From: Chloroflexota bacterium
GTDB taxonomy: Bacteria; Chloroflexota; UBA11872
Length of the DNA: 38,310 bases
Assembly (NCBI GenBank): GCA_011523785.1
Contig: WTFW01000012.1
Location: 1 to 38,310 of the forward strand
Reading direction: 5' to 3'
This document shows positions 1 through 38,310 of this stretch, piece by piece (positions within the stretch are counted from its first letter, which is position 1; each line of letters begins with the position of its first letter). The translations under genes were made by a program, and so were the position numbers. The notes under the pieces were generated by a model. That model saw only the letters and a program-made list of their open reading frames with translations, was not told the DNA's origin and searched no databases.

Positions 1-1109
1 GGGTGGGACGGGCGGCGGGTGGGGGCGGTGTAGGCGCGGCGGAGGACGGCTTCGGCGGGCTTGCCGTTTGGCGGGAAGGCGGCGCCCTTAGCGTCGGTGT
101 TGTCAGGATCCCAGCGCCACCAGAAGACGCCTTGCAGGGCTTCTTGCCGGTAAGGCAAGCCGAAGAAGGCGGTGTAGAGGTTGGCCTGGAGATCGGGATC
201 GACCTCGTGCGGCTTAACGGGATCGGCGACGCGGGGCTGGGTGGCCGCGGTGGAGGCGCTGCGATAGCCGAGCTCGGTGAAGATGACTGGGCGGTCCAGC
301 TTCCGATCCGCGCGCCACTTTTCGATTTCCTCCAGCCAGACGTTCCAGGCATCGGCGAGCTGGGCGTGGCTGATGAGACGGTCGGCCAGCGGGAAGTAGG
401 CGTTGATGCCGATGAAGTCCAGGTCGTCCCAGAATGGAACTTCCGCGTACCCGCCCAGACCCGACGTGGCGGCGTGACTGGCGGCATAGGTCAAGGGCCC
501 GTTGAAGCGTCGTCGCACGTCGGCGATCAGGGAGCGCCACTCGGTGGCCAGCGCGGCTTCGGAGAATCCCAGGTCAGTGCCGAGACAGAAGAGGTCGACG
601 CCTGAACTCTCGGCAACGTCGGCGTAGCGGTGCGTCATCGACGTGAGGTCGGCGAACCAGGCGGTCGGATCCGCGGGCCGGATTCCGCCGCGCCAGGCGC
701 CGTCGTTACTGTCCACAAATGGCTTGAGCATCACGCGTATTCCGGCGGCATGGGCACGGTCAATCAGGCCGAGGATGTCGTCGTTCGGGGGAGTCCGCGT
801 GGGGTCCGGGCGGATGCGGGACGCGTCGCGGGTTGCCTGATACCAGCCGGGGGCGATCGACACCCAATCGGCGCCCGCTGCCGCGGATGACTCGACCAGC
901 CGGCCGGCTCGCTGCTCGGCAAAGGCGGTCCCGGAAAGCCCGGCCAGGGTCAGGCCGTGCATGAAGGGGGCGACCGTGGGATCGCGACGGCTGACGCCCG
1001 CGAAGCCGCAGGCGGTGAGGGCGGCACTTGCCGTGGTGAGCGCCGCACCGGTCAGGAGCGTCCGGCGGCCGAGGATGGCTGTTGTTCGCCTCGCAGTCGG
1101 CACGGACAT
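1..1109 (-). CDS. GH113-type glycoside hydrolase, Tat lipoprotein, C-terminus cut by window
   Basis: A continuous minus-strand frame runs from an ATG at 1109 to the window edge (369 codons, no stop), so the C-terminus is missing. The N-terminus has a twin-arginine motif (GRRTLL) followed by a hydrophobic stretch and a lipobox (LTAC), which predicts Tat export and lipid anchoring. The body reads as the TIM-barrel family that includes GH113 beta-mannanases: a strand with VMLKPFVD, a CLGTD segment, LTYA, FIGINAYFPL, then VIFTELGY, where the Glu would be the nucleophile, and FWWRWDPDN near the end. In the family as I know it the position after GT is usually Glu (acid/base); here it is Asp. The substrate cannot be told from the sequence. 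It lies just downstream of the MIP18-family gene on the same strand. Family assignment is fairly sure, activity is not. Confidence 0.8.
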   Translation of the reverse strand, partial: MSVPTARRTTAILGRRTLLTGAALTTASAALTACGFAGVSRRDPTVAPFMHGLTLAGLSGTAFAEQRAGRLVESSAAAGADWVSIAPGWYQATRDASRIRPDPTRTPPNDDILGLIDRAHAAGIRVMLKPFVDSNDGAWRGGIRPADPTAWFADLTSMTHRYADVAESSGVDLFCLGTDLGFSEAALATEWRSLIADVRRRFNGPLTYAASHAATSGLGGYAEVPFWDDLDFIGINAYFPLADRLISHAQLADAWNVWLEEIEKWRADRKLDRPVIFTELGYRSASTAATQPRVADPVKPHEVDPDLQANLYTAFFGLPYRQEALQGVFWWRWDPDNTDAKGAAFPPNGKPAEAVLRRAYTAPTRRPSH

Positions 1110-1133
1110 TCGGGACGGTTCAGGCAGGAATGG

Positions 1134-1478
1134 CTAGCGGCCGAGGATCCAGCGGACGTCCTCGCTCATCATCTCTTCGTTCCACATGGGATTAAAGGTG
1201 AGATCGATCTCGGCCTTGCGGACGTGGTCCAGGGACTCGGCCTCCTGCTTGACCTGCTGCAGGATGTATGGGCCGGCCGGACAGCCGGGGGTGGTGAGGG
1301 TCATGGTGACGGTGGCACGCTCGTCGCCGTCGGCGGCCGCGGGTTCGCCTTCGCCGGGGACGTATGGGACAACGTCGACCTCATAGATCAAGCCCAGATC
1401 GACAATGTTGATGCCGATTTCCGGATCGATGACGGTACGTAGCTGGTCTCTGACTTGGTCGGGGGTTGTTGTGGCCAC
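1134..1478 (-). CDS. MIP18/SufT-like (DUF59) iron-sulfur assembly protein
   Basis: This 114-residue protein starts at GTG 1478 and has the DUF59/MIP18 signature: DPEIGINIVDLGLIYEV near the N-terminus and MTLTTPGCPAGPYI in the middle, with the single conserved Cys. Relatives (SufT, PaaD-type, N-terminal domain of Mrp/ApbC proteins) help maturation or insertion of Fe-S clusters in the cytoplasm. An acidic, proline-rich insertion of roughly 20 residues (VPGEGEPAAADGDE) lies between the two motifs. No suf genes are visible nearby, so this is a stand-alone copy; its client is unknown. It lies 24 nt upstream of the glycoside hydrolase start on the same strand. Only a weak purine-rich stretch precedes the GTG. 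Confidence 0.85.
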   Translation of the reverse strand: MATTTPDQVRDQLRTVIDPEIGINIVDLGLIYEVDVVPYVPGEGEPAAADGDERATVTMTLTTPGCPAGPYILQQVKQEAESLDHVRKAEIDLTFNPMWNEEMMSEDVRWILGR

Positions 1479-1569
1479 GGGGAATCTCGCTTTCAGGGTT
1501 CGCTAGCAAGCTTGGCAGCCGGCCAAGGGCGCGACAAGGCCCGAATGCCGGTCCTTGGCCAGCAAAGGG

Positions 1570-2298
1570 TCAGCCGGCCTCGTAACCGGGGAGGATGCGG
1601 ACGCCGGGATAGTTGACGGCGCGGCCGGCTTCGATTTCAAGGCGGTGATCCCAATCGACCTGGTGCACGCGGTAGGCCCAGGCGGTGTGTTCCGAATCCC
1701 ACCAGACTTCCGCCCAGTGGGCCACGCTGGCCCAGTGCGGCTCGTATTTCAGGCCGACACTGCCGGGGCGCAGGATGGTCGTGGTTTTGTACTCGAGTTC
1801 CAGCGGGGCGTGGATGTGTCCAACGACCATCAAGGCGGGCGGGTTCGGACCGACAAGCCGCTTGAGTTCCACGGCGGGCGTGTCGGCCCAGATGAACTCG
1901 TGCAGGTTGACTGCGTTGGCGTGGGCAAGCAGAAGCTCAGGACCGTTGTCGACCTGCAGACGCAGGCGGCGCGGCAGGGAAGCGGCGCTCTGGCGTAGGT
2001 CCTCCGGGACTCGCTTCATGGTCCAGTCGAACACGGCCAGGATCAGGTCGCGGCGCAGCCCGCGGCCGGGCACGGATTTAAACGACCCGATTTCCAGGTC
2101 GCGCTCGGTGTCGCCCTTGAGCATCGTGGCACCGGCGGCCTGTAGCTCGTCCCATGTTTCCAGCGGGCGCGGGCCGCCGCAGAGTTGGTCGCCGGCGGAG
2201 ACCACGAGCTGAAACGGCTCGCGCATACGAATGTCGGCCAGCACCGCGCGCAGAGCGGTGAGGTTGGCGTGTATGTCAGTGAGAACAGCGATTCGCAT
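1570..2298 (-). CDS. Metallophosphoesterase, calcineurin-like (YfcE/MJ0936 type)
   Basis: The 242-residue protein starts at ATG 2298 and carries the ordered metal-site motifs of the calcineurin-like phosphoesterase superfamily: TDIHAN (D-x-H) at residues 7-12, SAGDQLCGG (GD), KGDTE in place of the usual GN-H/D motif, a His in LAHAN, and VVGHIHAPLE (G-H-x-H). These ligate a dinuclear metal centre for phosphomonoester or phosphodiester hydrolysis. The compact size and lack of a signal peptide fit the small cytosolic YfcE-like group. The motif normally written GNHD/GNCD reads GDTE, so one metal ligand differs. The substrate is unknown. It is divergent from the ribosomal protein operon that begins at 2491. 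Confidence 0.85.
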   Translation of the reverse strand: MRIAVLTDIHANLTALRAVLADIRMREPFQLVVSAGDQLCGGPRPLETWDELQAAGATMLKGDTERDLEIGSFKSVPGRGLRRDLILAVFDWTMKRVPEDLRQSAASLPRRLRLQVDNGPELLLAHANAVNLHEFIWADTPAVELKRLVGPNPPALMVVGHIHAPLELEYKTTTILRPGSVGLKYEPHWASVAHWAEVWWDSEHTAWAYRVHQVDWDHRLEIEAGRAVNYPGVRILPGYEAG

Positions 2299-2451
2299 GC
2301 AGCGGCCGAGGCGGTAGGTTCCGAACCGGCCCCACGGCGGGGCGGCACTCGGGAAGGGGCTTGTTCAGCCTAAGCAGCGCGCGCCGGGGCTGGCAACAGG
2401 ATTGGCCGAGGCGGCCGGTCTCCGGCAAACCTGTGTTAAGCTCTGGGTGAG

Positions 2452-2483
2452 CGCGACGCCGTTTGGTGCGTCGCGTCCTTTTT
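2452..2483 (+). terminator. Terminator-like hairpin in the rpmI leader (candidate attenuator)
   Basis: An 8-bp perfect GC-rich stem (CGCGACGC at 2452-2459 with GCGTCGCG at 2468-2475) with an 8-nt loop is followed by TCC and five T residues (2479-2483), the form of an intrinsic terminator on the plus strand. The only gene upstream is transcribed the other way, so a plus-strand terminator here can act only on transcripts that start between about 2300 and 2450, meaning the leader of the rpmI-rplT operon. The T-tract ends 7 nt before the rpmI ATG, where a Shine-Dalgarno sequence would be expected and none is seen. This resembles attenuation of the L20 operon in other bacteria, but no known leader fold was recognised. 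Confidence 0.6.
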
Positions 2484-2490
2484 GTCCCCC

Positions 2491-2688
2491 ATGCCAAAAC
2501 TCAAAACCCGGAAGGCCGCCGCCAAACGCCTGCGCCGCACGCGGCGCGGCAAGATTACGTCCGCCAAGTCATGGGCTGGTCCGTACCGGCGGCGCAAGAG
2601 CCGTCGCGCTCGCCGCGCCAAGAACCGCGAGCATGCGCTGCCGACGGGGCAGCGACGGCAAGCTGAACGCCTACTGGCGACGAACTAA
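2491..2688 (+). CDS. rpmI: 50S ribosomal protein L35 (bL35)
   Basis: The 65-residue, strongly basic protein begins MPKLKTRKAAAKR, the canonical bL35 N-terminus, and has the family length (about 64-66). It is a structural protein of the large ribosomal subunit. The ATG at 2491 is chosen over a TTG at 2482 because MPKLKT is the conserved start. There is no purine-rich ribosome binding site: the bases before the ATG are a T-tract and a run of C. rplT follows after 9 nt. In most bacteria infC lies immediately upstream in this operon; here the upstream gene is an unrelated metallophosphoesterase on the other strand. Confidence 0.97.
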   Translation: MPKLKTRKAAAKRLRRTRRGKITSAKSWAGPYRRRKSRRARRAKNREHALPTGQRRQAERLLATN

Positions 2689-2697
2689 GGACGACAA

Positions 2698-3051
2698 ATG
2701 GCTCGCGTCAAGCGCGGCGTAACCAAGCGCCGCCGTCACAAGAAGGTCCTGAAGGCCGTACGCGGCCATCGCGGCGCGCGCAGCCGTCACTACCGGGCGG
2801 CGCATGAGGAACTCATGCACGCGCGCCAGTATGCCTACCGCGACCGGCGAGCTCGAAAGCGGCAGATGCGGCGCCTGTGGATCATGCGCATCAACGCCGG
2901 CGCCCGCCTGCACGGGTTGACCTACAGCACGTTCATGCGCGGTCTGCAGGAAGCCAACGTCACGCTGGACCGCAAGGCGCTGGCTGACCTGGCGGCCAAC
3001 GAACCGGCGGCCTTCGAAGCTCTCGCCGACACCGCTCGAGCCGCGGCCTAG
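2698..3051 (+). CDS. rplT: 50S ribosomal protein L20 (bL20)
   Basis: The 117-residue protein starts MARVKRGV, has the basic N-terminal extension rich in Arg/Lys, then the conserved core ([17 protein letters not shown], followed by [15 protein letters not shown]), and matches the usual bL20 length. It binds 23S rRNA early in 50S assembly and in several bacteria represses its own operon by binding the leader mRNA. An AAGGA motif in the rpmI stop region supplies the ribosome binding site for ATG 2698. It is the second gene of the rpmI-rplT pair, and the hairpin upstream of rpmI is a plausible target for its autoregulation, which is an inference. Confidence 0.97.
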
Positions 3052-3084
3052 CCCGCCGAGTTCCCGCGCGGGCGCGGTTCCGCC

Positions 3085-3864
3085 GTGATTACCAGCGTTC
3101 GCAATCCGCAGGTGGCGCTGGCGCGTCGCTTGCATCGCGCCTCGGTTCGACAGCGCGACGGGCTGATCCTGCTGGAAGGTCCGCGGCTGGTGCTGGAAGC
3201 CGCCCAAGCCGGCATCCTCCAGACCGTCCTGGTGGCGGACTACCCCAAGCCCGACGCGAAGCGGGCAGCCGACGCGGCGGCAGAGGCCGGGGCCCTGGTG
3301 CTGACGGCCGCGCCCCACGTACTGGCGGCGGCCGCGGACAGCGCCTCGCGGCAGGCCATCGTGGCGATCGGAAAGCGTCCACAGGTCGCCGCGTTGGACG
3401 GTGTTCCCCTGATCCTGGTGATCGACGGGGTGCAGGACCCGGGAAACGTCGGGACGCTGGTCAGGTCGGGGGCGGCGGCCGGGGCGACGCTGGTGGTGCG
3501 GACCCCGGGCAGCGCCGATCCGTTTGGCCCCAAGGCGCTGAGGGCCGGGGTGGGCGCGCATTTCCGGGTTCCGATTCGTGACGCGGCCACCCCTGCCGAC
3601 CTGCAGCCGCTGTCGAACGACGTTGCTTTCTACGTCGCAGCGGCCGACGCCGAGCGCGACTATCACGGAATTGATTGGACCGGCCCTTGCGGGCTGGCGG
3701 TTGGCGCGGAGACGCGCGGCGTGTCCGATGCCTGGCGAGCCGCCTGTCGGGGTACGGTGAAGGTGCCGATGCTGCGTAGCGTGGAGTCGCTGAACGCGGG
3801 GGCGGCGGCCGCCGTTATCCTGTTCGAGGCCGCGCGGCAGCGTGCGGCAATCCCCCAAAGCTAA
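3085..3864 (+). CDS. SpoU/TrmH-family RNA 2'-O-methyltransferase (RlmB/YsgA-like)
   Basis: The 259-residue protein starts at GTG 3085. Its C-terminal half contains the three SpoU motifs that build the knotted SAM site: DGVQDPGNVG at about residues 114-123, GAETRG near 207, and VPMLRSVESLN near 226-236. The N-terminal part (residues 1-95) matches the small substrate-binding domain with EGPRLVLEA. Enzymes of this class methylate ribose 2'-OH groups, usually in 23S rRNA. The gene position between rplT and pheS is the same as that of ysgA-type genes in Firmicutes, which supports an rRNA-modifying role. The exact target nucleotide cannot be read from sequence. Distances of 33 nt to rplT and 6 nt to pheS suggest one operon. 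Confidence 0.92.
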   Translation: MITSVRNPQVALARRLHRASVRQRDGLILLEGPRLVLEAAQAGILQTVLVADYPKPDAKRAADAAAEAGALVLTAAPHVLAAAADSASRQAIVAIGKRPQVAALDGVPLILVIDGVQDPGNVGTLVRSGAAAGATLVVRTPGSADPFGPKALRAGVGAHFRVPIRDAATPADLQPLSNDVAFYVAAADAERDYHGIDWTGPCGLAVGAETRGVSDAWRAACRGTVKVPMLRSVESLNAGAAAAVILFEAARQRAAIPQS

Positions 3865-3870
3865 CCAACG

Positions 3871-4893
3871 GTGCAAGAGCGACTTGACGCCCTGCTGAGG
3901 GCCGCGCGCACGGAGCTGGCCGCCGCCGCGGACGACGCGGCGCTGGAGCAGTGGCGCGTGGCGCACCTGGGGCGCCGCAGCGAAGTCACCGGCCTGCTGC
4001 GTTCGGTCGGCAGCCTGCCGCGCGAGGAGCGGCGCGCCGCCGGCCAAGCCGCCAACTCCGCGCGGCGCGAACTGGAAGAGGCCTTCGAGACCCGCCAATC
4101 GGAACTGCGGCGCGGCACCGATGGCGCGCAGGTGGACGTGACCATGCCAGGCTATCCGGTGCGACTGGGCAGCCTGCATCCGCTGACGCGAACCCTGCGC
4201 GAGATCCGCCGCGTGCTGGCGCCGCTGGGCTTCCGGGCCGTCAGCGGCCCTGAGGTGGAATGGGATCGCTACAACTTCGAACTGCTGAACATCCCGGCAG
4301 ACCACCCGGCGCGGGACATGTGGGACACGTTCCACATCGACGACAAGGCGCGGCCGGGCGAGTTGCTGCTGCGTACTCACACCTCGCCGGTGCAAGCGCG
4401 GGTGATGGAACAGATCCAGCCGCCGGTGCGGGTCATCGTTCCCGGCAAGGTCTACCGCTACGAGGACCGCGATGCCTCGCACGAGGCCGAGTTCATGCAG
4501 GTGGAAGGCCTGGCCATCGATAAGCACATCACGATGGCCGACCTGCGCGGGACGCTGTCGTACTTCGTACGGGCGATGTTCGGACCGGACCGCGAGTTGC
4601 GGATTCGGGCCAGCTATTTCCCGTTCACGGAACCCAGCGCCGAGGCCGAGATGTCCTGCCACGCCTGTGACGGCGACGGCTGCCCGGTGTGCGGCGGGAC
4701 CGGTTGGATCGAGATCCTCGGATCAGGAATGGTGCATCCGAAAGTGCTGGCCGACGTGGGCTACGACCCGGACGTGTACCAGGGGTTCGCCTTCGGCATG
4801 GGCGTGGAGCGGATCGCGATGCTCAAGTACGGCGTGACCGACATCCGGTCCTTCTACCGCAACGACCTGCGGTTCCTGCGGCAGTTGCGCTGA
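3871..4893 (+). CDS. pheS: Phenylalanine-tRNA ligase alpha subunit
   Basis: The 340-residue protein starts at GTG 3871. Residues 1-90 form the Ala/Arg/Glu-rich N-terminal coiled-coil arm that contacts tRNA-Phe. The rest is the class II catalytic core: motif 2 around KVYRYEDRDASHEAEFMQVEG and motif 3 in GFAFGMGVERIAMLKYG, followed by IRSFYRNDLRFLRQ. A four-cysteine segment (CHACDGDGCPVCGGTGW) before EILGSGMVHP occurs in many bacterial PheS proteins. With PheT it forms the heterotetramer that charges tRNA-Phe in the cytosol. pheT begins 3 nt after the stop codon, so the two are co-translated. Length and motif set are normal. Confidence 0.97.
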   Translation: MQERLDALLRAARTELAAAADDAALEQWRVAHLGRRSEVTGLLRSVGSLPREERRAAGQAANSARRELEEAFETRQSELRRGTDGAQVDVTMPGYPVRLGSLHPLTRTLREIRRVLAPLGFRAVSGPEVEWDRYNFELLNIPADHPARDMWDTFHIDDKARPGELLLRTHTSPVQARVMEQIQPPVRVIVPGKVYRYEDRDASHEAEFMQVEGLAIDKHITMADLRGTLSYFVRAMFGPDRELRIRASYFPFTEPSAEAEMSCHACDGDGCPVCGGTGWIEILGSGMVHPKVLADVGYDPDVYQGFAFGMGVERIAMLKYGVTDIRSFYRNDLRFLRQLR

Positions 4894-4896
4894 GCC

Positions 4897-7419
4897 ATGC
4901 GGGTTCCGTTCGAGTGGCTTTGTGAACTTACGGGGGTCGAGGCGTCGGTCGACGACGTGGCCACCCGCCTGACCAACGCGGGCTTCGAGGTCGGATCTAT
5001 TCACCGCGCCGGTGAACACTGGGACCGCATCGTGGTGGGCGAAGTCGCACGAATCGACTCGCACCCCAACGCAGACCGCCTGAACCTGCCGACCGTGAAC
5101 ACCGGCAGCGAGGAGATCCAGGTGGTCTGCGGGGCGTGGAACTTCGAGGTTGGCGACCGGATCGCTTTCGCGCCCGCCGGTGCGCGCCTGTGGGATCCCT
5201 ACGCCGACGAGCCCGTGTTAAAGGAATTGAAGCCGACGCGGATCCGGGGCGTGGTCTCCCGCGGGATGTTGTGCTCCACGAAGGAGCTGGGCATCAGCGA
5301 CGACCACGAGGGCATCCTGGTGCTGGATCCCGACGCGCCGCTGGGCCGGCCGCTGGCCGAGGCGCTGGGCGGCGAAGTGCTGGAGTTTGAGCTCAAGGCC
5401 AACCGGCCGGACGCGCTGTCGGTGCTGGGGATTGCGCGCGAGGCGGCGGCTCTGTACGGGACACAGGTGCGATCACCAATTCCTGACGACCGCGCGGGGG
5501 AGGATGTACCGAGCCAGCCGGTTCAACTTGCCATTGACGAACCGGCACTGTGCGCCCGGTACTCGGCTGCGCTGGTGCATGACGTGACGGTGGGCGAGTC
5601 GCCAGCCTGGTTGCGGGACCGCCTGGAGCAGGCGGGAGTGCGTCCGATCAGCACGATCGTGGACGCCACGAACTACGTGATGCTGGAACTGGGCCAGCCG
5701 CTGCACGCCTTCGACTGGGGGATGGTGCGGGGCGGCTTTATCGGGGTGCGCACGGCGCGGCCGGGGGAGCGCCTGGTGACGCTGGACGGCCAGGATCGCG
5801 AGTTGACGCCCGAGACGTTGTGCATCGTGGACGCTGAGGGACCGGTGGCGCTGGCCGGGGTGATGGGCGGGCTGGACACCGAGGTCACCGACACGACTTC
5901 GACGGTGCTGCTGGAGTCGGCCACGTTTGACCCGATTAGCATCCGGCGCACGGCGCATCGCCTGAACCTGCGCAGCGAGGCGTCGCGGCGCTTCGAGAAG
6001 GGCCTGCCCCCGGAACTGACGGTGCTGGCGCTGCGGCGCTGCGTGCAGGTGATCGAGGAGATTGGTGCCGGCCGGGGCGAATTCCTGACGGCTGACGCCT
6101 ATCCGGCGCCTTCGGATCCGGCGCCGGTGGCGTTGGCGTTCGACCGCATCGAGCGGCTGATGGGCGTGGCCTACGACCGCGGCGAAGTCCGGCAGGCGCT
6201 GAGCGCGCTGGAGTTTGGGTTGGAAGAAGACGGCGACGAGTTGCGCGTGACGCCGCCGTTCTGGCGACGCGACGTCACCGCGCCGGCGGACGTCATTGAG
6301 GAAGTGGCCCGCCTGGTCGGATACGAACGCATCCCCGACACGCTTCCGACCGGCCAGGTAATGGACCTGGCGCCCGGCGAGATCGATGAACGCGACGACG
6401 AGGTCCGGGACGTGATGGCGGGCCTGGGATTTGCCGAGTGCGCGACCTACGCGCTGACCAGCGAGGCGCGCATGGCGCGGCTGGTGCCGCCGGACCTGCT
6501 GGACGCTCCGCCTGACGCGCCGCTTGGCGACGCCGAGGCCTGGGCAACCGTACGCGAGACGGCCATGAATGACGCCGGACGGGCCCTGACCGACCGGCTG
6601 CTGCCGCTGGACCGCGAGCCGCTGCGGCTGCGCAACCCGCTCTCCATGGAAGAGAACGCGCTGCGGCTAACCGGCCTGGGCACCATGCTGGAAACCCTGC
6701 GCGCCAACCGGCGACACGCCGACCGCGACCTGTTGCTCTTCGACTATCAGCCGTCGTTCCTGGCGCGCGACGGCGACCTGCCGGACGAACCGAACTTCCT
6801 GACGGCAGTGATCGGCGAACGCGTCAGCGCGGACCGCTGGAACGAGACGGGGACGGTGGAATTGCCCTTCGTGCGGGGCGCGGTAGACGAGTTGCTGTCA
6901 CGCTCAGGCGTGCCGGCCGACGAGGCCAGCCACGACGGGCTCCAGCACCCCACGTTTGCCGCCGGCGCCGCAGCCGCCGTCACCCACCGGGGCCGCCTGC
7001 TGGCCGCCTACGGCGAGGTGGACGCCGAGGTCGCCGCTGCCTTCGACCTGGACGAGCGAGCCTGGGCGCTGCTGGTGGACATGCCAGCCGTACGGGCAGC
7101 CTCAGCCGGCCCGCCATCGTTCAGCGCCTGGTCGGAATACCCGTCGGCCCTGCGCGACCTGGCGATCGTCGTCGACGCCGAGGTGACGCAGGCCGAGGTT
7201 CAGGACACCATCCAGCGCGCCGGACGGCCGCTATTGCAGTCAGCCCGGCTCTTCGACGAGTACCGCGGCGAACAAATCCCCGCCGGCAAACGCAGCCTGG
7301 CCTACGCGTTGAGCTACGCAGCGCCCGACCGGACTCTGACCGACAAGCAGGCCGACCGGGCGCACAACCGGGTGGTGCGGGCGTTGCAGCACCGGCTGGG
7401 AGCGGAGTTGCGCGGCTAG
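4897..7419 (+). CDS. pheT: Phenylalanine-tRNA ligase beta subunit
   Basis: The 840-residue protein starts at ATG 4897 (MRVPFEWL), three bases after pheS. Domains in order: B1/EMAP-like tRNA-binding fold at about residues 42-150 (IVVGEVARIDSHPNADRLN), B3/B4 editing region at about 210-390 (with TLDGQDRELTPETL and LAGVMGG), B5 at about 405-480, the catalytic-like core, and a C-terminal FDX-ACB anticodon-binding domain in the last 95 residues (SEYPSALRDLAIVVD, LFDEYRG, GKRSLAYALSY). All are present, so the subunit is complete and of usual bacterial length. It carries tRNA recognition and proofreading of Tyr-tRNA-Phe. It is the last gene of the operon and faces the glutaredoxin-like gene. Confidence 0.97.
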   Translation: MRVPFEWLCELTGVEASVDDVATRLTNAGFEVGSIHRAGEHWDRIVVGEVARIDSHPNADRLNLPTVNTGSEEIQVVCGAWNFEVGDRIAFAPAGARLWDPYADEPVLKELKPTRIRGVVSRGMLCSTKELGISDDHEGILVLDPDAPLGRPLAEALGGEVLEFELKANRPDALSVLGIAREAAALYGTQVRSPIPDDRAGEDVPSQPVQLAIDEPALCARYSAALVHDVTVGESPAWLRDRLEQAGVRPISTIVDATNYVMLELGQPLHAFDWGMVRGGFIGVRTARPGERLVTLDGQDRELTPETLCIVDAEGPVALAGVMGGLDTEVTDTTSTVLLESATFDPISIRRTAHRLNLRSEASRRFEKGLPPELTVLALRRCVQVIEEIGAGRGEFLTADAYPAPSDPAPVALAFDRIERLMGVAYDRGEVRQALSALEFGLEEDGDELRVTPPFWRRDVTAPADVIEEVARLVGYERIPDTLPTGQVMDLAPGEIDERDDEVRDVMAGLGFAECATYALTSEARMARLVPPDLLDAPPDAPLGDAEAWATVRETAMNDAGRALTDRLLPLDREPLRLRNPLSMEENALRLTGLGTMLETLRANRRHADRDLLLFDYQPSFLARDGDLPDEPNFLTAVIGERVSADRWNETGTVELPFVRGAVDELLSRSGVPADEASHDGLQHPTFAAGAAAAVTHRGRLLAAYGEVDAEVAAAFDLDERAWALLVDMPAVRAASAGPPSFSAWSEYPSALRDLAIVVDAEVTQAEVQDTIQRAGRPLLQSARLFDEYRGEQIPAGKRSLAYALSYAAPDRTLTDKQADRAHNRVVRALQHRLGAELRG

Positions 7420-7503
7420 TTCAGGCAATCCCCAGCCGTAGCGTCAGCGCAGGGTCGAATCTCGCTCCTCGGGACGGACCCTTGCAATCACGCCCTTCCG
7501 CCG

Positions 7504-7527
7504 TCAGGCCTTGATTCGTTGGCCTGA
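7504..7527. terminator. Hairpin between convergent pheT and glutaredoxin-like gene
   Basis: A 7-bp perfect inverted repeat (TCAGGCC at 7504-7510 and GGCCTGA at 7521-7527) with a 10-nt loop lies between the convergent stop codons of pheT (7419) and the glutaredoxin-like gene (7530). The placement suits a bidirectional terminator, but no T-tract follows on either strand, so this is a weak call. Confidence 0.35.
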
Positions 7528-7529
7528 AT

Positions 7530-7871
7530 CTACTCCTCGAAGGTGACGTTGGCGGCGTGGAGTTCGTCGGGGCGGGCGCGGTCGATGGGGACGGGGGTGG
7601 GGAGGTTGTTTTGCTGGATGTAGCCCTTGTCGGCCAGCCAGGCTTCCACTTCCTCGCCGCTGACGTCGGCCAGCATGCGGCCGTCCACGACCACGCAGGG
7701 TGAGAGCGGCTGCCCGCTCCTGGCGACCATCTCGTAGTAGTTGGCCGCGTTGTTGATGATGTCCTTGTCTTCGTAGTCCAGGCTGTACTTGTCCATCACG
7801 GCGCGGACGCCGGCGCTCCAGCCGCAGACGGGCTTCAGGTAGGCGGTGATGGCGGGCTGCTCGGTTGTCAT
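7530..7871 (-). CDS. Glutaredoxin-like thioredoxin-fold protein (CGWS active site)
   Basis: The 113-residue protein is read from ATG 7871; a GTG three codons further upstream (7880) is possible and neither has a clear ribosome binding site. The thioredoxin-fold pattern is visible: a beta strand then KPVCGWSAGVRAVMDKY with Cys16 at the usual position, YEDKDIIN after the first helix, and SPCVVVDGRMLADVSGEEVEAWL, where Pro is the cis-proline and the rest is the glutathione-binding strand and helix. The active site is C-G-W-S, so it is monothiol at this position, with a second Cys just after the cis-Pro. The likely role is thiol-disulfide exchange or Fe-S handling. It lies next to a predicted peroxiredoxin, divergently arranged with 149 nt between starts, so it might act as its reductant. 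Confidence 0.8.
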   Translation of the reverse strand: MTTEQPAITAYLKPVCGWSAGVRAVMDKYSLDYEDKDIINNAANYYEMVARSGQPLSPCVVVDGRMLADVSGEEVEAWLADKGYIQQNNLPTPVPIDRARPDELHAANVTFEE

Positions 7872-8020
7872 GGGATTCACTCACGCAAAGGAAGTGCGGG
7901 CTGCCCGATTCTGGCAGACCGGAGCGGCGGCGGGAAGAGATACGGCCCAGGCGGGCCCGAGTTGACCGGCGACTGCAGAGTCGCCACGCTGCGGGTGCCG
8001 CGCTGGAGAGGATCACCGGC

Positions 8021-8479
8021 ATGACGCGACTGAACGTGGGCGACCGATTTCCCGACCTGACGGGGCGCTGGGACGACGGCCGACCGGCCAGCATTCCGAA
8101 CGACCTGGACGCCGGGCCGGCGGTGCTGCTGTTCTACCGCGGTCACTGGTGATCGCATTGCCGGCGACAGTTGGTCGCCTATAGCTACGTGCTGGACGCC
8201 TTCACAGCGCTTGGCGTGCAGGTGGTGGGCCTGTCGGTCGACTCGGCCGCGGACGCCGCGGCAACGCGCGAGCGTTTGCAGGTGGACGTGCCGCTCGTGG
8301 GCGACCTCGCCTACCCGGACTCGGTGGACGCGCTGGGCGCCTACCGCAACGAGGACCGGCAGTCGCACCAGGCCAGCGCCTTCGTACTGGATGCCGACCG
8401 CCGCGTGGAACATGCGGTGTACAGCGCCACCAACGTCGGGCGGCTGATGCCCGAAGAGGTGCTGCGGATCCTCAGCTAG
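8021..8479 (+). CDS. Peroxiredoxin (AhpC/TSA) with in-frame TGA at the peroxidatic residue; candidate selenoprotein
   Basis: ATG 8021 is preceded by GGAGAGGA. Reading through one TGA at 8150-8152 gives 152 residues ending at TAG 8477-8479. Residues 1-43 (LNVGDRFPDLTG, then AVLLFYRGHW) and residues 45-152 (SHCRRQLVAYSYVLDAF, VVGLSVDS, AFVLDADRRVEHAVYS) together form a complete single-domain peroxiredoxin. The TGA falls exactly where relatives have the peroxidatic Cys in FYRGHWCPYCRRQL, giving U44-x-x-C47. The frame is undisturbed on both sides and there are no other stops. A SECIS-like hairpin follows. The product would reduce peroxides or hydroperoxides using thiol reductants. The alternative is a recent nonsense mutation or sequencing error of TGC or TGT. 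It is convergent with mdh, with 6 nt between stops. Confidence 0.75.
8153..8185 (+). promoter_or_regulatory. Candidate bacterial SECIS element downstream of the TGA
   Basis: Immediately 3' of the TGA (8150-8152) lies a perfect 6-bp stem, GGCGAC (8163-8168) with GTCGCC (8174-8179), closing a 5-nt loop AGTTG (8169-8173). The loop begins 17 nt after the TGA. Published rules for bacterial SECIS elements (apical loop roughly 16-37 nt after the UGA, a short GC-rich upper stem, a G among the first loop bases, a nearby U) are all met. The element also encodes the conserved CRRQLVA, so part of the pairing could be coincidental. A SelB binding site can be inferred but not proven from this. Confidence 0.6.
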
Positions 8480-8485
8480 CCGGAC

Positions 8486-9502
8486 TCAGTCCAGGTTCGG
8501 GTTGACGGCGGACCACTCGTCGATGGGCGGGATGATGCCCATGTCGATGGTCTCGTCGCGCAGCGCCTGGAGATGGGCGTAGGCGGCGTCGAGTTCGGCC
8601 TGTTCGTCGGCGTCGCCCTGCGGCATGGACCAGTTCACGCCGTCCGGCCCGAGCTGCGCCGGCATGGCCATCATCACGTGCGAGTAGGGCTCGCCGGTGA
8701 GGTAGGCGCCGCAGGGCCACTCAAAGGTTGATCCGCCGGCGGCGGCGTGGACCATCATGGCCGTCTGGTGGCCGGGCGACTGGAATGACGAGCGGCCGCG
8801 CAGCTTGATGATGCGGGATCCGCCGTCCAGCACGTCCTGGCGGATGCCCTGCCAGCCGTCGGCGTCCAGCCTGACACCGTTGACGGTTGCGCCCGCGATG
8901 ACGTCGTTGAGCAGCACGCCGTCGATGCGCGTTTCGCCCTTGAACAGCGCCATCTCCTGGCCGTGGCCGCCGTAGGTGCGGCAGCCGGTGACGCGGGACT
9001 GGGACACGCCAAAGTGCTCGGCCAGGCGCGTTTGCAGGCGGGTGCTGTCCAGGCCCGCCAGCGTGCTGACGCGGGAGGCGGGCAGGCCGGAGTGGACGAG
9101 CGTGACCAGCCCGGTGACGTCGGCCGGGTTGAAGACGATCACGACCAGCTTGGCGTCCGGCGCGTTGGCGGCGATGTCCCGGCCCAGTTGGGCGGCGATT
9201 TCGGCGTTGCCGCGCAGCAGGTCCTCGCGCGTCATGCCCTCGCGGCGCGGCGCGCCGCCGGAACTGAGCACGTAGGCCGCATCGGTCAGGGCTTCGGCCG
9301 CGTCCGTGGTCCAGGTGACCTCGGCGTCGGGAAAGCCGCAGTGGTGAATTTCGGCCGCGGCGCCTTCCAGGCCCGGGCCGAAGGGGTCGTACATGGCGAT
9401 GCGGTGGGCGGCGCCGGTGGCCAGCAGGGACTGGACGATGTTGGACCCCACGGCGCCGGCCGCGCCCATGATGGCGACTTTGTCGCTGGTGACGTACTTC
9501 AT
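8486..9502 (-). CDS. mdh: Malate dehydrogenase, lactate/malate dehydrogenase family
   Basis: The 338-residue protein starts at ATG 9502. Residues 8-20 hold the NAD-binding glycine motif (VAIMGAAGAVGSN). The substrate loop reads SGGAPRREGMTRED (residues 81-94), with the paired Arg residues typical of malate rather than lactate enzymes. NPAD supplies the conserved Asn, LDSTR the Asp/Arg pair, and YGGHGQEM the catalytic His. It interconverts malate and oxaloacetate with NAD(H) in the cytosol. Length is slightly above the usual 310-330. It sits 11 nt downstream of an HpcH/HpaI aldolase gene on the same strand, so the two are probably co-transcribed; the pair suggests turnover of a 2-oxo or 2-hydroxy acid, which is an inference. 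Strict specificity for malate is likely but not certain. Confidence 0.88.
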   Translation of the reverse strand: MKYVTSDKVAIMGAAGAVGSNIVQSLLATGAAHRIAMYDPFGPGLEGAAAEIHHCGFPDAEVTWTTDAAEALTDAAYVLSSGGAPRREGMTREDLLRGNAEIAAQLGRDIAANAPDAKLVVIVFNPADVTGLVTLVHSGLPASRVSTLAGLDSTRLQTRLAEHFGVSQSRVTGCRTYGGHGQEMALFKGETRIDGVLLNDVIAGATVNGVRLDADGWQGIRQDVLDGGSRIIKLRGRSSFQSPGHQTAMMVHAAAGGSTFEWPCGAYLTGEPYSHVMMAMPAQLGPDGVNWSMPQGDADEQAELDAAYAHLQALRDETIDMGIIPPIDEWSAVNPNLD

Positions 9503-9513
9503 GGCCGCCGGGG

Positions 9514-10269
9514 TCAGGCCTTCATGCCGGCCAGAACTTCGCTGGCGGCGGTGCTGAGCATGCGCAGGTCGTTGGCGAAGTCGATGAGCGTGAAGCCCTG
9601 TTCGATCAGGCGGCGGGCGACCTCAACGCTCTGGATGGGCGAGCCGGCGGGCTTCCCGTTGGCCTGGGCGCCGGCCAGGATCGCGTCGATGGCAGCCACG
9701 TGGTCGGGGTCCACAAAGGCCTCCGACGTGCTGAGGCCCATGGAGATGGCCAGGTCGCTGGGTCCGATGAAGGCCACGTCAATGCCGTCCACGGCCATGA
9801 TGGCCTCGATGTTGTTGACGCCTTCCATGTCCTCGATTTGCGGGCAGACCAGGAGTTCGTCGTTGATGCGGTCGCGGTCGGCCATGTTGATGGTGGCGCG
9901 GCCGGAGCCGGCGGAGCGGTGGCCGATGGGGGGATAGCGGCAGGCGTCGGCGATGGCCTCGGCCTGCGCGACGGTGCTGACGTGGGGAACGATTACGCCC
10001 ATGGCACCGGCGTCCAGCGTGCGGGCCAGGACGACCGGGTCGTGCGACTCCACACGGGCCATGGGAATGCCGCCGCGGGACTCGATGGCGCGGAAGGCCT
10101 CGGTGGTGGTGCCGATGTCCCACTGGGCGTGCTCCACGTCCACGGCCAGCCACTCGTAGCCGGCCACAACGAGGGCCTCGGCGGCGATGGGCGAAACCAG
10201 GTTCAGAAACGAACCGTACGAAGGCTCACCGGCCTGAATCTTCTGCCGAACGGGGTTGGGGAACTGCAA
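9514..10269 (-). CDS. HpcH/HpaI-family class II aldolase
   Basis: The protein is 251 residues when started at TTG 10269, which has AGGAGAG eight nt upstream; an upstream frame extension to 10320 lacks such a site. Family motifs are clear: WLAVDVEHAQWD (metal-site Asp/Glu and catalytic His), GGIPMARV, GAMGVIVPHV, YPPIGHRSAG, then CPQIEDMEGVNNIEAI with the metal-ligating Glu, and IGPSDLAISMG with the metal-ligating Asp. Such enzymes catalyse reversible aldol cleavage of 4-hydroxy-2-oxo acids, releasing pyruvate plus an aldehyde, or act as citrate/malyl lyase relatives. The real substrate is not visible. It is the first gene of a two-gene run with mdh, and pyruvate or glyoxylate chemistry next to malate dehydrogenase makes sense. 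Confidence 0.88.
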   Translation of the reverse strand: MQFPNPVRQKIQAGEPSYGSFLNLVSPIAAEALVVAGYEWLAVDVEHAQWDIGTTTEAFRAIESRGGIPMARVESHDPVVLARTLDAGAMGVIVPHVSTVAQAEAIADACRYPPIGHRSAGSGRATINMADRDRINDELLVCPQIEDMEGVNNIEAIMAVDGIDVAFIGPSDLAISMGLSTSEAFVDPDHVAAIDAILAGAQANGKPAGSPIQSVEVARRLIEQGFTLIDFANDLRMLSTAASEVLAGMKA

Positions 10270-10400
10270 GGGTGATCTCTCCTGCTGAGGCGACACAAAG
10301 CTGGGTCGATTGTGACGCACGGACAGGGGGCTGTCAGTCGGATCAGGGGCCTATCGACGCGCCTACACTGGCTGTAGCGAGTGATCCTGGAGATTCAAGG

Positions 10401-11090
10401 ATGCGGACCGAGATCGAGTACAACCCCGCCTACACGATGCTGACGCTGGAACTGTCCAGCGGCGAGTCGGTGAAGGCGGAGCCGGGGGCCATGGTGGCCC
10501 AGCAGGACGTGGAGATGACCACCGGCATGGGCAGCGGCGGGGTATTCGGCGGCCTGAAGCGCATGATGGGCGGCGAGTCCTTCTTCGTGAACACCTTCAC
10601 GTGCGAGGGGCCCGGTAACGGCTGGGTGAGCCTCGCGCCGCCCGTGCCCGGGGACATCGTGGGTCACGAGCTTGGCGCGGGTGAAAGCCTGATCGTGCAG
10701 TCGGGGTCCTTCCTGGCCTCCACGGGCGGCGTGGAGCTGGACACCAGCTTTTCGGGCGGGCGCGGCCTGTTCAGCGGCGAGGGCTTGTTCCTGCTGCGGG
10801 CCTACGCCGACAGCGGCGGCACGATCTGGTTCGACTCCTACGGCGCAGTCAAGGAATTGGAAGTCACCCACGGGTCCGAACTGGTCGTGGACACCGGTCA
10901 CATGGTCGCGTTCACGGAGGGCGTGGACTACAGCATCGGCAAGGTGGGGGGCATCCGCTCGCTGATCGGCGGCGGCGAGGGCCTGGTGATGAAGTTCCGA
11001 GGCATGGGCACCGTGTGGGTGCAGAGCCGCAACATCTCCGCCCTGGCCAACTCGCTGATCCCGTTCCTGCCGAAGCCGAGTTCCAGGTAA
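10401..11090 (+). CDS. AIM24/TIGR00266-family protein
   Basis: The protein is 229 residues from ATG 10401, with GGAG eight nt upstream. An open frame extends upstream to 10272, but that part is low in conserved features and overlaps the promoter region of the divergent aldolase. The sequence shows the repeated Gly-rich beta pattern of the family: SVKAEPGAMVAQ, MTTGMGSGGVFGGLKRMMGGESFFVNTF, IVQSGSFLAST, FLLRAYADSGG, VDTGHMVAFTEG, FRGMGTVWVQSRN. Homologues are the mitochondrial AIM24 proteins and bacterial paralogues of unknown biochemical function, thought to form a double beta-prism fold. There is no signal peptide or membrane segment. The family is certain; the function is unknown. Confidence 0.93.
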   Translation: MRTEIEYNPAYTMLTLELSSGESVKAEPGAMVAQQDVEMTTGMGSGGVFGGLKRMMGGESFFVNTFTCEGPGNGWVSLAPPVPGDIVGHELGAGESLIVQSGSFLASTGGVELDTSFSGGRGLFSGEGLFLLRAYADSGGTIWFDSYGAVKELEVTHGSELVVDTGHMVAFTEGVDYSIGKVGGIRSLIGGGEGLVMKFRGMGTVWVQSRNISALANSLIPFLPKPSSR

Positions 11091-11142
11091 GACGAGACCG
11101 GCTGCGGCATGTCGGCCTGTGGAAGCTGACGCCCGCTGAGGC

Positions 11143-11610
11143 CTAGCCCGAAAGGCAGGCCATCACGGGGTCGTAGTCGGGCAGTTCCGGCACGTCGGGG
11201 GCGGTTTCGATGTGGGCGATCTTGCCGTCCGCGTCGACCACGATGACCACGCGGTTGGCGATGTTCATGCCCTCCAGCAGCACCCCGTAGGCGCTGGCGG
11301 TGGCCCCGAGCGGGTTGAAGTCGCTCAGCACGGGATAGCTCACGCCGGTCTGCTCGGCCCAGGCCTGCTGCGACCAGCCGTTGTCCGTGGAAATGGCGAC
11401 CGTTACCGTGCCCTCGAGACCGGCCAGCTTCTCCTCGATGATCGGGAGCTGGTTGCTGCAGGTCGGCGAGAACGCGGCCGGCACGAAGTTGATCACCACC
11501 GTCGAGCCGCGATGGTCGCTCAGCTTGAACGGCTCTTCGCCCCGGGGTTTCGACGGAAGTTCGAAGTCCGGAGCCTCGTCACCAACCTTCAGCGTCGCTG
11601 TCTCTGACAT
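11143..11610 (-). CDS. Peroxiredoxin (AhpC/TSA, AhpE/Bcp type) with catalytic Cys
   Basis: The 155-residue protein starts at ATG 11610. The thioredoxin-fold peroxidase pattern runs LKVGDEAPDFELPS, then FVPAAFSPTCSNQLP with peroxidatic Cys51 in the P-x-x-x-S/T-x-x-C motif, VAISTDNGWSQQAW, VLSDFNPLG and NRVVIVVDADGKIAH. A second Cys lies at residue 152 near the C-terminus; it could resolve the sulfenate, though the spacing is unusual. It removes hydrogen peroxide and organic hydroperoxides in the cytosol. It lies 56 nt downstream of the ABC exporter gene on the same strand and is convergent with the AIM24 gene. Unlike the candidate Sec peroxiredoxin 3 kb away, its Cys codon is ordinary. Confidence 0.92.
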   Translation of the reverse strand: MSETATLKVGDEAPDFELPSKPRGEEPFKLSDHRGSTVVINFVPAAFSPTCSNQLPIIEEKLAGLEGTVTVAISTDNGWSQQAWAEQTGVSYPVLSDFNPLGATASAYGVLLEGMNIANRVVIVVDADGKIAHIETAPDVPELPDYDPVMACLSG

Positions 11611-11666
11611 CTGATGTCTCCCGCAGAAATAACTGACGAGATCGTACGGACCGGCGCGAACGCTGG

Positions 11667-13523
11667 CTATTGGTAGGCCGACGCCTGCATGCCGAACCAG
11701 GTGGCGTAGGTGCCGTCGAGGGCGATGAGCTCCTCGTGGGTGCCGTGCTCGGAGACCCGGCCGTCCTCGATGACGTAGATGCGGTCGGCCATGCGCACGG
11801 TGGAAAAGCGGTGTGAGATCAGCACGGCCATGCGTCCGGCGACCAGTTCCTTGAAGCGCTGGAAGACCTCGTATTCGGAGCGGGCATCCAGGGACGAGGT
11901 GGGTTCGTCAAGGATCAGCAGCTGCGCGTCGCGCATGTAGCCGCGGGCCAGGGCGATCTTCTGCCACTCGCCGCCGGAGAGCTCCGTGCCGTCGCCCCAC
12001 CAGCGGCCCAGGGTGGTGTCGTAGGTGCGGGGCAGGCCCTCAATGGCCTCGGCGGCGCCGCTGCGGCGGGCGGCGGACTCGACCAGGCCGGGCGTGTCCT
12101 TTACGGGCAGGTTGCCGTAGCCGATATTGTCGCCGGCGGTGGCGTGGTAGCGGACGAAGTCCTGGAAGATCGCGCCGATCTGGCTGCGCACGCTGGCCAC
12201 GTCGTAGACGCGCATGTCGAGCCCGTCGATCAGCACCCGGCCGTCGGACGGGTCATAGAGCCGGGTCAGCAGCTTGACGATGGTGGTCTTGCCCGCGCCG
12301 TTGGCGCCGACCAGGGCAATGGTCTCGCCGGCGTTCACCTTCAGGTTGATGCCGCACAACACCGGTTCGCGTACGCCCGGATAGCTGAAGTTGACGTCGC
12401 GGAGCTCGATGCCGTCCTGGATGGGCCGGGGCACCGTGTGGCGGCCGGGATCGGGGCGGATGTCCGGCTCAAAGGCCAGGAAGTCGAAGAGGTTGGTGAG
12501 GAAGAGGTTGGCCTCGTACATCGAGTTCACGCTGGCGAAGATCATTCGCAGCCGTTCCTGTGTCTGGACCAGCGCCTGGTGGTAGAGCGTCAGGTCGCCC
12601 AGGGTCAGGCGGCCGGCGATGGTGGCCAGCGCGACGAAGATGTAGAGGCCGGAGGCTGTGCCCGCCGAGAGGATGCCCAGCACGAAGGTGACGCTCTCGC
12701 GGGAGATGGTGAGCTTGCGGTTCTCGCGGTAAAAGCGGGCGAAGGTGCGGCGGTACTGGTCCAGCAGGTGGCCGCCCAGGTCGAAGAGGCGGACTTCCTT
12801 CACCGTCTCGTCTGAGGTCATCACGTAGCCCAGGTACCAGAGCCGGCGTGCGTCCGGGGCGCGCCGCCATTGCATGCGGTGACTGAGCCGGGCGAACCAC
12901 ATGTCCGCGCCGAGGTAGGGGATCGAAGTCACCGCCACCACGATCAGAATCCACCAGGCCAGCGAGGCCAGCAGCGCCGCGACCGACACAAGCTGGATGA
13001 CACTGCCAACGAGCGAAAAGGTATTGGTGACCAGGCCCGTCGGCCGCATGTTGGCCTCGCGGCGGGCCCGTTCGAGCATGTCGTAGAAGGTCGAGTCCTC
13101 GAAGTAAGCCAGGTCCAGGGTCTCGGCCTTCTCCAGGATCATGATGTTGATCCGGTTCGAAAAGCGGTCGCCCAGCATGGCCCGCAGCGCGCTACCGCCG
13201 TGATCGAGCGCGGTGGCGGTTAGGGCCAGGGCCAGTTGCAGCACAACCAGCATCACCACGCGGTTGACCGACTCGCCGGTCCCGCCAACCGCGATGGCCT
13301 CAACGACCGCGTCGATGACCAGCTTGGTCAGCCAGATCGTGGCCGCGGGAATGAGGGCGCGAATCCCCGTGATGCCGGCCACGCCCGCCGTGAGGCCAGG
13401 ACTGGTCTGCCAGACCATGCCCAGCACGCGCGGCGTGTAGGCGAAGGTCGTGCTGAGGGCGCGCAGGTACTCGCGGGGACTAAATCCCGCCCGCCCCGAC
13501 GGAGGCCCGTGGCGAAAACCCAT
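11667..13523 (-). CDS. ABC transporter, fused permease and ATP-binding domains
   Basis: The 618-residue half-transporter starts at ATG 13523. Residues 30-340 hold the six-helix exporter-type membrane domain, seen as hydrophobic blocks such as VVMLVVLQLALALTATAL and WWILIVVAVTSIPYLG. The nucleotide-binding domain follows with Walker A GANGAGKT (near residue 405), the signature LSGGEWQKIALARG (near 514), Walker B LLILDEPTSSLDA (near 534) and the H-loop His in ISHRFSTV. It should work as a homodimer or with another half. The cargo (lipid, peptide or drug) cannot be deduced; MsbA/multidrug-like exporters are the nearest class. No second half-transporter is adjacent. Confidence 0.93.
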   Translation of the reverse strand: MGFRHGPPSGRAGFSPREYLRALSTTFAYTPRVLGMVWQTSPGLTAGVAGITGIRALIPAATIWLTKLVIDAVVEAIAVGGTGESVNRVVMLVVLQLALALTATALDHGGSALRAMLGDRFSNRINIMILEKAETLDLAYFEDSTFYDMLERARREANMRPTGLVTNTFSLVGSVIQLVSVAALLASLAWWILIVVAVTSIPYLGADMWFARLSHRMQWRRAPDARRLWYLGYVMTSDETVKEVRLFDLGGHLLDQYRRTFARFYRENRKLTISRESVTFVLGILSAGTASGLYIFVALATIAGRLTLGDLTLYHQALVQTQERLRMIFASVNSMYEANLFLTNLFDFLAFEPDIRPDPGRHTVPRPIQDGIELRDVNFSYPGVREPVLCGINLKVNAGETIALVGANGAGKTTIVKLLTRLYDPSDGRVLIDGLDMRVYDVASVRSQIGAIFQDFVRYHATAGDNIGYGNLPVKDTPGLVESAARRSGAAEAIEGLPRTYDTTLGRWWGDGTELSGGEWQKIALARGYMRDAQLLILDEPTSSLDARSEYEVFQRFKELVAGRMAVLISHRFSTVRMADRIYVIEDGRVSEHGTHEELIALDGTYATWFGMQASAYQ

Positions 13524-13582
13524 GAGAACTAGGGGCCGGGGAACTAACGAGGACTAGAGGCTAGCAACCGACCGGCGCGGAC

Positions 13583-14908
13583 CTAGGTAGGGTTCGTCAC
13601 CAATCGCGTCTCTGAATGGTGAGCCGCCCAGGCCCACCAGAAGGGCGTGTTGTGTACCAGTGGCGGAAGCTGGGCACCGCTGAGCGCGCCAGACAGGGCG
13701 CGGCCGCTGAGGCTCCAGGCGCTGCCCGTTTCGCGGTCGCGGAAGGCGCCGTCGGCATACTCGAAAGTGAGCAGGCGGCCGTTGACCTGGCGGCCGTGGG
13801 CGGCGGCCATCCCCAGGTCGCGCGCGTCGGCAATCTGATGAGTATCCAGGACGGACAGAGCGCCGGGAGACCAGAGGGCCACGACCGGCTGACCGCCCAC
13901 TTCGTCGTTCAGGACGCGCTGGACGGCCAGGTGGCCAAAGTCGAAGGCTGCGGCTTGGCCGCTGAGTTCCAACGCCAGCACACGCGCGGTTGGGAGGAGG
14001 CGAGGATCGGGTGTACCGTCGAAGAACGGCGGCTCCGCGCGGCCGTCGAGTCCCGCGTAGCCGGTGGCGCCGTAATCGGAAGTCTCGTCCCTCGATGGAC
14101 GGCTCGCGGGGCCCAGAACGCGGCCGTCGGGAAATGTCCGACGAAACTCCTGAAAGCTCAACAGCAGCGACGGGCGCGGCTGAAGCCGGAGCCCGGTGTA
14201 GTCGCCGACGATGGCCTCGCCGGTGAACTGACGCCACCAACTCTGGGTCAACGAGTCCCACAGGAGACGTCCGCCCTGGTGCAAGGCGTCGACCGTGTCG
14301 AAGCGCGTGGCCGCCCCGAGTAGGCGGCGCTCAAACACCTGCACGGCGTTGGTCCACGGGTCGTAGGTGACCAGCAGCGGCGTGCCGCCGACCACATCGT
14401 TGACGACCTCGTGCCAGACGAGGTATCGCAAGGGATACGCCCGTGTCAGCGAACCGATTGACATCCCAACGACCGGGTCGCGAGGGTCAAGAAAGGCATC
14501 GGCTTCCTTGGCCGTCATGTATCGCGGCCTATCTATTGGCTCCCCGCGATAGCGCTCCAGCCCGCTGGTCTGCAGCTCGGTGAGTGCAACGCTGGCTATC
14601 TGGAAATTGGTGTTCCAACGCTGGCCGCGCAGCTCCTCGGCCCGCCGCAGGTCGGCCGGCGCGGCGGTCACCAGCGTCGTTTGACGGGCGGCGATGACTT
14701 CGGGGGGCACCTGCATGCGGCTGGCCGCGCCAGCGATGGAAGTATTTGGCGGGATTACCGCCGCGAATGGCGGCTGGTCGGCCGGACTCGAATCATCCTG
14801 CGACTCGACGGAGGATGTGCCGGAGTCCGGCTCGCCGCAGGCGGCGAAAGCCAAGCCGGCGGCCGAGGCCAGGGCCAGCAGGCGTCGGCGGCCGATGCGA
14901 TGGTTCAG
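13583..14908 (-). CDS. DUF3179 lipoprotein, divergent copy without the CPLC motif
   Basis: A second DUF3179 protein follows the intact one. The frame has an ATG at 15046, but that start would overlap the upstream gene by over 140 nt. The signal (NHRIGRRRLLALASAAGLAF with an AAC lipobox, Tat type) begins right at the upstream stop, where the frame offers CTG at 14908, part of CTGA. I use that, with uncertainty; no ATG, GTG or TTG lies between. About 441 residues. The family core is recognisable (AYPLRYLVWHEVVNDVVGG, WWRQFTGEAIVGD, FDFGHLAVQRVLNDEVGGQPVVALWSPG), but the stretch equal to VTFCPLCNSSVVF in the neighbour reads VTYDPWTNAVQVF, so both Cys are lost. The function of DUF3179 is unknown; this copy probably arose by duplication. 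Confidence 0.8.
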   Translation of the reverse strand: MNHRIGRRRLLALASAAGLAFAACGEPDSGTSSVESQDDSSPADQPPFAAVIPPNTSIAGAASRMQVPPEVIAARQTTLVTAAPADLRRAEELRGQRWNTNFQIASVALTELQTSGLERYRGEPIDRPRYMTAKEADAFLDPRDPVVGMSIGSLTRAYPLRYLVWHEVVNDVVGGTPLLVTYDPWTNAVQVFERRLLGAATRFDTVDALHQGGRLLWDSLTQSWWRQFTGEAIVGDYTGLRLQPRPSLLLSFQEFRRTFPDGRVLGPASRPSRDETSDYGATGYAGLDGRAEPPFFDGTPDPRLLPTARVLALELSGQAAAFDFGHLAVQRVLNDEVGGQPVVALWSPGALSVLDTHQIADARDLGMAAAHGRQVNGRLLTFEYADGAFRDRETGSAWSLSGRALSGALSGAQLPPLVHNTPFWWAWAAHHSETRLVTNPT

Positions 14909-16368
14909 GAGTTGGCGCCGACGCTGTATACGCGTGTCGCAGGCCTGAAGGCCGCCCAGGCGAACCAGAAGTGGTTGGCGTGCACCAGTGGCGGCAATTC
15001 CCTGCCGGCCAGCGGCCCGCTCAGCGCACGGCCTGTCACGTCCCACGTCGATCCCGTCTCCTGGTCGGTGAACGCGTCATCTTTGACGACGAAGGTTAGT
15101 TCGCGCACGTCGACCACGCGTCCATACGCAACCCCCGATCCGACCGCGGTGGAGGTAGCGATGTCTGACTTATCCAGCGCAGACACCGTATTGGGTGTCC
15201 AGAGGACCACGATCTTCTCACCACCAACGGAGTCGTTGACGACGCGCTGCTCGCTCAACACAGAAAACGGGTAGGCGACGGACTCTCCATTGATCTCCAG
15301 CGCGACCACACGCTCGGTCGCCCGCAGGCGGGTATCCAGGCGCCCCTGGAACAGGAAGGGTCGTTCCTCCAGGCGGCCGTCGGACTGGAAGGGCCGGTCG
15401 TCCACGGTGTCGTATCCGCCATACGGGTTTCGGCCGTACGGACGCGAATAGCCCGTGTCCTGCGAGAGCACCTGGGCTCCCGGAAAGGCGGCCTTGAACT
15501 CGTCGAAGGCGATCAATTGCGAGGGAAGGAAGGTCAAATTGACCCCGGCCAGATGACCGACCAGGCCCTCACCCGTCAGCTGCTGCCACCAGGTCTCGGT
15601 GACGTCGTCCCACATGATCAGGTCGCTGTTGCGCAGGTTGCCGGAGACGCCGAAGCGCAGGACCGAGCCGAAGACCTCACGGTCAAAGACCACCGACGAA
15701 TTGCACAGCGGACAGAAGGTGACGGCGACTGGCCGGCCTCCAATGACGTCGTTGACGATCTCGTGGTAGGTCAGGATCTGCAGCGGGTAGGCGCGGGCCT
15801 CGCCGTTGACGCGAAGCGCGATCACCGGCTCGCGTCCGGCTACGAACTGCACGGCTTCGGCGAAGTCGGTGAACTTGGGATTGTCGATCGGCGGGATGCC
15901 ATCGCGGGGCACGCCGCCCGAGAAAATCTCGTCAAAGTGGACCAGCGATGTTTCGAAGTCCGTCTTCCAGCCAATGTTGCGCCAGGCGGTGGCGGATAGC
16001 TGGTCGCGGTCGCTCAGCGAAATCAGACGCTCGGCGCGCGCGGCCACCACGTCGGCCGGCACTGCAATGGGGCTGTCGGAGGCCGTGGCCGGCGCGGGCG
16101 GCAGGATGCCGACGTCGCCCTGCGCCTGACGCACCCGCGCTGCGATGTCGGGCAAACGAGTGCCGGCCGGTGGGCCCGAGGCGGTCGCCGGTGCCTCTGC
16201 CTGCGTCACAACAGGCGCTGCGGCTGGCGAGGTTGGTGGCGAATCTGTGGCCCCCGCCGGTGGCGCGGGTGGCGTCTCCTCGCCACAGGCGGCCAACGCT
16301 CCGAGCGCGGCGCCGCCCAATGCCGCGATGAGCAGTCGGCGGCGCGTCAGATGGATCGGAGTCTTCAT
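14905..16368 (-). CDS. DUF3179 Tat lipoprotein
   Basis: The 487-residue protein starts at ATG 16368. The N-terminus (LTRRRLLIAALGGAALGALAAC) is a twin-arginine signal with lipobox, followed by a Pro/Ala/Thr-rich linker to about residue 75. The DUF3179 domain follows: ARAYPLQILTYHEIVNDVIGG, VTFCPLCNSSVVFDR with the paired Cys, RFGVSGNLRNSDLIMWDD, WWQQLTGEGLVG, SQDTGYSRPYGRNPYGGYD. A second similar block near the C-terminus (YPFSVLSEQRVVNDSVGG, VVLWTPNTVSALD) shows the domain's internal two-fold pattern. The CPLC pair suggests a metal or disulfide site, not established. Proteins of this family are common in halophiles and Chloroflexota and have no known activity. It overlaps the next gene by 4 nt or less. 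Confidence 0.9.
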   Translation of the reverse strand: MKTPIHLTRRRLLIAALGGAALGALAACGEETPPAPPAGATDSPPTSPAAAPVVTQAEAPATASGPPAGTRLPDIAARVRQAQGDVGILPPAPATASDSPIAVPADVVAARAERLISLSDRDQLSATAWRNIGWKTDFETSLVHFDEIFSGGVPRDGIPPIDNPKFTDFAEAVQFVAGREPVIALRVNGEARAYPLQILTYHEIVNDVIGGRPVAVTFCPLCNSSVVFDREVFGSVLRFGVSGNLRNSDLIMWDDVTETWWQQLTGEGLVGHLAGVNLTFLPSQLIAFDEFKAAFPGAQVLSQDTGYSRPYGRNPYGGYDTVDDRPFQSDGRLEERPFLFQGRLDTRLRATERVVALEINGESVAYPFSVLSEQRVVNDSVGGEKIVVLWTPNTVSALDKSDIATSTAVGSGVAYGRVVDVRELTFVVKDDAFTDQETGSTWDVTGRALSGPLAGRELPPLVHANHFWFAWAAFRPATRVYSVGANS

Positions 16369-16441
16369 TCGTAATCGGCGCTCGGAGTCATCGACTTAAC
16401 ACTACGGCCAGCAAACCGGCTCATCAGGAAGTATTCCAACA

Positions 16442-16454
16442 CAGGCGGCGCCTG
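16442..16454 (-). terminator. Short GC hairpin downstream of ggt
   Basis: CAGGC (16442-16446) and GCCTG (16450-16454) form a 5-bp stem with a 3-nt loop, 18 nt beyond the gamma-glutamyltransferase stop codon. A mildly T-containing stretch follows on the minus strand. It may be a weak terminator separating ggt from the DUF3179 genes. The remaining intergenic DNA up to 16368 shows nothing else. Confidence 0.2.
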
Positions 16455-16471
16455 CGTCGGCTGGAGCGGAC

Positions 16472-18160
16472 TCAGAGCCCGTGGGCGGAGGCGCTGTGGA
16501 AGACGTCCACGCCGGCGCCGAGACCGCCGTCGGCGTCGCGCAGGATGATGGCGGGACTGGCGAAGGCGGTGCGGCCGGGATAGATCGGAACGCGAACGTC
16601 CCAGCCGCGTGACCGCAGGGTGTCGATGGCTTCGTCGCCGAATCGCGGGTCCACCGTGACCCAGGGAGTGCTGGCGTCCAGCCGCGGCGCGGCCACGGCG
16701 GCCTGGGCGCCCATGCCAAAGTCGAACACGTGCGCGATGAGCTGGGTGAGGCAGTTGGTAATGCGCCGCCCGCCGGAGGCGCCGACGGCCAGCGTGCGGC
16801 CGTCCGGCGCACGCACGATCGTGGGCGTCATGTTGTTGAGACCGGTGCGGTTGGGCGCGACCGAGTTTGGGCGCCCCGGCACGGGATCGAACCAGAACAT
16901 GCCGTTATTCCAGGCGATGCCGGTCTCGCCGGGGACAACCTCCGAACCCCAGGCGCCGCCCAGGGTGTTGGTGAGGGACACCAGCATGCCGTCGGCGTCG
17001 GCGGTGCAGAGGTGCGTGGTTGAGGTCTCCAACTTCTGGCGCTCGAGCGCGCGGGCCGGATTCTGGTAGGCCCAGGCATCGCCGGCGTCAGGGATCGGTG
17101 GCGGCGCGTTGGGGTCGATCACGGCGGCGCGCGTGGCGGCGTACTCCTTGGAGGCCAACGCATCCCACGGCGCATCGGCCCGCTCGGGGTCCGTCATGAA
17201 CTCGAAGCGGTCGGCAAACGCCAGCCGTGACGACCACAGATAGGCGTGCAGGCGTTCCACGTCGTCGTGCGACATACCGGCGGACGCGGCCCGTTCGTAG
17301 ATGTTGAGCGTCTCGATGGTGGTCGGTCCGGCGCAGCCGGGACCCGGCGTGAGGACTTCGTTGCCTCGATAGGTGGTCGTCAGCGGCGGTGCGACGCTGG
17401 CCCGGTACGCGGCCAGGTCGGCGCGTTCGATGACGCCGTCGTTGGTGGCGCAGGCGTCGGCAATGGCGGCCGCGATATCGCCACGGTAAAAGGCCTCCAC
17501 GCCGTCCTCCGCCAGCACCTCCAGGGTGGCGGCGAGCTCCGGCTGGGTAATGCGGATTCTCTCCATGTGGTCGGACTGGGGCGGCTCGCCGTTGGGATAA
17601 AAGTTCCGCTGGAGTTCTGGGTGACGCCGGGCGGCGGCCGCGGTGCCCTCCATGTACATCAAATCGAACCAGCTGAGTTCAAAGCCCTCACGGGCCAACT
17701 CGACGGCAGGGCGCACCAGGTCCCGCCAGGGCAGGCGGCCGTGCCGCTCATGCAGCAGACCCAGACCCGCCACGGCGCCGGGCACGCCCATGGCGCGATA
17801 ACCGTGGATGTTGGCGTCGTCCACGACGCCGTCCCAGAGGAAGGCGCTGACGTTGCGGCGTCCGTCGCGCGGATAGCGGTCCGGCGTCGCGCCGGAACCG
17901 GAGCGCATGGGAAAGGCCACGACTTCAGCCAGGGATGGTCCGGCAACCACGGCATAGCCGCCGCCGCCAATGCCGCTGCTCCAGGGTTCCACCACGCCCA
18001 CCGCCAGGGCAGCGGCAACGGCCGCGTCCACGGCCGACCCACCGGCGGCCAGCACGTCCACGCCCACGGCGCTGGCGGCCTCGTGCTTGGTGGCCACCAT
18101 GCCGCGCCGCCCGCGGGCCTCGGATTTCTCGATCGTGAGCCGGGTGCGCAGGTCCGACAT
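16472..18160 (-). CDS. ggt: Gamma-glutamyltransferase family protein
   Basis: The 562-residue protein starts at ATG 18160, whose first base is the last base of the prs stop (TGATG), so the two genes are translationally coupled. The large-subunit region has HEAASAVGVDVLAAGGSAVDAAVAAAL and GGGGYAVVAG. The autoprocessing site is visible as TTHLC: Thr381 would become the N-terminal nucleophile of the small subunit. After it come SLTNTLGG, GIAWNNGMFWFD, NNMTPTIV and the SGGRR oxyanion/glutamate-site segment. The family cleaves gamma-glutamyl bonds (glutathione, gamma-glutamyl peptides) or acylates antibiotics. No signal peptide is seen, so a periplasmic location is not supported; a cytosolic homologue with a different substrate is possible. 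Confidence 0.9.
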   Translation of the reverse strand: MSDLRTRLTIEKSEARGRRGMVATKHEAASAVGVDVLAAGGSAVDAAVAAALAVGVVEPWSSGIGGGGYAVVAGPSLAEVVAFPMRSGSGATPDRYPRDGRRNVSAFLWDGVVDDANIHGYRAMGVPGAVAGLGLLHERHGRLPWRDLVRPAVELAREGFELSWFDLMYMEGTAAAARRHPELQRNFYPNGEPPQSDHMERIRITQPELAATLEVLAEDGVEAFYRGDIAAAIADACATNDGVIERADLAAYRASVAPPLTTTYRGNEVLTPGPGCAGPTTIETLNIYERAASAGMSHDDVERLHAYLWSSRLAFADRFEFMTDPERADAPWDALASKEYAATRAAVIDPNAPPPIPDAGDAWAYQNPARALERQKLETSTTHLCTADADGMLVSLTNTLGGAWGSEVVPGETGIAWNNGMFWFDPVPGRPNSVAPNRTGLNNMTPTIVRAPDGRTLAVGASGGRRITNCLTQLIAHVFDFGMGAQAAVAAPRLDASTPWVTVDPRFGDEAIDTLRSRGWDVRVPIYPGRTAFASPAIILRDADGGLGAGVDVFHSASAHGL

Positions 18161-19116
18161 CAGTGCAGCGCCGCCTCTGCGAAGAGAGCGCTGACGGACT
18201 CGCCGGTGTGAATGCGCCGGATGGCCTCCGACAGCATCGGCGCCACCGAAATCACGTGGATCTTGCCGCTTGGCAGACCCGGATTCAGCGGCACGCTATC
18301 CGTCACGACCATCTCTTCCAGCGGTGAGTCTTCAATCAGATCGTACGCCTGGTCCACGAACACGGGGTGAACGCACGTGCCGTAGATGGCCCGCGGGTTG
18401 TGGCGCAGGATTTCGCGCAGGCCCTCGCGAATGGACTGGCCGGTGACGACCTCGTCCTCCACGTAGAGCACGGTGCGTCCATGTATGTCGCCGGCCAGGC
18501 CGCGGATGGTGACGTCCGAAGTAATCGGGTCCCGGAACTTATCAAGCACGGCCAACTGGGTGCGCAGTCGCCGGGCGCACTCGCTGGCCGTCTTGATGCG
18601 GCCGGTGTCGCCCACCACGACCAGGTCGTCGATGCCCAGCCCGGCGAAGTAGTCCGTGAGCAACGGCATGCCCGTGAGGTGGTCGCTGGGCATGCTGAAG
18701 AAGCCGCCGATTTGATCTGCGTGCAGGTCCAGCGTCAGCACGCGGTCGGCCCCGGCTGTGGCCAGCAGGTCGGCCACCAGCCGCGCGGAAATCGGCACGC
18801 GCGGCTGGTCTTTCTTGTCGGAGCGCATGTACGGGAAGTACGGCAGCACGGCCGTCACGCGCGCCGCCGAGGCGCGGCGCATGGCGTCGATGGTGATGAA
18901 CAGTTCCATCACCGAGTGGTTGACCGGCCGCCGCGAGGTCTGCACGACAAATACATCGGCCTCGCGCACGTTCTCCATGACTCGGACAAACGTGTTGTCG
19001 TTGCCGTACTCGAAAATCTCGATCTCGCCGGGTTCGCAGCCCAGTTCGCGGCAGATGCCGTCGGTCAGCACCGGGTGCCCCCGGCAGCCGAAGACCATCA
19101 GCCCGTCGTCCGCCAT
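18160..19116 (-). CDS. prs: Ribose-phosphate pyrophosphokinase-like protein (PRPP synthetase family)
   Basis: The protein is 318 residues from ATG 19116, which has GAGGGA five nt upstream; a GTG at 19143 extends it by nine. Order of family features: NTFVRVMENVREADVFVVQT, YFPYMRSDKKDQPRVPISARLVADLL, the metal His in LDLHADQIGGFF, and the PRPP loop VEDEVVTGQS. It would make PRPP from ribose 5-phosphate and ATP for nucleotide, His and Trp synthesis. Several normally strict motifs differ: the ATP flexible loop has RSDKKD where RQDRKD is usual, the ribose-5-phosphate region has GDTGRIKTA in place of SPD-x-GG-x-x-RA, and the PRPP loop begins ED instead of DD. It is either a divergent synthetase or a paralogue; no second copy is in the window. 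It sits between usp and ggt. Confidence 0.82.
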   Translation of the reverse strand: MADDGLMVFGCRGHPVLTDGICRELGCEPGEIEIFEYGNDNTFVRVMENVREADVFVVQTSRRPVNHSVMELFITIDAMRRASAARVTAVLPYFPYMRSDKKDQPRVPISARLVADLLATAGADRVLTLDLHADQIGGFFSMPSDHLTGMPLLTDYFAGLGIDDLVVVGDTGRIKTASECARRLRTQLAVLDKFRDPITSDVTIRGLAGDIHGRTVLYVEDEVVTGQSIREGLREILRHNPRAIYGTCVHPVFVDQAYDLIEDSPLEEMVVTDSVPLNPGLPSGKIHVISVAPMLSEAIRRIHTGESVSALFAEAALH

Positions 19117-19146
19117 GCCAATCCCTCGCCCGCGCAGCGCCACGGA

Positions 19147-19581
19147 CTAGCGTATCGGGTCGTAGCAGACGACGACCGGCGTCACGGCGTGGCGAAGCAC
19201 GTGGGTGGCGGTGCGGCCGAGATCGCAGTCGTGCTCGCCCAGAAAGCGGTGCGCACCCACGACAATCGTATCGGCCTCCTCCGCCAGGCTGGTTTCGACG
19301 ATCGCGCTGAACGCCGAGCGCGCCTGCTTGACTTCGGTACGCACCGGCGCGCCATTGGATGGCAGCAAGCGCCGGGCGTCATCCAGCACGGTCTCGGCTT
19401 GGCCCAGCATCTCGTCGCTGGACACGTTCAGGGGTAGGCGGTGGCTGACTTCGATCACGTGCAGCAGCAGGATGGAGGTGCTGCGAGCGCGCGCCAGGAG
19501 AGCCGCGGTCGTGACCACCGCCTCGTCCATGTGTCGACCGCTGACGGCGGCAATTACAGGGCGTTCGGGTTGGTACGCCAT
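19147..19581 (-). CDS. Universal stress protein (UspA family)
   Basis: The 144-residue single-domain protein starts at ATG 19581, 15 nt after the recA stop. The Usp fold is visible: an N-terminal strand (VIAAVSGRHMDEAVVTTAALLARA), SILLLHVIEV, then IVVGAHRFLGEHDCDLGRTA, followed by THVLRHAVTPVVVCYD. The last part equals the G-x2-G-x9-G-S/T nucleotide loop but with GAHRFLG and GRTA, so ATP binding is plausible but not certain. Such proteins accumulate under starvation or stress. Placement between recA and prs in a tight same-strand run hints at shared transcription. Confidence 0.87.
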   Translation of the reverse strand: MAYQPERPVIAAVSGRHMDEAVVTTAALLARARSTSILLLHVIEVSHRLPLNVSSDEMLGQAETVLDDARRLLPSNGAPVRTEVKQARSAFSAIVETSLAEEADTIVVGAHRFLGEHDCDLGRTATHVLRHAVTPVVVCYDPIR

Positions 19582-19596
19582 GCCGTTCGATTGCGG

Positions 19597-20640
19597 CTAC
19601 GTCGCGACGGCCGCCTGTGCGTTCCCGCTGCCGTTCGCCTCGGCTCCGGCGGGACTTGCAAGCAGCATCTCGCGAAGCTCCGCGTTGATCTCCTGGGCGA
19701 TGTCCGCGTTCTCGCGCAGGAAGGCCTTGGCATTCTCGCGTCCCATGCCCAGGCGAGTGCTGTCGTAGCTGTAGTGCGCGCCGCTCTTGGTGAGCACGCC
19801 GTGGTCGACACCCAGCGTGAGCAAGTCGCCTTCCCAGGAAATGCCCTGGCCGAACATCATGTCGAACTCGCAGAAACGGAACGGCGGCGCGACCTTGTTC
19901 TTGACGACCCGCACGCGGGTGCGCGCGCCGATGACGTCGGTGCCCTTCTTGATCTGCCCAATGCGCCGGATGTCCAGGCGAACCGACGAGTAGAACTTCA
20001 GCGCGCGGCCGCCGGGCGTGGTCTCCGGGTTGCCGAACATCACGCCGATCTTCTCGCGCAGCTGGTTGATGAAGATCACGATGGTGCGTGAGCGGCTGAT
20101 GTTGGCGGTGAGCTTGCGCATGGCCTGCGACATCAGCCGCGCCTGCAAGCCCACCTGCGTGTCGCCCATGTCGCCGTCAATCTCGGCCCGCGGAACCAGC
20201 GCGGCCACCGAGTCGACCACCACCAGATCCACGGCGTTGCTGCGGACAAAGACATCGGTGATCTCCAGGGCCTCTTCGCCGGCGTTGGGCTGCGAGACGA
20301 TCAACTCGCCCACGTCCACGCCCAGGGCCTCGGCGTAGGTTGGATCCATGGCATGTTCCACGTCCACGTAAACGGCGGCGCCGCCGGCTTTCTGCACCTC
20401 CGCGACCACGTGCAGGGCCAGGGTGGTCTTGCCGGATGCCTCCGGACCGAAAACCTCGACCACGCGACCCCGGGGCAATCCGCCCACGCCCAGGGCCACG
20501 TCCAGGGACAGCGAACCGGTGGAAACGGCCGGCACCTCGTTGGCCTGCATGGCGCCCATGCGCATGACCGAACCGGTGCCGAACTTGCGTTCGATCTGTT
20601 GAATCGCGGAGTCGATCGCCTTTGCCTGGTCGTTGGCCAT
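19597..20640 (-). CDS. recA: Recombinase RecA
   Basis: The 347-residue protein starts at ATG 20640. Residues 65-72 are Walker A (GPEASGKT), followed by [10 protein letters not shown] (usually AEHALDP), Walker B in [11 protein letters not shown], the L1 loop around [20 protein letters not shown], and the L2 region with [20 protein letters not shown] (last residue of the loop at GGRALKFY). The C-terminal domain and a short non-acidic tail ([11 protein letters not shown]) follow. RecA polymerises on single-stranded DNA, drives strand exchange and stimulates LexA-type self-cleavage. All catalytic residues are present. It is the first gene of a same-strand run recA-usp-prs-ggt. The upstream region holds two dyads, but no recognised LexA box. 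Confidence 0.98.
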
Positions 20641-20678
20641 ACGCCTGATCCCATCACCCGTGGCGCCGGGGCGGCCGA

Positions 20679-20692
20679 CGCACGCTCGTGCG
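20679..20692. promoter_or_regulatory. Palindrome upstream of recA (candidate operator)
   Basis: CGCACG (20679-20684) and CGTGCG (20687-20692) form a perfect dyad with 2-nt spacing, 39-52 nt upstream of the recA start. It does not match the Firmicute (CGAAC-N4-GTTCG) or enterobacterial LexA boxes. It could be a binding site for a regulator of recA or a chance GC palindrome. Confidence 0.3.
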
Positions 20693-20722
20693 GTTCATGG
20701 TATCGGAAGGGGCGGCGACCCT

Positions 20723-20741
20723 GCCTGATGTTGCATCAGGC
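20723..20741. promoter_or_regulatory. Dyad in the recA/alcohol dehydrogenase divergent region (candidate operator)
   Basis: GCCTGATG (20723-20730) and CATCAGGC (20734-20741) form a perfect 8-bp inverted repeat around TTG, about 50 nt before the alcohol dehydrogenase ATG and 83 nt before recA. The two genes diverge from this 150-bp region, so a repressor or activator site serving one or both is plausible. A TTGCAT that could be a -35 element for the dehydrogenase overlaps the dyad centre. Confidence 0.4.
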
Positions 20742-20790
20742 TGCCTGCTCGGCTAGCGTGCCAATCGACCGCTTTGGGAGCCGGTGGCCT

Positions 20791-21828
20791 ATGCAGTCCA
20801 GGCAAACGCGAGCCGCCGTGCTCTATGGGCCGGGCGACCTACGGATCGAGTCGCGTGACGTTCGCGAGCCCGAGGCGGGCGAGGTGGTGCTACAGGTCGC
20901 GGTGTCCGGTATCTGCGGGACCGATCTGCACTACTGGGACGGCTGGCAGTTCGATTCGTGGTTCCCGGAGCGATCGGATCCGTGGATTCCCGGGCACGAA
21001 TTCACGGCCACGGTGCAGGCGGTAGGTCCCGGCGTCCCTGACCTGGCGCCGGGCGACCCGGTGGCCGTCGAGCCCAACAATTCCTGCGAGGACTGCCCCG
21101 AGTGCGACCGCGGGATGCTGAACTTCTGCTCCAACCGCATGCCAATGGCGTGGGGCGCATGGTCGGACGTGGTAATCGCCAACCGGCATCACCTCACGCC
21201 GCTGCCACCCGGGGCCGACATGCGCACGGCCAGCCTGGCGGAACCGCTGGCCTGCGTGGTGCGCGGGTTCGACCGCGTGACGGTGAATCCGGGCGACACG
21301 GTGTTCATCGCCGGCGCGGGGCCGATCGGGCTGCTGGCATTGGAGGTCGCCAAGCACCAGGGCGCTGGACAGACCATCGTCAGCGAACCCGGCGCAACCC
21401 GCCGCCAGCTGGCCGCCACACTGGGCGCGGACGTCGTGTTGGACCCCCGGCACGAGGACCCGGTAGAGGCCGCGCGCAGCCTGACCCAGGGCTTTGGCGC
21501 GGACCTGGCCATCGAGGCGGCCGGGGCCGGACCCGCCTTCCAGGCGTGTCTGGACACGGTGCGCGACTCCGGAACGGTGCTGGTGATCAGCGTGGGCAAT
21601 CCGTCCGAGAAGTTCGAGCTGCGGCTCTACGACTTCTTCGCACGCGAACGCACGATCGTGGGCAGCAACACGCGCGTGCACACCTTCGAGCGGGCGCTGG
21701 ATCTGATCCCGAAGATCAACGTAGAGCCGATCATCACGCATACGTTCGACCTGGACGACGCGGTGGAGGCGGTAATGACGGCTAAGTCAGGTGCCGGCGC
21801 AAAGGTGGTTTTCGACTTCCGGTCCTGA
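20791..21828 (+). CDS. Zinc-dependent alcohol/polyol dehydrogenase (MDR family)
   Basis: The protein is 345 residues from ATG 20791, with GGGAG upstream; the open frame extends back to 20353, but that part runs antisense through recA and is ignored. Catalytic zinc ligands are Cys42 (SGICGTD), His69-Glu70 (PGHE) and the Glu in LAEPLACV. Structural zinc ligands are Cys99, Cys102, Cys105 and Cys113. The NAD(P) Rossmann motif is GAGPIGLLALE near residue 175. This is the medium-chain dehydrogenase family that includes sorbitol and L-threonine 3-dehydrogenases. It oxidises a secondary alcohol or polyol with NAD(P); the substrate is not evident. It is divergent from recA and convergent with the methyltransferase gene (5 nt between stops). 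Confidence 0.93.
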   Translation: MQSRQTRAAVLYGPGDLRIESRDVREPEAGEVVLQVAVSGICGTDLHYWDGWQFDSWFPERSDPWIPGHEFTATVQAVGPGVPDLAPGDPVAVEPNNSCEDCPECDRGMLNFCSNRMPMAWGAWSDVVIANRHHLTPLPPGADMRTASLAEPLACVVRGFDRVTVNPGDTVFIAGAGPIGLLALEVAKHQGAGQTIVSEPGATRRQLAATLGADVVLDPRHEDPVEAARSLTQGFGADLAIEAAGAGPAFQACLDTVRDSGTVLVISVGNPSEKFELRLYDFFARERTIVGSNTRVHTFERALDLIPKINVEPIITHTFDLDDAVEAVMTAKSGAGAKVVFDFRS

Positions 21829-21833
21829 CTCGA

Positions 21834-23096
21834 TCAGCGACGGCGACCCCGAGCGGTACCCGGCTGCCGGCAGCTGAAGACCTGCGCGCCGTGGGCGCCG
21901 GCAACTGGGGTGATTTCGCGAAAGTGCGGCTGGAGCAGGTCGCGCGGGCTCTGGGCGCTGGTGAGGACCACGCGTAGCTCACCGTCGGGAGCCAGGCAGC
22001 CGCGAGCAGCCCGGATGAGCCGCGCGGCGGGGCCGTGGTCGACCCGAGGGCCCACGTGAAACGGCGGGTAGCAGAGGATCACGTCGAAGCGCTGCTCGCC
22101 GGGCGGCGGGCCTTCGGCCAGAATCACGTCCGCCCGGAGACCGTTGGCCGTGAGCGTTCGGCGGGTCGTCTCCACGGCCGCAAAGCTCCAATCCACGGCG
22201 GTCAGTTCGCGGTCGGAGCCGGAGGCTGCCGCGGTGAGGACGCCGGAACCGCACCCGAGGTCGAGCCAGCGGCCGCCCCGGTCCGGCAGGTTTTCAGCCA
22301 GCAGCGCGGTCGCCGGATCGATGCGCATGGGTGAGAACAGCGTGGGGTGTTGGCAGACCGTGAACTCCCGTCCGGCTATCCGCCTGCCGACAGTCCAGGG
22401 GAATTCCTGCGGCGGCGGATCGTCCACCTGGCGCTTGAACACGTAGAGCCGGCGGTGCTCGCCGGCGGCGCGGTCGACGAGGGGACCGACGACAGGTGGA
22501 AGGCGACGGCGCAGAGACTCGATGCCACGCGCACGATCACCCAGCAACGCCAGCAGTCCGCCGTGTGGCAGGGCCCGTGCCGCGGCGCGGACCACCCATT
22601 CCACACCGGCGCGGCCCAGCCAGTGCGGAGCGCGGACGACCGCGAAGGTGGCTTCCGCCGGAAGCAACTCGTCCGGCGGCAGCACCGTCCAAGCGCCGAC
22701 CCCGGCCTGGCAACTCTCCAGCGCTCCCATGTTCAGTGGAACCAGCATGCCGTCATCCGGCCAGCCCGCTGCGTTCGCAGCTATTTCCAGACCAGCGTCC
22801 CAGGCGCCGACTTCCAGCAGCGGCGCCTGCGGCTGCCGGTCCAGCGCGCGCATGAGCAGGCGCAGTTCCTGGTCCAGTTCCCCAGCCGGCTGGTCGGCGC
22901 GCGAGGGAATCGCAACCGACCCGCCCGGTAGCCGGACGCGACGCCACTTGAGGGCCGCGGCGTCGATCAAAGGAACCGAAGCTGAGGTGCCATGCGGCGA
23001 GAGTAGCCGTCCGAGCGCATCGGATGCCGAACCGCGGACGTGTTGCTTCAGTTTGCGTCGCGGTGGTGGTATGTATTGCTGCAAGGAAACGAGCAC
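21834..23096 (-). CDS. Class I SAM methyltransferase, RsmC/RlmG-like (MTS domain)
   Basis: About 420 residues; the start is uncertain (TTG 23114, GTG 23096 or TTG 23084) and I use the GTG because the TTG at 23114 almost touches the divergent AbrB start. The C-terminal 200 residues are a clear SAM domain: FSPMRIDPATALL, WLDLGCGSGVL (motif I), LTAVDWSFAAV, and VILCYPPFHVG. The N-terminal half resembles the degenerate methyltransferase-like domain of RsmC/RlmG, which methylate guanine N2 in 16S/23S rRNA. The usual N-P-P-F/Y motif reads Y-P-P-F, so the catalytic Asn is replaced by Tyr. That weakens the activity prediction. No neighbouring gene links it to a pathway. Confidence 0.8.
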   Translation of the reverse strand: MLVSLQQYIPPPRRKLKQHVRGSASDALGRLLSPHGTSASVPLIDAAALKWRRVRLPGGSVAIPSRADQPAGELDQELRLLMRALDRQPQAPLLEVGAWDAGLEIAANAAGWPDDGMLVPLNMGALESCQAGVGAWTVLPPDELLPAEATFAVVRAPHWLGRAGVEWVVRAAARALPHGGLLALLGDRARGIESLRRRLPPVVGPLVDRAAGEHRRLYVFKRQVDDPPPQEFPWTVGRRIAGREFTVCQHPTLFSPMRIDPATALLAENLPDRGGRWLDLGCGSGVLTAAASGSDRELTAVDWSFAAVETTRRTLTANGLRADVILAEGPPPGEQRFDVILCYPPFHVGPRVDHGPAARLIRAARGCLAPDGELRVVLTSAQSPRDLLQPHFREITPVAGAHGAQVFSCRQPGTARGRRR

Positions 23097-23115
23097 GCAT
23101 GACCGGGGAGTCAAG

Positions 23116-23349
23116 ATGATTGAGTCGAAGCTGAGGTCCGACGGGCGGACGACGCTGCCAAAGGCGGTCCGCGAGGCTTTGGCACTTCGGCCCGGGGACC
23201 GGCTGCGCTACACAATCCTTAACGGCGAAGTGCGTATTCGCGCCGTGCGTCCCCTTCAGCAGCTCTATGGGGTGCTCAAGTACGACGGGCCACCGGTGAC
23301 GCTTGACGACATGGAGCGGGCCATTGGCGAGGCAGCGCAGGGGGACTAA
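23116..23349 (+). CDS. AbrB/MazE/SpoVT-type DNA-binding protein, no toxin partner
   Basis: The 77-residue protein starts at ATG 23116 with GGGGAG five nt upstream. Residues 1-45 (IESKLRSDGRTTLPKAVREAL, LRPGDRLRYTI, EVRIRAV) form the swapped-hairpin AbrB DNA-binding domain. The C-terminal 30 residues (LYGVLKYDGPPVTLDDMERAI) look like the toxin-binding tail of VapB/MazE antitoxins. Normally a PIN-domain VapC or MazF toxin gene overlaps or follows; here there is 128 nt without an open frame of that kind, and then the large nuclease-helicase. It is therefore an orphan antitoxin-like regulator, possibly retained for DNA binding. Confidence 0.87.
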   Translation: MIESKLRSDGRTTLPKAVREALALRPGDRLRYTILNGEVRIRAVRPLQQLYGVLKYDGPPVTLDDMERAIGEAAQGD

Positions 23350-23370
23350 CCGGTAGAGGGCGGCGGCTTG

Positions 23371-23386
23371 GCGAGATGCGTCTCGC
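23371..23386. other. Small hairpin between the AbrB gene and the nuclease-helicase gene
   Basis: GCGAGA (23371-23376) and TCTCGC (23381-23386) form a perfect 6-bp stem with a TGCG loop, 21 nt after the AbrB-type stop codon. There is no T-tract. It may be a weak terminator or an operator for the AbrB-like protein. Nothing else was recognised in the 128-bp gap. Confidence 0.25.
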
Positions 23387-23477
23387 GTAGCATGCCCGCG
23401 GCGCGCTTGCGCCGATTGCACATGCCTGGGGCCGCGCGAACCTCGCCGGCCGTGGCGGACGGGCGGGTGACCTTGCG

Positions 23478-26400
23478 ATGCAACTGATCGACCAGCGTCT
23501 GGCCTATTCGGCGACCGACCTGGTGGGCTTCCTGGAGTGCCGGCACCTGGCCAACCTGGAGCGCGCGGCAACGCTGGTACCGGAGGTCCGGCGTCCGGTT
23601 CGCGACGACCCCGTGCTGGACCGCATGGCCCGGCGCGGGCAGGAGTACGAGGCGCGCTACCTGGACGAGTTGCGCGCCAAGGGTCGAGACATCGCCGAAA
23701 TCCGGCCGCCGGACACTGTGTCCCCGACCCGCCTGATCAGGCCGGAACACGAAGCCACGCTGCAGGCCATGCGACGAGGCGCGGAGGTGATCTACCAGGG
23801 CGTCTTACTGGACGAGCGACGGCTGGGGTACGCGGACTTCCTCGAGCGGGTCGATACGCCGAGCGACCTGGGACCGTGGAGCTACGAAGTTGTGGATACC
23901 AAGCTGGCCCGCCAACCGTCGGCTCCCGCCGTGTTGCAGATCTGCATGTATTCGGACCTGCTGGGCGCCATGCAGGGACGCCTGCCGGAACGTATGCACC
24001 TGGTGATGGGCGGCGTTGAGCGCGAGACGGTGAGCCTGCGCGTGGCCGACTACGCGGCCTACTACCGGCTGGTGGCGCGGGAGTTCGAGGCCCTGCTGGA
24101 CAGCCCGGCGGAGGTCTTTCCCGTCCCGACGAAGCCGGAGCCGGTGAGTCACTGCGATTTCTGCAGTTGGACGCTGGAGTGCCGCGCCCAGTGGCGGCGG
24201 GAGGACGACCTGGCGCTGGTGGCGGGTCTGACGTCCCGCCAGCGCCGGGCGCTGCACGACATCGACATCACCACGCGGCGCGGACTGGCCAACCCGTCGC
24301 CGCCGCTGCCGGAGCGGATGGAGGGCGTCAGCCCGGAGGCGCTGGCGCGGGTGCAGGCCCAGGCGGCCATCCAGGTGCGCGGCGACGGCCGGGTGATCTC
24401 CGAGCGAATTCCGCCAGAGCGCGACCGGCAGGAGGCGCTAGTGCCGGATCGCGGCCTGTGGGCGCTGCCGGAACCGTCGCCGGGCGACCTGTTCCTGGAC
24501 CTCGAAGGCGACCCTTTCTACGGCTCCGACGAGGTCGACGGCATCGACTACCTGTTCGGCGCCATTGAGCCGGGCCTGCCCGACGCCGCGGGCGAGCCCA
24601 CGTTCCACGCCTTCTGGTCGATCGAGGACGGCGACGTGACGACGGCGGCCGAGCGCCAGGCGTTCGAGGACTGCATCGACCTCATCATGGACCGCTGGAC
24701 GGCCTACCCGGGCATGCACGTCTACCACTACGCGCCCTACGAGACCGGGGCCATGAAGCGGCTGGCGGGGCGTTACGCAACCCGCGAAACCGAGGTGGAC
24801 CAGCTGCTGCGCGGGCAGGTATTCGTGGACCTGTATCGCGTCGTGCGGCAAGGGATCCGGGCGTCGGTGGAGAGCTACTCGATCAAGCGCCTGGAGCCGC
24901 TCTACGGCTTCAAGCGCGAGATCGACCTGCGCGACGCCGGCGAGAGCATCGTCGAGTTCGAGCACTGGCTGGAGCCGGAACCCGATACGGACCGCGACGC
25001 CCTGCTCGACCAGATCAAGGCCTACAACCGCGACGACTGCGTCTCCACCTGGCGCCTGCGCGAGTGGCTGGAGGAGCAGCGGGCGGCGCTGGTGAGCGAA
25101 TTGGGCGCCGAGGCTCTGCCGCGGCCGACGGTCATCGAACCGGAAGAGACGGAGGACACGGAAGAGCAGCAAGAAATCAAGGAGCTCGTAGACCGGCTGA
25201 CCGACGACCTGGAGAAGGACCTGACCGACGGCACGTCGCTCGAGGATCCGGCCCAACGCGGGCGCTGGCTGCTGGCGCAACTCGTCGACTGGCATCGCCG
25301 CGAGCACAAGGCCGTGTGGTGGCGCTACTTCCACCTGAAAGACGAGCTGACCGAGGACGAGCGCGCGGAAGAATCGGACGTGCTCGGGCGGGTTTCCTTC
25401 CTGGACGCGCGGCCCGATCCCAACCCGCGGGCCCGGTCCACGATCTACCGCTTCCGGTTCGAGGAACAGGACCACAAGCTCTCGGTTGGTGACTCGGTTC
25501 GGACGCAGGACGGCAAGGACGCCGGACGCATCGTGCGCCTGGACGACGAAGCCTGCGAAGTCGAGCTGCGGCTCGGATCGCGGCGACCGCCGCCGCAGCC
25601 GACGTCGTTAATCCAGTTCAACTACGTCAACCCGAAACCAAAGCCGAGCAGCCTCAAGTGGCTCACCCAGTGGGTTGTTGAAAACGGAATCGACGCCGCC
25701 GGGCCGAACCAGGCGGCGCGCGATCTGCTAATGCGCCGGCCGCCGCGCGTTGGCCAAGCCGAACACGCGACGCTGGCGGACGAGGGCGAGGATGCGCAGG
25801 CCGCGGCTCGCCGCCTCGTCCAGTCACTCGACGAGAGCTACCTCGCCGTCCAGGGTCCGCCGGGTTCCGGCAAGAGCACCGTCGGCGCCGAGATAATCGT
25901 TGACCTGGTGGAAGCCGGGAAGCGCGTCGGCGTCACCGCCAACAGTCACAAGGTGATCGGCGAACTCCTGGAGAAGACCGCTCGGGTGGCTGAAGGGCGG
26001 GGAGTCGACGTCAGCATCGGCCAGCGCACCAACGACGAGCCCGCCTCTAAGAGCTTCCAACACCTGCAGAGCACCGACGACGCCTGCGACGGCCTGGCCG
26101 CCGGATTCCTGGACGTCGTTGGCGGAACGACGTGGCTTTGGTCGAGCGAAAAGGCGCACGGCGCAGTTGACGTGCTCTGCATCGACGAGGCCGGCCAGAT
26201 GTCGCTGGCCGACGCCCTGGCCGCCGCACCCTGCGCCACCAGCCTGCTCCTGCTGGGCGACCCGCAGCAGTTGGACCAGCCGCTGCAGGGCGTGCATCCG
26301 CCGGGCGCCGACCGGTCGGTGCTGGCGCACTTGCTCGATGGCGCGCGCGTCATGCCCGGCGAACTGGGCCTGTTCCTGGACGGCACCTGGCGCCTGCATC

Positions 26401-27005
26401 CGAGCATCTGCGAATTCACGTCGGAGGTCTTCTACGAGGACAGCCTGAAGTCGCATCCGGGCCGGGAAAACCTGGACCTCAGCGGCGCCACCCCGTTCGA
26501 CGGCACCGGGCTGCGCTTCGTGTCGGTGCCGCACGAGCGTCGGGTCAGCGACTCGGAGGAAGAAGCCGCTGCGATCGCGGAGCAGGTCCATCAGTTACTC
26601 CGCGCGAATCCTTCGTGGACCGATGCCGAGGGCGCGACCCAGGGGTTGACTGATCAGGACGTGCTCATCATCACGCCCTACAACCGGCAGATCCGGGAAC
26701 TCGGCTCACGGCCCGCACTCACGGGATTCCGAATTGGCACGGTGGACAAGTTCCAGGGCCAGGAGGCCCCAATTTCCATCTACTCCATGGCCACCAGCTC
26801 GGCCGACGACGCCCCGCGCGGGATGGAATTCCTCTACAGCCTCAACCGCTTGAACGTCGCCACCAGCCGGGCCAGGTGCCTGGCCGTCGTGGTGGCCAGC
26901 CCCGGCCTCCTCGCCGTCCGCTGCCGCACCCCCCGCCAAATGCACCTCGCCAACGCCCTGGCCCGCCTCTTCGAGATGGCGGATCTCGCCTCCGAACTCG
27001 CCTAG
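23478..27005 (+). CDS. TM0106-type nuclease-helicase: RecB/Cas4-like nuclease, RNase H-fold exonuclease, SF1 helicase
   Basis: A single 1175-residue frame from ATG 23478 holds three enzymatic modules. Residues 1-240: RecB/Cas4-like nuclease with Asp in LGYADFL (about 117), EVVDTK (about 136-141), Gln in LQICMYSD, and four Cys (LECRHL near 20; CDFCSWTLEC near 226-235) that fit a 4Fe-4S cluster. Residues 330-540: RNase H-like DEDD exonuclease with FLDLEGDP, YHYAPYETGAMKRL, YSIKRLEPLYGF, YNRDDCVSTW. Residues 780-1160: UPF1/DNA2-like superfamily 1 helicase with GPPGSGKST, CIDEAGQM, LLGDPQQLDQP, VDKFQGQEAPI, NVATSRARC. It presumably processes nucleic-acid ends; biological role unknown, DNA repair or antiphage defence both possible. 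An orphan AbrB-type gene precedes it. Confidence 0.93.
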   Translation: MQLIDQRLAYSATDLVGFLECRHLANLERAATLVPEVRRPVRDDPVLDRMARRGQEYEARYLDELRAKGRDIAEIRPPDTVSPTRLIRPEHEATLQAMRRGAEVIYQGVLLDERRLGYADFLERVDTPSDLGPWSYEVVDTKLARQPSAPAVLQICMYSDLLGAMQGRLPERMHLVMGGVERETVSLRVADYAAYYRLVAREFEALLDSPAEVFPVPTKPEPVSHCDFCSWTLECRAQWRREDDLALVAGLTSRQRRALHDIDITTRRGLANPSPPLPERMEGVSPEALARVQAQAAIQVRGDGRVISERIPPERDRQEALVPDRGLWALPEPSPGDLFLDLEGDPFYGSDEVDGIDYLFGAIEPGLPDAAGEPTFHAFWSIEDGDVTTAAERQAFEDCIDLIMDRWTAYPGMHVYHYAPYETGAMKRLAGRYATRETEVDQLLRGQVFVDLYRVVRQGIRASVESYSIKRLEPLYGFKREIDLRDAGESIVEFEHWLEPEPDTDRDALLDQIKAYNRDDCVSTWRLREWLEEQRAALVSELGAEALPRPTVIEPEETEDTEEQQEIKELVDRLTDDLEKDLTDGTSLEDPAQRGRWLLAQLVDWHRREHKAVWWRYFHLKDELTEDERAEESDVLGRVSFLDARPDPNPRARSTIYRFRFEEQDHKLSVGDSVRTQDGKDAGRIVRLDDEACEVELRLGSRRPPPQPTSLIQFNYVNPKPKPSSLKWLTQWVVENGIDAAGPNQAARDLLMRRPPRVGQAEHATLADEGEDAQAAARRLVQSLDESYLAVQGPPGSGKSTVGAEIIVDLVEAGKRVGVTANSHKVIGELLEKTARVAEGRGVDVSIGQRTNDEPASKSFQHLQSTDDACDGLAAGFLDVVGGTTWLWSSEKAHGAVDVLCIDEAGQMSLADALAAAPCATSLLLLGDPQQLDQPLQGVHPPGADRSVLAHLLDGARVMPGELGLFLDGTWRLHPSICEFTSEVFYEDSLKSHPGRENLDLSGATPFDGTGLRFVSVPHERRVSDSEEEAAAIAEQVHQLLRANPSWTDAEGATQGLTDQDVLIITPYNRQIRELGSRPALTGFRIGTVDKFQGQEAPISIYSMATSSADDAPRGMEFLYSLNRLNVATSRARCLAVVVASPGLLAVRCRTPRQMHLANALARLFEMADLASELA

Positions 27006-27078
27006 GCTGACCGCCTCGTCCGCTCGGCCCCCGTCCCCGTGGCAGACTGCCCACGCCGAAACCCCAAGGGGCACGGGT

Positions 27079-28416
27079 ATGTCCGCCAGCGCCGATTTGA
27101 AAGAGCGCATCGCCGCCGTCGTTGAGTCGAACCGCGACGACATCGTCGAAGTCGGCGAAACGATCATGCGCAACCCGGAACTGGGTTTTAAGGAATTCGA
27201 GACGGCGGCGCTGGTCCAGCAGAAGTTCGATGAGCTGGAACTGGACTACCGGGCGGGGCTGGCGCGCACCGGGGTTAAGGCCAGGATCGACACGGGAAGG
27301 CCGGGTCCGACGCTAGCGCTGATCGGCGAACTGGATGCGCTGGTGGTGGCCGGCCACCCGATGGAGAACCCCGAAACCCACGCCGCCCACGCCTGCGGGC
27401 ACAACGCGCAGATCGCCGGCCTGATGGGCGCGGCGGCCACGCTGAGCGATCCGACCATCCTGCGAGATCTCTGCGGCTCCATCGTGCTGTTTGCCGTTCC
27501 CGCCGAAGAGTACGTCGAGGTCGAGTACCGCCACGGCCTGGTGCAGGACGGCGAACTGGAGTTCCTGGGCGGCAAGCCGGAACTAATCGCGCGCGGCGAA
27601 TTTGACGACGTGGACCTGGCCATGATGATCCACACCCATTCGCGGCCCGACGAAAACGGCATGGCTTCCGTCACCGCCTCCAACAACGGCTGCGTGGTCA
27701 AGCAGATTCGTTACGTCGGCAAGGCCGCGCACGCGGGCGGGGCGCCCCACATGGGCGTCAACGCGCTGTACGCCGCCCACATCGGCCTGGCGGCCATCAA
27801 TGCCGTGCGCGAGACCTTCCGCGACGACGACGCGATCCGCGTCCATCCCATCATCACCCGCGGCGGCGACCTGGTGAATGTGATTCCGTCCGACGTGACG
27901 CTAGAAACGTACGTGCGCGGCAAGACCACCGACGCCATCGACGCGGCGGCCGCCAAAGTCGACCGCGCCCTCAAGGCCGGCGCCCTGGCGCTCGGCGCCG
28001 AAGTGGAGATCATCACCCTGCCGGGCTACCTGCCGCTGATCAACGACCAGGACCTGGCCGAACTCTTCCTGGCCAATCAGCGCGTCGTGCACGGCGAACC
28101 CCAGGCGCGGCGGCAGGGGCACCGCACGGGCTCGACCGACATGGGCGACGTCTCGCACATCATGCCGGCGCTGCATCCCTCCATGGCCGGCGCCGTGGGC
28201 AGCAATCACGCGGTCGACTGGTTGATCGACGACCCCCAGATGGCCTACCTGGAACCGGCCAAGGCCCTGGCCTGGATGGCCGCCGACCTGCTGGGCAACG
28301 GCGCCCAGGAAGCGCGGCGCGTGCTCGACAACTTCCAACCCCGCATGAGCAGGGACGAGTACCTCGCCTACCAGCGGAGCCTCAGCCAGGTCGAACGCTG
28401 GTCCGGAGCGGAGTAG
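27079..28416 (+). CDS. M20-family metallo-amidohydrolase (AbgB-like)
   Basis: The 445-residue protein starts at ATG 27079. Metal-site features of peptidase M20D are present: GELDAL (82-87), HACGHNAQ (105-112, with Cys/His), PAEEY, MIHTHSRPDENG, and GSNHAVDW near the C-terminus. A dimerisation domain insertion (AAHAGGAPHMGVNALYAAHIG) is seen between. This is the group of aminobenzoyl-glutamate, indole-acetyl-amino-acid and N-acyl-amino-acid hydrolases. It hydrolyses an amide bond of an N-acyl amino acid or dipeptide; the exact substrate is unknown. It lies on the same strand 73 nt after the nuclease-helicase gene, without an obvious functional link. Confidence 0.91.
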   Translation: MSASADLKERIAAVVESNRDDIVEVGETIMRNPELGFKEFETAALVQQKFDELELDYRAGLARTGVKARIDTGRPGPTLALIGELDALVVAGHPMENPETHAAHACGHNAQIAGLMGAAATLSDPTILRDLCGSIVLFAVPAEEYVEVEYRHGLVQDGELEFLGGKPELIARGEFDDVDLAMMIHTHSRPDENGMASVTASNNGCVVKQIRYVGKAAHAGGAPHMGVNALYAAHIGLAAINAVRETFRDDDAIRVHPIITRGGDLVNVIPSDVTLETYVRGKTTDAIDAAAAKVDRALKAGALALGAEVEIITLPGYLPLINDQDLAELFLANQRVVHGEPQARRQGHRTGSTDMGDVSHIMPALHPSMAGAVGSNHAVDWLIDDPQMAYLEPAKALAWMAADLLGNGAQEARRVLDNFQPRMSRDEYLAYQRSLSQVERWSGAE

Positions 28417-29503
28417 CGGACGAGGGCGATTCCCGCCATTCCGACCCATAGGCTCGGACGAGGCTCCGCGACTCAGACCTGGCCATAGCGCAAGCACCGA
28501 GGTTTCCAACTCTCAGTCATGCCACCGGGGTACTGACCCTAACGGTAGGGCGAGGGTTCTCCGACCTGCCGCCCTCCATCTGCAGTAATTCGTGGTTGCG
28601 CTAGGGAGGAGGCGGTCGGAAGGCAGTCCCCGAGATCGCGTGCCAAAGCCATGTCCGCGCAGTCGCGGTGACGCCTCCTCCCAGACGACTCCGAAACCAG
28701 GCAGGAGGGCCGCGCCTGGGGCGACCGCCCAGGGTCACGATACTGCCGTCACCCATCCAACTCTCATAAGACCGCCGGATGCCGACGGATCGACCGACTG
28801 ACCTCCCGCGCAAGAATGTGCGCTATCGTCCACATGAGAGAGTTCGTATGTGGACTCGATGGATCTCTCAGAATCGTGGTAGCCACCTTCTGGCTTCGTC
28901 AAAACTCGTGGACTCGCGCACCGGCGAACCGATCGGCAACGCCGCAGACGCCCGAAGTCGCGCTAGACGACCGAGCTCGCTGAGGCACTGGCCGGGATGC
29001 TTGTGGCCGACAACGACTGCAATCGCTCGGCACCCGGCGACTTCTGGTCCGGCGTGGCCCGGGAAGAATCCGGGCTGCGCCACCATGGGCAAGACGTACG
29101 GAACCAGCTCGCTCGCGTCCCGGGGGACGGCCGATGACCGGCACGACGGCACGTGGGTCTGACAACACAACTGCTGCACGTCGCCGCGCCCCAGACTCGC
29201 AGTGTCCGGGGCTCCACGCCGCCGACGCTTCCGAGCGCGGTGCACGAAGTCGCGGAACTCATGGCAATTTTCAACGAGCATTTGGACGAAAGCCCAACGA
29301 CAGATACCCAACGGCTCATAAGATTGACCCTTATGGGAAGAGAAGGACATTTCTCATCAGCTCAGTCGCCTACACCTCCATCGCATCCGTGGCTTCGGTC
29401 AACTCGACCCTTGACAGCCGACCGGTGAAGCCGTCGAAGCTGCCCGATCGCCCCAACTGAGCCTTGGCTGCCTATCCGCACACCCCTACGGCTCGCGTGA
29501 TCC
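28417..29503. other. Long intergenic stretch without a convincing gene
   Basis: About 1.1 kb separates the M20 gene from the sulfatase-like gene. Several open frames of 60-160 codons cross it on both strands, overlapping each other, with no recognisable domains and no good ribosome binding sites. Two pieces look more protein-like than the rest: an uninterrupted frame at 28967-29137 (plus) with balanced charge (including LVADNDCNRSAPGDFW), and the end of a frame near 29245-29350 (VAELMAIFNEHLDESP). They lie in different frames, so they could be remnants of one decayed gene. No tRNA, transposase or repeat was recognised. Confidence 0.4.
28828..28855. repeat. Inverted repeat in the 28.4-29.5 kb gap
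   Basis: GTCCACAT (28828-28835) and ATGTGGAC (28848-28855) are perfect 8-bp arms around a 12-nt centre. There is no T-tract, so it is not an obvious terminator; it may be a regulator site or part of a small RNA. Confidence 0.35.
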
Positions 29504-31804
29504 GTGCGTAGGTCACTCTGGCTGGCCTTCGGGGCCGGGGCGATCTGGCTGTGGGCAAGCCTGGTTCCTCAGGTCACGTACGCAACGGCCTCGAGCGGCG
29601 AGCCTGCCGGCGACGTCCTGGTCGTCTGGCCGGGGTGGGCCGTGCAGCAGGACCTTGGACCGCTGAGCGGAACTATCGGCCGATTTCAGATCTGGGTCTC
29701 GTCAGCGCCCGATGCAGGCGAGATCACGCTGCAGGCCTCGCTCGTGGATGCATCCACCAACGAAGTATTGCGGCAGACGACGATCAACGCGACGCCGTCC
29801 TACATCCCGGTTGCGCGAAGCCTGGCGTTTCCCACCTACGACGTGGACGACGGGCAGCTGGTCGTGCGCACCCGCAGCCACGATTCCCAGACGCCGGCAT
29901 TCCCCACCTATGACGGGCACGAAGGGCAGCGGCTCCTCTTGCAGCTTCAGGTGGCGGACTTCGAACGGCGTCAGGTCGTCTTTGGACTAGCGCCCGCGCA
30001 GTCGGATTACGCGAACCTGGCGCTGAACGGCGTCCCCGACGCCGCCAGCGGGCCGTTGGCATTCTCGAACGCGTTGACCGGCAGCGGCCTGCGAGCGGCG
30101 CTGGACGGCGAGCCAGACGCGCGCAACCGACTGATCTTGGCGCTGGCTCTGACCGGACTGCTGGCGATAGGGCATCCGCGCGTGGGGGGTTGGGACCGCC
30201 TGCGGCGCTCGGCCGCCCGCTCCAGGCGTGCGTCGCGGCAGGCCACGACTCTTGTGCGCCGTCTCACCAGACCGAAACGCCAACGTAACGCCAGCGGTGC
30301 GGCTAGGGTTCTGAACCGCGCCCTCGCCGTGCCCTGGTATCCCTGGCCGGCGGCACTGATACCAGTCCTGCACTTTCTTGCCAGCAATCCGCTGCATTTC
30401 GGCCTCGGCGAATCCCTGGTGCCCGCCGCCGGCGTCTTGCTGCTTGTCACCGCTTCCATGGCCGGCCTCGGCTTCCTGGGACGACGGTGGCACGGAGCGG
30501 CCGCGGCCGTAGCGGGTGTCACAGCCGTCGTCTTTGGCTACGGGCACGTCGAGCAGGCCCTGGACGGCCGACTCGACGATCAGACGCTGTTTCCCGTCGC
30601 CGCCGTGCTCGCCGCCGCCCTCTTCGCGATTACGCTTCGAAGCCACCGCTCGCTAGCTCACTGGACACCCTTTCTCAACCTGACGGCAGGCGTACTTCTG
30701 CTGATTCAGATCGTCAGTCTGGCGGCGGCGGCGCCGGGACCAACCGCACGAGCGCCGCAGCCAATTGCCCGGACGCCGCAGGCAGCTAGCGACAACCATC
30801 CTGACATCTACCACATTATTCTCGACGCCTACGCGCGGGATGACGCGCTCAGCGAGTACGACAATTCCAGCTTTCTCAAGGCGCTCGAAGACCGCAGCTT
30901 CTATATCGCGACAGAGGCAACGAGCAACTACGAAAGCACTCGTGCCTCCCTGCCCTCAAGCCTGAACCTCGCCTATTTGCACGAAATCAAGCCACGACCA
31001 CCTGAAACTAGTAGTGAATCTATAGCCTTGGTGCAAAGCAACGCGCTTGCAGCCACCCTCAAAGAACTTGGTTACACTTACGTGCATCTAGAGTCCGGAA
31101 ACGTCGTAACCAATCTGGCACCGCAAGCTGACATTTCTGTGACGTTCACCCCCGCCAGCACAATCATATCCGACGCACAGGCAGAGACGAGTTCCTCCTC
31201 GATAGCGCACCGCATCCAACCTGGGTCGATCCGAGAAAGCGGCTTTCTTCGCGCATTGCTACAGACGACCGCGCTGCAACCGCTGCTTGGACACCGGCTT
31301 CGCCCCGCCGACGACAGCCCCTACGATTGGTGGTCGCCCGAACGCGCTCTGCGAATGTTCGAGTTTATTTCCGAACCGATTCAAACACCCGGGCCCAGGT
31401 ACATATTTGCCCACATTCTGAAGCCGCACGAGCCAATGACATTTGATCGCCATGGAAACATGCTGATTAGTGAGCGGAGTGAGGACGAGTTCAGCGACTC
31501 GCATGACTTGACGGTACCAAATGCCTATATCGGTCAGTTGATTTACATCAATTCCCTGGTGCTCAAGACGGTCGATAGAATCTTGGACCATTCCGCTGAA
31601 AAACCCATAATCGTCATCGCCGCTGATCACGGAAGACATCCCTATAAGAACTATATTCTCGCGGCATTTCACTTGCCCAACGGGGGAAATGATGTGCTGT
31701 ATCCATCAATAAGCTCAGTCAATAACTTCCGGGCAATTCTGGACTATTACTTTGGGATGAACCTGGGCTTGCTCAGGGATATTGCGTTGGATTCGCACTT
31801 GTGA
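29504..31804 (+). CDS. Membrane-anchored sulfatase-like hydrolase/transferase
   Basis: The 766-residue protein starts at GTG 29504. Layout: N-terminal membrane segment (LWLAFGAGAIWLWASLV), an extracytoplasmic beta-rich region to about 200, a membrane segment (LILALALTGLLAIG), an Arg-rich cytoplasmic stretch, then about five more hydrophobic segments to residue 420, and a C-terminal catalytic domain. That domain has the metal Asp in YHIILDAYARDD, a possible Ser/Thr nucleophile in NYESTRASLPSS, and ADHGRH near the end. It is in the alkaline-phosphatase/sulfatase superfamily, similar in layout to lipoteichoic acid synthase-type enzymes that work on lipid-linked or cell-surface polymers. The substrate is unknown. 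Base composition falls markedly from about 30,800 to the end of the gene. Confidence 0.85.
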   Translation: MRRSLWLAFGAGAIWLWASLVPQVTYATASSGEPAGDVLVVWPGWAVQQDLGPLSGTIGRFQIWVSSAPDAGEITLQASLVDASTNEVLRQTTINATPSYIPVARSLAFPTYDVDDGQLVVRTRSHDSQTPAFPTYDGHEGQRLLLQLQVADFERRQVVFGLAPAQSDYANLALNGVPDAASGPLAFSNALTGSGLRAALDGEPDARNRLILALALTGLLAIGHPRVGGWDRLRRSAARSRRASRQATTLVRRLTRPKRQRNASGAARVLNRALAVPWYPWPAALIPVLHFLASNPLHFGLGESLVPAAGVLLLVTASMAGLGFLGRRWHGAAAAVAGVTAVVFGYGHVEQALDGRLDDQTLFPVAAVLAAALFAITLRSHRSLAHWTPFLNLTAGVLLLIQIVSLAAAAPGPTARAPQPIARTPQAASDNHPDIYHIILDAYARDDALSEYDNSSFLKALEDRSFYIATEATSNYESTRASLPSSLNLAYLHEIKPRPPETSSESIALVQSNALAATLKELGYTYVHLESGNVVTNLAPQADISVTFTPASTIISDAQAETSSSSIAHRIQPGSIRESGFLRALLQTTALQPLLGHRLRPADDSPYDWWSPERALRMFEFISEPIQTPGPRYIFAHILKPHEPMTFDRHGNMLISERSEDEFSDSHDLTVPNAYIGQLIYINSLVLKTVDRILDHSAEKPIIVIAADHGRHPYKNYILAAFHLPNGGNDVLYPSISSVNNFRAILDYYFGMNLGLLRDIALDSHL

Positions 31805-32082
31805 GTAGTTGGCGCTCAGTTTGAGATCGCGAATGATCAGGGGGTCGACGCTGCGTCGCGATAGCCCGGCGAGTCGGCCTGGCAGCTGCGTGGCGAGCCC
31901 TACGAGAGACAGCGGTGCCCGGGCGTCTCCTGGCCGGAATGGCGGAGCCCAGGCTGTGGGTGACCGCCCCACCGTCAGCACCCGCGGGCGGCGCCAGGGT
32001 GGACATGCGCCGCGCACACTAGTGTCACGAATCCGGCGCCTGCCGCCTACAATGCCGGGCAACGGCTCCCGAGGGTGTTTGC
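31805..32082. other. Intergenic region before the cyclophilin gene
   Basis: A 278-bp gap with no supported gene. A minus-strand frame crosses it, but it continues antisense into the sulfatase-like gene and has no recognisable domain. The cyclophilin promoter is probably near its 3' end. Confidence 0.35.
32048..32053 (+). promoter_or_regulatory. Candidate -10 element for the cyclophilin gene
   Basis: TACAAT matches five of six bases of the bacterial -10 consensus and lies 30 nt before the ATG at 32083. No convincing -35 hexamer is found at the expected distance, so the call is tentative. Confidence 0.35.
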
Positions 32083-32715
32083 ATGCGACGGCTCCTGGCA
32101 ATTGGACTGCTGCTTATCGTTCTGGCGGCGTGTGGTGAGGCGGAGCCAGCCGCGGAAGCCGCCCCTGAGCCCACGGAGGGTGGTGTGAAACAGTATTCGG
32201 CTCATCCCGGCACGGTCATCGAGGCCGGCAAGAGCTACTCGGCCGTCATCAAGACCAACCTGGGCGACATGACCTTCGACCTGCTGGCGGACGAATCGCC
32301 GATGGCGGTCAACAGCTTCGTGTTCCTGGCCCGCGAGGGCTATTTCGACGGCGTCATCTTCCACCGCATCATCCCCGGCTTCATGGGGCAGAGCGGAGAC
32401 CCCACCGGAACCGGCGGCGGCGGTCCCGGCTACAAGTACGACATCGAGACGCCCAGTCGCCCGTACATCCGCGGTTCGCTGGCCATGGCCAACGCGGGTC
32501 CCGGCACCAACGGGTCGCAGTTCTTCATCGTGTTCGACAACCTGACGGAGCAGGGACGTCTGAGCCCCGACTACTCGCTCTTCGGCCAGATGACGGGCGG
32601 CGAGCCGGCCCTGGAGGCCCTGGAGAGCGTGCCGGTAACCGCGAAACCCAGCGGTGAGCGCTCGCAGCCGCTGGAAGAAGTCCGCATCTCCACAGTCGAG
32701 ATCATCGAGCGCTAA
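32083..32715 (+). CDS. Cyclophilin-type peptidyl-prolyl isomerase, lipoprotein
   Basis: The 210-residue protein starts at ATG 32083. Residues 1-17 are a lipoprotein signal (RRLLAIGLLLIVLAAC) followed by a Glu/Ala/Pro-rich tether. The cyclophilin fold is then complete: MTFDLLADESPMAVNSFVFL, FHRIIPGFMGQSGDPTGTG with the catalytic Arg in FHR, SLAMANAGPGTNGSQFFIV, and SLFGQMTGG. It catalyses cis-trans isomerisation of Xaa-Pro bonds outside the membrane and probably aids folding of secreted proteins. It is a stand-alone gene, followed by a hairpin repeat. Both domain and location calls are secure. Confidence 0.95.
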   Translation: MRRLLAIGLLLIVLAACGEAEPAAEAAPEPTEGGVKQYSAHPGTVIEAGKSYSAVIKTNLGDMTFDLLADESPMAVNSFVFLAREGYFDGVIFHRIIPGFMGQSGDPTGTGGGGPGYKYDIETPSRPYIRGSLAMANAGPGTNGSQFFIVFDNLTEQGRLSPDYSLFGQMTGGEPALEALESVPVTAKPSGERSQPLEEVRISTVEIIER

Positions 32716-32754
32716 CGGCCGTGATCACCAGCCGAGTTGACAGGCGCGCATCTT

Positions 32755-32792
32755 CTCCCTCTCCCTTGAGGGAGAGGGTTGGGGTGAGGGTG
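32755..32792. repeat. GC-rich intergenic hairpin repeat (CCCTCTCCC...GGGAGAGGG type)
   Basis: CCCTCTCCC (32757-32765) and GGGAGAGGG (32770-32778) form a 9-bp perfect stem with a TTGA loop, followed by TTGGGGTGAGGGTG. This sequence motif is a widespread intergenic repeat in many GC-rich bacterial genomes, well known from REP-like elements. It lies after the cyclophilin gene and could serve as its transcription end. Other copies should exist in the same genome. Confidence 0.75.
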
Positions 32793-32810
32793 GCTGCTGG
32801 CCCCAGCAGC
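32793..32810. repeat. Second hairpin next to the intergenic repeat
   Basis: GCTGCTGG (32793-32800) and CCAGCAGC (32803-32810) are perfect 8-bp arms separated by two bases, directly adjoining the repeat above. The two hairpins together may form one longer repetitive element. Confidence 0.4.
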
Positions 32811-32878
32811 ACCGTTCGGACGGGGCAATCCCGCGCACGTCACCTGTCAACGAGGCTCACGTGAAGCACAGCTAGTCG

Positions 32879-33820
32879 GTGGCCGTTGGCGCCGCGCCAG
32901 CGCTGCGCCTGGCGGTCGATCCCCCGTTCAACCTGTGGACGGCGGCCCTCCTGCACGGCTGGTACGCGCTGGCGCCGTTCCGCTGGCTGCCGGAGTCCGA
33001 GACGCTGGAACGCGTGGACCGGCTGCCGTCGGGGGCCGTCTACACCGTGCGCCTGCGAGCTGCCAGCGGCCCTTGTAACGAACGGCCCGGAGTCGATCTG
33101 GAGGCCATTCCCACACCATCCGCCCCGGATGCCCGCGAACTGTTCACTCGCGCCAGACGCATGCTGCGCCTGGATGAGGATCTAACCGACTTCCACGCCC
33201 GCTGCCGCCGCTCGCGCGCGCTGCGCCCGGTGGCCGAGGCCGGTGCCGGCCGGCTGCTGCGCAGCCCCGACCTCTGGGAAGACGTGATGAAAGGCATCTG
33301 CACCACCAACGTCACCTGGGAGCGGACCAGGCGCATGGTGAAAGCGCTGACCATGCTGGGACCCACACCAGACGGCGCGAGTAGGCGGGCATTTCCGACA
33401 CCGACCGAAGTCCTCGAAGCCGGATCGGATTACCTGTTGAACGAGGCCGGCGTCGGCTACCGGGCACGCTCCATGCTCAAGCTGGCTGAAGGCGTGGCCG
33501 ACGGCACAATCGACATGTCCGCTCCCGACCATCCCGATGCAACCTCCGCCGAGCGCCTGGCGGCACTGAAAGCGCTGCCGGGCATCGGCCCCGTAACCGC
33601 GGGATACCTGGCCATGCTGCTGGGCACGTACGACACCCTTACCCTGGACAGCAGCACGCGCGCCTTCGCGGTCCGCACATTCGGCCCTGAGGCAGCCGAT
33701 CCGCGGCGGCTGGCGCGGCACTATACGCGCTTTGGCCGCTGGCGGGCGCTGGCCTTCTGGTGCCAGCGCTGGGTTAGCGGCGCGCAGGTGCGGGAACGGC
33801 TGGCGGACGAATTGGAATGA
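32879..33820 (+). CDS. HhH-GPD-type DNA glycosylase (AlkA/OGG-like)
   Basis: The 313-residue protein is read from GTG 32879; the ribosome binding site is weak, so the start is uncertain by a few codons. The N-terminal 100 residues resemble the beta domain of AlkA/OGG proteins (LRLAVDPPFNLWTAALLHG). The C-terminal half is alpha-helical with the hairpin-helix-hairpin LKALPGIGPVTAGYLAMLL and, after a short loop, a catalytic-type Asp in LTLDSSTRAF. Such enzymes excise alkylated or oxidised bases. There is no Lys at the usual position of bifunctional glycosylase/lyases that I can identify with confidence, so a monofunctional AlkA-like role seems more likely. lspA overlaps its end by 4 nt (ATGA). 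Confidence 0.82.
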   Translation: MAVGAAPALRLAVDPPFNLWTAALLHGWYALAPFRWLPESETLERVDRLPSGAVYTVRLRAASGPCNERPGVDLEAIPTPSAPDARELFTRARRMLRLDEDLTDFHARCRRSRALRPVAEAGAGRLLRSPDLWEDVMKGICTTNVTWERTRRMVKALTMLGPTPDGASRRAFPTPTEVLEAGSDYLLNEAGVGYRARSMLKLAEGVADGTIDMSAPDHPDATSAERLAALKALPGIGPVTAGYLAMLLGTYDTLTLDSSTRAFAVRTFGPEAADPRRLARHYTRFGRWRALAFWCQRWVSGAQVRERLADELE

Positions 33821-34326
33821 CCGGCATGGATGCGCCCACACGCGTCCCGCCGTCCCCGAGCGGAGGCCTGACGCCAAGCATGCGTCGCGCGCTCACCTTC
33901 GGCCTCGGCGGGCTGGTAGCGGCGCTCGACCAAGTCGTGAAGGCCATCGTCGACAACGTGCTGCCGCCCTGGGGCGCCACCGTGGGGCGGCTCTTTGACT
34001 TCCAGCGCGTCTACAACCCGGGCGTCAACTTCGGGCTGTTCTCCGATTACCCGCAGGTGGTCATAATCGCAACGCTGGTCATTGGGGTCGGCTTCGCCGC
34101 CTACGTGCTACGTCGTCCACCCCAGCGCTGGGCGACCATCGGCGGATTCGCGCTGTTGCTGGGCGGCGGATTCGGCAACCTGGTGGACCGGTTTCGCCTG
34201 GGCGCGGTCTTCGACTACCTGAACATCACGCCGTTCGTGGGCTACCTGAACCTGGCCGACCTGGCAATCGGCGCCGGGGTGATCCTGCTGCTGCTGGACG
34301 CCATGTTTCGCCGCGAGCCGAGCTAG
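33817..34326 (+). CDS. lspA: Lipoprotein signal peptidase (signal peptidase II)
   Basis: The 169-residue inner-membrane aspartic peptidase overlaps the glycosylase gene by 4 nt. Four hydrophobic segments are visible. The signature residues are there: LDQVVKAIV in the first segment, VYNPGVNFGLF, GGGFGNLVDRFRLGAVFDYLN with catalytic Asp133, and LNLADLAIG with catalytic Asp148. It cleaves signal peptides of diacylated prolipoproteins, which fits the several lipobox proteins in this window (glycoside hydrolase, two DUF3179 proteins, cyclophilin). The N-terminal 20 residues are Pro/Ser-rich and could be removed if translation starts at a later Met. Downstream is the convergent unknown gene. Confidence 0.95.
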   Translation: MTGMDAPTRVPPSPSGGLTPSMRRALTFGLGGLVAALDQVVKAIVDNVLPPWGATVGRLFDFQRVYNPGVNFGLFSDYPQVVIIATLVIGVGFAAYVLRRPPQRWATIGGFALLLGGGFGNLVDRFRLGAVFDYLNITPFVGYLNLADLAIGAGVILLLLDAMFRREPS

Positions 34327-34356
34327 AGCCGGTTTACCGAGGCTCCCAGCTCTAGA

Positions 34357-34812
34357 TCAGTCGTCGGCGCTTTCAGCTAGCCGCGAGAGGCGTCGGTTCG
34401 ACTCTCTTGACTCGAGAAGTCTGCGCCGCACCATCGCGGAGCCATGCTCGTCGCCCCGCAGCCCAAAGCCCTTCGCCTCCAGCATCTTCGCTACGCGCTC
34501 GTTGTGCTCCCAAAACTCGTCCTCTAGCCGTGCGTTCTCAGCAGGATCGTCCGACGTCGGACGCAGCTCCCACAGGCTTTCGAGTCCAACAACTCGCCCG
34601 TCGGCATATATCCGCACGTGACTGTCACTCGTCATCCGGTGAGACGAGTAGTAGTCCAGGAACTCGCCGTCATCGTCGGCCCCGAATAGGAACCAGATCG
34701 TCCATCCGGCCTCCACAATCTTCCCGCGCCGCCGGTGTTCAACCGCCTCGCGCGGAAGTTCTATACGCCAAATGCTGAATGACTGCTTGAATTGCTCTTC
34801 AATGCGAGGCAT
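34357..34812 (-). CDS. Unknown small protein
   Basis: A 151-residue protein if started at ATG 34812. Other in-frame starts exist upstream, including GTG 34851, which would overlap the preceding gene by 8 nt. I do not recognise the family. It is rich in Arg, Glu and Trp (WTIWFLFGADDDGEFLDYY, SSHRMTSDSHVRIY, RRGKIVEAG) and predicted soluble, without signal peptide, membrane segment or Cys pairs. A charged helical region makes up the C-terminal third (ENARLEDEFWEHNERVAKML). It is 31 nt downstream of the cytochrome-dehydrogenase gene on the same strand, so it could be co-transcribed with it. Confidence 0.6.
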   Translation of the reverse strand: MPRIEEQFKQSFSIWRIELPREAVEHRRRGKIVEAGWTIWFLFGADDDGEFLDYYSSHRMTSDSHVRIYADGRVVGLESLWELRPTSDDPAENARLEDEFWEHNERVAKMLEAKGFGLRGDEHGSAMVRRRLLESRESNRRLSRLAESADD

Positions 34813-34843
34813 CTCCGGCGCCGGGTCGCGGGAGCGCCCAAGG

Positions 34844-37291
34844 TCAGCCACTATCAGGAACCACGCGCCAGAGCCGCGCTCCCGGGGCTGTCGGGTTGCC
34901 CTCGGGCGGATGATCGTTGTAGAAGTCCAGGAAATACAGCCCGTCAGCCAGGTAGGCAACGCCGGTAATCGTGGCGAAGCCATCGCCCGTGTATTTCACG
35001 AAGACGGAGGGCGGGCGCGCGACCTCGCCGTTCGCATCCAGCTCGATTTCCCAGATCTCCTTGCCATTGTCGGCGGTGCCTTCCACGTAGTTGAACCCAT
35101 AGGCTCCCATGAAGAGGTTGCCCTGGCGCTTGGCCGGGAAATTGCCGCCGGTGGCAAAGGCGATGCCCACCGGCGAGATTGCCGGAGGGCCAAAGAACCA
35201 GACGCCCTGCCGGATCATGCTGGCGTCAGTCCCGTCGAAACCATAATTGCGCCCGGCTTCCAGCCTGAGCAGCCGGTCGATCGCCGGCCCGTTCTCGGCC
35301 GTGTAGATCGCGTCGTCGCCGGGACGCTGGGCGAGGGCAAAGTCGTTGCGCAGACCTTTCGCCCACTGATACGAGATCGGCGCATCGGGCTGGTTGGGGT
35401 CAAAGTGCGGGTTGTCGGCAGGAGCGCTGCCGTTCCGATTCAAGCGAATGACCTTGCCGCCGAAGAACGCGTCGTCCAGCCCACGAAGCTTCTGCAGGCC
35501 GTTTCCAACCGCCGCGTAGAGCAGGCCGTCGCGTCCAAAGAGCAGACCGTGAATCTGGTGTGACGGGCCGGTCGCCTCGCCGTCCATGCGCAGCACGTCC
35601 ACCGCGCGGGCCGCGGTACGGCCGTCGTCATCGCTCTCCAAGCGAACAATCTTGTTGTGCAGTTCCCCATCGTTGCCGCGATACGTGGTGGAGACGAAGA
35701 CATCGCCCGATTCGGGGTCCACCGCAACACCCGAGGTTCCGATCTGTCCGCTGAGGCGCGGTGGCGGGTCGGACGGCCGCTCGTTCAGCACGTCGGTTGC
35801 GTACAGCCAGATGGAGCCATCGGCACCGAGGGCGCGAACCGAGCCGTAGAGCTCGGTGATGTAGGCCACGGGAGCGTCCGGAGCCTCAGCCGGCGCGGGC
35901 ACCGGCGCGATCTGAACCGGCAGTGTGAGTGCTTCCGCAACCAGTTCCACACGGAAGCCTCGCGGGGCACGCCACGGAACCTGCGGGGAGCGGAAGCGGG
36001 AGATCAGGATCGGCTCGGTTGTGGCATTGCCTAACGCCGTGTCGTCCGGCTCGAAGAAGAATGCGCCCGCGGCCGACGGCGCACCGATCAGGAATCGTCC
36101 GGGATCAAGCTTCATGTACGGAAGCCAGACGGAACGCTGTACGCCGGCGCTATCACGGAACGACACATGCGACGGCGGAACTTCCAAACCCTCGGGACCG
36201 GCATCAAACCTGAAAAACGTACTCTCGAACCGAGGTGCCCGGTCGAAGTCGCGTACGCTGTTCTGAACGACGCCGCCGGTAATCTCGTGCAATGGGCTGG
36301 CGGACCCCGTGATCAGGAGCGAACTGCCGGGCTGCAAGACCACGGGTGCGCCGTCATCCGCCGTCCAGCGCAGGGAATAGCGCCGGACGTCGCGCAAGCG
36401 CATCGGGTTGGGATTGAGTACGCCTTGCTGGGCCGTTAGCACCACGCGAGGCGCCGACCAGGCGGACCACTCGCTACGCGGGTCGAGGCTGGAATCGCGA
36501 TGGCGAGCGCGGATCGCGTAGACCGTCTTGTGCTCCAGGCCCATGCGCCCCGCGAGCGGCCCGTGGAACACGCCCCGCTCCAGCACCGCGAGATCAGGCT
36601 GCCACGACGGGACGAAGGCCGACCAAACGAGCGTCCCACTGCGAAGTTCTCGAATCTCGAATTCGGTCGCCGTGCGCCGGTCGTCCGAGTCCGAGTCGAT
36701 AAACGGTGCGGTCTGCAGCGCCATGAAGTATGGCGAGAGTTCACGCGCGAGCAGCGACGGCGCGGGCTCGATGATGTAGGGCGCATAGGGCGGGGTGTTT
36801 CCGCTGGCCGCCGGCGTGGGTGTGGGCGAGGGTGTCCGGACGGGTGCAATGACCGACGGGCGCACCGGCGGGATCGGCGGGTTCTCGGGGGCGAGCGAAA
36901 CACCCGCCGCTGTGGCCGAGGCAAGAGCACCGGAATAGGCGATGTCGCGCGCGTCAAGAATGAAGGCGACCGCCGCAAGGTACTCGGCGTCCGTCAAGCT
37001 GCCCGGACCGTCGCCACCAAGCGGCATGGTGATCTTGACGCTTTCATACAGGTCAAGCGCGGTGGCGTAGCGGTTATGGAGCCCCGGCTCGTTAAGGGTC
37101 GGTCCGGCTCCCCCTTCAAGGTTGGCGCCATGGCAGACCGCGCAGTGCGCCGCATAAACCTCCGCCCCGAATTGGACCTGCGACGTGTCTGTTCCCGAAA
37201 CCGGCGCGACGTTGAGGCCCAGGAGTGCGAGCATCCCGGCCACGAGAAGCGCAAGCCGTGGGCACGCGCGTGCGAACCAACTCTTCGTCAT
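34844..37291 (-). CDS. Secreted fusion of cytochrome c with a PQQ-type sugar dehydrogenase propeller
   Basis: The 815-residue protein starts at ATG 37291. A signal peptide (LALLVAGMLALLGLNVAPVSG) is followed by a class I cytochrome c domain with heme motif CAVCHG (Cys50, Cys53, His54) and axial Met in KITMPLGGDG near residue 90. A Pro/Thr-rich linker (about 140-172) leads to a domain of unknown, FN3-like appearance (about 172-430). The C-terminal 380 residues form a six-bladed propeller of the glucose/sorbosone dehydrogenase type (GTSGVAVDPESGDVFVSTTY, SHQIHGLLFGRDGLLYAAVGNG, QWAKGLRNDFALA, ISPVGIAFATGGNFP). Such enzymes oxidise sugars with PQQ and pass electrons to cytochrome c; here donor and acceptor are one polypeptide. 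PQQ binding residues are not proven. Confidence 0.87.
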   Translation of the reverse strand: MTKSWFARACPRLALLVAGMLALLGLNVAPVSGTDTSQVQFGAEVYAAHCAVCHGANLEGGAGPTLNEPGLHNRYATALDLYESVKITMPLGGDGPGSLTDAEYLAAVAFILDARDIAYSGALASATAAGVSLAPENPPIPPVRPSVIAPVRTPSPTPTPAASGNTPPYAPYIIEPAPSLLARELSPYFMALQTAPFIDSDSDDRRTATEFEIRELRSGTLVWSAFVPSWQPDLAVLERGVFHGPLAGRMGLEHKTVYAIRARHRDSSLDPRSEWSAWSAPRVVLTAQQGVLNPNPMRLRDVRRYSLRWTADDGAPVVLQPGSSLLITGSASPLHEITGGVVQNSVRDFDRAPRFESTFFRFDAGPEGLEVPPSHVSFRDSAGVQRSVWLPYMKLDPGRFLIGAPSAAGAFFFEPDDTALGNATTEPILISRFRSPQVPWRAPRGFRVELVAEALTLPVQIAPVPAPAEAPDAPVAYITELYGSVRALGADGSIWLYATDVLNERPSDPPPRLSGQIGTSGVAVDPESGDVFVSTTYRGNDGELHNKIVRLESDDDGRTAARAVDVLRMDGEATGPSHQIHGLLFGRDGLLYAAVGNGLQKLRGLDDAFFGGKVIRLNRNGSAPADNPHFDPNQPDAPISYQWAKGLRNDFALAQRPGDDAIYTAENGPAIDRLLRLEAGRNYGFDGTDASMIRQGVWFFGPPAISPVGIAFATGGNFPAKRQGNLFMGAYGFNYVEGTADNGKEIWEIELDANGEVARPPSVFVKYTGDGFATITGVAYLADGLYFLDFYNDHPPEGNPTAPGARLWRVVPDSG

Positions 37292-37347
37292 GTGTGCATC
37301 TCACCAAGGCTCGGAGAACCCGCAGGCGAACCCGAACAGGCCATCGG

Positions 37348-37419
<72 letters not shown>

Positions 37420-37454
37420 TGACGTGAACGGGCATTCTAATAAGCTGCGGTCCC

Positions 37455-38231
37455 ATGGAATCCTGGCGGCTGCTGGTCTCGCCCGCGGACAACGGGGCGC
37501 GAAATCTCGCCACCGATCAGGCCGTGGCCGAACACGTGCGCGACGGCGCCTCGCCGCCGACCCTGCGCTTCTACACCTGGCGCCCGGCGGCACTGAGCCT
37601 CGGCTACGGCCAGCCGCTGGCCGTCGTGGATGCCGGCCTTGCCGGCCGTGGCGGGATCGACCTGGTGCGACGCCCGACCGGCGGGCAGGCCATCCTGCAC
37701 AACGATGAACTGACCTATGCCGTCATGCTGCCGCGAACACACGCCCTCGCCGCGGGCGGCGTGCTGGCTTCCTACGAACGCCTGAGCGCCGGCTTCGAGC
37801 GCGGCTTTGATTCCCTGGGACTTGAGGCGCGGCAGGACAACTGGCAGCCCGACCCCTCCGACGCTGAAGGACTGCTTTGTTTCGCCTCGCCCAGCACCCA
37901 CGAGCTATCGGCCGACGGCGTTAAGCTCATGGGCAGTGCACAGACACGGCTGGGCGGCGCCCTGCTGCAACACGGGAGCATCCCGTTCGCGCACGATCTG
38001 CGTATCTATGACCTGCTGCGGCTGCCGCGTCCGGCGTCGCCGAGCGGACTGCGAGACCTCCTGTCCCCGGCCCCAACCGCGGGCGAGTTGATCGAGGTCC
38101 TGGCAACTGGGTTCGCTGAGGCGTTGCGCCTGGCCCTGATGCCCGGCAGCCTCAACGCGACAGAGCTCACTCGCCGCGACGAACTGGTACGGAAGCGCTA
38201 TGCCTGCGAATCCTGGCTTGCCCGACGCTGA
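37455..38231 (+). CDS. Lipoate/octanoate transferase of the LplA-LipM family
   Basis: The 258-residue protein starts at ATG 37455. The biotin/lipoate ligase fold is recognised by RRPTGGQAILHNDELTYAVM (residues 72-91), LCFASPSTHELSADGVKLMGSAQTR (segments with Cys142 and Lys157), and LLQHGSIPF. The Cys in the LCF segment and the Lys in GVKLMG are characteristic of LipM-type octanoyltransferases, which move octanoyl from acyl carrier protein to a lipoyl domain; the same fold also serves LplA lipoate ligases. It acts in the cytosol on pyruvate or 2-oxoglutarate dehydrogenase subunits or GcvH. Positions 38034-38088 recur at the window end. Confidence 0.87.
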   Translation: MESWRLLVSPADNGARNLATDQAVAEHVRDGASPPTLRFYTWRPAALSLGYGQPLAVVDAGLAGRGGIDLVRRPTGGQAILHNDELTYAVMLPRTHALAAGGVLASYERLSAGFERGFDSLGLEARQDNWQPDPSDAEGLLCFASPSTHELSADGVKLMGSAQTRLGGALLQHGSIPFAHDLRIYDLLRLPRPASPSGLRDLLSPAPTAGELIEVLATGFAEALRLALMPGSLNATELTRRDELVRKRYACESWLARR

Positions 38232-38310
38232 GCCACCGCTGACCGAAGTCATGCAGCGTCGCCGAGCGGACTGCGAGACCTCCTGTCCCCGGCCCCAACC
38301 GCGGGCGAGT
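38034..38310 (+). repeat. Exact 55-nt direct repeat, copies at 38034-38088 and 38256-38310
   Basis: The last 55 bases of the window are identical to 38034-38088 within the lipoyl enzyme gene. The identity starts at GCGTCGCCGAGC and ends only because the window ends. Upstream of the repeat the sequences differ, and the second copy breaks off just inside a possible new gene. A repeat of exactly 55 bases at a sequence end is the usual mark of a k-mer overlap from graph assembly. Confidence 0.85.
38200..38255 (+). CDS. Possible start of a further gene (nitroreductase-like), incomplete
   Basis: In a frame that overlaps the end of the lipoyl enzyme gene, ATG 38200 begins MPANPGLPDAEPPLTEVMQRRR, which resembles the N-terminus of nitroreductase-family proteins. 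From 38256 on the sequence equals a repeat of an earlier region, so the true continuation is unknown. It is a weak call based on a few residues. Confidence 0.25.

Follow-up and report, generated by a model that had tools for sequence, protein, structure and literature searches.

Selenoproteins with a peroxiredoxin-like (Prx-like) fold and a UxxC motif have already been catalogued (PMC13188914, PMC1088965, PMC2398784, PMC9312934), and the class has been in print since at least 2005. In its account of families already known, the Sargasso Sea study included Prx-like selenoproteins in which UXXC replaces TXXU (PMC1088965), while the Global Ocean survey reported 225 "Prx-like 1" selenoproteins with UxxC under pfam00578 (PMC2398784). 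Table 1 of a 2026 review carries the entry "Prx-like thiol:disulfide oxidoreductase, PF00578, UxxC, UxxU", predicted with high confidence and represented by WP_010940744.1 (PMC13188914), and the catalogues keep such proteins apart from the TxxU peroxiredoxins (PMC1088965, PMC13188914). The Chloroflexota lineage considered here is not mentioned where these sources describe the class (PMC13188914, PMC1088965, PMC2398784). For Chloroflexi as a phylum, a tally of three selenoproteins is given in PMC1794560, and among the titles and abstract openings listed for openly accessible journal papers no selenoprotein paper on this bacterial family was found.

The window, i.e., the whole stretch of 38,310 nucleotides that was analyzed, lies on contig C158 of a 3.30-Mb assembly (214 contigs, 91% complete). 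The gene under study (Table 1) runs from an ATG to a TAG at 8477-8479 with a TGA as its single internal stop, and its read-through product has 152 amino acids and the motif RGHW-U44-S-H-C47-RRQL. The Pfam model AhpC-TSA (PF00578) matches this product over residues 6-131, spanning the TGA, with 71.1 bits (cut-off 26, E-value 1e-19). The preliminary description of a single TGA in an otherwise intact frame, at a residue that is Cys in relatives, is confirmed, the relatives with Cys being distant ones. The nearest named relatives, Chloroflexi/Chloroflexota metagenome-assembled genomes (L004-L014), are 93-99% identical to the product across all 152 residues. No NCBIfam family scored above its cut-off against the Sec44 protein: NF040737 (PrxU), the nearest model tried, has a cut-off of 270 and reached 21.7 bits, and NF040769, the SelL-related redox protein, gave a weak match over residues 10-95 with 23.5 bits, below its cut-off of 120. 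PF00578 together with UxxC is the definition of the Prx-like thiol:disulfide oxidoreductase class, so that the predicted product, which has both and contains one Sec, is by its sequence another member of a known selenoprotein kind, in the AhpC/TSA family and with UxxC as opposed to TxxU; membership is here set by fold and motif and not by closeness of sequence to WP_010940744.1.

Table 1. Features at the selenocysteine locus, in positions of the window.
Feature	Position	Strand	Basis
Glutaredoxin-like gene, diverging from the Sec gene, CGWS motif	7530..7880	-	Pfam PF00462, 2.4e-09
Prx-fold gene with UxxC, in-frame TGA very probably read as Sec	8021..8479	+	Frame, Pfam, 19 family copies
TGA codon for predicted Sec44, opening the U-S-H-C motif; Cys in Cys homologues	8150..8152	+	Homologue alignments
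TGC codon for Cys47, closing UxxC; in the alignment opposite Cys50, the peroxidatic residue of A. pernix Prx	8159..8161	+	
Putative hairpin of bacterial SECIS type: 6 bp between arms 8163-8168 and 8174-8179, loop AGTTG 8169-8173	8163..8179	+	Pairing conservation, published rules
Malate/lactate-dehydrogenase-like gene (presumed name), converging on the Sec gene	8486..9502	-	Conserved neighbour

The best solved-structure match by sequence was the A. pernix Prx 5xbs_A (3.8e-09), a mutant form according to its title, and in the alignment, from which the residue numbers were counted, Sec44 corresponds to Thr47, Cys47 to Cys50, Arg40 to Pro43 and Ala118 to Arg126. Pro43, Thr47, Cys50 and Arg126 are catalytic residues of the A. 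pernix enzyme, Cys50 being the peroxidatic one; the structure matches also include a C50S form with peroxide bound. The preliminary description had put the TGA at the peroxidatic position, and this assignment is not supported: residue 44 aligns with the Thr of PxxxTxxC, it is Cys47 that stands at the peroxidatic Cys, and the Pro and the Arg are absent. The downstream Cys47 was indeed kept, being invariant across an alignment of 19 rows, in which position 118 was Ala, Ser or Pro and never Arg. Judging from these alignments, of the Prx site only the peroxidatic Cys remains, Sec44 is an additional, thioredoxin-like first residue of UxxC, and the selenium is predicted to precede the reactive position of ordinary peroxiredoxins by one helix turn. 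In a relative from the phylum (L056, FYPADWSPVC), Ser stands in place of Sec and the second Cys is retained.

A structure model built from 19 sequences (pLDDT 92.2), which replaced a single-sequence prediction (pLDDT 47.7), places residue 44, modelled as Cys, directly before the helix 45-56. When this model was searched with Foldseek, the best 50 PDB matches listed were Prx-type chains by title, the first being 3hjp_A (E-value 4.2e-12, TMq 0.88). Identity with a classical peroxiredoxin was nevertheless not supported, for the fold was found whereas PxxxTxxC and the active-site Arg were not, Cys50 alone being kept, as Cys47. The Sec-peroxiredoxins (TxxU, PF00578) share with the product the Prx fold and a Sec where the active-site helix region begins, but the Sec encoded in the window would lie three residues earlier and Cys47, not Sec, is at the peroxidatic position, and this identity was likewise not supported.

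The reading we favor is that of a genuine selenoprotein belonging to the Prx-like thiol:disulfide oxidoreductases, which probably carries out disulfide chemistry through a Sec44-Cys47 selenenylsulfide; the thiol:disulfide activity, its substrate and its reductant are inferred from the motif and the published class name. Located immediately ahead of the first active-site helix, Sec44 would serve as nucleophile in a thioredoxin-like UxxC pair and attack a disulfide or a similar oxidized substrate, Cys47 would resolve the intermediate to give the Sec44-Cys47 selenenylsulfide, and a cellular thiol system would re-reduce it. Caution is suggested by the fold, which is that of peroxidases, and by Cys47, which occupies the place of the peroxidatic Cys. 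The protein could instead be a peroxidase, with Sec44 peroxidatic, Cys47 resolving and the reactive centre displaced one helix turn from that of a classical Prx, a possibility that we consider real and distinctly less likely than disulfide chemistry. It would suit the Prx fold seen in the model and with Foldseek, the AhpC-TSA match, and the presence of Cys at both 44 and 47 in 12 of the 12 Cys homologues in the 19-row alignment, and Sec is a good peroxide-reactive residue. Against it stand the replacement of A. pernix Pro43, Thr47 and Arg126 by Arg40, Sec44 and Ala118, and the separation of UxxC Prx-like proteins from TxxU peroxiredoxins in the catalogues as far as they describe them (PMC1088965, PMC13188914). 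In the literature searched, no peroxidase assay for the UxxC Prx-like group was found.

The gene neighbourhood bears on the reductant that disulfide chemistry would call for. A glutaredoxin-like gene diverging just upstream, as the preliminary description had it, was confirmed (Table 1); the interval corresponds to its longest frame, which starts at a GTG and has an ATG three codons further in. The gene converging from the other side presumably encodes a malate/lactate-dehydrogenase-like protein, a name taken from the look of its sequence. Both flank the Sec gene at each of the 28 family loci examined, in both sequence groups of the family (a set that contains the locus of the window itself as well as genomes present in both genome collections, with L074 and L075 outside it), and were found at none of 25 distant loci, within flanks of 1.5-3 kb or less. 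The glutaredoxin carries PVCGWS in 28/28 family loci and is a Cys protein. Such conserved neighbours, as far as sequence can tell, fit a shared redox task, and a candidate for re-reducing the selenenylsulfide is the glutaredoxin-like protein with CGWS that is encoded divergently; of the earlier proposal that it supplies the reductant, the conserved gene pairing stood, while the role itself is only suggestive.

Insertion of Sec at the UGA is very probable, as proposed in the preliminary description, and is inferred from several computed lines of evidence: the Sec genes, the conservation of the TGA, the compensated pairing of the hairpin and selection on the downstream region. The complete apparatus was found in the window's own assembly, with selA (516.6 bits), selB (326.5 bits) and selD (366.9 bits) above their curated cut-offs and a tRNA-Sec above that of its Rfam model (71.2 bits), which ARAGORN also called a tRNA-Sec, with anticodon UCA. 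A second Rfam tRNA-Sec match just above cut-off (50 bits) was discarded, being a tRNA-Ser according to ARAGORN. The results for selB, selD and tRNA-Sec refer to this genome, whereas selA was above cut-off in all 19 genomes of the family. The selD of the same genome (G000:C198:23467-24393, L071) has itself an in-frame TGA, at HGAG-U-ACK, and is a predicted selenoprotein; its site matches UxxK, the motif listed for Sec-SelD (PMC13188914), and a hairpin 32 nt downstream of its TGA satisfies the SECIS rules.

The gene was present at E <= 1e-20 in 18 of the 19 family genomes, the sole genome without it being 76% complete, and amounted to 19 copies with one genome holding two. Identity to the window protein was 93-99% in 12 copies and 62-64% in 7. 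Exactly one in-frame stop, always TGA, occurred in each of the 19, so that the alternation between TGA and TGC/TGT that had been envisaged as a check was seen in 0/19 copies at this threshold, Cys appearing only in distant relatives (residue 44 is Cys in 17 distinct rows, TGA in 6 and Ser in 1). At the 30 family loci read, which include genomes present in both genome collections, codon 44 was TGA and codon 47 TGC or TGT without exception. The genome with two copies (G109) carries both versions of the gene, one 97% identical to that of the window (C8:1770-2225) and one 64% identical (C47:26090-26539; L029 and L075). The position of the former on its contig is identical to that of L005, whose contig measures only 5,690 bases; it may be a stray, misbinned contig or a recent transfer, and without it the family count is 18 copies in 18 genomes.

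Selection was examined in 14 loci, each compared with the window. Downstream of the TGA, eight close copies gave dN 0.004-0.022 and dS 0.13-0.38, and the comparison with L038 gave dN 0.28 and dS 0.80, against 0.29 and 1.16 upstream. The codons of L044 and L016 were out of register in this comparison through an alignment gap and were left unused; in other alignments both have TGT at the site. By these substitution rates, the region following the TGA evolves as coding sequence under purifying selection. A nonsense mutation or a base-calling error at a Cys codon needs a single base between TGA and TGC/TGT, and the assemblies are metagenome bins; such an origin is very improbable given the TGA in 19/19 copies from 18 genomes, the selection that persists behind it and the complete Sec machinery. 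Equally improbable is that the 43 upstream residues and a downstream part, e.g., from a TTG at 8171, are made separately, as two genes or through regulated termination: mechanical open reading frames do lie on either side of the TGA, but conservation is unbroken across the site (RGHW-U-SHCRRQL), a start at 8171 would drop the residues right after the TGA, Cys47 among them, and the modelled fold draws on both parts. That UGA is read as some other residue in this lineage (e.g., Trp or Cys) would accommodate the conserved in-frame TGA and is the least credible of all, in view of the complete Sec apparatus and of a selD with TGA at its own Sec site. With this gene the bacterial family gains a predicted selenoprotein that is well supported and whose type is prone to truncation at the TGA in automatic annotation.

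In the mechanism we propose, SelB and Sec-tRNA-Sec would act together with a hairpin shortly after the TGA (Table 1), serving as SECIS, for ribosomes to insert Sec. The preliminary description had this hairpin begin 17 nt after the TGA, which is correct for the loop and not for the stem, which begins 11 nt after. The rules stated for bacterial SECIS elements comprise a loop of 3-9 nt, a stem of 4-16 bp, a G in the first two loop positions, a spacing of 16-37 nt and a minimum free energy of -7.5 or lower (PMC13188914), and the hairpin satisfies them with a loop of 5 (AGUUG), a stem of 6, a spacing of 16 nt from UGA to loop and -9.4 kcal/mol. The SECIS prediction called for earlier hence comes out positive but of low specificity, as 101 of the 877 TGA triplets in the window, both strands counted, also satisfy the rules as coded. 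Folding energy was dropped as evidence: the 51-nt stretch had a z of 0.26 with respect to its shuffles, 114 of 200 being equal or better. An Rfam scan of 8000-8500 returned only two chance-level matches, both below gathering scores. Four of the 13 distinct family sequences (those whose first loci are L029, L030, L031, and L038), which stand for 15 of the 30 family loci, have a 51-nt minimum-energy structure that lacks the hairpin, and the hairpin was therefore judged by the conservation of its pairing and not by minimum energy.

All 13 distinct sequences (30 loci) are able to form the six stem pairs, as compared to 0-4 of 6 in the same register of 17 distinct Cys homologues. Pairing in the family stem reached 78/78 cells, against a shuffle mean of 90.7% and at most 60.3% when the stem was slid by 1-3 columns, and none of 500 shuffles attained its covariation score. 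The family was unexceptional on two of the five shuffle measures, namely the pairs changed on both sides (87/500 as high) and the further pair types (461/500). Two stem pairs are altered on both sides, one from G-C to C-G and the other occurring as A-U, G-U, and G-C. Where the subclades differ in two amino acids encoded by the 3' arm (V/A, A/G), the Arg codons of the 5' arm differ silently to match, a correspondence for which selection on the protein alone can hardly account. The number of compensatory events is small: in the main a single split that separates two subclades, and in addition one change within one of these. Judged from sequence comparison, the hairpin alone is not beyond chance and convinces only through its conservation and compensatory changes; the earlier argument that such a hairpin speaks against a random nonsense mutation accordingly fails for the hairpin taken by itself. 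The SECIS rule was passed by the window and by five other distinct family sequences tested, and by none of six distant Sec relatives, three of which have a bulged stem beneath an AGTTG loop; either the requirement of a contiguous stem is too strict or their SECIS differs.

The relationships of these proteins were analyzed in a tree of 36 rows (with 8 of the 30 family loci and one lipoprotein locus with three genes, L026 being left out; midpoint root, for drawing only). The tree has some long branches, and the naming of its groups by codon 44 was done post hoc, with the sequences already in view. A branch with 100/100 support places the window group with 11 all-Cys rows (Ktedonobacteria, Dictyobacter, Actinoallomurus, Thermomicrobiales, and others), and the FYRGDWU group and the lipoprotein FYRAFWU group, both with Sec and both from Chloroflexota, fall on the far side of it. 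To agree with the well-supported branches the Sec/Cys label must have changed three times or more, and a single Sec clade was rejected with p-AU 0.0005 for 17 Sec rows and 0.002 for 14 rows, lipoprotein rows excluded. The three label changes may be three gains of Sec from Cys, or one gain and two losses; for bacterial thiol oxidoreductases in general, Cys-to-Sec has been proposed as the common direction and Sec-to-Cys as rare (PMC13188914). On the same side of the 100/100 branch as the window group are the FYRGHWCPxC redoxins of Ktedonobacter, Ktedonobacteria, Dictyobacter, and Actinoallomurus (L015-L018, L022), which share 35-41% identity and, by eye, a YSxxxxGRL-like C-terminal region with the window protein but differ in having Cys at residue 44 and 0-3 of the 6 hairpin pairs, and the glutaredoxin and the dehydrogenase of the window were not found within 3 kb of them.

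One might go further and see here an independently evolved Sec subfamily of one Chloroflexota family, in which the Prx reactive centre has moved one helix turn, Sec44 attacks a peroxide or a disulfide, the old peroxidatic Cys resolves, and a dedicated, divergent CGWS glutaredoxin serves it; we put this forward tentatively, as a rather doubtful extension. Within one phylum, the Sec and the Cys versions of a single redoxin scaffold fall into separate groups, and Cys relatives together with a minimal hairpin make this a clean case for studying the origin of a SECIS inside coding sequence and the contribution of Sec to a UxxC redoxin.

Other genes with in-frame TGA, or of related kinds, were encountered along the way. 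The FYRGDWUxYC redoxins (L047, L048, L049, L050, L052, and L055) are a separate Chloroflexota group spread over three families (f18, f19, f22), with AGTTG, AGCTG or AGCTC at the place of the loop after the TGA, and fail the SECIS rule as coded. In a genome of the same family and another genus (G010:C11, L076), a near-tandem trio (about 1190-1887, 2564-3601, and 3620-4678) has a TGA in each FYRAFWUxxC, and by eye the genes begin like lipoproteins and contain a linker rich in Pro and Thr; the middle gene has an AhpC-TSA domain by Pfam (4.1e-29), and the first and second are separated by a cytochrome-c-like gene. At E <= 1e-20, 16 of the 19 family genomes gave matches to this type that contain one in-frame TGA, the genome of the window not being among them. 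Within the window, about 3 kb from the Sec gene, 11143-11610 (-) encodes an ordinary Prx-fold protein with active site SPTC, i.e., with Cys and without TGA (Redoxin, 1.5e-27). DUF3179 is listed among selenoprotein families, with UxxC/T (PMC13188914), and two adjacent DUF3179 genes, whose mechanical open reading frames overlap, occupy 13583-15046 and 14905-16368 (-) of the window (Pfam 1.1e-72 and 1.1e-101, respectively); one has FCPLC and the other YDPWT at what by eye seems to be the equivalent site, and both look like non-Sec forms.
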